Positions 1-48,970 of a DNA stretch of 48,970 nt are shown here, piece by piece (position 1 is the first letter of the stretch; every line of letters starts with the position of its first letter). The notes below the pieces were generated by a model. It was not told where the DNA came from. It made no database searches and saw only the letters and a program-made list of their open reading frames with translations. This DNA is from Nannocystineae bacterium (GTDB taxonomy: Bacteria; Myxococcota_A; Polyangia; Haliangiales; Haliangiaceae): positions 1 to 48,970 of the forward strand of contig SLNH01000166.1 of NCBI GenBank assembly GCA_007133195.1, given 5' to 3'. The position numbers were made by a program, and so were the translations under genes.

Positions 1-289
1 CCCCCCTGCCCGGCGCCGCCGGGAGAAGCTGTGGGCGATCCGCACGCGAGCGATGCCCAAACCAGCGAAACGAGCGTTGCCGCCCACCATGTAGCGCGGG
101 TGTGGATGCCGAAAGCCTAGTAAACCGCGCCGGCACCGCCAGCTGGTATTTTCGTTCGCGCCCGCGCCTCGCTGGCCCACCCCGAGCGGGGCGACCTGAG
201 TTAATCTCACTCTGCTTTCAGGTCACGGCGTCGCCGGCCCGGCCGCACGACTCCGCCCCCGCTCGGTCGAAAGCCCCGGACGAGACAAC
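1..289. other. Window edge and leader of the first gene; no convincing gene
   Basis: No assignable gene. Two plus-strand frames run in from the edge and stop at about 93 and 120, so the tail of an upstream gene may be present. On the minus strand an ATG at 90-88 opens a frame leaving the window after 30 codons, but without a ribosome-binding site. The segment 121-289 should hold the promoter of the reductase at 290; no clear -35/-10 pair is visible. Confidence 0.3.
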
Positions 290-1339
290 ATGACAACACT
301 CATCACGGATCGCCCCGTCTGCGTCACCGGCGCCGCCGGGTTCATCGCCGCCCACCTCGTCGCCGACCTGCTCGCGCGCGGCTACCGCGTACGGGGCACC
401 GTGCGCGACCCGCAAAGCGACAAGTACGGCTTCCTCCGCGATTTCCCCGGTGCTGATGACAGGCTCGAGCTCATCGGCGCCGACCTCCTCGACCCGCCGA
501 GCTTTCAAGACGCGGTGAAGGACTGCGAATTCGTGCTTCACACCGCCAGCCCCTACGCCCTCGACGTCAAAGATCCGCAAAGGGACCTCGTCGATCCGGC
601 GGTCAAGGGCACCCGGGCGGTCCTCGAGGCGTGCGCCAAGGAGGGCGGCGTGCGGCGCGTGGTGGTCACCTCGTCGATGGCCGCCATCACCGACGAGCCT
701 GATTCCGAGCGCGTCCTCACCGAGGAGGACTGGAACGACAAGTCGTCGCTGTCGCGCAACCCGTATTACTACTCCAAGACCCTCGCCGAGCGCGAAGCGT
801 GGCGGTTCGTGGAGGAACACGAGCCCGGGTTCGACCTCGTCACCATCAACCCGTTTCTCGTGATCGGGCCCTCGCTCACCCCGGAGATCAACCAGTCCAA
901 CCGGGTCTTCATCGACCTGCTCACCGGCGCGTTCCCCGGCATCATGAGTATTCATTGGGGCTTCGTCGATGTCCGCGACGTCGCGCGCGCGCACCGGCTC
1001 GCCATGGAGGTCCCCGAAGCCGCCGGGCGCTACATCTGCGCGAACGAGACCAAGTCGATGCGCGAGGTGGTCGAGCTTTTGCGCGAGCAGGGCTACGGCG
1101 ACTACAAGCTCCCCAAGCTCGGGCTCGACTGCGCCGCAGGCGACTTCATGGCGGTGCTTTCGAGCTACTTTTACCCCAAGGGCACCGGGTCATACCTCCG
1201 CACCCACATCGGGCGCACACCCCAGTTCGATCACACCAAGATTCGCCAGGAACTCGGCCTCGAGTTCATTCCGGTCGCCGACACGATCCGCGACACCACA
1301 AACGACCTGATCGCCTGGGGCCACATCCCCGGCCGCTGA
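290..1339 (+). CDS. NAD(P)-dependent epimerase/reductase, dihydroflavonol-4-reductase-like (extended SDR)
   Basis: A 349-residue extended short-chain dehydrogenase/reductase. The N-terminus carries the Rossmann nucleotide-binding motif VTGAAGFIAAHLV (GxxGxxA), and RGTVRD after the second strand suits NADP(H). The catalytic Tyr-Lys pair is in YYYSKTLAE near residue 160, with the SDR serine in VVTSSMAA. Length and motifs match the dihydroflavonol-4-reductase/cinnamoyl-CoA-reductase branch, which reduces small carbonyl substrates. In bacteria these names rarely give the true substrate, which stays unknown here. ATG at 290 precedes the Rossmann motif by about a dozen residues, the usual spacing; the ribosome-binding site is weak. 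It stands alone on the plus strand, followed directly by a HIT-like reading frame. Confidence 0.85.
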   Translation: MTTLITDRPVCVTGAAGFIAAHLVADLLARGYRVRGTVRDPQSDKYGFLRDFPGADDRLELIGADLLDPPSFQDAVKDCEFVLHTASPYALDVKDPQRDLVDPAVKGTRAVLEACAKEGGVRRVVVTSSMAAITDEPDSERVLTEEDWNDKSSLSRNPYYYSKTLAEREAWRFVEEHEPGFDLVTINPFLVIGPSLTPEINQSNRVFIDLLTGAFPGIMSIHWGFVDVRDVARAHRLAMEVPEAAGRYICANETKSMREVVELLREQGYGDYKLPKLGLDCAAGDFMAVLSSYFYPKGTGSYLRTHIGRTPQFDHTKIRQELGLEFIPVADTIRDTTNDLIAWGHIPGR

Positions 1340-1614
1340 GCCCGATCCGCGAAGCGCTCCGACCGGCGCTGTGGGCTGCGGCCTACGAGCTCGGTCGGCG
1401 CGCCGCCTGCGAGCATGCCGGCGACCCGGAGGGCTTCTCCCTCATCTTCAACGCAGGACGCACCCGGCGAAGCCCCTGGCCACACGTGCACGTCATCGTC
1501 GCGCGTTCTCCCGGCCGCAAGCGGCTCGCCTTCCTGCTGCTTTCCCTCAAGCACGTGCTTCGCTGGTGGCGCTGGCCGCTCATCCGCTCGATCACATCGA
1601 GGCGCCCCGCGTAA
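1336..1614 (+). pseudogene. HIT-like C-terminal half, no canonical start codon
   Basis: From about 1336 to the TAA at 1612-1614 this frame has clear coding-type codon use (third positions mostly G or C) and reads like the second half of a HIT-fold protein: an amphipathic helix, then EGFSLIFNAG, then WPHVHVIVARS, resembling the GF-NxG...PHxHxH core with the last histidine replaced by Ile. Upstream in the same frame no ATG, GTG or TTG occurs for over 500 bases; the nearest possibilities are CTG at 1336 or ATC at 1345. The first half of a HIT domain is missing. Most likely this is a 5'-deleted remnant joined to the end of the reductase gene; a short protein from a non-canonical start is the alternative. 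Confidence 0.45.
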
Positions 1615-2067
1615 GCCCCGCACGCGGGCGCCGTCGCGGCCAAAAGCCCGCGAGAGTCGCAAACGACGCACGGCTTGAACAGCGAGTAGCCTCGCGGGCG
1701 CTCGAGCCGTCGCGGTGGCACGAAGCCGTCGCCCACCCTTCCAGCCGACATGCGGGCCGCGCCGTCTCGAGGATCATGACAACTGGGCGCCGCTAGAGCA
1801 GGCCTGGTTTTGGGTTTGTACCCATATGTCACGCGTGTCATATGGGTACAAAAGCCGAAAAGCCCCCCCTCGCACGATCGTGATCTTGAGCGGGCGCGGC
1901 CGATCAAACAGAGGGGTAACTCTTCGCGCGGCCTTGCACCGCGTGCTCGGAACGACGCGATGGCCCGAAGCCTCGGGGCCTGGGGCCGGCTAACGGCTTT
2001 CGTGATCTGCGATGGTCCCTTGCACGGAGGAACGACGCGGGCAGAGGCCGAGGCGACCCGGACGGGA
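1615..2067. other. Noncoding interval between convergent genes, holding a palindrome
   Basis: The plus-strand HIT-like frame ends at 1614 and the minus-strand lipoprotein ends at 2068. Reading frames here on both strands lack codon bias and recognisable motifs. The only structure I see is the palindrome at 1815-1852. There is no clear intrinsic terminator with a T-run for either neighbour. Confidence 0.5.
1815..1852. repeat. 38-bp near-perfect palindrome
   Basis: The left arm TTTGTACCCATATG (1815-1828) is exactly complementary to CATATGGGTACAAA (1839-1852). The centre, TCACGCGTGT, is itself palindromic apart from one T/T pair (1829 with 1838), so 18 of 19 positions pair. The AT-rich arms contrast with the 70% G+C surroundings. 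No T-run follows on either strand, so it does not look like an intrinsic terminator. A binding site for a dimeric or tetrameric protein, or a cruciform, is plausible. Confidence 0.85.
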
Positions 2068-3603
2068 TCAAGGCGACTGCGGGTCTTGGGCATGGCCGGC
2101 GCGGCCGGAGGCGGCTTGCTCGGCGCTCGTGGGGACGCCGGCCGGGATCGATAAATCGGGGCTCGTGCCCACATTGGAGCGGTTTATCGTGCTGCCGTTA
2201 TCGGCGCGCAGGATGCCGGCGGCCTGGGCGTCTCGAATATCGACCACGGTGGGATTGCCGTTTGCCCCGGCGATGAGCGCCGGACCGAACGAGCCGCCGC
2301 TCAGCTGCACGCCTTCGAGCGTCACCGGGCCGCTCGGCCAAATCCACACAGGCCGGCCGTTATAGCCCTCGTCCGTGTTGAACGCGACCGAGTCCGTGAT
2401 GCGATCGGCGCTGCCGGCGAGCCGGAACGTGGAGACGTAGTTGTTTGCGCCGTAGCTTCGATCGATGTGGATCGATCCGCGCCCGCCGCCGGCGTTGGTT
2501 CCCGGCGCGCTGCCGTAGATGCCGTTATCCGGCCAGCCCTGTACGTTTACGCGCCGGAAGTCGATGTGGCCGGTGTGCTCGGGGCCCACGTGGATGCCAG
2601 TGGGTCCGTGGGTGCAGCTCGTGTCCGGGCAGGTCGGCTGGCCGCCGGCGCGGCTCGAGCCGTCGCCCATGTACACGTTTTCGAACACCGAGTGGCCGCC
2701 CCCGGTGTCGGACAGCCCGATGAGGCCACCCGGCGCCTGCTTGCGGCCGCGAAAGCCCACGTTGCGGATGGTCCAACCGGTGGAGTTTTTCGCGTCGATG
2801 GTGATGTCTTGCCCGGTGGTGAGGTCGATCAGCACGTTTTCGAACACCTCGCCGTCGCCGATGAAGATCGTCTGCCCCTCGGCCGGGATGACCTCGTAAT
2901 CCGCCGGCGGCAGCTCGTCGTCGCCGCCGGTGACGTCCACGAGCACGGCGTCGTCCCACCACACGGTGCCCGCCGAGCCCGCCATGCTGAGGTTTAGTTG
3001 CACCCGCGCGGTGCCCGGCGGCGCCACGACCGGATCACTGGTGATCCGCGTCCAATCGCGCGCTTCTGCCTCGCCCTCGAAGATCTCCCAGTCGAGCTCC
3101 GCCCCGGTCTCGTCGTGAAACATGACCTGCGCGAACGGCGGCTCGGTCGTGTGTTCGCTGCGGTACCAGGCCGCGATTTGAAACGCCTGTCCCGCCGAGG
3201 CCGGATGGCCTTGTTTGATGACGACCGCCGGCTCCTCATCCCCCGACCAGCTCGCCGCCTGTCCCCCGGATCGCGCGTGCTCCTCGCTCGTGGAAAACGC
3301 GCCGGCGCCGCGGGGATGATAGGTCACGCACTCCCACGCATCGGGACAGCCCGGCCCGGCGTCACCCGCGGTAAACGCGGCGTTATCCGCGAGGTTGTCC
3401 TCGGGATCGTCCGGAATGTCATCTCCGAGCTCCGGCCCCGCGTCCGGCGTGGTGCCGGGACCGGGGGCGTTCGGATCGTCTCCGGGCATGTCCGCCGCGC
3501 GGGCGTCTGGCGCGCTCTCCGTGTCGACGGCCTCCCCGGTGCACGCGATCACGCCGAGGCCCAATAGCACTGAGATGGGGGCTATCTGCTTTAACAGGTC
3601 CAT
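2068..3603 (-). CDS. Secreted lipoprotein with carbohydrate-binding-like domain and right-handed beta-helix
   Basis: A 511-residue predicted lipoprotein. The signal peptide ends at lipobox LGVIAC (Cys about residue 21). Then come an acidic Pro/Asp/Gly linker (to ~80), a beta-sandwich resembling carbohydrate-binding modules (~85-225, ending near AGTVWWDDAVLVDV), and a right-handed parallel beta-helix (~235-500) with rungs such as TIFIGDGEVFENVLIDL, WTIRNVGFRG and DNGIYGSAPG. The C-terminus contains VPTSAEQAASG. No catalytic residues of a known polysaccharide lyase or hydrolase are obvious, so binding and enzymatic roles are both open. ATG at 3603 gives the normal signal peptide; upstream extensions would be Arg-rich. 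The beta-helix resembles proteins I recall from haloarchaea. The gene lies downstream of the hybrid kinase, with a hairpin between. Confidence 0.8.
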   Translation of the reverse strand: MDLLKQIAPISVLLGLGVIACTGEAVDTESAPDARAADMPGDDPNAPGPGTTPDAGPELGDDIPDDPEDNLADNAAFTAGDAGPGCPDAWECVTYHPRGAGAFSTSEEHARSGGQAASWSGDEEPAVVIKQGHPASAGQAFQIAAWYRSEHTTEPPFAQVMFHDETGAELDWEIFEGEAEARDWTRITSDPVVAPPGTARVQLNLSMAGSAGTVWWDDAVLVDVTGGDDELPPADYEVIPAEGQTIFIGDGEVFENVLIDLTTGQDITIDAKNSTGWTIRNVGFRGRKQAPGGLIGLSDTGGGHSVFENVYMGDGSSRAGGQPTCPDTSCTHGPTGIHVGPEHTGHIDFRRVNVQGWPDNGIYGSAPGTNAGGGRGSIHIDRSYGANNYVSTFRLAGSADRITDSVAFNTDEGYNGRPVWIWPSGPVTLEGVQLSGGSFGPALIAGANGNPTVVDIRDAQAAGILRADNGSTINRSNVGTSPDLSIPAGVPTSAEQAASGRAGHAQDPQSP

Positions 3604-3704
3604 TGGACGAACCAGTAAGCAGGTATCGTGCCGGCGTCTGGCCCGCGCCGGAGCGGCCGGTCGCGCCAGCATAACTCTCGGCAATCCAAGTAGATTTTGC
3701 GCAT

Positions 3705-3730
3705 CGGAGCGCGCGTTTGGGCGCGCTCCG
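3705..3730 (-). terminator. GC-rich hairpin after the hybrid kinase gene
   Basis: CGGAGCGCGC (3705-3714) pairs perfectly with GCGCGCTCCG (3721-3730) around loop GTTTGG. It begins 8 bases after the stop codon of the minus-strand kinase gene, the position of a terminator, but no T-run follows in that direction. It may be a weak or Rho-assisted terminator, or protect a 3' end. Confidence 0.5.
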
Positions 3731-3737
3731 ACGTGCC

Positions 3738-6700
3738 TTAGGGTGGGATACGCCCCCCCACCCTGCGGGCCTCGGCCCGCAGCCGCCCCTCCGCCGGCGG
3801 CCGCCGGGGCAGTACCACGATGAAGCGCGCCCCCTCGCCGGCGGCGCTCTCGACGCGGAGCTCGCCGCCCAGCGCGTCCACGATTCGCTGAACGATGTAC
3901 AGGCCGAGGCCCAGTCCCCCGTACTCGGAAGACGACACGCCGCGGGCGAAGCGCTCGAAAATTCGGGCGTGCTGCTCCGGGGAGATTCCAATGCCGCGAT
4001 CGCACACCTCGAGCCGCGCGCCGTCCTCGTCGGACTCGACGACGATCTCGACAGGCTGCCCGGCGCCGAACTTGAAGGCGTTCGACAAAAGGTTCGTCAC
4101 GACGCGGTCGAGGCTGCTCCGATCCCAGTGCCCACGGACCGGCTCGTCTGCGCGCACGTGCACCGATGTTCCGTATTGCGCCGCGTCGTCGGCGAGCCGC
4201 TCCAAGGCCTCGGCGACGACGTCGCGAAGATCGATGACTTCCAACCGAAGGTCGATCTGCCCGGATTTGAGCCGCGCCACGTTGAGAAGCTCGTCCACGA
4301 GCCGCGTGAGCCGCGAAAGCTGCCGCTCGGCCACGGCAAACGCGCGGGACACGTTTTCGGGCGTGCGCGGAAGGGTGCCCGACGAGACGCCTTGCATGGC
4401 GAGCTTCATCGAGGTGAGTGGGGTCTTCAGCTCGTGGGACGCAATGGCCAAAAACTCGTCCCGGATCTGGATCGCCCGCTGAGCTTCACCATAAAGGCGA
4501 GCGTTTTCGATCGCGACGCTCGCCCGCCGCGCCAGATCCACGGCGAAGGACAGATCCGAGCGCGTGTACGACCGGCCGCGCGTCGCGAGCGCGAAGCAGA
4601 CACGCCCGCGGATGCGCCCGTCGTCGGTCAAGGGGACGGCCATGAAGCTCCGGCCACCGAGCTGTCGTATCACCTCAGCGTGCTCGTCGCTCGCGGTCTC
4701 CGCCGCGAGTTGGTCCTCCGAGACGTCCGGGACGACGGTCGGATCGCCCCTTTGAACCACGCGCGCGAGGAGCGGCGGCCCATGTTCGGCGAGCTCGTGG
4801 CGCTCGAGCTCTCGGAGAAGCGGCGACTTGTCCGGGTCGGCGTGGGCGGCGGCGACCCGCTTGAGCACGCCCTCCTCGTCGACCAAATCGACATAGCAAA
4901 AGTCCGCAAACCCGGGCACGATCTCGTCCACGACCCGGCGCAAGGTCACCGCATAGTCGAGGGACGCGGCGAAGGCGGCGCTCGCGTCGGCCAAAAACTT
5001 GACCATCGACTCCGCTCGAGATCTGTCCTCGATCTCGGCGTTCAGCCGTTCGACGAGCGTGCCGATTTCGAGGGCGTTCGCCGCCTGCGACGCCAGGACC
5101 TCGACCACTCTCACCCGCGCCGGAGGAAACGCGAAGGTCGTGAGGTTGTTTTCGAAATAAAACACCCCGGCCAGCGTGCCGCGGCGGAGCAGCGGAACCG
5201 CCAGCGCCGCGCGGAGCCCGTGATCCCGCACGTACGGATCGGCGCGGACCTCTGCGTCGGCGCGCGCGTCGTGAACCACCCGGGCTCGCCCGGTGACCCG
5301 CGCGGCCTCGACGATCGACCGCGGGGCCTCCTCGGTTTCGGCGACCGGCGTGTGCATTCGCACCGGCGGCGCGGCCGCCGTCCCCGCCGCGCGCGCGAAC
5401 AGTTCTTCGCCCTCGAGGAGGAATAGGACCCCTCGCTCGGCGCCCGCGGCCTCCACGCAGACTCGCATGAGCCGATCGATCAGCCGATCCGTGTCGACCG
5501 CATCGGCCAACGCCGACGACGCCTCGAGTATGGTGAGGAGATCCTCCTGTGCGAGGCCCCCGCGGCTGGACATGAGCGCCGGGTCGTCCTGCCCGTGTTG
5601 GGGGAGCCGCTCCGTGAGAGCCTGCGCCTTGGCGGCGGCGCCCCAGCGGGCATAGCGCGACGCGGCCGCGCGCAGGCAGCGGCGCGCGCTCTCGGGCAGG
5701 CCGAGCTCATGATAAAGGCTCCCCGCCAGCTCGTTCGCGAGCGCCTCCTCGTGCACGAGCTCGCCGCGCGCAGCCGCGGCAATTGCCTCCTCGAACCGCG
5801 CCGCTGCCTCGAGGTGCCGGCCGGCGACGCGCGCCCGCACTCCCGCCACGAGGAGCTGCTTGGCACGAAAGTTTTCCTCGCAGTGAGCCGCAAACGCGTC
5901 CAGCGCGCGCTCGTGCGCCTCCATGTCACCATCGAAACTCTCGGCGTCAGCGGTCTCGTCCGGCGCGCTCGCCGCGCGCGCCAGCGCGGCGTATAGATGA
6001 TAGTCGGCGACGATGGCCAGCCCTCGCACATGCTCGAGCCTGGTCTCCGCTAGGCGGGCCATGGCGAGGGCCGTGTTTTCGTCGCCGAAAAGGTATGCGG
6101 ACTGCGCCCGAAGGACTCCGTACAGGGCGATGGCCGTTTGGTTCGCCCGCGCGCGCGATAGAAAGTCCTTTTCCCGGAACTCGGGCGTGTCGAAGCTCCT
6201 CCAGGGCACCGTGTTTCCTCTCAGGCATCGGATCGCCTGACGGAACGGCGTGAAGGTTTCGACGTCCAGGTGGGCACGCCTCCCGAAGGCCACGCCGCGC
6301 TCGATCTCCTCGAGGACGCGGGGCAGGGGCGTACCCGCGCTGTGTAGCGTCGCCACGAGCGAAATGTGCGCGAAGCTCGCGAACACCGCGCTTCCGGACC
6401 TCTCGCCGGCCCTTATCGCCCTCTCCAGGATGGGGATGTTCGTCTTGAGTGGGGCAGCCCAGTGGTTTAGGTGCATCCCGACGAGCTGCAGGGTGCGGCA
6501 CTCGCTTTGCGGATCACCACTGGCGGTGGCGAGCTCGACGCCGAGCTTTCCGAAGGCGGCCCCGACCTCGGTCTCGCCTGCCGTCACGAGGAGGGCGCCG
6601 TAGCTCGCGAAGGCCTCTGGCGACTCGGACGCCGTGCCGTGCTCCATGGACAGCCGCACCATGCGGACGATGACCCACCGCAAAAACACCTCGCCCGTGA

Positions 6701-9383
6701 AAAACGCGGACGGCAACAGAGCCGACAGGAGCTTCATCCGAGCGCGCGTGTCCGGGTCTTGCATCCGCGGCAGCTTCAAAAGCTCGATCGGGCGGCGCCT
6801 CCCGAGCCGCCGGCGCACCGCCGCCTCCTCCGCCCAGGCGGCGGACTGATCGCCGACGGAGGGAATCTCTTCGCCGAGCCGGCGAAGCCCCTCACGCCCC
6901 CACTCGATCGCCTGAGCCCAGTCGCCGCGCGCCGAAGCGCCGCTCGTTCGAACCACCGCGAGCTCCGCCTGTTCCGCCCGACTCTGGGCGCGCGACAGCG
7001 CGGCGTCGGCGAGCGCGTCGGCGCGATCGACCTCGCCCGTCAAGTAAAGGCATTCGGCGGCGTCTCGGTGGAGCCTGAAAACGAGCCCGTGATGACGCGT
7101 CCACCACCGCGCCCGACACAGACCGACGCCACAGAGCAGATAGCGAGCGGCCGCCGCGAACGACGTCGCCCTCGCCTTGGCGCCGGCCCGCAGATTCAAG
7201 TTGGCCGCGCGTAGGAGCTCCTCCTCGTTCGAGATGCTGTTTGAACCGAGGTTTACTTGGTCGACCACCTCGAACAGTTCGTCCTCCAGCTCGCGAGCGG
7301 AGAGCTCCGCGAGCAGACGCCGCGCGATGCGGTTGTGAACCGCCGATCGCGCCTTTTCCTTCATCATCGAATACGCCGCCTCCCGGACGCGGTCGTGGAT
7401 GAATCGGTAGGCGCCCCGGGGTCGCCTCGGGGGTTCGGCTCGCGCGACGATGAGACCTGCTCGCAGCGCGGGCGACAGGATCAGGGCGACGTGTTCGGCG
7501 GGCTCATCTCGGATGACCGCCAGCCGATCGAGAAAGAACGTGCGGCCGAGGCAGCTGCCGATTTGCAATGCCTCGCGCGTCTTCAGGGGGAGCTCGCCGA
7601 TCCCGTCCGCCATGAGCGCCGCGACGTTATCTGTGACGTCGGCTCGTCGAATCGCCTCTATGTCCCACGTCCAGGCGCCGTGCTCGCGGAACATCAGAAG
7701 ACCCTGCCGGTGGAGCGATCGCAGTAGCTCGCGGACGAAAAGCGGGTTGCCGCCTGTCTTTCGCACGAGGATCTCGGCCAACTCACGCGCCCGCTCGAGG
7801 GGAACGCGCAGCGCGTCTGTCACGAGCTCGGCCACCGCGTCTCGGCCGAGGCCGGCGACCTCACGGGCGCGCACGGCCACGCCCCTGGCCCCAATCGCGG
7901 CCAGGGCCGCCTCGTGCTCGGGACCCGGGCTCGAGCGGAGCGCACCCACGACGAGCCACCGGCGCTGTCCAGGGCCGGTGAGCAGGCTCTCGAGGAGCGA
8001 CAGCGAAGCCGGCCCCGCCTCGTCGAGATTGTCTAGGAACAGGACGACCGGCCGGCCAGCCGACACGCCCGCGGCGAGAGCTTGAAACGCAAAATGACAG
8101 CGGCCTTTGCTCTCGGCCGGCCCCAACCGCGCCGGCGCGGGGCGGTGCCCGATGAGCTCGGCGAGCTCCGGGATGATGTCGGTGAGAAGCTCCGCATGAT
8201 CGCCGATCGCTCGCTCGATTTGCGCGCGAGCCTCGGCGCGCTCGTCCTCGCCCAGCCGGGCGAGATCTCGGACGGCGGCGGACAGCGCGTCGATGAAGGC
8301 CGCGTGCGGGCGGTTGTGTTCGGCCGCGAACGCGCCGGCGAGGAACACCCCTCCGCGGTTTTCCACTTCAGTTCTCAGCGACTCGGCGAGGCGGGTCTTG
8401 CCCGCGCCGGGCGGCCCGGTAAGGAGATGAACCTCGCTTTCGCCGGCCGCGATCCGCGAGAGCGCCCGATTGAGCTCGGCCGTGTCGCGATCGCGTCCGT
8501 ACATCGCGTCCGGCAGGGGAAGCTCGCGCGCGAGATCCTCGGTGGCGAGCTCGAAGGGATGGACCCACCGATCGGCATGCCAGCGCTTCGCGGCGTACCG
8601 AAGATCCACGGCCGCGCTGGCGGCGAAGCGGTAGCGCTCCTCCGGTGTCTTTCGCAGGAGCTTGAGCACGATGTCGCCGACGGCCGGTGGCACGGCCGGG
8701 TTGACGGTGGATGGGGCGACGGGAACCTCCGCGAGCTGACGGTGGATGAGCTCGCGGGCGCTCGCTCGCGGAAACGGCGGCGCTCCAGTGAGAAGCTCGT
8801 ACAAGGTCGCGCCGAGCGAGTACAGATCCGAGCGCTCGTCCACGAGCCGATCGACAAGCCCCGTCTGCTCCGGTGATAGGTAGGGCAGCGACCCAGCGAA
8901 CGCCGCGAGCTCCGCGGCGTTCGCTGTTTCCGCCATCGTGGTCGATAGGTCGAAGTCGACGAGCGTCGCGGTCACGTCGTCGGCCCCAACGACGACGTTG
9001 GATGGACAAACCTCACGGTGAATGACCGACTTTTCGTGAACCGCAGCCAGCGCATCGGCCACCTGGATGGCGAGCGGAAAGAATCGGTCGAGCCCCACGG
9101 GACTTCCACCGAGGTAGCGAGCGAGATCGAGGGGGCCGGCGTCTTCGAAAACGAGCATCGGCCCGCCGGGCTCTTCCTGAAGCGCGAGCGGTCGGCTTAC
9201 GCCATCCGCCTGCAAACCGACGAGCACGTCATACTCGTGTCTGAGCGCCGCCACCGCGTCGCGCTCGCGACGCTCGCGCGGCGTCTTGGCGATCACAGCG
9301 GCGCCTCGCTCATCGGGGGCCCGGTAGACCGCAAACCGCGCGCCCAGGTGAATGACCTGCCCCCGCTCTTCAACCTCTAGCAA
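3738..9383 (-). CDS. Hybrid serine/threonine kinase-like - AAA ATPase - GAF - sensor histidine kinase
   Basis: 1881 residues with the architecture of the trifunctional kinase/ATP-binding/histidine-kinase family: protein-kinase fold (~10-270), AAA/NACHT-like ATPase (Walker A GPPGAGKT at ~323-330, Walker B VVLFLDNLDEA at ~446-456), a long helical repeat region (~600-1270), two GAF sensor domains (~1290-1440 and ~1465-1620), then HisKA (SHELKTPLT, phospho-acceptor His ~1650) and HATPase_c (N-box TNLLSNAFK, G1 CDRGIGIS, G2 GGLGLGL). There are no membrane segments, so it is cytosolic, and there is no receiver domain, so a separate response regulator is needed. The kinase lobe keeps a VIAK lysine (~33) but has HRE for HRD (~122-124) and DFD for DFG (~143-145), so it may be a pseudokinase. 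Start is TTG at 9383; no ATG or GTG lies between the in-frame stop and the domain. Confidence 0.9.
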   Translation of the reverse strand: MLEVEERGQVIHLGARFAVYRAPDERGAAVIAKTPRERRERDAVAALRHEYDVLVGLQADGVSRPLALQEEPGGPMLVFEDAGPLDLARYLGGSPVGLDRFFPLAIQVADALAAVHEKSVIHREVCPSNVVVGADDVTATLVDFDLSTTMAETANAAELAAFAGSLPYLSPEQTGLVDRLVDERSDLYSLGATLYELLTGAPPFPRASARELIHRQLAEVPVAPSTVNPAVPPAVGDIVLKLLRKTPEERYRFAASAAVDLRYAAKRWHADRWVHPFELATEDLARELPLPDAMYGRDRDTAELNRALSRIAAGESEVHLLTGPPGAGKTRLAESLRTEVENRGGVFLAGAFAAEHNRPHAAFIDALSAAVRDLARLGEDERAEARAQIERAIGDHAELLTDIIPELAELIGHRPAPARLGPAESKGRCHFAFQALAAGVSAGRPVVLFLDNLDEAGPASLSLLESLLTGPGQRRWLVVGALRSSPGPEHEAALAAIGARGVAVRAREVAGLGRDAVAELVTDALRVPLERARELAEILVRKTGGNPLFVRELLRSLHRQGLLMFREHGAWTWDIEAIRRADVTDNVAALMADGIGELPLKTREALQIGSCLGRTFFLDRLAVIRDEPAEHVALILSPALRAGLIVARAEPPRRPRGAYRFIHDRVREAAYSMMKEKARSAVHNRIARRLLAELSARELEDELFEVVDQVNLGSNSISNEEELLRAANLNLRAGAKARATSFAAAARYLLCGVGLCRARWWTRHHGLVFRLHRDAAECLYLTGEVDRADALADAALSRAQSRAEQAELAVVRTSGASARGDWAQAIEWGREGLRRLGEEIPSVGDQSAAWAEEAAVRRRLGRRRPIELLKLPRMQDPDTRARMKLLSALLPSAFFTGEVFLRWVIVRMVRLSMEHGTASESPEAFASYGALLVTAGETEVGAAFGKLGVELATASGDPQSECRTLQLVGMHLNHWAAPLKTNIPILERAIRAGERSGSAVFASFAHISLVATLHSAGTPLPRVLEEIERGVAFGRRAHLDVETFTPFRQAIRCLRGNTVPWRSFDTPEFREKDFLSRARANQTAIALYGVLRAQSAYLFGDENTALAMARLAETRLEHVRGLAIVADYHLYAALARAASAPDETADAESFDGDMEAHERALDAFAAHCEENFRAKQLLVAGVRARVAGRHLEAAARFEEAIAAAARGELVHEEALANELAGSLYHELGLPESARRCLRAAASRYARWGAAAKAQALTERLPQHGQDDPALMSSRGGLAQEDLLTILEASSALADAVDTDRLIDRLMRVCVEAAGAERGVLFLLEGEELFARAAGTAAAPPVRMHTPVAETEEAPRSIVEAARVTGRARVVHDARADAEVRADPYVRDHGLRAALAVPLLRRGTLAGVFYFENNLTTFAFPPARVRVVEVLASQAANALEIGTLVERLNAEIEDRSRAESMVKFLADASAAFAASLDYAVTLRRVVDEIVPGFADFCYVDLVDEEGVLKRVAAAHADPDKSPLLRELERHELAEHGPPLLARVVQRGDPTVVPDVSEDQLAAETASDEHAEVIRQLGGRSFMAVPLTDDGRIRGRVCFALATRGRSYTRSDLSFAVDLARRASVAIENARLYGEAQRAIQIRDEFLAIASHELKTPLTSMKLAMQGVSSGTLPRTPENVSRAFAVAERQLSRLTRLVDELLNVARLKSGQIDLRLEVIDLRDVVAEALERLADDAAQYGTSVHVRADEPVRGHWDRSSLDRVVTNLLSNAFKFGAGQPVEIVVESDEDGARLEVCDRGIGISPEQHARIFERFARGVSSSEYGGLGLGLYIVQRIVDALGGELRVESAAGEGARFIVVLPRRPPAEGRLRAEARRVGGRIPP

Positions 9384-9636
9384 CCGCAGGCCAGATCCCC
9401 CTCGGTCTCAGCGCTATCCTCCTCCTTCGATGCAACCCGCGACCATTACCGAGCGCTCCAAGCGCCTGGAGCGGCTTTCTATCCGGCCCGCGCGACGAGG
9501 TCTCAGAGCTTCGCGCACGCGCTGGCGGCGCGGCCGTGCCTGTGGGGGTGAGCCCGCAGCCGGGCGCTCGGCCGGCCGCCGCCAAGGCCCAGTCACGCAG
9601 GTGCGGGGCCGGGCGATGACGGCGGCGGAGCCGCGG

Positions 9637-11682
9637 CTATTCGTAGGCGCTGGCGTCGTCTAGCCGCAGGCCGGTGAAGTTCAGGGCGAACCACCAGCCG
9701 CAGTCGCCGTCGTGGGTGACGCGGGCGTCGGGGCCGTCGCAGTGCTCGAGCTCGTCGTCGGCCTGGCAGGCGGCGCTGTGGTCCTCCTCCCCCGTCGGCA
9801 GCAGGTCTTGGCCGACGTTTACGTCGATCGGGTCCCCCGTGACCGGGTTTTCGACCGTGACTTCGATCTCGTCCGCCGCTGCTTGGGTCAAAAACCCGAT
9901 GATAACCCCGTCTTCGACGGCCACCGCCGGGTCGTCGGCAAAGCGGCCCGCGAGTTGGCCATCCTCGAGCGGCAGCGTGATCGTCTCGTCGGCGAATTCG
10001 ACCTCGAGCTCGAGGTCGGCCGCCTCGCTTACGTAGCAGCCACTATCACCGGCGAGCGTCGTGTTGGGATGGCTCGTGCGCCCGTCGGGCCAGGTCCCGC
10101 CGAAGATCCCCGGGATATCGTCCATGCACGATCCCGAGCTCTGCGCGCTGTAAGGCGCCTCGGCGAGCACGCCGTCCGGAAGCGGCGAGCAGCTCGACTC
10201 GCTCGGACAATCGGAGTCCACGAGCGCGCCGTCGCCCTCGAACCCTCCGACTTGACTAAACGGCTCGAGGACGCCCACGAGGTTTAGCTCGAGGTCATCG
10301 ATTTGCCCCGCGAGCGTGGGGTTTATGCCCTCGGCTACCTCGATGCCGGAGACCTCGAGGTTATCGAACGTGACGTCGTCGCAGACGGTAATATCCCCGA
10401 GAAAACCGCCATCCACGATTTTATCGACGATGACGTGCGGGTGCTGAAGCTCGAGCGAGTCGAACCGAAACGCCGCGATGTCCTCCTCGGGCGCCTCGCA
10501 CTCGCCGGCCTCGCACGTCCCCGCGCCGCCCGCGCAGGGCACGTCGTCCAGGTTGTCGGTCTGGCAGCCCCCCGACCCGTCGCAGGTGTTTACCGTGCAC
10601 TCGTTGCCGTCGTCGCATAGGTCGTCGTCCGGGTCGAACGCGCACTGATTGCCGTCGCAGCTCGCCACCGTGCAGCTTACGCCGTCGTCGCAGTCGCCGA
10701 CCGTGATGCACTCCACGCAGTCGCCCTGGGTGCACACGCCGTCGTCGCACTCGGCGCCCTCGGGCGCGTCGCTCTCCGCGCACCCGGCGTCTGTGCACTG
10801 GTTTACCGTGCACTGGTTATCGTCGTCGCAAAATCCGTCGTCGGGCGGGTTTTCGCACGCGTCGTCCTCGTTGCAGATATTGTCCGTGCAAGCGATGCCG
10901 TCGTCGCAATCCGAGGGCCCGGTGCAGCCGATGCACTCGCCGCCCACGCACTCGGTGTCCTCGCCCTCGCCGCACTCGGTGCCGTCGGCGAGGTCGGTGA
11001 AGTCACAGCCGTCTTCGGTGCAGGTTCCGACCGTGCATTGGTTTCCGTCTGTGCAGTTGTCGCTGTTGGGGGTGTAGGCGCACGCCTGGTCTTCGCAGGC
11101 GGCGTCGGTGCACTCGGTGCCGTCTTGGCAATGCCCGGGCTGGGTACACTCGACGCACTCGCCGCCCGAGCACACCCCGTCCTGGCAGCCAACGTCATCG
11201 ATGGGCTCGTACTCGCAAATCCCCTCGCTCGAGCACGACGCGACCGTGCACTGGTTGCCGTCGTTGCAATCCCCCGGGCCGGTGCAGGCGGTGATGCAAA
11301 CGCCCGCCTCGCATTGCCCCTCGTTGCCGCCGCCATCCTCGCACGCCGTGTCGTCGGCGACGTTTTCGGGCTCGCAGCCCTGCTCCGTGCATGTGCCGGT
11401 CGTGCACTGGTTTCCGTCTTCACAGGCCGAATCGTCGGGCTCGTACTCGCAAACGTCGCCCGCCCCGCACGTCCCCACCATGCAGTCGGCGCCGTGGTCG
11501 CACTCCTCGTCTGTGTCGCACGGAAGCTGTGGGCTCGCGTCGGGCGGATGGTCCGCGGCGTCGACCTCGCCGCCCTCCCCCGCGTCGGTGGTCGCGTCGC
11601 CGCCGTCGCCTCCGCACCCGGCCAGTCCCACGACCAGCGCGAGTGCCGCGGCCATACCCATAAGGTGAATCGAACATCGCAT
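9637..11682 (-). CDS. Cysteine-rich repeat lipoprotein with C-terminal beta domain
   Basis: A 681-residue predicted outer-surface lipoprotein. The signal peptide ends at lipobox GLAGC (Cys ~23), followed by an acidic linker. Residues ~50-400 are tandem Cys-rich units of roughly 40 residues, each with a core like DGNQCTVGTC and a second CDDG/CxDG half, with nearly all Cys in disulfide-compatible spacing. Such Notch/EGF-like repeats are frequent in myxobacterial surface proteins and probably make a rigid, Ca2+-binding or adhesive stalk. Residues ~405-681 form a separate, largely beta domain (FRFDSLELQHPHV, then IDDLELNLVGVLEPF, ending WWFALNFTGLRLDD) of unknown function that I do not recognise. 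The protein is extremely acidic. It sits alone upstream of the hybrid kinase on the same strand, 253 bases away, so an operon is unlikely. Confidence 0.85.
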   Translation of the reverse strand: MRCSIHLMGMAAALALVVGLAGCGGDGGDATTDAGEGGEVDAADHPPDASPQLPCDTDEECDHGADCMVGTCGAGDVCEYEPDDSACEDGNQCTTGTCTEQGCEPENVADDTACEDGGGNEGQCEAGVCITACTGPGDCNDGNQCTVASCSSEGICEYEPIDDVGCQDGVCSGGECVECTQPGHCQDGTECTDAACEDQACAYTPNSDNCTDGNQCTVGTCTEDGCDFTDLADGTECGEGEDTECVGGECIGCTGPSDCDDGIACTDNICNEDDACENPPDDGFCDDDNQCTVNQCTDAGCAESDAPEGAECDDGVCTQGDCVECITVGDCDDGVSCTVASCDGNQCAFDPDDDLCDDGNECTVNTCDGSGGCQTDNLDDVPCAGGAGTCEAGECEAPEEDIAAFRFDSLELQHPHVIVDKIVDGGFLGDITVCDDVTFDNLEVSGIEVAEGINPTLAGQIDDLELNLVGVLEPFSQVGGFEGDGALVDSDCPSESSCSPLPDGVLAEAPYSAQSSGSCMDDIPGIFGGTWPDGRTSHPNTTLAGDSGCYVSEAADLELEVEFADETITLPLEDGQLAGRFADDPAVAVEDGVIIGFLTQAAADEIEVTVENPVTGDPIDVNVGQDLLPTGEEDHSAACQADDELEHCDGPDARVTHDGDCGWWFALNFTGLRLDDASAYE

Positions 11683-11873
11683 CGCAAAACTCCTCGCTCG
11701 CTCTTGTCAGCCGCCGCCTGCACGGCCGGCTTTGCCGCGAAACGGTATCACGAGCGAGGTTCACGCAGCGCGACGAACTCAAGGCCGCCCCGTTTCTCAC
11801 GCCGAGCCCGCCTATTACCCGGCCGACGGGCCCTCGCGAAACGTCTAGCGCCTTCGCTGCGCGAGTGCCGGGG

Positions 11874-12404
11874 CTAACGCCGCGCGGCCGCGCCTTCGCG
11901 TCCCGCAGCCTGCATGCGCAGGATGTCGGCCATCTCTTTGTGGGCGCCGGCGCTGTCGATGAGCGACACGTCTGCCGGCTTTCCGTCGGCTTGCTCCGCC
12001 TCGAGCCACAGCTCGACGGCGCGCCGGGCGGCGATGAGCCCGGTGGCCCGGCCCGGCGGCTGGAGCGCGTAGCGGCGAATGCCCGCGCGCGCGAGCACGT
12101 CGCGAACGCGGCGCACGTGCTCGCGGTAGGCGGCATCGTCGAACCACTTGGACGAGCCGAGGCCGAGCATCACCACCCTCGGAAACGGTAGCCTGGCCCC
12201 GGGCGGGAGCATGAGCGCGTCGTCCTCGCTGCCCGAGATCCGCTCGGCGGATAACAGCCGCGACAGCCGCCCGCACAAGCGCCAGTCGGCGAGCCCCGCG
12301 GCGCCGCGCAAAGGCCGCTCGTCGGCGAAGAACGTGAGCGCGAGCGCCTCGTCGTCCGCGTCGTCCCACCGGGACAGATCCGCTGCGAGAAACTGGACCG
12401 GCAT
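11874..12404 (-). CDS. Stand-alone M17 leucyl-aminopeptidase N-terminal-domain-like protein
   Basis: 176 residues resembling the regulatory/oligomerisation N-domain of M17 aminopeptidases (PepA): DDEALALTFFADERPLRGAA, WRLCGRLSRLL and PFPRVVMLGLGSSKWFDD (residues ~17-105). The catalytic C-domain that binds two metals is absent, so no peptidase activity is expected; a macro-domain-like ligand or DNA-binding role is possible, as the PepA N-domain also binds DNA in E. coli. It lies 29 bases downstream of nusB on the same strand and is probably the last gene of the rib/nusB unit. ATG at 12404 (MPVQFLAADLSRWDD) gives the normal domain start. Confidence 0.7.
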   Translation of the reverse strand: MPVQFLAADLSRWDDADDEALALTFFADERPLRGAAGLADWRLCGRLSRLLSAERISGSEDDALMLPPGARLPFPRVVMLGLGSSKWFDDAAYREHVRRVRDVLARAGIRRYALQPPGRATGLIAARRAVELWLEAEQADGKPADVSLIDSAGAHKEMADILRMQAAGREGAAARR

Positions 12405-12433
12405 TCGCGAAACCTAAAGGTCGAGCCCCGGGA

Positions 12434-12877
12434 CTAGGCGGTGTCGTCGCCCGGCCGCACCTCGTGGGCGATGCGGTCGAGGAGCCCGTTTACGAACGAG
12501 GCTGATTCCTCGGCCCCGAACTCCTTGGCCAGCTCCACGGCCTCGTTGATGATCACCCGCGTGGGCACCTTCGCGTCGCGCCGGAGCTCGCAGGTGCTCA
12601 TGCGCAAGATGTTGCGATCGACCCGCGACATGCGGTCGATCCGCCAGTTTCGCGACGCTCGCTGCACGATGTCGTCGATGTCGTCGGCCTCCTCCCGCGT
12701 CCGCTCGACGAGCTCGCCCGCAAACTGAAGCGACTCCGGGTCGACCTCCAGGTCGAACAGCGCGGCGTAGCGATCCACCGCGCCCCGCGCCGACGCGCCG
12801 ACGTCCTCGCCGAGCTCGTCGAGTGCGAACAGCACCTGGAGCGCGTAGCTCCGCGCGCGCCGCCTTAGCCCGTGCAT
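12434..12877 (-). CDS. nusB: Transcription antitermination factor NusB
   Basis: 147 residues, all-helical NusB fold: RRRARSYALQVLFALDE at the N-terminus, WRIDRMSRVDRNILRMSTCEL in the middle, then the signature RVIINEAVELAKEFG and FVNGLLDRIA. NusB pairs with NusE (S10) at boxA RNA in rRNA antitermination complexes. I chose ATG at 12877, preceded by GGGG a few bases upstream, over GTG/ATG codons further upstream that would add about 15 residues encoded by the repeat region. It follows ribH with 55 bases between, and that gap contains a strong 27-nt hairpin. A ribH-nusB pair is a very common bacterial arrangement. Confidence 0.95.
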   Translation of the reverse strand: MHGLRRRARSYALQVLFALDELGEDVGASARGAVDRYAALFDLEVDPESLQFAGELVERTREEADDIDDIVQRASRNWRIDRMSRVDRNILRMSTCELRRDAKVPTRVIINEAVELAKEFGAEESASFVNGLLDRIAHEVRPGDDTA

Positions 12878-12911
12878 ATCCCCGCGCCAATGACGCACTG
12901 TCGTTCGCCCA

Positions 12912-12938
12912 CAATGACGCATGAAACATGCGTCATTG
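12912..12938 (-). repeat. Intercistronic hairpin repeat, copy 1 (ribH/nusB)
   Basis: CAATGACGCATG (12912-12923) pairs over 12 bases with CATGCGTCATTG (12927-12938) around a 3-nt loop. The stop codon of ribH (12935-12933) lies inside the right arm. A further direct half-copy CAATGACGCA occurs at 12888-12897, just before nusB. The same 27-nt element, 23 of 27 bases identical, sits at 23017-23043 in another operon. In RNA of the minus strand it would fold strongly between ribH and nusB; no T-run follows. Confidence 0.85.
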
Positions 12939-13412
12939 CTTGGGGGCCTCCACGGCTCGGTACAGGCTCACCATCTCGATCGCCGCCATGGCGGCCTCGA
13001 AGCCTTTGTTGCCCGCCTTGGTACCCGCGCGTTCGAACGCCTGCTCGATCGTATCGGCCGTGATCACCCCGAAGGTGACCGGCGCGGGCGCGGTCTCGGC
13101 GATCCGCGCGATGCCTTGCGCGGCCGCGCCGGCGACGTAGTCGAAGTGCGGCGTCGCCCCGCGGATCACCGCGCCCACGCACACGATCGCGTCGTGGCGG
13201 CGCGAATCGACCACGCGGCGGAGCACTTGCGGCAGCTCGAACGAGCCCGGCGCCCGGTACACGGTGATGTCGTCGTCCCGCGTGCCCGCCCGCGTAAACG
13301 CCTCCGCCGCGCCGCTGATCAGGGCATCGACGATCAGGCCGTTGAAGCGGCTCGCCACGATCGCCGGCGCGAGCCCTCCTGCCAACATGTCTCCTTCGAC
13401 GATCGCCGGCAT
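12933..13412 (-). CDS. ribH: 6,7-dimethyl-8-ribityllumazine synthase
   Basis: 159 residues, the family's usual length. It condenses 5-amino-6-ribitylamino-uracil with 3,4-dihydroxy-2-butanone 4-phosphate, the penultimate step of riboflavin synthesis, generally as a pentamer or 60-mer. Visible motifs: VASRFNGLIVDALISGA (substrate-binding Phe-Asn), YRAPGSFELPQV, the phosphate-binding VGAVIRGATPHFDYVAG with the conserved His, and FGVITADTIEQAFERAGTK. ATG at 13412 lies one base after the stop of the upstream ribB-type gene, implying translational coupling; longer versions would only add an Arg/Ala-rich stretch. Its stop codon is inside the hairpin repeat at 12912-12938. Confidence 0.96.
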   Translation of the reverse strand: MPAIVEGDMLAGGLAPAIVASRFNGLIVDALISGAAEAFTRAGTRDDDITVYRAPGSFELPQVLRRVVDSRRHDAIVCVGAVIRGATPHFDYVAGAAAQGIARIAETAPAPVTFGVITADTIEQAFERAGTKAGNKGFEAAMAAIEMVSLYRAVEAPKQ

Positions 13413-13413
13413 G

Positions 13414-14633
<1,220 letters not shown>

Positions 14634-14637
<4 letters not shown>

Positions 14638-15269
14638 CGGCCGTCGCCTTTCCCGGCTCCGCCTCCGGAACCGAGGTATCCGCCGAGGAGCCTCTCGACG
14701 TACTTTCCAATCATATCCACCTCGACGTTGACCTTCGCCCCCACCGCTTTGCCGCTAAGGCCGGTGTGCGAAACGGTGTGCGGGATCAGCGCCACCGAAA
14801 ACGACCGACTCGTCACGCGGTTGACGGTGAGGCTGATACCGTCCACCGAAATCGAGCCCTTCTCTACCACGTAGCGCAGCATCTCGGGCGGCGGCTTGAA
14901 CGAAAGCTCGAGGTTGGCGCCGAGATCCCGCTGGGAAGCGATTTCGGCGACCGCGTCGACGTGGCCCGACACCATGTGTCCCCCCAGGCGATCGCCCATC
15001 TTGAGCGCGCGCTCCAGGTTCAGGCCGGCGCCCGCGCTCGCCTCACCCAGGGTCGTTCGCCGAAGCGTCTCGTTGCCGGCCACCACTTCGAACGCGCCGT
15101 GTTCGATCGCCGACACGGTCAGACAAGCGCCATCGACGGCGATCGATTCACCCTCGCAAAGCTCCGTCGTCGCGATCGCGCGCGGGCGGATCCACATGGC
15201 GCGGCCGCCGTCGTCGCGCCCCGCCGACGTCTCGAGGGTGCCGACGTCTTCTACGAGCCCGGTAAACAT
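14634..15269 (-). CDS. ribE: Riboflavin synthase, alpha subunit
   Basis: 211 residues with two lumazine-binding repeats, the standard trimeric riboflavin synthase that dismutates two lumazines to riboflavin. The N-terminus MFTGLVEDVGTLE is the family signature; repeat 1 has GESIAVDGACLTV and repeat 2 KGSISVDGISLTV. ATG at 15269 is chosen because the catalytically important N-terminal MFTG is there; upstream codons would only add an Arg-rich segment. The stop overlaps the next gene by 4 bases. It appears to begin a transcript divergent from the universal stress gene; no FMN riboswitch is visible between 15270 and 15460. Confidence 0.95.
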
Positions 15270-15462
15270 TTGATTCCGTGGTGGGCGAAGGGCGCGTAGT
15301 GTAGCACGGCTACTGGCGGCGGACAGAGGCGCGCGACGAGCCGTCACCGGCTGAGCGACCCTATCACCGACCGCCTACGAAAACTGGGCGCACAGGTCGG
15401 CAGCGCCGGCAAATTCTGCGCAGGGTCCGCGTGTTAGCCGTGTTTTTTGAGGCATTTGTATC

Positions 15463-15479
15463 TTGGCACGCGGCTGGCA
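15463..15479 (+). promoter_or_regulatory. Sigma-54 (-24/-12) promoter candidate for the universal stress gene
   Basis: TTGGCACG at 15463-15470, four bases, then TGGCA at 15475-15479. The invariant GG (15465-15466) and GC (15477-15478) are exactly 10 bases apart, as RpoN promoters require. The -12 element has one deviation (TGGC for TTGC). The gene start at 15580 is about 90 bases downstream. Activation would need an enhancer-binding protein. Confidence 0.55.
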
Positions 15480-15579
15480 CAATCGGGGCCCCCGTAGGCA
15501 TCTCGTGCCCGGGAGACCGCGCCGTTCATCTGCCCGCCATTTTGCCATCCATCCGACATCCATTCCGAAAGGAGCCACC

Positions 15580-16500
15580 GTGATTCCCAAGACGATTGTC
15601 GTCGGCGTCGACTTTTCCACCCATTCGGAGGCCGCCGTCACCCAGGCGGTCGACCTCGCGCGCCTCCACGGCGCCAAGCTGATCCTCGCCCACGCGGGCG
15701 TGGTCCCCGAGCCCGCCGTGGACGTGTCGGCGGAGCTTTCGCGGGCGGCTGGCGAATGGCAGCAGGTTTTGCGCGACGACCTCGAGGAAAAGCGGCGCGC
15801 CCTCGCCTCGCTTCGCGAGCGCTACGAGGGACAGGGCGTCACCGTGTCGCACGTGGTGGTCGACGACCTGCCGGACGCCGCGCTCGTCAAGGCGGCCGAG
15901 GAGTTCGGCGCAGATCTCGTCGTGGTCGGCTCGCGAGGCCACACGGGGATGTCGAGGCTTTTGCTGGGGAGCGTCGCCGAGCGGGTGGTGCGCCACGCCG
16001 ATGCCCACGTGATGGTCGCGCGCCCCGGCACGAGCGCCCGGGGCGGCTTCCGCCGCGTGCTCGTCCCCACCGACTTCTCGGACATCGCAGATCGCGCGTT
16101 TGCGGTCGCCGCCGAAATGCTGGCTCCCGGCGGCGTGATCGAAGCGGTCCACTGCTGGCAGCTCCCGCCGGTCGCCAGCGGGCACACCATCCCTCCCCTC
16201 GGCACGAGCGCGCTCGATCACCTGCGCGGCGACATTGAGCGCCGCGTAGACGGGGTGGCCGAGCGGGCGCTCGCTCCGCACCGGGAGCGCGGGCTGCAAA
16301 TCGAGTTCAAAAGCATCGAGGGCACGCCCACGACCGCCATCGTCGAGGCCGCCGACGCGAGCGAGGCCGACGCAATCGTCATGGGAAGTCACGGCCGGCG
16401 CGGGCTCGGCCGGTTTTTCCTCGGCAGCGTCGCGGAGACCACCGTTCGCTACGCGCAAAAGTCCGTGGTCGTGGTGCACGGCGACAAGCGCTCGGGCTGA
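15580..16500 (+). CDS. Tandem-domain universal stress protein
   Basis: 306 residues with two UspA domains (~3-145 and ~150-303). Each holds the ATP-binding signature G-x2-G-x9-G-S: VVGSRGHTGMSRLLLGSVAE and VMGSHGRRGLGRFFLGSVAE, so both halves should bind ATP. Tandem Usp proteins respond to starvation, hypoxia or membrane stress. The GTG at 15580 is chosen because AAAGGAG lies 6 bases upstream and the domain begins at once (IPKTIVVGVDFS). The gene is divergent from ribE and, with the DUF1540 gene after it, breaks the minus-strand rib block. A sigma-54-like site lies ~100 bases upstream. Confidence 0.93.
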   Translation: MIPKTIVVGVDFSTHSEAAVTQAVDLARLHGAKLILAHAGVVPEPAVDVSAELSRAAGEWQQVLRDDLEEKRRALASLRERYEGQGVTVSHVVVDDLPDAALVKAAEEFGADLVVVGSRGHTGMSRLLLGSVAERVVRHADAHVMVARPGTSARGGFRRVLVPTDFSDIADRAFAVAAEMLAPGGVIEAVHCWQLPPVASGHTIPPLGTSALDHLRGDIERRVDGVAERALAPHRERGLQIEFKSIEGTPTTAIVEAADASEADAIVMGSHGRRGLGRFFLGSVAETTVRYAQKSVVVVHGDKRSG

Positions 16501-16583
16501 GGCCGGGGGGCGCGATCGGCCCGGCTCCTGATGGTGACCGCCTGTGGTGTGCGGTTTGCAAAATCCACAGGCGGAGGGAGATT

Positions 16584-16880
16584 ATGCGAATCACCATCGA
16601 AGTGCCGAGCGTCGAGGCGTGCGAGGTCACCCAGTGCGCCTACAACACCGATCGGGCGTGCCACGCCCAGGCCATCACCGTCGGCGACGGCGAGCATCCG
16701 TCGTGTGACACATTTTTCCCCTCGGCCACGCACGCCCAAAACACGAGCCAGACGGCGGGGGTCGGCGCGTGCAAAGTCACCGCCTGCCAATACAACGACG
16801 ATCTGGGCTGCGCGGCGCGCAGCATCCACGTGAGCCCGCACCAAGGCCACGCGGACTGCGCGACGTTTTCACCGACCTGA
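16584..16880 (+). CDS. DUF1540 protein, two Cys-rich modules
   Basis: 98 residues made of two DUF1540 modules. Each follows the pattern C-x-V-x2-C-x-YN...C-x-A-x2-I-x-V...C-x-TF: first CEVTQCAYNTDRACHAQAITV with CDTF, second CKVTACQYNDDLGCAARSIHV with CATF. Four Cys per module suggest metal binding; DUF1540 function is not established. GGAGGGA lies just upstream of ATG 16584. It follows the universal stress gene by 83 bases on the same strand and is probably co-transcribed as a small stress unit. Its end converges with ribD. Confidence 0.88.
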   Translation: MRITIEVPSVEACEVTQCAYNTDRACHAQAITVGDGEHPSCDTFFPSATHAQNTSQTAGVGACKVTACQYNDDLGCAARSIHVSPHQGHADCATFSPT

Positions 16881-16907
16881 GCACGGCGCGCCCCACCCCT
16901 GGGGGTG

Positions 16908-18053
16908 TCATTCGGCGCGGCGGCGCAGCCTGAGCAGCACGTCGTCGCCGACCCGCTCTGGCTCGCCCCAGTACGAAAACCGCTCGGCGCCGGCCAGAAA
17001 GTCGGCTCCGGCCCCGCCGAGCCAGCCCGGCGCGGCGCCTGCCCCGCCGCCGCCGAGCGCGATCGGCGCCACGTAAAGCAACACCTCGTCGGCGAGCTTT
17101 GCCGCCGCAAAGCCCGCACACAGCTCGGGGCCGCCCTCGACGAGGGCTCGCGTGACCTCTTCGCGGCCCAGCCGCTCGGCCAGCGAGGCGAGATCCACGC
17201 GCCCCGCGCGCGACGGCAGCCGCCAAATCTCCGCGCCTTGCCCCCCGAGCACCTCGGCCCGGTCCGCCGGCGCGTCCTCGGCGGTCGCGATCGCCACCCG
17301 CGCGGGAGATTCACTGCGCGCCGGCAAAAACCTCGCACTCGGCGGCGTGTCGAGGCGCGCATCGACCACGACGCGGGCGGGATCGCGGCCGCCGGCAATC
17401 CGCGCGGTGAGCCGCGGATCGTCGGCTCGGACCGTGCCGATGCCGCAGATGATCGCGTCTACGCGATCGCGAATCGCGTGGCCGTGCCGCCGCGCCGGTT
17501 CACCGGTGATCCACTGCGACTGGCCGCGCTTCGTCGCCACGCGGCCGTCGAGGGTGATCGCCGCCTTCAGCGTAAACCACGGCCTGCCCTCGCGCGCCCA
17601 CGTGATGAACCCGCGGTTTAGCTCCGCACAGGACTCGGCCAGCACGCCGCCCGTCACCGCGAGCCCGCGCTCGGCGAGCAGCGCCGCGCCCCCGCCGTGC
17701 GAAGCCACGGGATCGGTGATCCCGTACACGAGGCGCGCGATGCCGGCGTCCACCAACTTCGGCGCGCACGGCGTCGTGCGGCGCTGCGTGGTGTGCCTGC
17801 ACGGCTCCAAGTTGACGTACAGGGTCGCGCCGCGCGCGCGCTCGCCCGCCGCAGCGAGCGCCTCGGCCTCCGCGTGGGGCGCCCCCGCCCGGCGGTGGAG
17901 CCCTTCGGCGATGAGGGCCCCGTTTGGGTCGACGATGACGCAGCCCACCATGGGATTGGGCGCCGTCCTCCCCTCCGCGCGGCGCGCGAGCTCCAGGCAG
18001 CGCCGCATCCACGCTTCGTCGGACCGGGCGTTTCCCGTGCTTGGGGACTGCAC
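16908..18053 (-). CDS. ribD: Bifunctional riboflavin deaminase-reductase RibD
   Basis: 381 residues. The N-terminal deaminase (~10-150) has NPMVGCVIVDPNG, the zinc/catalytic HAEAEAL and a second zinc loop LEPCRHTTQRRTTPC. The C-terminal reductase (~155-375) has WFTLKAAITLDGRVAT and VDAIICGIGTVRADDP. The two domains deaminate and then reduce the pyrimidine intermediate after GTP opening. The zinc loop has 10 residues between the Cys pair instead of the usual 8 (as in PCSHHGRTPPC), a small insertion. Start is GTG at 18053, 15 bases after the nrdR stop. The rest of the rib genes lie beyond the two plus-strand genes, so ribD is probably transcribed with nrdR and rpiB. Confidence 0.93.
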   Translation of the reverse strand: MQSPSTGNARSDEAWMRRCLELARRAEGRTAPNPMVGCVIVDPNGALIAEGLHRRAGAPHAEAEALAAAGERARGATLYVNLEPCRHTTQRRTTPCAPKLVDAGIARLVYGITDPVASHGGGAALLAERGLAVTGGVLAESCAELNRGFITWAREGRPWFTLKAAITLDGRVATKRGQSQWITGEPARRHGHAIRDRVDAIICGIGTVRADDPRLTARIAGGRDPARVVVDARLDTPPSARFLPARSESPARVAIATAEDAPADRAEVLGGQGAEIWRLPSRAGRVDLASLAERLGREEVTRALVEGGPELCAGFAAAKLADEVLLYVAPIALGGGGAGAAPGWLGGAGADFLAGAERFSYWGEPERVGDDVLLRLRRRAE

Positions 18054-18068
18054 GATAACGAGCTTATC

Positions 18069-18524
18069 TCAGGGCGCCTTCATGAGCTCGCCGAGCTCGC
18101 GCGCAAACTCGTCGATGTCCCTAAAGTCGCGGTAAATCGACGCGTAGCGGACATACGATACCTGATCGAGCTGACGCAGCCGAGGCAACACCCGCTCGCC
18201 GATCTCCTGCGAGCTCACCTCGCGCTCGCCGAGGTCGCCGAGCTCCCGCTCGACGTCCTGAGCGATCGCCTCGAGGTCCGCGGTCGCGACCGGGCGCTTG
18301 GCGACCGCGCTCTGCAGCCCCTTTTCGATCTTGTTGCGATCGAACGGCTCGCGGCGGCCGTCGGCCTTGACCACGAGCGGCAAGGCATCTTCGATGCGCT
18401 CGTAGGTCGTAAACCGCCGCCCGCAGCCCTCGCACGCCCGCCGCCGGCGGATCTCTCGGCCGTCCTTCGACTGACGCGAGTCGATCACGCGATCGTCGGA
18501 CCCGATGCAAAAGGGGCAGCGCAC
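18069..18524 (-). CDS. nrdR: Transcriptional repressor NrdR
   Basis: 151 residues, full family length. The N-terminal zinc ribbon has [15 protein letters not shown] and [13 protein letters not shown]; the ATP-cone (~48-140) begins [19 protein letters not shown]. NrdR senses dATP/ATP and represses ribonucleotide reductase genes at NrdR boxes. Start is GTG at 18524, since the first Cys pair follows directly and translation further upstream has no homology. It lies between rpiB (11-base gap) and ribD (15-base gap), a widespread nrdR-ribD linkage. No NrdR box is expected here, as no RNR gene is in the window. Confidence 0.95.
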
Positions 18525-18535
18525 GGCGACAAGTA

Positions 18536-18976
18536 CTAGCCCGACTCGAGGTCCTTGATCTTCGCCACGCGCCGATCGTGACGTCCGCCCGCGTACGTCG
18601 CGCTGCGAAACGCGTCGAGCGCGTCTTCCGCGACGCCGGGACCGGTGACGCGCTCGCCCAAGGCGATCACGTTCGCGTCGTTGTGCTCGCGGCTCGCGCG
18701 CGCGGTGAATGCGTCGGTCACCACCGCCGCCCGGACGCCGGAGACCTTGTTGGCCGCCATGGCCATCCCGATCCCGGTCCCGCACACGAGCAGGCCGCGC
18801 GCGCCGTCCTCCGCCGCCACGTCGCGCGCGACGGCGCCGGCGTAGTCGGGATAGTCGACCGAGCCGTCGTCGTGACAGCCGCGATCAACCACCTCGTCGC
18901 CGCGCGCGCGGAGCGCCTCCACGAGGCGGTCTTTGAGCGCGCGCCCGGCGTGGTCAGATCCCGCGTACCACCTCAA
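18536..18976 (-). CDS. rpiB: Ribose-5-phosphate isomerase B
   Basis: 146 residues, RpiB/LacAB family. It interconverts ribose 5-phosphate and ribulose 5-phosphate, the latter being the substrate of RibB. Motifs: [11 protein letters not shown] at the N-terminus, [12 protein letters not shown], and the active-site stretch [16 protein letters not shown] with the catalytic Cys; [13 protein letters not shown] is the conserved anion-binding part. Start is TTG at 18976, preceded by GAGG at good spacing. It sits between fabF and nrdR; related genomes often have glyA between rpiB and nrdR, missing here. Confidence 0.93.
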
Positions 18977-19048
18977 GGCTCGACCTCGAATCGCTGGCCC
19001 ATGGTCAAAGAAATCCTCGGCCGCCCCGCGGCGACAGCCACCCGGTGG

Positions 19049-20299
19049 TCACCCCTCGAAGCGCCTCACGACGAGCGCGGCATTGGTGCCCCCGAAGCCG
19101 AACGAGTTCGACACGGCGCCGCTAACGCGCGTCTCCCGCGCCTCATTGGGCACGTAGTCGAGATCACACTCCTCATCGGGCGTCTCGTAGTTGATCGTCG
19201 GCGGAAGCACCCCGCGCGACACCGCGAGCGCCGTCACCGCCGTTTCGATGCCTCCGGCGGCGCCCAACGTGTGTCCGATCATCGACTTGGTGGACGACAC
19301 GGCCAGCGATCGCGCGTGGTCACCGAACGCGCTTTTGATCGCCATCGTCTCGCTCTTGTCGTTGGCGGGCGTCGAGGTGCCGTGCGCGTTGATGTAGCCG
19401 ATGTCGGTGGGAGCCATGTTCGCGTCGGCGAGCGCGCGCTCCATGCACCGCTTCGCTCCGCGCCCCTCCGGGGCCGGCAGCGTGATGTGGTGCGCGTCGG
19501 AATTGGCCGCGTAGCCGGCGAGCTCCCCGTAGATCGGCGCGCCGCGGGCCTTGGCGCGCCCCAGCTCCTCGAGCACCAGCACCCCCGCGCCCTCGGCGAT
19601 CACGAAGCCGTCACGGTCCTTGTCGAACGGGCGGCTCGCCCGCGCCGGGTCGTCGTTCCGCTTGGACAGCGCCCGCGAAGCGTTGAACCCACCCACGCCG
19701 AGAAACGCGATGGTCGACTCGCACCCGCCGGCGAGCATGACGTCCGCCTCGTTCCAGCGGATGAGCCGCGCGGCCTCACCGATGGCGTGGGCGCCCGACG
19801 AGCACGCCGAGACATGGGACATGTTGGGCCCCTGCGCTCCGGTTTTGATCGAGAGCAGCCCAGGAGCCATGTTGATGATGATGTCGCTCACGAAGTAAGG
19901 AGAAAAGCCGTGGCGCGGTCCCTTCTCCCGCCCCTTCAAGTGCGTGCTCTCGATCGTACTGAGGCCTCCCAGGCCCGCGCCCACGTACACGCCCCAGCGC
20001 TCCTCCTCGCCCTCGGGGACCCGCCGATCGCCGTACCCCGCGTCTTCCATCGCGGCAAACCCGGCGGCGGCCGCGAGGTGCAAGAAGCGGTCATAGTGCT
20101 TGAGCTCGCGCTTATCCAGGTAGAGCGTGGGATCGAAGTCTTTGACTTCGCAAGCGAACCTCGTCGCGAAGGCCGACGCATCGAACTGCGTGATGGGCCC
20201 GGCGCCGCTCTCGCCGGCGAGCAGCGCCCGCCACGTAGCCTCGCGGTCGTTTCCGACCGGCGTGACCAACCCGATCCCCGTAATCGCGACTCGTCGCAT
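19049..20299 (-). CDS. fabF: Beta-ketoacyl-ACP synthase II
   Basis: 416 residues, a complete condensing enzyme elongating acyl chains with malonyl-ACP. The Cys-His-His triad is visible: Cys in [18 protein letters not shown], His in [15 protein letters not shown] and His in [15 protein letters not shown]. The C-terminal [10 protein letters not shown] glycine-rich motif is intact. ATG at 20299 begins [16 protein letters not shown], the family N-terminus. It follows acpP by 27 bases. KAS III (fabH) and malonyl transacylase (fabD), commonly in this cluster, are absent here. Confidence 0.96.
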
Positions 20300-20326
20300 A
20301 ACCTGGCCTTTCTCCTTCTCCGGCGC

Positions 20327-20569
20327 TCAGGAGGCGTTGGACTTGATGTAGTCGAACGCGTCCTTCACCGTACGAATCTTCTCGGTGTCCTCGTCCGGAA
20401 TTTCGAGCTTGAACTCCTGCTCGAGCGCGAGCACGAGCTCGACGACGGCCAGCGAGTCGGCCTTGAGGTCGTCGACGAACGAGGCCTCCGGGTGGAGCTG
20501 TTCTTCGGAGACTTCGAGCTGCTGGCAGATGAGCTCTTTGACCTTGGTTTCGATCTCCTCAGGGGACAT
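20327..20569 (-). CDS. acpP: Acyl carrier protein
   Basis: 80 residues, acidic helical bundle. The phosphopantetheine attachment serine is in [13 protein letters not shown], the usual DSL motif (here followed by Ala rather than Asp). It carries growing acyl chains for FabG, FabF and PlsX encoded alongside. ATG at 20569 has GGAG about 8 bases upstream. It lies between fabG and fabF with short gaps. Confidence 0.96.
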
Positions 20570-20623
20570 AGTGCTTCTCCTCGCGCGTGATGTTTCGTGG
20601 GTTCGGCTTCGCTGGGCCGTATA

Positions 20624-21388
20624 CTACATGAGCAGCCCGCCGTTGACTCGGATCACTTGGCCCGTGATATATCCCGACTCCGGACCGGCGAGGAAGGCCA
20701 CGACGCCTGCCACCTCGGACGGCTCGGCGATGCGACCGAGCGGGATCTGGCCAAGGAGCGACTCCCGCTGGGCCTCCGGCATCTCCTCGGCCGTCATGTC
20801 GGTCTCGATGAACCCGGGCGAGACCGCATTAACACAAACGCCGCGGGAGGCAAACTCGCGCGCGAGCGCTTTCGTGAGCCCGAGGATGCCCCCTTTGCTC
20901 GCCGCGTAGGCGGCCTGCCCGGCGTTGCCCTGCTCGCCGACGACCGAGCTCATATTCACGACGCGGCCGCGCTCCTTGGCCTTGAGCAGATGCCGCGTCG
21001 CGGCGCGCGTGCAGTAGAAGGTCCCCGCCAGGTTGACCTCCATCGTGCGCTGCCAGTCCTCGTCGCGAAACCGCAGCATGAGCCCATTTTTGGCGATGCC
21101 CGCGTTGTTGATCAGGGCGTGAAGACCGCCGTGCTCCTTGGCGACGCGATCGATCCCGTCTTTGACCGCCGCGGGGTCGGACACGTCGAACGCCGCGAGC
21201 GCCGCCACGCCCCCGGCGCGCTCGACGGCCTCCGCGGCCTCCCGCGCCGCGTCTTCATTGCTGGCGTAGTTGACCACCACCGTGGCTCGCCGCGCCGCGA
21301 GCGCCTCGCAGACCGCGCGGCCGATGCCTCGCGAACCGCCGGTGACGAGGGCCACGCAGCCCTCGAGCGCATTGTCCACAATTGCCAT
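20624..21388 (-). CDS. fabG: 3-oxoacyl-ACP reductase
   Basis: 254 residues, classical SDR. The NADPH motif is [11 protein letters not shown], followed by [11 protein letters not shown]; the catalytic triad is Ser in [15 protein letters not shown] with YAASKGG (Tyr and Lys). It reduces 3-oxoacyl-ACP in the elongation cycle. AGGAGG precedes ATG 21388 at ideal spacing. The 129-base gap to plsX is where fabH and fabD sit in many genomes; nothing coding is seen there. Confidence 0.96.
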
Positions 21389-21517
21389 ATCGGGCCTCCT
21401 TTACCGGTCCCGCCACCCGCAGCGGTCGCCGAGCTCCCAGCGGACCGTCAGCGAAATCGGATGCGAGACGCGAAAACCATCGTCGAGAGCAAAATCGAGT
21501 GAGACGGACGAGCGCGG

Positions 21518-22579
21518 TCACGCGCTCTGAGACGCGACGTCGCCCCCGCCGTCCTTCCAAAGCGATCCGTGGCGCTCGATGGCGGCGCCGAGCTGCGCAG
21601 GCATATCACGGTCGGCGAGCTGGCTCGCGCTTCGGATGGCGTTTTTGATCGCGCGCGGGCCGCTGCGCCCGTGGCAGATCATCACCGTGCCGCCAAGCCC
21701 CACGAGGGGGGCGCCGCCGGCCTGCGAGTAGTGCAGATGCTCGCGCAGCCCGGCCAGCGCGGGGCCGACCAGGTACGCGCCGAGCCGCGCGCGCACCGAC
21801 TCCGTGATTTGCGCCTGCACGAGCTGCATCACGGCTTCGGACATGCCCTCGGCCAGCTTGAGCACCACGTTGCCCGTAAACCCGTCGGTCGCGACGACGT
21901 CGATGCCGCCGCGAAACAGCTCCGAGCCCTCCACGTAGCCGCCGTAGTCGAACTGGGCCTCGGGGTGGGCCGCCGCCTTGGCCAGGATTTCGTCGGCGGC
22001 GCGCGTGAGCTCGGTGCCCTTTGTCGGCTCCGTCCCGTTGGACAGAAGCCCCACGCGCGGCCGCGCGCGCTCGTGCAGGAGTCGGTCGTAGTGCGCGCCG
22101 AGGATCCCGAACTGAGCGAGGACCGTGGGCTTGACCTCGACGTTCGCGCCCACGTCGCACAAAACCAGCGTCCCCGTGGGCGTGGGAAACACTGTGGCGA
22201 TGCCTGGCCGCTCGACCCCCGGCAGGCGCCGCAGCACGAACAGGCCGTGCGCCAGCACGGCGCCGGAGTTTCCCGCGGAGATCACGCCCGCCGCGTCGCC
22301 GGACCGCGCCAGCTCCAGCGCGACCCGGAGCGACGAGTCGCGCTTTTGCCGAAACGCCTGGCCCGGCGCGTCGTCCATGGTGACGACCTCGGAGGCGTGC
22401 CGGATCCCGATCCGGGGCTCGCGCGCGGCCCCCTGCGCGCCGAGCTCGGCCGTGAGCCGGGCCTCGTCACCCACGAGCACGACGTCGAGCGCGTGCTCGC
22501 GGGCGGCGGCAATTGCACCCGCCACTTCCGGGCCGGGGGCACGATCGCCGCCCATGGCGTCGACGGCAATAACGGTCAC
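21518..22579 (-). CDS. plsX: Phosphate acyltransferase PlsX
   Basis: 353 residues. PlsX makes acyl-phosphate from acyl-ACP for the PlsY step of phospholipid synthesis. Family features: N-terminal [41 protein letters not shown], and the C-terminal [20 protein letters not shown]. Start is GTG at 22579 with GGAG just upstream. It lies between rpmF and fabG, the conserved rpmF-plsX-fab arrangement. Confidence 0.95.
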
Positions 22580-22652
22580 GGTGCTCCGGGGAGGGCCGCG
22601 GCGCGGCGGCGCGGCGGCTTAGCCGCGCCGGTTCGATCGCGGCGCCGGGCCG

Positions 22653-22850
22653 CTACTCCTCGTCCTTTTTGACCTCCATCACGGATTGCCCCTTGTACTG
22701 CCCGCAGCTCATGCATACGCGGTGGGGAACCTTGGGTTCGCCGCAGCTCGCGCACGCCCCGACGAGGGGCGCCTCGCCGGCGCGGCGCATCCACTGCGAG
22801 CGCCGGCTGCGGGTCCGGCTGCGGCCAAGTCGTCGCTTCTGAAGTGCCAT
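22653..22850 (-). CDS. rpmF: Ribosomal protein bL32
   Basis: 65 residues, basic N-terminus (MALQKRRLGRSRTRSRR) and a zinc ribbon with two Cys pairs, ACASCGEPK and VCMSCGQYKG. All four Cys are kept, so this is the zinc-containing form. It follows the DUF177 gene by 194 bases, which hold two hairpins. The rpmF-plsX pairing is highly conserved. Confidence 0.96.
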   Translation of the reverse strand: MALQKRRLGRSRTRSRRSQWMRRAGEAPLVGACASCGEPKVPHRVCMSCGQYKGQSVMEVKKDEE

Positions 22851-22931
22851 GTCGTTTGCCTCGATCGCGATCTCGCCCGCAGCCTCCGGCCAAACGGGCT
22901 TAACAGGAACGCCTAGGTCGGGAGCCCATCC

Positions 22932-22961
22932 TCATCCGCCCGCTTTGGTGAGGGCGGATGA
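22932..22961 (-). repeat. Hairpin between DUF177 gene and rpmF
   Basis: TCATCCGCCC (22932-22941) pairs perfectly with GGGCGGATGA (22952-22961) around a 10-nt loop. It lies between the intercistronic repeat at 23017-23043 and rpmF. No T-run follows on the minus strand. Possible attenuator or site uncoupling rpmF from the upstream gene; its role is not evident from sequence. Confidence 0.6.
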
Positions 22962-23016
22962 CAAGCGGCTCCTTTCGACCCATGTGCGTGCATTCTTCTT
23001 CCGTTGTCGTTTTCCA

Positions 23017-23043
23017 CAAGGACGCATGAGGTATGCGTCATTG
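23017..23043 (-). repeat. Intercistronic hairpin repeat, copy 2 (DUF177/rpmF)
   Basis: CAAGGACGCAT (23017-23027) pairs with ATGCGTCATTG (23033-23043) with one mismatch around loop GAGGT. It begins one base after the stop codon of the DUF177 gene. Of 27 bases, 23 match copy 1 at 12912-12938, and both arms are kept. The same element thus sits just at or after a stop codon in two different operons. Confidence 0.85.
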
Positions 23044-23044
23044 T

Positions 23045-23599
23045 TTAGAGCTTGATGTTCTTGAGGGCTGCGAGGCGCGGATCGACGACCTCGCGCTCGC
23101 AACCACAGTCTCCGTCGTTGAGATTGCTGCCGCACACGGCACACAGCCCGCGGCAAGCATCGTCGCAAAGCGGCGCGAACGGAACCGAGAGGACGAGTTG
23201 ATCGCGGAGGAGCGGCTCCAAATCGATCGTCTCGCCGTCGAACGGGTACAGCTCGAGATCGTCGTCTTCGATTTCGGTCTCGGATTCCGGCTCCCCCGGC
23301 TCTTCGGGGATCGCCCCCGTGGGCATGAACGTGACCTGCAAGTCCTCGTCGACCGCGACCTGCGCCGGCCCGACGCAGCGGCTACACGCCACCTCGAGCC
23401 AGCCGGATAACGTGCCGCGGACGAACACGTTTTCATCCTCCCCGTACAGGGAGATCTCGGACTTCGCTTCCCCCGCCGGATCCTCCGGGCCTGCCCCGAG
23501 CGCCGCGCGCAGCGGTAGGCCCTCGATGGCGGCGCGCACGAACCCGAGCGGAAGCGAAAAGTTCCGCTCACATGGAAGCTCCATCACCCGGATCTTCAT
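23045..23599 (-). CDS. DUF177 (YceD-like) protein
   Basis: 184 residues, DUF177/YceD family, normally paired with rpmF and implicated in 23S rRNA/ribosome assembly. The middle has the Cys pair VACSRCVGP and the C-terminus the four-Cys CDDACRGLCAVCGSNLNDG plus DCGC, both typical, probably zinc-binding. A central acidic segment (EEPGEPESETEIEDDD) is also usual. ATG at 23599 (MKIRVMELP) is the family start; ATG at 23617 is an alternative. The downstream hairpin repeat may affect rpmF expression. Confidence 0.88.
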   Translation of the reverse strand: MKIRVMELPCERNFSLPLGFVRAAIEGLPLRAALGAGPEDPAGEAKSEISLYGEDENVFVRGTLSGWLEVACSRCVGPAQVAVDEDLQVTFMPTGAIPEEPGEPESETEIEDDDLELYPFDGETIDLEPLLRDQLVLSVPFAPLCDDACRGLCAVCGSNLNDGDCGCEREVVDPRLAALKNIKL

Positions 23600-23842
23600 G
23601 TCGGTGCCAGATCCCATGGGAGAGGAGCCTAGTACATGCATCGACTGGGCGCTGTCAAGAACACCACCCACAACAGAACACCTGATCATTTGAACATGAC
23701 TAAGACACACGCCGCGCGCCGCAAGTCGATGACCGGCCGAGCGGCGGTCCTCCGTCCTAGCCTCACGTCGCGGCCCGGCCTCGCACGGATGGCGCCGTCA
23801 GATGTCGTCGCAAGCCGTCCCCGCCGGTGCGCGCGCGGCGGG

Positions 23843-25411
23843 TCAGTCCGCAAGCCCCGCCAGCGCCGAGCCCCCCATGGTGAGGAGCGCCGACAGGTCC
23901 TCGTCGTTGAACCGGAGCATCGCGCCCACGAACGCGTCGCGACCGTAGCGGTAGTCGGAAAACCGCGTGGGGACCTCGGCGTCGTCGTCGACGATGGCGA
24001 GCTCCTGAGCCGGATTCAGCGCATCGTCGATCCCGCCCAACAGGTAGAGGTAGCCGAACATCTCGTAGGCGGCGGCGAGCTTGACCCGGGGCAGGCTGTC
24101 GAAGCTCGCCTCGAACGCGTCGAGCGACAGCGAAAGGTTGCCCCCCAGCGGCCGCGCGTCCACGCCCACCCCGCCCGTGTTTTCCTTGATGCCGTAGCGG
24201 AGCGTGATCCAGTCGAGGCGCTTGGCGAACTGGAAGGTGAACGCAAACCGGTCTTGAATCTCGACCTCGCGCCGGAACGCCCCCGCGTCGGGATCGTAGG
24301 TGAGCGAGACGTCGGGGAATCGGCCTCGCGGCCGCGACAAGAGCTCCACGTAGTAAAACTTGTCGGGCCGCGTGTGCAGCTCGAGGGTCACGTAGTGGCG
24401 CGCGGCGCGCGCGAACACGTTGTACTCCGACCTGAGCCCCACGTAGGTTTGCAGGCCGAACAGCGTGTCCGTGAAGTCGCGGGCGTCCTCCGTGATCTGC
24501 GCGACGTTGTCGGCGATGGTGGGGTCGTTTACGAGCCGCCCCAGGGTCCCCTGGTCTTCGTCGACCTTTCGCGCCACCGACTCGGAATGCTCGAGCAGGC
24601 CCTCGGTTTGGTCGAGGCGGGCGCGGAGCGACTCCCCGGTGTCCTCGAGCTCGCCCTGGGCGGTGGTCATGAGCGCGTCGGCGTCCGCGGAGGCGCTCTC
24701 CAGGTTGGCCAGGATATTGTCGATGCGTTGGTCTGCCCCGTCGGCGGCCGATCGGATCTCGGCCGTGATGTCCTCGATGTTTCGCACCGACGACTCGGTG
24801 CTGGCGAGGATCGCGGCCAGCGTGTCGGACTCCTCCTGGACGAGATCGTCCAGGCGCGCGGCCATGTTGGCGATGGGCCCGCGCACGATGCCGCGGACAT
24901 CCTCGCTGAGGTCGCGCACCGACAACAGGACCTCGTCGACCTTCGGCATCGTCTCCTCGACCTGGCGCAGCACGTCTTCGGGCGAGGTCGCCTCGAGGAC
25001 GCGCACGATCTCGTCGCCGTCGCCGAGCCGCTCGTGCTCGACCTGCCTGCCGGCCGCGTCGGTGCTCACCGGCGTCCCCGGGTCGATCTCGATGTAGAAG
25101 TCACCGAGCAGCGACGCCGAGCGCTTCATCGCGATGGCGTTGTCCCAAACCTCCACATCCCGGCGGATGTTCATCGTCACCCGCGCTTTGCGGCCGACGA
25201 TGTCCAGCCGATCGATCTCACCGATGGGAAGCCCCGCGACCATGACGCGCGACCCGACGGGGAGCCCGGAGGCATCTTCGAACTCCGCGTAAAGCTGGTA
25301 GGCGTCGCGGCCGGCCGGCTGCGTCCCCACCGCGCGCCACACGGCGTACGAGCCCGCGGCCATGATGACGACGAGAATGCCGACCTTGACGGCCTGTGAG
25401 ACGTTCTTCAT
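23843..25411 (-). CDS. mlaD: MlaD-family MCE protein with coiled coil and C-terminal predicted beta-barrel
   Basis: 522 residues, far longer than E. coli MlaD (~180). N-terminal membrane anchor (~8-26, VGILVVIMAAGSYAVW), one MCE domain (~38-120, SGLPVGSRVMVAGLPIGEI), a long helical/coiled segment (~130-325) and a C-terminal ~190-residue part with alternating hydrophobic strands and aromatic girdles (YVTLELHTRPDKFYYVELLS, FAFTFQFAKRLDWITLRYG, VGAMLRFNDED). MCE proteins carry phospholipids between inner and outer membrane. I infer that the helical part spans the periplasm and the C-terminus inserts in, or docks at, the outer membrane. AGGAG precedes ATG 25411. It follows mlaE by 25 bases; no ABC ATPase gene is adjacent. 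Confidence 0.87.
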   Translation of the reverse strand: MKNVSQAVKVGILVVIMAAGSYAVWRAVGTQPAGRDAYQLYAEFEDASGLPVGSRVMVAGLPIGEIDRLDIVGRKARVTMNIRRDVEVWDNAIAMKRSASLLGDFYIEIDPGTPVSTDAAGRQVEHERLGDGDEIVRVLEATSPEDVLRQVEETMPKVDEVLLSVRDLSEDVRGIVRGPIANMAARLDDLVQEESDTLAAILASTESSVRNIEDITAEIRSAADGADQRIDNILANLESASADADALMTTAQGELEDTGESLRARLDQTEGLLEHSESVARKVDEDQGTLGRLVNDPTIADNVAQITEDARDFTDTLFGLQTYVGLRSEYNVFARAARHYVTLELHTRPDKFYYVELLSRPRGRFPDVSLTYDPDAGAFRREVEIQDRFAFTFQFAKRLDWITLRYGIKENTGGVGVDARPLGGNLSLSLDAFEASFDSLPRVKLAAAYEMFGYLYLLGGIDDALNPAQELAIVDDDAEVPTRFSDYRYGRDAFVGAMLRFNDEDLSALLTMGGSALAGLAD

Positions 25412-25436
25412 CGCCTCTCCTCGCGTCTGGCCCGCA

Positions 25437-26440
25437 TCACCACCCCTGGGTGGGGAGGATCGCGATGAGGATTTCCGCCAAAAAGTAGTTCAAGACGAGG
25501 ACACTCACGGAGGCGTGTACCACGGCGCGGGTCGTGCCCATGCCGACCCCGCGACCGCCACCGCTGGCATGATAGCCCTGGTAGCAGCCGATGAGAACGA
25601 TGACGAGACCGAAGACGGCCGACTTGACGAGGCCCTGCAGGATCGCGAGGGGCCCGACGAGGGCCTCGAAGTTCGACACGAACTGGCCGTGGTCTACGCC
25701 CAGGTTTACCACGGCCACCAAATAGGCCCCGGCCATGCCCACGATGAAGAAGATGAGGGTGAGGATCGGGGCCATGACCAGGCCGGCGACGATGCGCGGA
25801 AGCACCAAAAACTGCACGGGGTTTATGGCCATGGACTCGAGGGCATCGATCTGCTCGGTGATGCGCATGGTCCCGATTTCGGTAGCCACCCCGGAGCCGA
25901 CCCGCCCGGCGAGCATCAGCGCCGTAAGCACCGGCCCGAGCTCGAGGGCGAGCGCCTGCCCGGTCGTGCCGCCTGCGAACGACTCGAGGCCGAAGTCGCG
26001 AAACGCGAACACGGCCTGAAGCGACGTGACCATCCCCGTAAACGCGCCCACCAAAACCACGATCGGCAACGAGCCGAAGCCGATGTAGTCGCCGGCCTCG
26101 AAGTAGTTGCCGAGCCGGAACGGGCGCCTCGGCAGCCAGGACAGCGCGCGCACGAGGAGGATGATGTGCGCGCCGATCGCTTCGACCAGCCGAAACAGCG
26201 GCGCAAGCGCCTCGCGGGCACCCTGCCCGGCGGCCCCGGCGACGTTGCGGGCGCGCCCGGCTTTCCGCTCGCCGCCCGCGCCTTCGCCTCCTTCTTGGCC
26301 GGACCCGCGATCCCCGCCGCCGCTTCCCGCGCCGCCTTCGGCTGCCTCGGTGGCGGGCGCGGGCGCTTCCCCGCCCTGCGCGCTCGTCCCACCTCCGGCG
26401 TGCGGCCCCTCTTCGCGACTTCCGTTCGACCCGCCCGCGC

Positions 26441-26444
<4 letters not shown>
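25437..26444 (-). CDS. mlaE: MlaE-family ABC lipid-transport permease with disordered N-terminal extension
   Basis: 335 residues. The C-terminal ~260 are the MlaE permease fold, with several membrane helices and the conserved GPVLTALMLAGRVGSGVATEIGT-type loop (ELGPVLTALMLAGRVG), then QIDALESMAINP and LVLPRI. The first ~65 residues are Gly/Glu/Ala-rich with almost no hydrophobics, an unusual disordered cytoplasmic tail. With MlaD it should form an inner-membrane lipid transporter; the ATPase partner (MlaF) must be encoded elsewhere. ATG at 26444 overlaps the alr stop by 4 bases (ATGA), arguing for translational coupling. Confidence 0.9.
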
Positions 26445-27595
<1,151 letters not shown>

Positions 27596-27640
27596 CCGTG
27601 TCAAGCTAACGCCCGAAATGCGCCGGACATTCCGGGCGGC

Positions 27641-27670
27641 TGTCACGCGGATTCACGCGGATTCACGCGG
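27641..27670. repeat. Three direct decamers at the Crp/Fnr stop codon
   Basis: TGTCACGCGG, ATTCACGCGG and ATTCACGCGG follow each other without gaps, a 10-bp period equal to one helical turn. The stop codon of the Crp/Fnr gene (27665-27663) lies within. Three half-sites on one DNA face could bind a regulator of alr; simple slippage is the alternative. Confidence 0.6.
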
Positions 27671-28421
27671 CCCGGCTCTTTTGCACCTGGGCGCAAAGCT
27701 GCCTGGTGACCACGAGGGTGCGCCCCCGCGGAATGATCATGCCTTCCCGGGCCAGCTGATTGAACGCCCTCGAAATCGTCTCGCGGCACGATCCGATCAT
27801 GTTGGCGAGCTCCTGCTGGGTGGGCCGCCTGCGCACGAGGATCCCCTCGGGGCCTTCCCGCCCCTCGTCCTCGGCGAGGGTCACGAGCTGCCGCACCAAG
27901 CGCTCGTTTACGTCGCAAAGCGCGAGCTGCGCGATGGCCTCGTCAGCGCGGCGCAGCCGGGCCGACATTTCGCCCATGAGATTCATCGCGGTGCGGGGAT
28001 GCCTGGCGATGTGGCCCAGCAGATCGTCGCGGGACAGTACGAGCAATGACGTAGGCTCGAGCGCGATGCAGCTCGCCGAGCGGGACTGGCCGTCGAACAG
28101 CGCCATCTCGCCGAAGGCGTCTCCGGGGCGCAAAAGCGACAGCGTCACCTCGCGCCCGTTTTCGCCAAAGATGACGACCTTCACGCGACCGGACGCGATG
28201 ACGAACATCGAATCGCCGGCCTCGGCCTGGGAAACCACGGTCTCCTGGGCGGTCACCCGCCGCACGATCACGCGCTGGCCGAGATCTTCGATCGCCTCCA
28301 CTGGGAGCGCCGCGAACAGGGGCGCGCGGGCGATCGCGGTGCGGATGGCGGCGAGTTCGCCCGCCGTTTCATGCGTTGTCGGAACCGGCGTGTCGGAGCT
28401 AGTAGCGATGCCAAGCGTCAT
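27663..28421 (-). CDS. Crp/Fnr-family transcriptional regulator
   Basis: 252 residues: cyclic-nucleotide-binding fold (~35-150; [20 protein letters not shown] resembles the phosphate-binding cassette GEMALLDxxPRSA) and Crp-type helix-turn-helix (~175-235; [26 protein letters not shown]). There is no N-terminal Fe-S Cys cluster as in FNR, so nucleotide or another small effector is likelier. ATG at 28421 is preceded by GGAGGG at ideal spacing; the GTG four codons upstream is less likely. It is divergent from thiS and directly upstream of alr. Whether it controls either is unknown. Confidence 0.9.
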
Positions 28422-28678
28422 GGAACCCTCCACGGCGGGACCGCCCCGCCTGCGCCGGGGTATGAAGCAAGTTAAGTGCCACGCGCCGCCGGAGCCCCAC
28501 GAGCTTTGCGGAATCGGCGGGTTACGCCCGAGGCGTCACCTTTGAGCTCCCGTCGCCAGCCGCTTTGCCAGGGCGAAACCGCGGCGCATGTGTCGCGGTC
28601 GGAGGCCTGTCCCGGCGCGCGCTCGCGTGCTACCGTCACCCCGCCTTGACGAAGCCAGGGAAATCACTGGATTTGCCC

Positions 28679-28897
28679 ATGTCCGAGACGACGCCACAGT
28701 TCGAAGTCCATGTGAACGGCGAGCTTCGGAGCGTACGCCCCGGCACCACGGTGGCCGACGTCGTCGCCGAGCTCGATCTCGCGGACCGGGTCGCCGTCGA
28801 GCGAAATCGACAGGTCGTACCGCGCGCCGAGCACGGTTCGACGGAGCTTTCGCCAGGCGATCGGCTCGAAGTCGTCACCTTGGTCGGCGGCGGCTAG
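28679..28897 (+). CDS. thiS: Sulfur carrier protein ThiS
   Basis: 72 residues, ubiquitin-like beta-grasp. [12 protein letters not shown] starts the fold, [15 protein letters not shown] is the conserved middle, and the protein ends VTLVGGG with the Gly-Gly tail that is adenylated and thiocarboxylated. It gives sulfur to ThiG for the thiazole ring of thiamine. ATG at 28679 gives the normal length. No TPP riboswitch motif is visible in the 257 bases upstream. A hairpin begins at its stop codon. Confidence 0.93.
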
Positions 28898-28924
28898 TGG
28901 TTCACGGCGGAAGTCGTGAACCAC
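28897..28924 (+). repeat. Hairpin directly after thiS
   Basis: GTGGTTCACG (28897-28906) pairs perfectly with CGTGAACCAC (28915-28924) around an 8-nt loop. It overlaps the last base of the thiS stop codon. The following bases are A-rich on the coding strand, not T-rich, so it is likely an mRNA-stability or processing hairpin lowering thiG relative to thiS rather than a terminator. Confidence 0.6.
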
Positions 28925-29033
28925 GGAAAAACAACGCTCGTGAGTCGTATTTGCCATTCGTCTAGGGCGACCAGCTCCGGGACGGACGATCTCCGCCTCG
29001 CTGCGCCCGCCGCGAGGCCGTAGGAATAAAACG

Positions 29034-29813
29034 ATGAATAGTGCTTCCGACACGTGGCAACTAGGCCATCGCACAATGTCGTCCCGCATCCTCGTGGGCA
29101 CGGGGAAGTACGCGTCGAACGAACAGGCGCGCGAGGCCATCGCCGCCTCGGGTGCCGAGATGGTGACGGTCGCCTTGAGGCGGGCTGAGCCGGGGCGCTC
29201 CACACCTTCGGTCCTGGATGCGATCGACACGGAGCGCTATATCCTTCTCCCCAACACCGCCGGCTGTTACAGCGTCGAGGACGCCGTGCGCACGGCGGAG
29301 CTGTCGCGCGAGCTCGGTCTGGGCGATCTCGTCAAGCTCGAGGTGATCGGCGACCCAAAGACCCTGTATCCCGACAACGCCGCCACCATCGAGGCCGCGC
29401 GCACCTTGGTCGATCGGGGCTTTACGGTGCTCCCCTACTGCAGCGACGACCTGGTCACGTGCAAGCGGCTGGTCGAGGTCGGCTGCGCCGCCGTCATGCC
29501 CCTGGCCGCGCCGATCGGCTCGGGCCTGGGGATCCGGAACCCGCACAACATCCGCCTCATCCTCGAGGAGAGCTCGGTGCCGGTGATCGTCGACGCCGGC
29601 GTCGGCACGGCGTCGGACGCCGCCGTGGCCATGGAGCTCGGCTGCACCGCGGTGCTCATGAACACGGGCATCGCCGGCGCGAAGCACCCGGTGCTCATGG
29701 CCGAGGCGATGCGCGAGGCGACGTCCGCCGGGCGCAAGGCCTACCTCGCGGGGCGGATGGCGCAAAAACCCTACGCCACGGCCTCGTCGCCGGAGGCCGG
29801 GCTCATCGAATGA
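29034..29813 (+). CDS. thiG: Thiazole synthase ThiG
   Basis: 259 residues, TIM barrel. It joins DXP, dehydroglycine and ThiS-carried sulfur into the thiazole phosphate. [10 protein letters not shown] starts the barrel; the Schiff-base lysine is in [16 protein letters not shown]; the phosphate site is [14 protein letters not shown] and [14 protein letters not shown] at 29034 ([17 protein letters not shown]) matches the usual N-terminus. The 136-base leader after thiS carries the hairpin. The stop overlaps thiE by 4 bases. Confidence 0.96.
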
Positions 29814-30487
29814 CCAGCGGCGCGCCCGCCCCGGCGCTCGCGGGCGCGCGCGTGTATCTCGTCACCGGCGAAAAGCGCGGGCGGGACTTGGAAGCCAGCC
29901 TGTCCGCGGCGCTCGCGGCGCTCCCCGAGGGCGGCGCCGCCGTGCAGGTGCGCGCGAAAGACCTGGACAGCCGCGCCCTGCTCGAGGAGGCGCGCCGGGC
30001 CATCGACGTCGCGCACCCTCGCGGGGTCCCGGTGCTCGTAAACGACCGCCTCGACGTCGCGCTCGCCGCCGGCGCCGACGGCGTTCACCTCCCGGAGGCG
30101 GGGCTCGGCGTCGATGACGCGCGGCGCGCGGCCGGCCAGATTCCCATCCTCGTCGGCAAATCGACCCACGCGGCGGGCGATGCCGCGGCCGCCGCCCGCG
30201 CGGGCGCCGACCTCGTCGTTTTGGGCCCGATTTTCGACACCCCGTCGAAAGCCGCGCTCGGAATGGCGCCGCTCGGCGAAGGCGCCCTGCGCGAGGCCGC
30301 GGATGCGCTGGTTGCCGAGGGCTCGCCTGCCCGGTTGTTCGCGATCGGCGGGATCACTGGCGCCCGCGAGGCCGCCTGGGCGCGCGCGGCCGGCGCGCAG
30401 GGGGTGGCGGCGATCCGCGCCGGTCTCGGCGCTCGCGATCCCGCCGCCGCGGCGTCATCGCTTTACGCCGCGGCAGCGGGCGCTTGA
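29810..30487 (+). CDS. thiE: Thiamine-phosphate synthase
   Basis: 225 residues, TIM barrel. It couples the thiazole and pyrimidine phosphates to thiamine phosphate. Motifs: VQVRAKDLD (RxK), [30 protein letters not shown] and [12 protein letters not shown] at 29810 overlaps the thiG stop (ATGA), so translation is coupled. thiC, thiD and thiO/thiH are not in the window. Some Ala-rich extension at the C-terminus is beyond the usual ~210 residues. Confidence 0.93.
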
Positions 30488-30501
30488 CCCGGGCCGCGCG
30501 G

Positions 30502-30531
30502 GCCGGCCCTCCGAGACGCCGGAGGGCCGGC
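30502..30531. terminator. Bidirectional hairpin between thiE and hppA
   Basis: GCCGGCCCTCCG (30502-30513) pairs perfectly over 12 bases with CGGAGGGCCGGC (30520-30531), loop AGACGC. It lies between two convergent genes, 15 bases after thiE and 35 bases after hppA, the place for a shared terminator. T-runs are absent. Confidence 0.6.
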
Positions 30532-30566
30532 GGCCCGCTTGGGCGGGCCCGCTTGGGGCGTTCCGT

Positions 30567-32717
<2,151 letters not shown>

Positions 32718-33379
32718 AACGTTCGCTCCTTTGGCCGTTGGCCGTATCGCTAGTCCCCCGGAGCAGACGTCGCAGGCAGCCGGCGGTGCCCGCCCTCGGG
32801 GGGGAAGAGCGAAAACCGCGGTGCGGTGGCGATCTCTGTCCGGTTCGGTTTCATCGTGGTGTTGGTCGTGCCCGCGCACGTGGCGGGGAAAAACGTAGGC
32901 GCGTTTTTATGGCGTGCGGATTAGCCCGTCGTTGTGCGCGTCGCTGGGCGTGTTCCATTGCACTCGGAAAACGTCCCGCCGCTCGGGCCGCGCAGGGCAC
33001 CGCCTCGCCAAAGCTGCGCGGAGCCCCGGCCCGAGCGCGGCCGGGAGCTGGGCACGAGGCCCGGACTCCCGACGCGCGGGGCCCCTACTCTTGCCTGGAT
33101 TCCGTACGTTTGACCACCCCACGCGCGGCTTTCCATTCGATCTCAGCGCCCAGCGCCCTTGGGGAGATCCTCCCGGGCCCCGTCGCCCGGCGCATAGGGG
33201 CTGCCGGCGCTGCGCGATGGCGTGTACCACACGCTGTATGCCCCCGAAATCACGACTCCGTAGCCCGGGGGAGAGCGGGGTTCGCGCAGAGCGGCGCGCC
33301 ATCCCCTCGGCTCGCTCCGCGACGTGCCAGCGGCGTCGGCCCGCCACGACCGGCCGCCGAAACCGGCCCGCGCGGATGC
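32718..33379. other. Long noncoding interval upstream of hppA
   Basis: 662 bases between the end of the lipoprotein lipase (33380) and hppA. Open frames exist on both strands, but their Arg/Pro/Ala-rich translations and codon use look like chance frames in GC-rich DNA. It must contain the hppA promoter. A weak AT-rich inverted repeat (AAAAACG 32889-32895, CGTTTTT 32902-32908) stands out. A small RNA is possible but not shown. Confidence 0.45.
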
Positions 33380-35392
33380 TCAGTCTGCGTCGAGGTCCTC
33401 GAAGTGATCGACGATCCGCCCCGTCGCCTCGGGGCTCGCGCCGATCTCGAGGTGGCCGAGCGGCAGCGACTCCTCCCGGGTGCGGGCCTCGCGGTCGGCG
33501 CCTGGCCAGTCCTGGGTGAGCTGATCCCGGCCCGCGATACTCGCCTCGAACAAAACGCCGTCGCCTTGGCTGTCACACCCCACGCATTCGGCCCCGTCGG
33601 TCTCGTGCAGATCCTGACCGGCCTCGGCGGGGACGTCTCCGTACAGCACGTAGAGCGAGGACAACCGGGGATCGATGCTCTGCTCGCTCAGGCGCTCGAT
33701 GAAGTGGCCTCCCATCTCTTCGGCGGCGGCGATCCCCAGCCCCTCGAACAGCCGATAGCGCCCGTAGCCGAGGGCGTCTTGCCCCTCGCGGTTTTCGTCA
33801 TAGTGGAAGTGGTAGGCCGAGCACGCGTCCGAATGGGCCTCGTAGGCCGCGCCGCGGCACGCCGTGTGGTCGTCGTCATCGAGGTAGCCCGCGGCGATGG
33901 CGGGATTCATCGGGTTGAAGGTGAGCTTTTGCCCGATCCACGGGAACCACCGGTCCTCGTCGGGATCGACGTCGCGCCACTCGAAGCTGTCTCGCACGGG
34001 AATCGGGTAGTGATCGCGCAGATCGCGCGCCGCCTGCAGCTGGCCGAGGTAGGCCGACATGTGGCGGCCGTCGTCGTCTACGCTCCCGAACAGCGAGATG
34101 TTGTACTCATCGAAGTCGAAGTCGCTCTCGGACAGGCCCTGGGCCGCGTTTAGCTCGCTGAGGGTGTGGGTCGCCTCGGGGATGCCTTGCTCGCTGAGCC
34201 CCGTGACGTTCGAGACGTGGATTCGGCGAAAGTAATCGGGCCAGGTGCCGCCGCGGCCCTCGCACACCGACTTGGCGTAGGGGTTTTCGAACCACGGCGA
34301 ATCGGGCCCCCACGTCACGCACTGCACCGCGGAGAAGAACGTCCACGGCATCGGGCCGCGACCGATGGGCGCGTTATACGAGGTGCTCGCCACCGTGAGG
34401 GTGTGGATCGGATGGCGAAAGTTCAGGTCGATGCCGCCGTGCGGCCCCGACAGGGCGACGTAGCTCCGCACGTCGTCGCGGTAGCGCGGGACGCTCGAGG
34501 CCTGCTCGGCCGCCAGGGCGTCGAAAAACCGCGATCCGAACCCGTCCCAGTCTGCGGCGTTCGTGAGGTAGGTATTGACGGCGAGCACGCCCTTGCTCCA
34601 CGCGACGACATCGACGGCCTCGGCGCCGCCGAGCTCGCGCACCCGGGAGATCGCGTTGGCGACCCCGATGGCGTGGTTGTAGTTATCGCCGTGGAAGTTT
34701 CCGAACGTGACGGCGTAGGCGCAGCGGCCCGCGTCTTCGAGCGTCTGCACCAACCCCGTGGCCGGCTCTCCGCCCTCGAACGTCCCCCCCTCGCCGTCGT
34801 TGCCGAACGGGAACAGCCACACGTTCGCGTTTTGCATCGCGCCGTGGACGAGGAGCGCCGGCGGCGACTCGGCGTCGCATTCGCCCTCGGCGGTTAGCGG
34901 GCCTTTGTGAAGCGCGACATGGCGGGCGGCTGGGCGCGTGGGTCCCTCGCCCTCGCAACGGCTCGTCCCTTCCGCGCAGTCGTCGTCGTAAGCGAGGTTG
35001 AAGGCATCGACGATCTGCTGGTTGAGGTCGCCGAAGTAGGTGCGCAGCGGGTACTGCGCGGACTGGAACGTGTCGGCGCGGCGAAGGCGCATCGTGCGCC
35101 GGTTGTAGCCCTCAGTGCGAAACCGCTGGTGTCCCTCGAGGAGCTCGATCTCGCCCCACGAAAAGGACGCAGGCCTGAGCGCGCCCACCACGGAAAAGTC
35201 GTCCTCTGGAGCGTCGTTGGGATCGAAGGAAGCCTCGATCCGTTCGCTTACCGGGATCTCCTCGGCGGCGCCCGACAGCGACCCGACCTCGTCGTCATCG
35301 CTCCCCGAGCCCTCGGGCGCGCACGCCACGGCGAGCGCGCCGCCGCCGAGGACGACGAGGCCATTACAAGATCTGCCGAACAGTCGCTTCAC
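33380..35392 (-). CDS. Secreted lipoprotein, alpha/beta-hydrolase (lipase-like)
   Basis: 670 residues. The signal peptide ends at a lipobox in GGALAVACAPEG (Cys ~24), then an acidic linker. The hydrolase core (~150-420) has the oxyanion-type LLVHGAMQNANVWLFP and a nucleophile elbow VVAWSKGVLAVN (AxSxG variant of GxSxG), followed by YVALSGPHGGIDL, the wording seen in triacylglycerol lipases. The C-terminal third has many Asp/Glu and a Cys pair ECVGCDS. It should act on lipids or esters outside the cell, held in a membrane by its lipid anchor. Start is GTG at 35392 with GGAGG upstream. It is the last gene of the TetR operon, 16 bases after the KAS III gene. Confidence 0.8.
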   Translation of the reverse strand: MKRLFGRSCNGLVVLGGGALAVACAPEGSGSDDDEVGSLSGAAEEIPVSERIEASFDPNDAPEDDFSVVGALRPASFSWGEIELLEGHQRFRTEGYNRRTMRLRRADTFQSAQYPLRTYFGDLNQQIVDAFNLAYDDDCAEGTSRCEGEGPTRPAARHVALHKGPLTAEGECDAESPPALLVHGAMQNANVWLFPFGNDGEGGTFEGGEPATGLVQTLEDAGRCAYAVTFGNFHGDNYNHAIGVANAISRVRELGGAEAVDVVAWSKGVLAVNTYLTNAADWDGFGSRFFDALAAEQASSVPRYRDDVRSYVALSGPHGGIDLNFRHPIHTLTVASTSYNAPIGRGPMPWTFFSAVQCVTWGPDSPWFENPYAKSVCEGRGGTWPDYFRRIHVSNVTGLSEQGIPEATHTLSELNAAQGLSESDFDFDEYNISLFGSVDDDGRHMSAYLGQLQAARDLRDHYPIPVRDSFEWRDVDPDEDRWFPWIGQKLTFNPMNPAIAAGYLDDDDHTACRGAAYEAHSDACSAYHFHYDENREGQDALGYGRYRLFEGLGIAAAEEMGGHFIERLSEQSIDPRLSSLYVLYGDVPAEAGQDLHETDGAECVGCDSQGDGVLFEASIAGRDQLTQDWPGADREARTREESLPLGHLEIGASPEATGRIVDHFEDLDAD

Positions 35393-35408
35393 GAAAGCCT
35401 CCGTTCCC

Positions 35409-36401
35409 TCACAGCGTCCAGCGAACGAGCGCTGCGGCGAGCGAAATCCCGCCGCCGCTCGCGCACAGGAGAACATGGTCGCCGGGCCGGATCGAGCCGT
35501 TTTCGGCCGCGTCGGCGAGCGTCATCGGAATGCACGCCGAGCCGGTGTAGCCCCACTTGTCCATCGTCCAATGCGTGCGGCTCATCGGCTGCTCGAGCGC
35601 GGCCATCACGGATTCGATGGTCCGAAGATTGAGCTGGGTGAACACGTACAGGGCCACGTCGTTTGGCGCGAGCCCGTGGCGCGCGAGCAGCGCCTTCGAC
35701 AGCGCCGGCCAGCGCTCTGCGTTGAAGCTCGGCGGAAACTTGCGCACGAACTGAACGCGGGGGGGCCCGCCCTGCTCGATGGCCTCGGCGGTGGCCGGGC
35801 GCGCCGTGCCACCGGTGTAGATTCCCAGGGCGTCGTGGTATTCGCCCGCGGCCTGCAGCATCGCGCCGCGCACCCCCGGCGTATCGCCAGCGCGCAGGAC
35901 CACGGCCCCGGCGCCGTCGGCGAACAGCGTCGCGGTGCGCTTGTCGCTCGGATCGAGGTAGCGGCTCATCCCGTAGGCGCCGACGACCAGGACGTGGCGA
36001 TAGGCGTCATCGGCGACGATCGTCTTGCTCGCCGCGTCGAGGGCGGTCACCCAGCCGGCGCACGCGCAGTTGACGTCGTAGGCGCCTGCCTCGCTCGCCC
36101 CGAGCTTGTACTGCACGACCGCGGCGGTGGCCGGGCTTAGCTGATCCGGCGTGTCGGTGGCGACGATCACGAGGTCGAGCTCGCGCGCCTCGATCCCGGC
36201 GCTCGCGAGCGCCTGGTGGCTCGCCGCCACCGCGAGATCCGAGGTGCACTGCTCTGGCGCCATGATCCGGCGCTCGCGGATCCCCACGTTTTCGACCAGC
36301 CAATCACCCACCGGCTCGCCGAGCGAGGCCTCGAGATCGGCGTTCGTGACTACATGCTCCGGCGCATAGCGCCCGATGCCGGCGATCGTCGCGTACGCCA
36401 C
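35409..36401 (-). CDS. KAS III-like ketosynthase (thiolase fold) with altered active site
   Basis: 330 residues, FabH/KAS III-like throughout (IAGIGRYAPEHVVTNADLE; GIRERRIMAPEQ; VIVATDTPDQLSPATAA). The nucleophile Cys is kept in VNCACAGWVTALD (Cys114). The catalytic His and Asn are not: the PHQAN position reads FTQLN (Thr255) and GNTSAAS reads GYTGSAC (Tyr285). Without them normal decarboxylative condensation is doubtful; acyl transfer or a non-decarboxylative condensation is more likely. So this is probably not the missing FabH. Start is GTG at 36401 with GGAG at good spacing, 3 bases after the stop of the upstream hydrolase. Operon: TetR, hydrolase, this gene, lipoprotein lipase. Confidence 0.85.
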   Translation of the reverse strand: MAYATIAGIGRYAPEHVVTNADLEASLGEPVGDWLVENVGIRERRIMAPEQCTSDLAVAASHQALASAGIEARELDLVIVATDTPDQLSPATAAVVQYKLGASEAGAYDVNCACAGWVTALDAASKTIVADDAYRHVLVVGAYGMSRYLDPSDKRTATLFADGAGAVVLRAGDTPGVRGAMLQAAGEYHDALGIYTGGTARPATAEAIEQGGPPRVQFVRKFPPSFNAERWPALSKALLARHGLAPNDVALYVFTQLNLRTIESVMAALEQPMSRTHWTMDKWGYTGSACIPMTLADAAENGSIRPGDHVLLCASGGGISLAAALVRWTL

Positions 36402-36404
36402 CTG

Positions 36405-37502
36405 TCACTCCGCCGAATGGGTGAGAAACGGGACCAGGTGGTCGAGAAACGCCGCGGGCTGTTCGACCTGGGGCGAGTGCCCGCAGTCGGGGATCACCGC
36501 CTCGGTGGCGACGCCGCCGCGCGCCCGGTAGCGATCCAAAACCGACCGGATCTGGCTCACCATCGGCTGCGGCGGGTAGACGTCGTCGCCGGGCCAGCCG
36601 GGCACGGCGCCGAGTTTACCGAGATAGCCCAGGTCGAACAGCGAGGTGTCGGAGATGATCGCGTCGTCCTCGCCGCGAATCCACAGGATGGGCGGCCGCG
36701 CCTTTGCTTCTGCGATGCCGTCCAGGCGGGTGTATTTGGGTGAGATGGCGTTGTTCATCCCGCGGGTGCCGGGGGCCACGCCGGGCCAGTTTTCCGATGA
36801 TGTTTGATCGCCCGGGTAGTGGTCGTCGCCGATGCGCGTGGTGAGCACCGAGTCGAGGAGCGTGGCCTCGTCGTCGGGATGCGCCGCGCTGGGGGCGCGC
36901 TTCATGAAGCAGGTAAAGAGCACGTTTTTCGGTGACGCCTGGTCTTCGCCGGTGCGATCGCCGTCCGCGATCCGGCGCGCGAACTCGGGGTTGGCCGTAC
37001 CGCCGCCCGAGCCGGCGAAGTCGGCGAAGCACGGCGTGCCGGCTTCGTCCTTGGTGCCGCCGAAGCCGTACGGCGACATGGGATCGACGAGCACCAAGGC
37101 GCCCACCCGTTCTGGGTAATCGAGCGCGTAACGCAGCGCGATCCCGCCGCCGACCGAGTGTCCGACGAGCAGCAGTTTTCGCTGGTCGTCCGCGGCGCCG
37201 GCGCCGTCTTGCGCCTGGACGAGCGCGCGTATGTCGTCGGCGAAGTCGCCGAGGCCGCGGGTGGCGTCGATGGGGAGCGCTTCGGTCGCGCCGAACCCGC
37301 GAAGGTCTGGGGCGAGCGCGCGAAACCTCGGCGGCAGGGCCGCCAGCGTGGAGCTCCAAAACCGCGAGTCGGAACAGTTGCCGTGGATGAACACCGCAGG
37401 CCAGCCGTCCGGCGGGCCGGCCACGCGCACGTTCATGGAAAGCCGCGAAGTCTTCACCTCGCGCGTCTCGACGCTTTGCTTCGATTCAGCGGTCATGGTC
37501 AT
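36405..37502 (-). CDS. Cytosolic alpha/beta-hydrolase
   Basis: 365 residues, alpha/beta-hydrolase without a signal peptide. HGNCSDSRFW is the oxyanion region, LLLVGHSVGGGIALRYA the GxSxG nucleophile elbow, WIRGEDDAII supplies the acid and VIPDCGHSPQVEQP the histidine, so the triad is complete. A ~100-residue insertion (FGGTKDEAGTP to YTRLDG) forms a large cap over the site, possibly for a long acyl substrate. Its substrate is unknown; its neighbours suggest acyl esters or acyl thioesters. GGGAG precedes ATG 37502, which overlaps the tetR stop by 4 bases; the KAS III gene begins 3 bases after its own stop. Confidence 0.85.
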   Translation of the reverse strand: MTMTAESKQSVETREVKTSRLSMNVRVAGPPDGWPAVFIHGNCSDSRFWSSTLAALPPRFRALAPDLRGFGATEALPIDATRGLGDFADDIRALVQAQDGAGAADDQRKLLLVGHSVGGGIALRYALDYPERVGALVLVDPMSPYGFGGTKDEAGTPCFADFAGSGGGTANPEFARRIADGDRTGEDQASPKNVLFTCFMKRAPSAAHPDDEATLLDSVLTTRIGDDHYPGDQTSSENWPGVAPGTRGMNNAISPKYTRLDGIAEAKARPPILWIRGEDDAIISDTSLFDLGYLGKLGAVPGWPGDDVYPPQPMVSQIRSVLDRYRARGGVATEAVIPDCGHSPQVEQPAAFLDHLVPFLTHSAE

Positions 37503-38176
37503 TTTGCTCCCTTGAGCGCGCGCGGCGCCACGATCCTCGTGCGGTCTTCGCGGCCAGGCGGACCGCGTTTTTCCGGATCCATCCCACCGCGGATCAGATC
37601 CATCGCGTCTTCGGTGAGCCCGTCGATATCGGGCTCTTCCTCCCAGAGCACCCACCTCATGCCGAGAAAGTCGCCGATGCCCATGAGCGCCCACGCGAGC
37701 CTCTCCGGAGCCATCTGGCGAATCTCGCCGCGATCCATCGCGCGGCGAAGACCGCGGGCGTAGGCGGAGGCTAGGCGGTCGTAATAGGCGCGATAGGTCG
37801 GCTCGTCCACGAACTCGGCTTGGCGCACGATCCGGTAAAGGTCGCGGTGCTCGGCCGTGAATCGGAAGAACGCTCGGAACCCCTCGCGCTCGATCTCGAG
37901 CCGGTCGCGAAGCTGCTCCGTCGCCGCCGCGATCGCGCGCCGAAGCTCGTCGCCGAGCTTGTCTACGAGCGCCAGGTACACCGAGCGCTTGTCGCGAAAG
38001 TGCAAGTAAAACGTGCCGTGCGCCACGCCGGCCAGCCGCGTGATGTCCGCGATCGACGCCCGCTCGTAGCCGTTTTCGCCGAACACGCGCTCGGCGGCGC
38101 GAAACAGCGCCTCTCGGGTGCGGCGCGCCTTCGGCGTAACCGGCGCGGGGCCGGCGGTGACTGACGACTGATTCAT
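37499..38176 (-). CDS. TetR-family transcriptional regulator
   Basis: 225 residues. The N-terminal TetR helix-turn-helix reads ALFRAAERVFGENGY, then ASIADITRLAGVAHGTFYLHF. The ligand domain (~80-200) shows no motif that fixes the effector; many relatives sense acyl-CoA or fatty acids. It is the first gene of the operon and overlaps the hydrolase gene by 4 bases (ATGA), so it controls its own operon most simply. An 18-bp palindrome overlaps its own start codon and should be its operator. Confidence 0.9.
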   Translation of the reverse strand: MNQSSVTAGPAPVTPKARRTREALFRAAERVFGENGYERASIADITRLAGVAHGTFYLHFRDKRSVYLALVDKLGDELRRAIAAATEQLRDRLEIEREGFRAFFRFTAEHRDLYRIVRQAEFVDEPTYRAYYDRLASAYARGLRRAMDRGEIRQMAPERLAWALMGIGDFLGMRWVLWEEEPDIDGLTEDAMDLIRGGMDPEKRGPPGREDRTRIVAPRALKGAK

Positions 38177-38184
38177 GAGTCAGT
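38167..38184. promoter_or_regulatory. Candidate TetR operator over the tetR start codon
   Basis: ACTGA (38167-38171) and TCAGT (38180-38184) flank palindromic TCATGA (38173-38178); one position on each side (38172/38179) does not pair. The initiation codon lies inside (38176-38174). Another half-site-like ACTGACGACTGA overlaps the coding side. Size and symmetry fit TetR operators; binding would block transcription or initiation. Confidence 0.6.
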
Positions 38185-38352
38185 TTTTTCTAGAGGTAGG
38201 AGGGGAGCGCTGTCAAGAGCAGTTTTCAGGACCCGGCCTCAGCCTGTGGTCCGACTCCGGATCCGGGGGCCGGGCACGCGCCGGATGCGCCGCGGATCGC
38301 TCGTCGGGCGACCGCGGCGGTGATCAGGTAGTAGAAACGAGGACCGGGCCCG

Positions 38353-39339
38353 TTAAGCGACCGGGCCGTGGCCGCCCTCGCCGGCGGGCGCGTCCCCCGC
38401 CCCCGCCCCCGCGGCCGAGCGCTCGAGCCAGGCCAAAAGCTCGGCCGTCACCGCCTCGCGCTGAACATCGTTTAGCATCTCGTGCCGGCCGCCGTCGTAG
38501 AGCCTCAGCGTGCAGGGAACGCCCGCTCGGCCCAGCTCGCGCGCGATGCGCTCGGCGGCGGCGCCGGAAAAGCCCACCGGATCGGCTTTCCCAGCGAACA
38601 CGTACACGGGGGACGCTTCGCTGAGCTTGCGGATGTTTTCGCGACTGAAAGCCGCGAGAATGCCCCGGAACAGATCTCGGTAAAACGCGCGGGTGAAGAC
38701 GAAACCGCAGGCCGGATCTCGCGCGTACGCATCCACTTCGGCGGGATCGCCCGACAGCCAGTCGAACGGCGTCCGCCGCGGCCGAAATTTCAGCTTCGCG
38801 GGCGCGGACCACAGGGCGTCGATTCCCGGGCTCATGCCGGCCTCGCCCAAAACACCGCCCGCGACGCGGGACAGGACGGCCATCGCCACGAGCGGCGCAC
38901 GGGGGCCTCCGGGCGGGCCCGAGATGATGAGCCCGCTCGGCGACAGCCCGCGCAGGCCCGCCGCGCGGAGCACGAGCGCTGCGCCCATGCTGTGCCCGAA
39001 CAGCCAGCGGGGTGCGCCCGGGTAGCGCTCGCCAAGCTCCGCGTGAAGCGACGCGATGTCGTCCGCCATGCGGTGAAACGCGTCTTCGCCGGCAAACTGG
39101 CCCAGGGCCTGTGGATCGGTTTGGCCGTGGCCGCGGTGGTCGTTTGCGACCACGGCGAAGCCGCGACTCGTGAGCGCCGCGGCGACGCGCTCGTAGCGGC
39201 GCGCGTGCTCCGCCATGCCGTGCGCGATCTGCACGACGCCCCGGGCTCGCTCGCGCGCCGGTTCCCAGCTGTAAAGCTTGAGCTCCTTGCCGTCAGGCGC
39301 CGTATGAAATCCCTCTCGAGCTCGCATGGCCAGGTGCAT
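38353..39339 (-). CDS. Monoacylglycerol-lipase-like alpha/beta-hydrolase
   Basis: About 328 residues, serine-aminopeptidase S33/monoglyceride lipase type. VVQIAHGMAEHARRYERVA is the hallmark HG region, NDHRGHGQTDP follows, GHSMGAALVLRAAG holds the nucleophile, VFAGKADPVG the acid and YDGGRHEMLND the histidine. It likely hydrolyses monoacylglycerol or lysophospholipid in the cytosol; no signal peptide is seen. ATG at 39339 and 39327 are both possible. It follows the TetR operon promoter region on the same strand but ends before it, so it is a separate unit, divergent from the PilZ gene. Confidence 0.88.
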   Translation of the reverse strand: MHLAMRAREGFHTAPDGKELKLYSWEPARERARGVVQIAHGMAEHARRYERVAAALTSRGFAVVANDHRGHGQTDPQALGQFAGEDAFHRMADDIASLHAELGERYPGAPRWLFGHSMGAALVLRAAGLRGLSPSGLIISGPPGGPRAPLVAMAVLSRVAGGVLGEAGMSPGIDALWSAPAKLKFRPRRTPFDWLSGDPAEVDAYARDPACGFVFTRAFYRDLFRGILAAFSRENIRKLSEASPVYVFAGKADPVGFSGAAAERIARELGRAGVPCTLRLYDGGRHEMLNDVQREAVTAELLAWLERSAAGAGAGDAPAGEGGHGPVA

Positions 39340-39519
39340 CCATACCACGCTGGGCGCTTTGCCGGGGCTCGGCCGCGCCCCTCCCGCGCCCGAATTTTTC
39401 ACGTGTTTTCGACATTTGGCGAGCGGCGCCGGCGCGCGCGAAACGCTTTGACACCCGTCACATCGGCAAAGTAGCCTGTGGCCTGCCCGGATGCGTCCCA
39501 AAGCGGCAGGGAGTAAGAA

Positions 39520-39873
39520 GTGAGCCCCAAGGCCGACAGGCGCGGCACCGCCAGGATCCGCGTGAAACTCCACGCCCGCTATCGCTCCGATTCGGTGCTC
39601 CTCGACGGCTGGGTCGAGAACCTGAGCTCGGGAGGGCTGTTTTTACGTTCAGATTTCGTCGACGCGGCCGGCCGGCGCGCCTCCCTTAGGCTGACGCTGC
39701 CCGGTGAGCCGGCGCCGATCCACGCTGAAGTCGAGGTGGTGCGGGTGCACGCCGAATTGTCCGAACCGGGAATGGGAATCCGGTTCGTGGACATCAGCCC
39801 TCGCGAGCGGAGGCGGCTGGCGAACTTCATGATCGAGCGCCACCACGAAGCCCACCTCGCCGGGCACGTGTAA
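39520..39873 (+). CDS. Single-domain PilZ protein
   Basis: 117 residues, essentially one PilZ domain. The c-di-GMP motifs are present: RRGTARIRV (RxxxR) near residue 8, and NLSSGGLFLRSD ((D/N)xSxxG) near 36; GMGIRFVDISPRERRRL ends the domain. Single PilZ proteins act as c-di-GMP adaptors for motility or envelope machinery. Start is GTG at 39520 with AGGGAG upstream. It is followed by zapA 69 bases later on the same strand; the intergenic region to the left is shared with the divergent lipase. Confidence 0.9.
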   Translation: MSPKADRRGTARIRVKLHARYRSDSVLLDGWVENLSSGGLFLRSDFVDAAGRRASLRLTLPGEPAPIHAEVEVVRVHAELSEPGMGIRFVDISPRERRRLANFMIERHHEAHLAGHV

Positions 39874-39942
39874 CCCCGCACACGTCCGGTCCGCGGTGCC
39901 GCAAGAGCGACGCCGCGCCTTGATGATGAGGGCGGCGCCAGT

Positions 39943-40311
39943 ATGATGGCCCGCGTGACGCGCTCTGTCAGGGTGACCATCGCCGGCACCACCTTCTCGC
40001 TGCGCACCGACGCGAGCCGCCGATACGTTCGCGAACTGGCCTCGTTCGTGGACGCGCGCATGGATGCCGCGCGCCACAGCGGCCGCGCCGTGACCTCGCA
40101 GGCGACCGCGCTGCTCACCACGATGACCATCGCAGACGAGCTATTCCAGTCGCAGCGCGACCACGCCGAGCTCAAGCGACGCGTGCGCGAAAAGTCGAAT
40201 ACGATCCTGCGCTACTTGCGCGCGGAGGAGGCAATCGGCGACGCCGATCCCGCACGGGACGAGGCGACCGAGAGCATCGTCTCGCAGGCCGATGACTCCG
40301 AACCGCCATGA
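39943..40311 (+). CDS. zapA: Cell-division protein ZapA
   Basis: 122 residues: N-terminal RVTIAGTTFSLRTDAS fold (~8-60, with RYVRELASFVDARM) and a coiled coil to ~105, then a charged tail. ZapA bundles FtsZ filaments at midcell. The second ATG at 39946 is an alternative start. It begins the zapA - 5-FCL - rny series on the plus strand, a common bacterial order in which 6S RNA sometimes lies between the first two. Confidence 0.88.
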   Translation: MMARVTRSVRVTIAGTTFSLRTDASRRYVRELASFVDARMDAARHSGRAVTSQATALLTTMTIADELFQSQRDHAELKRRVREKSNTILRYLRAEEAIGDADPARDEATESIVSQADDSEPP

Positions 40312-40429
40312 CCAGGCCCGAGGTCGATCAGATCGCGGGCCGAGATCGGGCCGAGATCGTCGCCGACCGGCCCGCGCGCAATTCTGAAATCCCGAGGGGG
40401 CTTTCGCAAAGGCCCCGCCATCCGAGCGT
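40312..40429 (+). other. zapA to 5-FCL gap with short repeats and a hairpin
   Basis: The gap contains a direct repeat (GGGCCGAGATC twice, about 40338-40360) and an imperfect hairpin GGGGGCTTT/AAAGGCCCC around 40397-40418 without T-run. In proteobacteria this gap may hold 6S RNA, but 118 bases is short and no 6S consensus is clear to me. Confidence 0.3.
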
Positions 40430-41071
40430 ATGCAACAACGTGTGATATCTTCGCTCCCGAGCGAACCCGATGCCGTGTTCAAGGCGAAACAGGACCTGCG
40501 CCGCACCATGCGCACCCAGCGCACGCGCATCGACGGTTTGTTGCGCGAGCGTGCGGCCAGCGCGGCGGCCGACAACCTCGCCGCCCTGGTCCGAGCGAGC
40601 GGCGCGCGGGTGGTCTCGCTTTACGCGGCCACACGCCACGAGCTCAGCACCGACCCGGCGGCGGGCCTACTGCGCGGCGCCGGCATCACGCTGGCGTATC
40701 CCCGCATCGAGCGCACCGGCCGCCGCCTCGCCTTTCACAGCGTGCCGGGCCCGGAGGCCCTGTCGCCCGGGACGTTCGGAATTTCCGAACCGGCGCCTAC
40801 CATGCCGCGGGTCCGCGTCGAGCAGATCGATCTCTTCGTGCTCCCCGGCCTCGCGTTTGACACCCGCGGCGCTCGACTCGGGTGGGGGCAGGGGTACTAC
40901 GATCGGGTCCTCGCCGACAACCAGCGCGCCGTGCGGGTCGGCTTTGCGTTCGAGGCTCAGCTCGTGAGCTATACGCCTTGCACGAAGCGAGACGTCCCCA
41001 TGGACCACATCGTGAGCGAATGCAGGACCTTTCACTGTCGGAGCTACGACGCATGGAGCGTCGTCCCCTGA
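40430..41071 (+). CDS. 5-formyltetrahydrofolate cyclo-ligase
   Basis: 213 residues. It converts 5-formyl-THF to 5,10-methenyl-THF with ATP. The N-terminus has KQDLRRTMRTQRTRID (conserved K-x2-LR motif), LYAATRHELSTDPAA, and the active-site LFVLPGLAFDTRGARLGWGQGYYD is kept, with the usual G-x-GxGYYDR (GWGQGYYDR). The C-terminus has the typical VPMDHIVSE (D-x2-v-tE). Start is ATG at 40430. It is followed by rny after 36 bases. Confidence 0.93.
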   Translation: MQQRVISSLPSEPDAVFKAKQDLRRTMRTQRTRIDGLLRERAASAAADNLAALVRASGARVVSLYAATRHELSTDPAAGLLRGAGITLAYPRIERTGRRLAFHSVPGPEALSPGTFGISEPAPTMPRVRVEQIDLFVLPGLAFDTRGARLGWGQGYYDRVLADNQRAVRVGFAFEAQLVSYTPCTKRDVPMDHIVSECRTFHCRSYDAWSVVP

Positions 41072-41107
41072 TCGTGGCGGCCCCCGGCGCTGACCTAAAC
41101 TAGGTTC

Positions 41108-42670
<1,563 letters not shown>

Positions 42671-43027
42671 GCGATCACCACGACGCCGGGTCGCCCGCCG
42701 GCGAGGCGTCGCGCGGATAGAACCGCTCGCTTGCCGGCGCGCCGCGCGTGCTCGCCTCGCGAGGGGCCGACAACTTGCCCTCCTCGGCTCCCGCGCGCTA
42801 GTGTACGGACCAGGTAAGTTGATTCCCCAGACAGCGTGGTTCGCAGGGGGCCTGCCAAGCGCTCCGCCGAAGGAAACGCCGGCCGGCTATTCGTGGAGAA
42901 CGTGCGCAGCCAGGTTCCTGAGACCAAGCTGGACCGGCAATGTGCGTGGTCCGGGCGCGAGGCGCCTTGCGATTTGTGATCTGCCTGAGGCCGTGGGCGC
43001 GCCTCGGCGCATCCGTGAGATGTCGAG
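42671..43027. other. Noncoding interval before tyrS
   Basis: Frames on both strands lack coding signals. It should hold the tyrS promoter: TTGCCC at 42775-42780 and TAGTGT at 42799-42804, 18 bases apart, is the best sigma-70-like pair I see, unproven. No T-box or tRNA is recognisable. Confidence 0.35.
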
Positions 43028-44311
43028 ATGTCGATCTTAGCGCAGCTTGAAGAGCGCGGCCTCGTCTACGACGCGACCCATCGCGAGGAGCTCGACGCCC
43101 TCGTGTCGAGGGAGCGCATCGTCTTTTACTCGGGCTTCGATCCCACGAGTTCCAGCCTGCACATCGGGCACCTCGTGCCCGTCGTCCTCATGTCACACCT
43201 TCAGGCCGCGGGGCATAAGCCGGTCGTCCTCGTCGGAGGCGCCACTGGGATGATCGGCGATCCTTCGGGCAAGGGGGAGGAGCGGCAGCTTCTAGACGAG
43301 GACACGCTCGAGCGGAACGTCGATGCCTTCAAGGCGCAACTCTCGCGGTTTCTGCGCTTCGGCGACGGACTGACCGACGCCGAGATCGTGAACAACGCCG
43401 ACTGGTTCCGTCAGATCGGCTTTCTCGAGTTTTTGCGCGACGCCGGCAAGCACCTCACGGTGAATTACATGATGGCCAAGGACTCGGTGCGCGCGCGCCT
43501 GGAAGACCGCGACCATGGCATCAGCTACACCGAGTTCTCTTACATGCTCCTTCAGGCGTACGACTTCGTCCACCTGTCGCGCACGCGGGGGTGCCGTTTG
43601 CAGATCGGCGGCTCCGACCAGTGGGGCAACATCACTGCGGGCACGGAGCTTCAGCGAAAGCTTGGCGGGCCGCCCATCTATGCGATGGTCACGCCTCTGC
43701 TTCTCGACGCGAGCGGTCAGAAGATGGGCAAGACCGCCTCGGGGACGAAACTCTGGCTCGACCCGCAGCTCACCTCCCCCTACGCGTTTTACCAGTACTG
43801 GCTCAACGTCGACGACGCCGACGTGCCCCGGCTCCTGCGCCTGTTTTCGCGCCGGCCGATCGCCGAGGTCGAGGCCTCGATCGCCGAGCACGCCCAGCAG
43901 CCCGACAAGCGGCAGGGGCAGCGCGCGCTCGCGAGCGAGATCACGGCGTGGGTTCACGGACCGGAGGCGGCCGAGCGGGCGGAGAGCGCGAGCCGCGTCA
44001 TGTTCGGAGGCTCGCTGAGCGCGCTGCGCGACGACGACCTGATGCCGCTTTTGGCTGAGCTCCCCGCGACGCGCCTGTCCCGCGACGAGCTCCACGCGGG
44101 AATCTCGCTCGTGGACCTTTTGGCGCGGACCGGGCTCGCGAAATCGAAGGGGGCCGCGCGGCGCCTCGTCGCGGGCGGAGGCGTGTACGTAAACAATCGC
44201 CGGGAAGGCGAGGATCGCCCGCTAACGACCGACGATCTCGCGACGGAGTCGATGCTCGTCCTCCGCGCCGGGAAAAAGAGCTACCACATCGTACAGGTGG
44301 GCGAGCGGTAG
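43028..44311 (+). CDS. tyrS: Tyrosyl-tRNA synthetase
   Basis: 427 residues, TyrRS type 1. The class I HIGH motif is in SSLHIGHLVPVV; the KMSKS loop reads GQKMGKTASGTK; tyrosine-binding residues are in FYSGFDPTSS and LQIGGSDQWGNI. The C-terminal ~75 are an S4-like RNA-binding domain (GAARRLVAGGGVYVNN). ATG at 43028 with GAGAT upstream; an ATG nine bases before is possible. It converges with the DUF3618 gene, leaving only 11 bases between stops. Confidence 0.96.
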   Translation: MSILAQLEERGLVYDATHREELDALVSRERIVFYSGFDPTSSSLHIGHLVPVVLMSHLQAAGHKPVVLVGGATGMIGDPSGKGEERQLLDEDTLERNVDAFKAQLSRFLRFGDGLTDAEIVNNADWFRQIGFLEFLRDAGKHLTVNYMMAKDSVRARLEDRDHGISYTEFSYMLLQAYDFVHLSRTRGCRLQIGGSDQWGNITAGTELQRKLGGPPIYAMVTPLLLDASGQKMGKTASGTKLWLDPQLTSPYAFYQYWLNVDDADVPRLLRLFSRRPIAEVEASIAEHAQQPDKRQGQRALASEITAWVHGPEAAERAESASRVMFGGSLSALRDDDLMPLLAELPATRLSRDELHAGISLVDLLARTGLAKSKGAARRLVAGGGVYVNNRREGEDRPLTTDDLATESMLVLRAGKKSYHIVQVGER

Positions 44312-44322
44312 CGGGCGGCTCG

Positions 44323-45060
44323 TTAGGCGCCGCCGTCCGTGCGCTCCGTCCTGCCGTTCCCGCGCGGCGCGTCCCCTTCTAGGCCTCGCCGGACTCCTTC
44401 CGCCGCCCCGCGCGCGGCGTCGGCGGCGCCGTGGGCGACCTCCTCGATGGACGCCTCGATGGACGCCTCGGCCCGGCCGCCGATAATGCGCTCCTCCGTC
44501 CGCGAGCGCGGGACGCTCGCCGCGACCGCCGCGCCGGCGAACAGGCCGGCCACCGCCAACAGCACGGGGTACTCGCGGGCAGCTTCCCGCGCCTTCTCGG
44601 CGCCTCGGCGCGGAGCGTCGCGCACCTGGCCGTCGCCTCCGGCCCTTTCCTTGGCTCCTTGGGCCCTCTCCTTAGCACCTTGGGCCATGCTCTTGGCCCC
44701 GCCGGCCAGATGTTTGGCTTCACCAGCCGCTGACGAACTGGTCTCCTTCGCGCGCCGCGCGGCGCGCTCCTTGGTCTCGGGACTGAGCATCAGCCAGGTG
44801 AGGCCGACGCCGACGAGCCCCACGGGCACCGGGTTGTCGCGCAGGCTACGACCAAGGCTCGCCGCAAACTCCCCCGGCCCTACGCGGGCGTAATGAAGCG
44901 CCGCGTCCAGCATCTCGCCAGGCGAAAGCGACTCGCCGATCGCTTCGATGGTATGCCGTAGCTCCTCCTGCGTCGCGCGGATTTGCGCCTCGAGCTCGTC
45001 TTTCGTGCGCCCGCCGTCTTGGCGCCCGCCGTTTTGCGTATTCTCGGCGTCTCCCCTCAT
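44323..45060 (-). CDS. DUF3618 membrane protein with GAK-repeat helix
   Basis: 245 residues. The N-terminal ~90 are a DUF3618 module: KDELEAQIRATQEELRHTIE, ESLSPGEMLDAALHY, then a hydrophobic stretch GLVGVGLTWLML. A Lys/Ala/Gly repeat (GAKSMAQGAKERAQGAKERA) spans ~118-140, reminiscent of apolipoprotein-like or LEA-like amphipathic helices. A second hydrophobic helix (YPVLLAVAGLFAGAAVAA) lies at ~164-182. Function unknown; relatives sit in small stress-induced membrane operons. AGGAGGGG precedes ATG 45060. Last gene of a four-gene operon. Confidence 0.82.
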   Translation of the reverse strand: MRGDAENTQNGGRQDGGRTKDELEAQIRATQEELRHTIEAIGESLSPGEMLDAALHYARVGPGEFAASLGRSLRDNPVPVGLVGVGLTWLMLSPETKERAARRAKETSSSAAGEAKHLAGGAKSMAQGAKERAQGAKERAGGDGQVRDAPRRGAEKAREAAREYPVLLAVAGLFAGAAVAASVPRSRTEERIIGGRAEASIEASIEEVAHGAADAARGAAEGVRRGLEGDAPRGNGRTERTDGGA

Positions 45061-45097
45061 GGCCCCTCCTAATGGGTTCACAGATCTCGGGCGCTCG

Positions 45098-45553
45098 TCA
45101 CGTTTCGGGCCCCGGGCGCGGCTGCTCTTCAGCTTCGCCACGACCGGGCTCGGCGCCCACGGTGCCCTTTTTTTCCTCGAGCTCCACGCGCGCGAGATGC
45201 TCGGATCCCGCCCGGTGCTCGACCTGTCGCTCCTCCGGTCGCTCCTCCGGTGGTCCCTCCGGTCGCTCCTCGCCCCGATCGGGCCGCCGCCTCTCGGCGG
45301 TGATCGCGTCACGTGCGCTCTTGGCGAGCCACGCGGCACACACGCCCGCGAGCACGGTGGGGATCGGATTGTCGCGGAACGCCCGTCCGAGGGCTTGAGG
45401 ATAACCACTCGCGCGAGCGCGATCGTAGAGCTCACCCACGAGCTCTCTCGACGTCACGTGATCGCGGATGGCCTCCAGCGTGCGCGAGAGCTCGCGCTCG
45501 TGACCGTGGAGTCGCTCTTCGATCACTTCGATGCGCTGGCTTTCCTTCGTCAT
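45098..45553 (-). CDS. DUF3618-like protein, paralogue of the next gene
   Basis: 151 residues. It repeats the neighbour's plan: ELSRTLEAIRDHVTSREL, then GRAFRDNPIPTVLAGVCAAWL, against GRSLRDNPVPVGLVGVGLTWL in the neighbour. The last ~65 residues are a charged Glu/Arg/Pro tail (RPEGPPEERPEERQVEHR). This points to a tandem duplication followed by divergence of the tails. GAAGGAGG precedes ATG 45553, which overlaps the stop of the holin-like gene by 4 bases. Function unknown. Confidence 0.78.
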   Translation of the reverse strand: MTKESQRIEVIEERLHGHERELSRTLEAIRDHVTSRELVGELYDRARASGYPQALGRAFRDNPIPTVLAGVCAAWLAKSARDAITAERRRPDRGEERPEGPPEERPEERQVEHRAGSEHLARVELEEKKGTVGAEPGRGEAEEQPRPGPET

Positions 45554-46050
45554 CTCAGAGCCTCCTTCGTGGTGCGGCCGATGGAGCGCCCCGACTCGAT
45601 GGTCCGCGTTGGCTTAAGGCTCTCGGGGCTCGACCATCGCCGCGCCAATAGCGCGCCGGCTCCCCCGAGGATGAGCGCGACGACGCCGACCACGAGCGCG
45701 GATAGCCACAGCGGCCACACGATGGCCAGCGCCGCGGCCACAGCAGCGAGCAAGAACAGCACCCCGCCGAAGGCGAGCGCGCCCCCGATCGCGAGCGACG
45801 TGCTCCCGCGCTTGAGCTGCGCGACGTCCTCGGAAAGCTCCGCGCGCGCGAGCGCCGTCTCGTCGCGGACGAGCGTGCTCACCTCGCGTGTGAGATCGGC
45901 GAAGTGCGAAGCGAGCGAGCGCATCGCGCGCGCGCCCTCCTGGACGCGTCCCTCTTCGGCGCCGCGCTCTTCCGGCGCCATGCGGCCGTCGCCCGCCACC
46001 TGTCGCTGACCATTATCGTCCTGTGTCCTGCGTTCCTCTGGACTTGCCAC
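45550..46050 (-). CDS. Phage-holin-X-like/DUF1469 membrane protein
   Basis: 166 residues, Act_Holin-X/DUF1469-like: an amphipathic N-part (SLASHFADLTREVSTLVRDETALARAEL) and two membrane helices (SLAIGGALAFGGVLFLLAAVAAALA and LSALVVGVVALILGGAGALL). Despite the family name these are chromosomal membrane proteins, often in envelope-stress operons; no lysis gene is nearby. It is the second gene of the four-gene unit, overlapping the next by ATGA. Confidence 0.82.
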   Translation of the reverse strand: MASPEERRTQDDNGQRQVAGDGRMAPEERGAEEGRVQEGARAMRSLASHFADLTREVSTLVRDETALARAELSEDVAQLKRGSTSLAIGGALAFGGVLFLLAAVAAALAIVWPLWLSALVVGVVALILGGAGALLARRWSSPESLKPTRTIESGRSIGRTTKEALR

Positions 46051-46067
46051 AGTATCCTCCTGATCCG

Positions 46068-46529
46068 TTAGCCGGATTCCCGGCTCCTCGAGCTCTTGAG
46101 AATTCGGGATAGGGCAAAACCGGCGAGCGCCGCGCCGCCGAACGTGACCGCGGGGTGCGCGCGAGCGCGCTCCTCCGTCTCCCGGGCGAGATCGATCAGC
46201 GATTCATCTCGAACTCTGTTTGACGCTCGCCCGAGCTCGCGCGCAGCCCGGTCTACCTGACCCGAGCTTTCCCTGCGCCCCTCCTCCGCGAGGGTCTCTG
46301 CCATTGAAGCCAGAGCACAGGACAGCGAGTTCAGATAGTCTGCGACGAAGTTCCGATTTTCGCGGATGACGTGCTCCGTGCTCTCACGGGCGCGATGAGC
46401 CGCGGCCTCTCGGTCAATGACCTCCGGCTCCGCCACGCTCTCGCGCTCGGCGCCTGGCGGCTGCCGACCGGCTTCTTGCCCGTTTTGTCGCTCTTCACCG
46501 GGCTCGCTTCCGCGAGTCGCTTCACTCAT
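46068..46529 (-). CDS. Small membrane-associated protein, first gene of the membrane operon
   Basis: 153 residues, not assigned with confidence. A charged disordered start (~1-45) is followed by helical ENRNFVADYLNSLSCALASMAETLAEEG, a heptad-like stretch, and a C-terminal hydrophobic helix PAVTFGGAALAGFALSRIL before a basic tail, so it is likely tail-anchored. The overall plan resembles DUF883/ElaB-like proteins. AAGGAG precedes ATG 46529. It is followed by the holin-like gene after 17 bases. Confidence 0.7.
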   Translation of the reverse strand: MSEATRGSEPGEERQNGQEAGRQPPGAERESVAEPEVIDREAAAHRARESTEHVIRENRNFVADYLNSLSCALASMAETLAEEGRRESSGQVDRAARELGRASNRVRDESLIDLARETEERARAHPAVTFGGAALAGFALSRILKSSRSRESG

Positions 46530-46842
46530 GATGGTTCTCCTTGTCCCTGCGTCTCCCGGGATCGTTTGCAGGGCTCGTGCCGCCCGTCGGCGACGCGCCA
46601 TGCGAGACCACCAGAATCATTGCGACTGGGCGCCGCTGTATCCGGTCGTTCGTGGGCCCGCGTACTTCCTCCTCGAAAAAACCACTCGGAGCGCCAAAAA
46701 CCGCGCCTCGTCATCGGCAATGAGACGTTCATCGAGTCGGACGATTCGCGGCGGCAGCTGCTCCGGCTGGCGGTTTGGTTAGCGGCGTTTCCGCGCTGAG
46801 CTGCGCTGGGGGATCCTCGGGCAATGAGCCGCTGTGCGCATC
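46530..46842. other. Leader region of the membrane operon
   Basis: No gene is supported here. It lies upstream of the four-gene operon and should contain its promoter; no convincing -35/-10 or -24/-12 pair is seen. The frames through it are Arg/Ser-rich and lack codon bias. The tandem repeats begin at 46843. Confidence 0.4.
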
Positions 46843-47112
46843 CGCAAGTCCACGTCCCGTGGGTCACGGCGATACGGGTGCGCCGAACTTCCTCCGCGTC
46901 CTCCCCTGCCGGCCGACGCGAGTCCACATGCCGTGGGCACGGCGATACGCGTGCGCCGCACGTCCTCCGCGTTCTCCCCTGCCCGCCGACGCGAGTCCAC
47001 ATCCTCGTGGGCCACGGCGATACGCGTGCGCCCGCCTTACCCTCCGCGCAGCAGACCTGGCAGCATCCGCGAGTCCGCATTCGCCCGGGTCACGACGATA
47101 CGCGTGCGCGCA
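46843..47112. repeat. About 3.7 copies of a ~74-bp tandem repeat
   Basis: Copies begin at 46843, 46917, 46990 and 47068 (spacings 74, 73, 78). Each starts CGCGAGTCCACAT-like (first copy CGCAAGTCCACGT) and holds CACGGCGATACGCGTGCGCC-like cores; copies 1-3 also share CTCCGCGT...CTCCCCTGCC. The fourth is divergent and truncated. It lies just downstream of the SDR gene. Core lengths vary, so an open frame across it is not preserved. Confidence 0.85.
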
Positions 47113-47985
47113 TTACCCCGCACGCGTGGAGCCGCCGAGAAGCGTGAGCACCTCTCCCGTCACGTAGGACGAGTCCGCCCCAGAGGCAAAGAACACATAC
47201 GCCGGTGCGATCTCCTCGGGCTGAGCAGGCCGCCCGTACGGCGTTGCCGCGCCGAACTCCGACACCTCGCCCGGCGCTCGGTCCGCCGGGTTGAGCGGCG
47301 TCCATACGGGACCAGGGGACACACAATTGACGCGGATGCCCCGCGCAACCAGGTCCTGCGCGAGCGACTTCGTAAACGCGTGAACGGCGCCCTTGGTCGC
47401 CGCATAGTCCAGCATGCGCCCGCTTCCCCGCATACCGGCGATGGAGCCGCTGTTTATGACCGCGCCGCCCTCCTCCATGTGCGGCACGGCGGCCTTTGCC
47501 ATGTAGAAGTAGCCGTAAACGTTCGTCTTGAACGTTAAGTCCCACTGATCCACATCGAGATCCTCGATGCCTTCCCGGTGCTGCTGGTAGGCGGCGTTGT
47601 TCACGAGAATGTCCAGCCGCCCGAAGACCTCGACGACCCGATCCACGGCCCGTCGACAATAGGCCTCGTCACGAACATCGCCGGGAAGCCTAAGCACGTC
47701 CCGTCCCGCTGCCTCGATCGCCTCGGCGGTCTCCTTGGCGTCGTCCTCCTCCTCGGGCCGATACGCGATCGCGACGTTCGCGCCTTCCCGGGCGAACAGC
47801 ACGGCCACACCGCGCCCGATCCCCGAGTCACCCCCAGTGATGAGCGCGACCCGATCTTCGAGTTTGCCGCTCTCGCGGTACTCCGGCGCCTGATAGCGCG
47901 GCCTGGGCTTGAGCTCGGATTCCAGCCCGGGCTTGTCGAGTTGCTGACGAGGGAAAGGGGGCTCAGGTGTACGTTCCCAGCTCAT
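47113..47985 (-). CDS. SDR-family oxidoreductase, YghA/GSP39-like
   Basis: 290 residues. The N-terminal ~40 (PFPRQQLDKPGLESELKPRP) are the extension typical of YghA/general-stress-protein-39 relatives. NADP site TGGDSGIGRGVA, then NNAAYQQ, Ser in INSGSIAG and catalytic YAATKGAV. The C-terminus SSYVTGEVLTLLGGSTRAG is conserved. Such enzymes are stress-associated dehydrogenases with uncertain substrate. ATG at 47985 gives the conserved N-terminus. It follows the lipoprotein gene by 87 bases. Confidence 0.92.
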   Translation of the reverse strand: MSWERTPEPPFPRQQLDKPGLESELKPRPRYQAPEYRESGKLEDRVALITGGDSGIGRGVAVLFAREGANVAIAYRPEEEDDAKETAEAIEAAGRDVLRLPGDVRDEAYCRRAVDRVVEVFGRLDILVNNAAYQQHREGIEDLDVDQWDLTFKTNVYGYFYMAKAAVPHMEEGGAVINSGSIAGMRGSGRMLDYAATKGAVHAFTKSLAQDLVARGIRVNCVSPGPVWTPLNPADRAPGEVSEFGAATPYGRPAQPEEIAPAYVFFASGADSSYVTGEVLTLLGGSTRAG

Positions 47986-48072
47986 GCGGCGGGGACTGCA
48001 GCCCTCATGCCTATGGAAGCGCCACACGCGACGCCGCGAGCGCACGCTTCGCCGGGGGAACGAGCCGCGGCG

Positions 48073-48723
48073 TCACTCGCAGACGATCGCGTCGAACTCC
48101 CCGGCCACCCAGGCGTCCCCGTGCTCAGCCACTTCTTCGAAGTGGAGTTCTATCTCACCGCGCACCCGCCCAGCTTCGGCATCGACCTCGCTTAGCTCGA
48201 ACTCGATTTCCCAGTCCGGGTTCACCGTGGTCGGCTCTCCTTCGTCCGGTTGGGAGACCCAATAAGCCTGGTGCGTATCGAAGTCCGGCCGCTCGTCCAG
48301 GGCCTTGGAGAACGTGGCGTCGTCGAGCGACCCGGTGCGGAACATGATCCAGCCAGCCCTCGCGTCGTCCGCGCAGGGAGCGGCGAGCTCTTCGCTGATG
48401 AAGTGGAACTCGTAACCGTCTAGTCCGGGCGTCTCGACAACGCGGGCGATGCCCACATCCCCCGCGTCCTCCCCCCCGAATCCGGCCGTGGGCAGCGCAG
48501 CGGGATCGTAGTCGACCGCCTCCGCCGCCGCCTCACCCTCGCCAGACTCATCCATGGCTCGTTCACCGGCCTCTTCGCCTCGCTCGCTCTTCTCGCCGCC
48601 AGTGCAGGCCGCGCCACCGGCGAAACCCACGACGAGCGCGATGAGGCCCGCCTGCGCCGGCCGTCGCCATGCTTCCGCCAGGCCGTCCGACCTACGATAG
48701 AGGGGAAACCGGAGATGCGACAT
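48073..48723 (-). CDS. Putative lipoprotein of unknown function
   Basis: 216 residues. A long N-terminus leads to a hydrophobic segment (GLIALVVGFAGGAACTGG) with a weak lipobox (GAAC, Cys ~40), followed by a Glu/Gly linker and a ~140-residue domain without recognised homology (YEFHFISEELAAPCADDARAG... DWEIEFELSEVDAE, ending WVAGEFDAIVCE). Two Cys in the domain could pair. Three close ATG codons make the start uncertain (48723, 48732). It is transcribed away from the rRNA terminator. Confidence 0.6.
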   Translation of the reverse strand: MSHLRFPLYRRSDGLAEAWRRPAQAGLIALVVGFAGGAACTGGEKSERGEEAGERAMDESGEGEAAAEAVDYDPAALPTAGFGGEDAGDVGIARVVETPGLDGYEFHFISEELAAPCADDARAGWIMFRTGSLDDATFSKALDERPDFDTHQAYWVSQPDEGEPTTVNPDWEIEFELSEVDAEAGRVRGEIELHFEEVAEHGDAWVAGEFDAIVCE

Positions 48724-48794
48724 GCGGGGCATCGTAGCTCGCAAATCCCGCCACCGGAACCGGCGACGCCTGCACCTCGGTAAGTACCTCGCGC

Positions 48795-48831
48795 ACGAAA
48801 AAGACCCCAAACACAGATTCTGGTGCTCGAG
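48795..48831 (-). repeat. Degenerate second copy of the rRNA terminator
   Basis: GCGCACGAAAAAGACCCC, then CAGATTCTGGTGCTCGAG matches the main terminator region (GCGCGCAAAAAAAGAGCCCC, then CAAATCCTGGGGCTCGAG) along its whole length with several changes; the stem is now imperfect but the A-run (T-run in RNA) stays. It looks like an old tandem duplication. Confidence 0.6.
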
Positions 48832-48849
48832 CCATGCCCCCGCGCGCGC

Positions 48850-48884
48850 AAAAAAAGAGCCCCAGGACGCAAATCCTGGGGCTC
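48850..48884 (-). terminator. Intrinsic terminator of the rRNA operon
   Basis: GAGCCCCAGGA (48857-48867) pairs over 11 bases with TCCTGGGGCTC (48874-48884), loop CGCAAA. On the minus strand the stem is followed by seven T (48856-48850). It lies 11 bases after the 5S rRNA end. Confidence 0.93.
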
Positions 48885-48895
48885 GAGAAATAAAA

Positions 48896-48970
48896 CCGGC
48901 GGCTTCCTACTCTCCCACAGAGTGGCCCCTGCAGTACCATCGGCCCGAGGAGGACTTTACTGCCGTGTTC
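48896..48970 (-). rRNA. rrf: 5S ribosomal RNA, 3' part (runs off the window)
   Basis: On the minus strand the sequence reads GTAAAGTCCTCCTCGGGCCG, then CGATGGTACTGCAGGGGCCA, then GGGAGAGTAGGAAGCCGCCG, the conserved 3' half of 5S rRNA (CGATGGTAnTG and GAGAGTAGG). The 3' end is near 48896; the first ~40 nt and any 23S/16S lie beyond the window. Confidence 0.93.

Follow-up and report, generated by a model that had tools for sequence, protein, structure and literature searches.

The 522-residue MlaD-like protein encoded in the window (the whole 48,970-nucleotide stretch of DNA analyzed here) is very probably a Veillonella-type transenvelope MlaD, reaching from an inner-membrane anchor to a predicted outer-membrane barrel. 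Judged from its sequence, it combines an N-terminal membrane helix, an MCE domain, approximately 170 helical residues, and a C-terminal domain whose couplings fit a closed ten-strand meander, and its gene is adjacent to mlaE. A bridge of both membranes made from one polypeptide has already been published; the protein described here is new only as a member of that group.

Gene and domain organization

The protein is encoded on the minus strand by a single open frame without internal stops (Table 1). The original prediction had placed a 522-residue MlaD with an MCE domain at these positions without giving a strand, and both the frame and the domain were confirmed (PF02470, E = 1.7e-16, 60.7 bits against a cut-off of 25.1). 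The score against TIGR04430, the equivalog model for MlaD of the E. coli type, was 68.9 bits, under the cut-off of 135. A long frame on the opposite strand (23636-25399, plus) was rejected as a chance frame because it is the minus-strand frame that has a family.

The sole candidate for a transmembrane helix is N-terminal: 19-residue windows with KD above 1.2 begin only at residues 1-12, and the best of them begins at residue 7 (mean KD 1.85). The spacer beyond the MCE domain has PDB matches that are mostly coiled coils and helical bundles. It had been expected to be helical and approximately 200 residues long; the helix was upheld, whereas the length was revised to approximately 170 residues (about 144-316). 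If the 173 residues formed one straight helix, simple length arithmetic gives a span of approximately 26 nm. Strands were also found where a strand-rich C terminus of approximately 190 residues (330-522) had been proposed, although the domain is slightly longer at approximately 205 residues, with strands at about 318-502 and a short C-terminal helix after them. The C-domain has no Pfam family and no solved relative among the PDB matches listed, in which the best family-profile matches span the MCE and helical parts only.

Table 1. Positions of the mlaD-like gene, its predicted parts, and the adjacent permease gene in the window
Feature	Position	Strand	Basis
mlaD-like gene (TM helix, MCE domain, long helix, C-terminal barrel, tail helix)	23843..25411	-	Open frame; Pfam MlaD 1.7e-16; full-length homologs at ~30-55% identity
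Inner-membrane anchor helix, about residues 7-29	25325..25393	-	Hydrophobicity windows
MCE domain, residues 37-112	25076..25303	-	PF02470; profile matches to solved MlaD, Mce1, and LetB/YebT chains
Helical spacer, about residues 144-316 (173 aa)	24464..24982	-	Helix in low-confidence model; PDB coiled-coil matches
Predicted 10-strand beta-barrel, about residues 320-502	23906..24454	-	Covariation ladders and closure; alternating faces
C-terminal helix past last strand, about residues 503-522	23846..23905	-	Family consensus NDEDL..LL..GG; helix in both low-confidence models
mlaE permease gene	25437..26480	-	PF02405 3.8e-75; TIGR00056 above cut-off

The mlaE gene ends 25 bp upstream of mlaD on the same strand. 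The position of its start codon is uncertain, and its frame overlaps alr; the other neighbors are alr itself, yceD (both confirmed by profile match), and a fatty-acid cluster. No mlaF was found in the 48,970-nt window, leaving the operon without this gene. From sequence reading only, the fatty-acid cluster (19049-22579) appears to be ordered plsX, fabG, acpP, fabF, with a 130-bp gap between plsX and fabG that is too small for fabH or fabD, and a 770-aa frame at 30567-32879 (minus strand) resembles a membrane-bound proton-pumping pyrophosphatase.

Covariation in the C-terminal domain supports a closed barrel

AlphaFold2 models of the full-length protein and of the C-domain alone, made from two-row alignments (the window protein and a Silvanigrellales relative, L005), had pLDDT values of 33 and 34 and were discarded as evidence. 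Because structure prediction gave confidence this low (approximately 34), the barrel was tested by covariation, with mean-field direct couplings calculated from 214 aligned homologous C-domains (effective number 140). The couplings fit an antiparallel beta-meander of ten strands in which the first strand is paired with the last. Among the ten best seven-pair antiparallel ladders were seven consecutive hairpins, b1-b2 through b7-b8 (listed in the order b3-b4, b2-b3, b4-b5, b6-b7, b7-b8, b1-b2, b5-b6), one extension of b3-b4, and one closure between b1 and b10. This closing ladder (321-327 x 496-502) scored 4.67 and was second of 14,064 windows, and Q321-N502 was the third strongest single coupling. 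Meander and closure pairs had a median score of 4.0 compared with 2.2 for all other strand pairs (Mann-Whitney p = 2e-5), and closure ranked first of the 36 non-hairpin strand pairs.

The first 154 sequences, which partly overlap the larger set, served to define the strand limits, so the test on 214 sequences is not fully independent. A column-shuffle null was applied to the first, smaller data set only, and there the closure score fell inside the null; in the larger set, 27 of 1,827 random distant segment pairs reached the closure score. The b8-b9 and b9-b10 ladders were weak, and their registers did not suffice to fix the shear number.

Residues alternate between aliphatic and polar along most strands, giving one face with a mean KD of +1.46 and another with a mean of -1.24. 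Twenty conserved charged positions (10 basic and 10 acidic) lie on the polar face, and the charges on the aliphatic face are mostly near strand ends. Conservation of the polar face was not significantly higher than that of the apolar face (p = 0.23). Taken together, the meander, its closure, and the presence of one aliphatic and one charged face support a narrow closed barrel, and the covariation part of this support is independent of structure prediction. Such alternating faces and balanced charges are what would be expected of narrow outer-membrane barrels whose core is charged, and the predicted barrel would probably be inserted in the outer membrane. These results agree with the C-terminal barrel of the original prediction; a C-domain predicted to be soluble or helical, the outcome that had been named as contrary to it, was not obtained.

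Homologs are found throughout Myxococcota

The window comes from an assembly of 5.64 Mb in 496 contigs that is 99.2% complete. MlaD matches were found in 54 of 56 related genomes, nearly all of them full-length, and matches of some kind were present in 270 of the 286 genomes sampled across the phylum Myxococcota, many strong and full-length and others weak. The domain architecture is therefore not the product of a chance frame. MlaD of the barrel type is common in Polyangia, the host class within Myxococcota. The more distant Silvanigrellales relative (L005) lies on a contig with an ATPase gene upstream, and no relative was found on viral contigs.

A second full-length MlaD of the barrel type, 32-40% identical, occurs in genomes of the same family (L060-L064, L073, L076, L077, L081-L088). 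This copy has no mlaE or close mlaF match in the flanks that were fetched, and it is absent from the genome that contains the window. In 42 genomes of the class or phylum, the sequence read directly upstream of mlaD revealed neither mlaE nor mlaF, with many of these genomes read over approximately 200 bp only.

MlaA was absent from all 56 genomes searched. No MlaC was found in the genome of the window; MlaC-like proteins are present in 46 of the 56 relatives, although none of these genomes has MlaA.

An unlinked tandem MlaF ATPase accompanies most mlaE-mlaD loci

In 28 of the 36 relatives in which both ends of the locus could be read, mlaF sits between mlaE and mlaD. In the other eight, including the genome of the window, mlaE is directly before mlaD and there is no mlaF. 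An unlinked gene of approximately 530 aa that encodes two MlaF-like domains in a single chain accompanies seven of the eight mlaF-less loci compared with 1 of 28 loci with mlaF (Fisher p = 7e-6), and the mlaF-less loci are scattered on the MlaE and MlaD tree. In the eight fused genes that were examined, Walker A, Walker B, and the H-loop are preserved in both halves of the ATPase; the signature is LSGGM in the first half and degenerate (mostly ISEGQ) in the second, where the D-loop reads GQDP. The neighbors of the fused gene were unrelated in the two genomes checked.

The fused ATPase was found in 44 of the 286 genomes across the phylum. The gene directly before mlaD was mlaE in all 28 fused-gene genomes that could be read, and the fused gene was absent from all 10 further genomes in which mlaF adjoins mlaD. 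There were four apparent exceptions: in two, the pair consists of halves that are adjacent or interrupted, and in another the copy is cut at a contig end or otherwise partial, these split or partial ATPases having E values above the first cut-off. In total for Myxococcota, a tandem ATPase is present in 38 of 40 mlaE-mlaD genomes compared with 1 of 34 mlaF-mlaD genomes (Fisher p = 1.7e-17, ancestry ignored), and it is almost always one fused protein of approximately 530 aa (labeled genomes L102-L109, L112, L267-L269). The scattered changes within one family are better evidence than the p value because the latter ignores shared ancestry.

The genome of the window is one of the two exceptions among the 40, with neither an operonic mlaF nor a fused MlaF found in the assembly. 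Its only MlaF-like ATPases of this type are those of two other Mce operons, C438 and C449. The C449 locus (L041, 3700-8300) is a double Mce operon, mlaF-mlaE-mlaE-mlaF-MCE-MCE, which suggests a heteromeric transporter.

Discussion

We propose that six copies of MlaD would assemble their MCE domains into a ring on the inner-membrane protein MlaE, that their six helices would span the periplasm as a hydrophobic tunnel, and that the C-domains would insert in the outer membrane and so anchor the tunnel. Phospholipid could then pass directly between the membranes without MlaA or a soluble MlaC carrier, most likely from the outer to the inner membrane, and the ATPase, not being in the operon, would have to act in trans. 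Because the barrel looks narrow and filled with charged residues, it would more likely serve for anchoring or docking than as the channel for lipid. The barrel of the published protein was likewise remarked to be too narrow for a phospholipid (PMC10665443).

If the C-domain were instead a soluble beta-domain of the periplasm, resembling a lipocalin or serving as a lid and binding either lipid or a partner in the outer membrane, the protein would reach toward the outer membrane without entering it. Alternating polar and apolar faces occur in soluble barrels too, so the alternation by itself also fits such a domain, as do the absence of a significant excess of conservation on the polar face and the low confidence of the AlphaFold2 models (pLDDT 33-34). 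However, 20 balanced conserved charges on one face, with the charges of the aliphatic face mostly near strand ends, fit a lipid-facing exterior, and published proteins with the same domain order have a modeled membrane barrel, which in isolation was recovered in the outer-membrane fraction (PMC10665443); we consider a soluble C-domain quite improbable. It is also unlikely that the cargo of a membrane-spanning MlaD is something other than phospholipid or that the transporter works outward, for example in sterol or hydrocarbon import like mycobacterial Mce. The MCE and helical region does match mycobacterial Mce models, and the TIGR04430 score is well short of its cut-off (68.9 against 135), but nearly all relatives retain the gene, so that its occurrence is not sporadic, and both the domain order and the mlaE partner correspond to those of Veillonella, whose mla mutants have phenotypes of outer-membrane lipid asymmetry (PMC10665443).

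As to the energy source, the comparative pattern tips us slightly toward a scheme, read from sequences, in which MlaED in Myxococcota often lacks its own MlaF and depends on an unlinked, trans-acting ATPase with two MlaF domains in a single chain (the first half canonical with LSGGM, the second degenerate with ISEGQ/TGQDP), a symmetrical dimer having been repeatedly swapped for an asymmetrical one, and in which the system of the window belongs to this class. The ATPase swap is a correlation. The absence of the fused gene from this genome may reflect an assembly gap or the sharing of another MlaF. Mycobacterial Mce systems share one ATPase, which offers a parallel for the latter, and the MlaF proteins of C438 and C449 are the only MlaF-like ATPases of the type found in the genome. 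Each of the two sits within its own operon and is only 38-44% identical to operonic MlaF, and 38 of the 40 mlaE-mlaD loci are accompanied by a tandem ATPase; that one of them, and not a fused ATPase that the assembly lacks, energizes the mlaED pair is therefore possible but doubtful. The trans-acting tandem ATPase that we favor suggests a case in which the ATPase of an ABC lipid transporter relocated, underwent fusion, and became asymmetrical. This pattern is invisible to a search for MlaF by synteny, the only kind used in the 2023 study of Veillonella parvula MlaD, the phylogeny of which also included MlaDE clusters without mlaF, so that an operonic mlaF is not strictly defining (PMC10665443).

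The joining of inner and outer membranes by one polypeptide, as originally predicted, is thus supported here at the level of sequence and was already published with fractionation data from Veillonella (PMC10665443). Grasekamp et al. (2023) described V. parvula MlaD with the same parts and a ten-strand barrel modeled with AlphaFold2, showed that a barrel construct fractionates with the outer membrane, and found 103 barrel-bearing MlaD sequences across diderms (PMC10665443). The present work adds Polyangia, with a large number of homologs, to the range of this minimal bridge-type Mla design.

The likeness to V. parvula MlaD is one of domain order: a transmembrane helix, one MCE domain, a long helix, and a C-terminal ten-strand barrel, the last of these being predicted in the Polyangia protein. 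The two systems also share an mlaE partner and have no MlaA or MlaC. They differ in the length of the protein (522 aa here, 419 aa in V. parvula) and of the spacer (approximately 170 and 150 residues, respectively), and the Polyangia protein has a C-terminal helix past the predicted barrel and an operon without mlaF. With the E. coli MlaFEDB-MlaC-MlaA system it shares the MlaE permease and an MCE domain of the MlaD family, but E. coli MlaD is 183 aa long, stops after the MCE domain, and depends on MlaC and MlaA, neither of which was found in this genome; the contrast with a soluble-carrier system drawn in the original prediction is right but repeats a published conclusion (PMC10665443). The combination of an MCE ring with a helical tunnel across the periplasm that is proposed here is shared with E. 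coli PqiB and mycobacterial Mce1A-F. Unlike the MlaD described here, PqiB contains three MCE rings and lacks a barrel, and the hetero-hexameric Mce1 has a small six-strand barrel built from one strand of each chain (PMC10665443).
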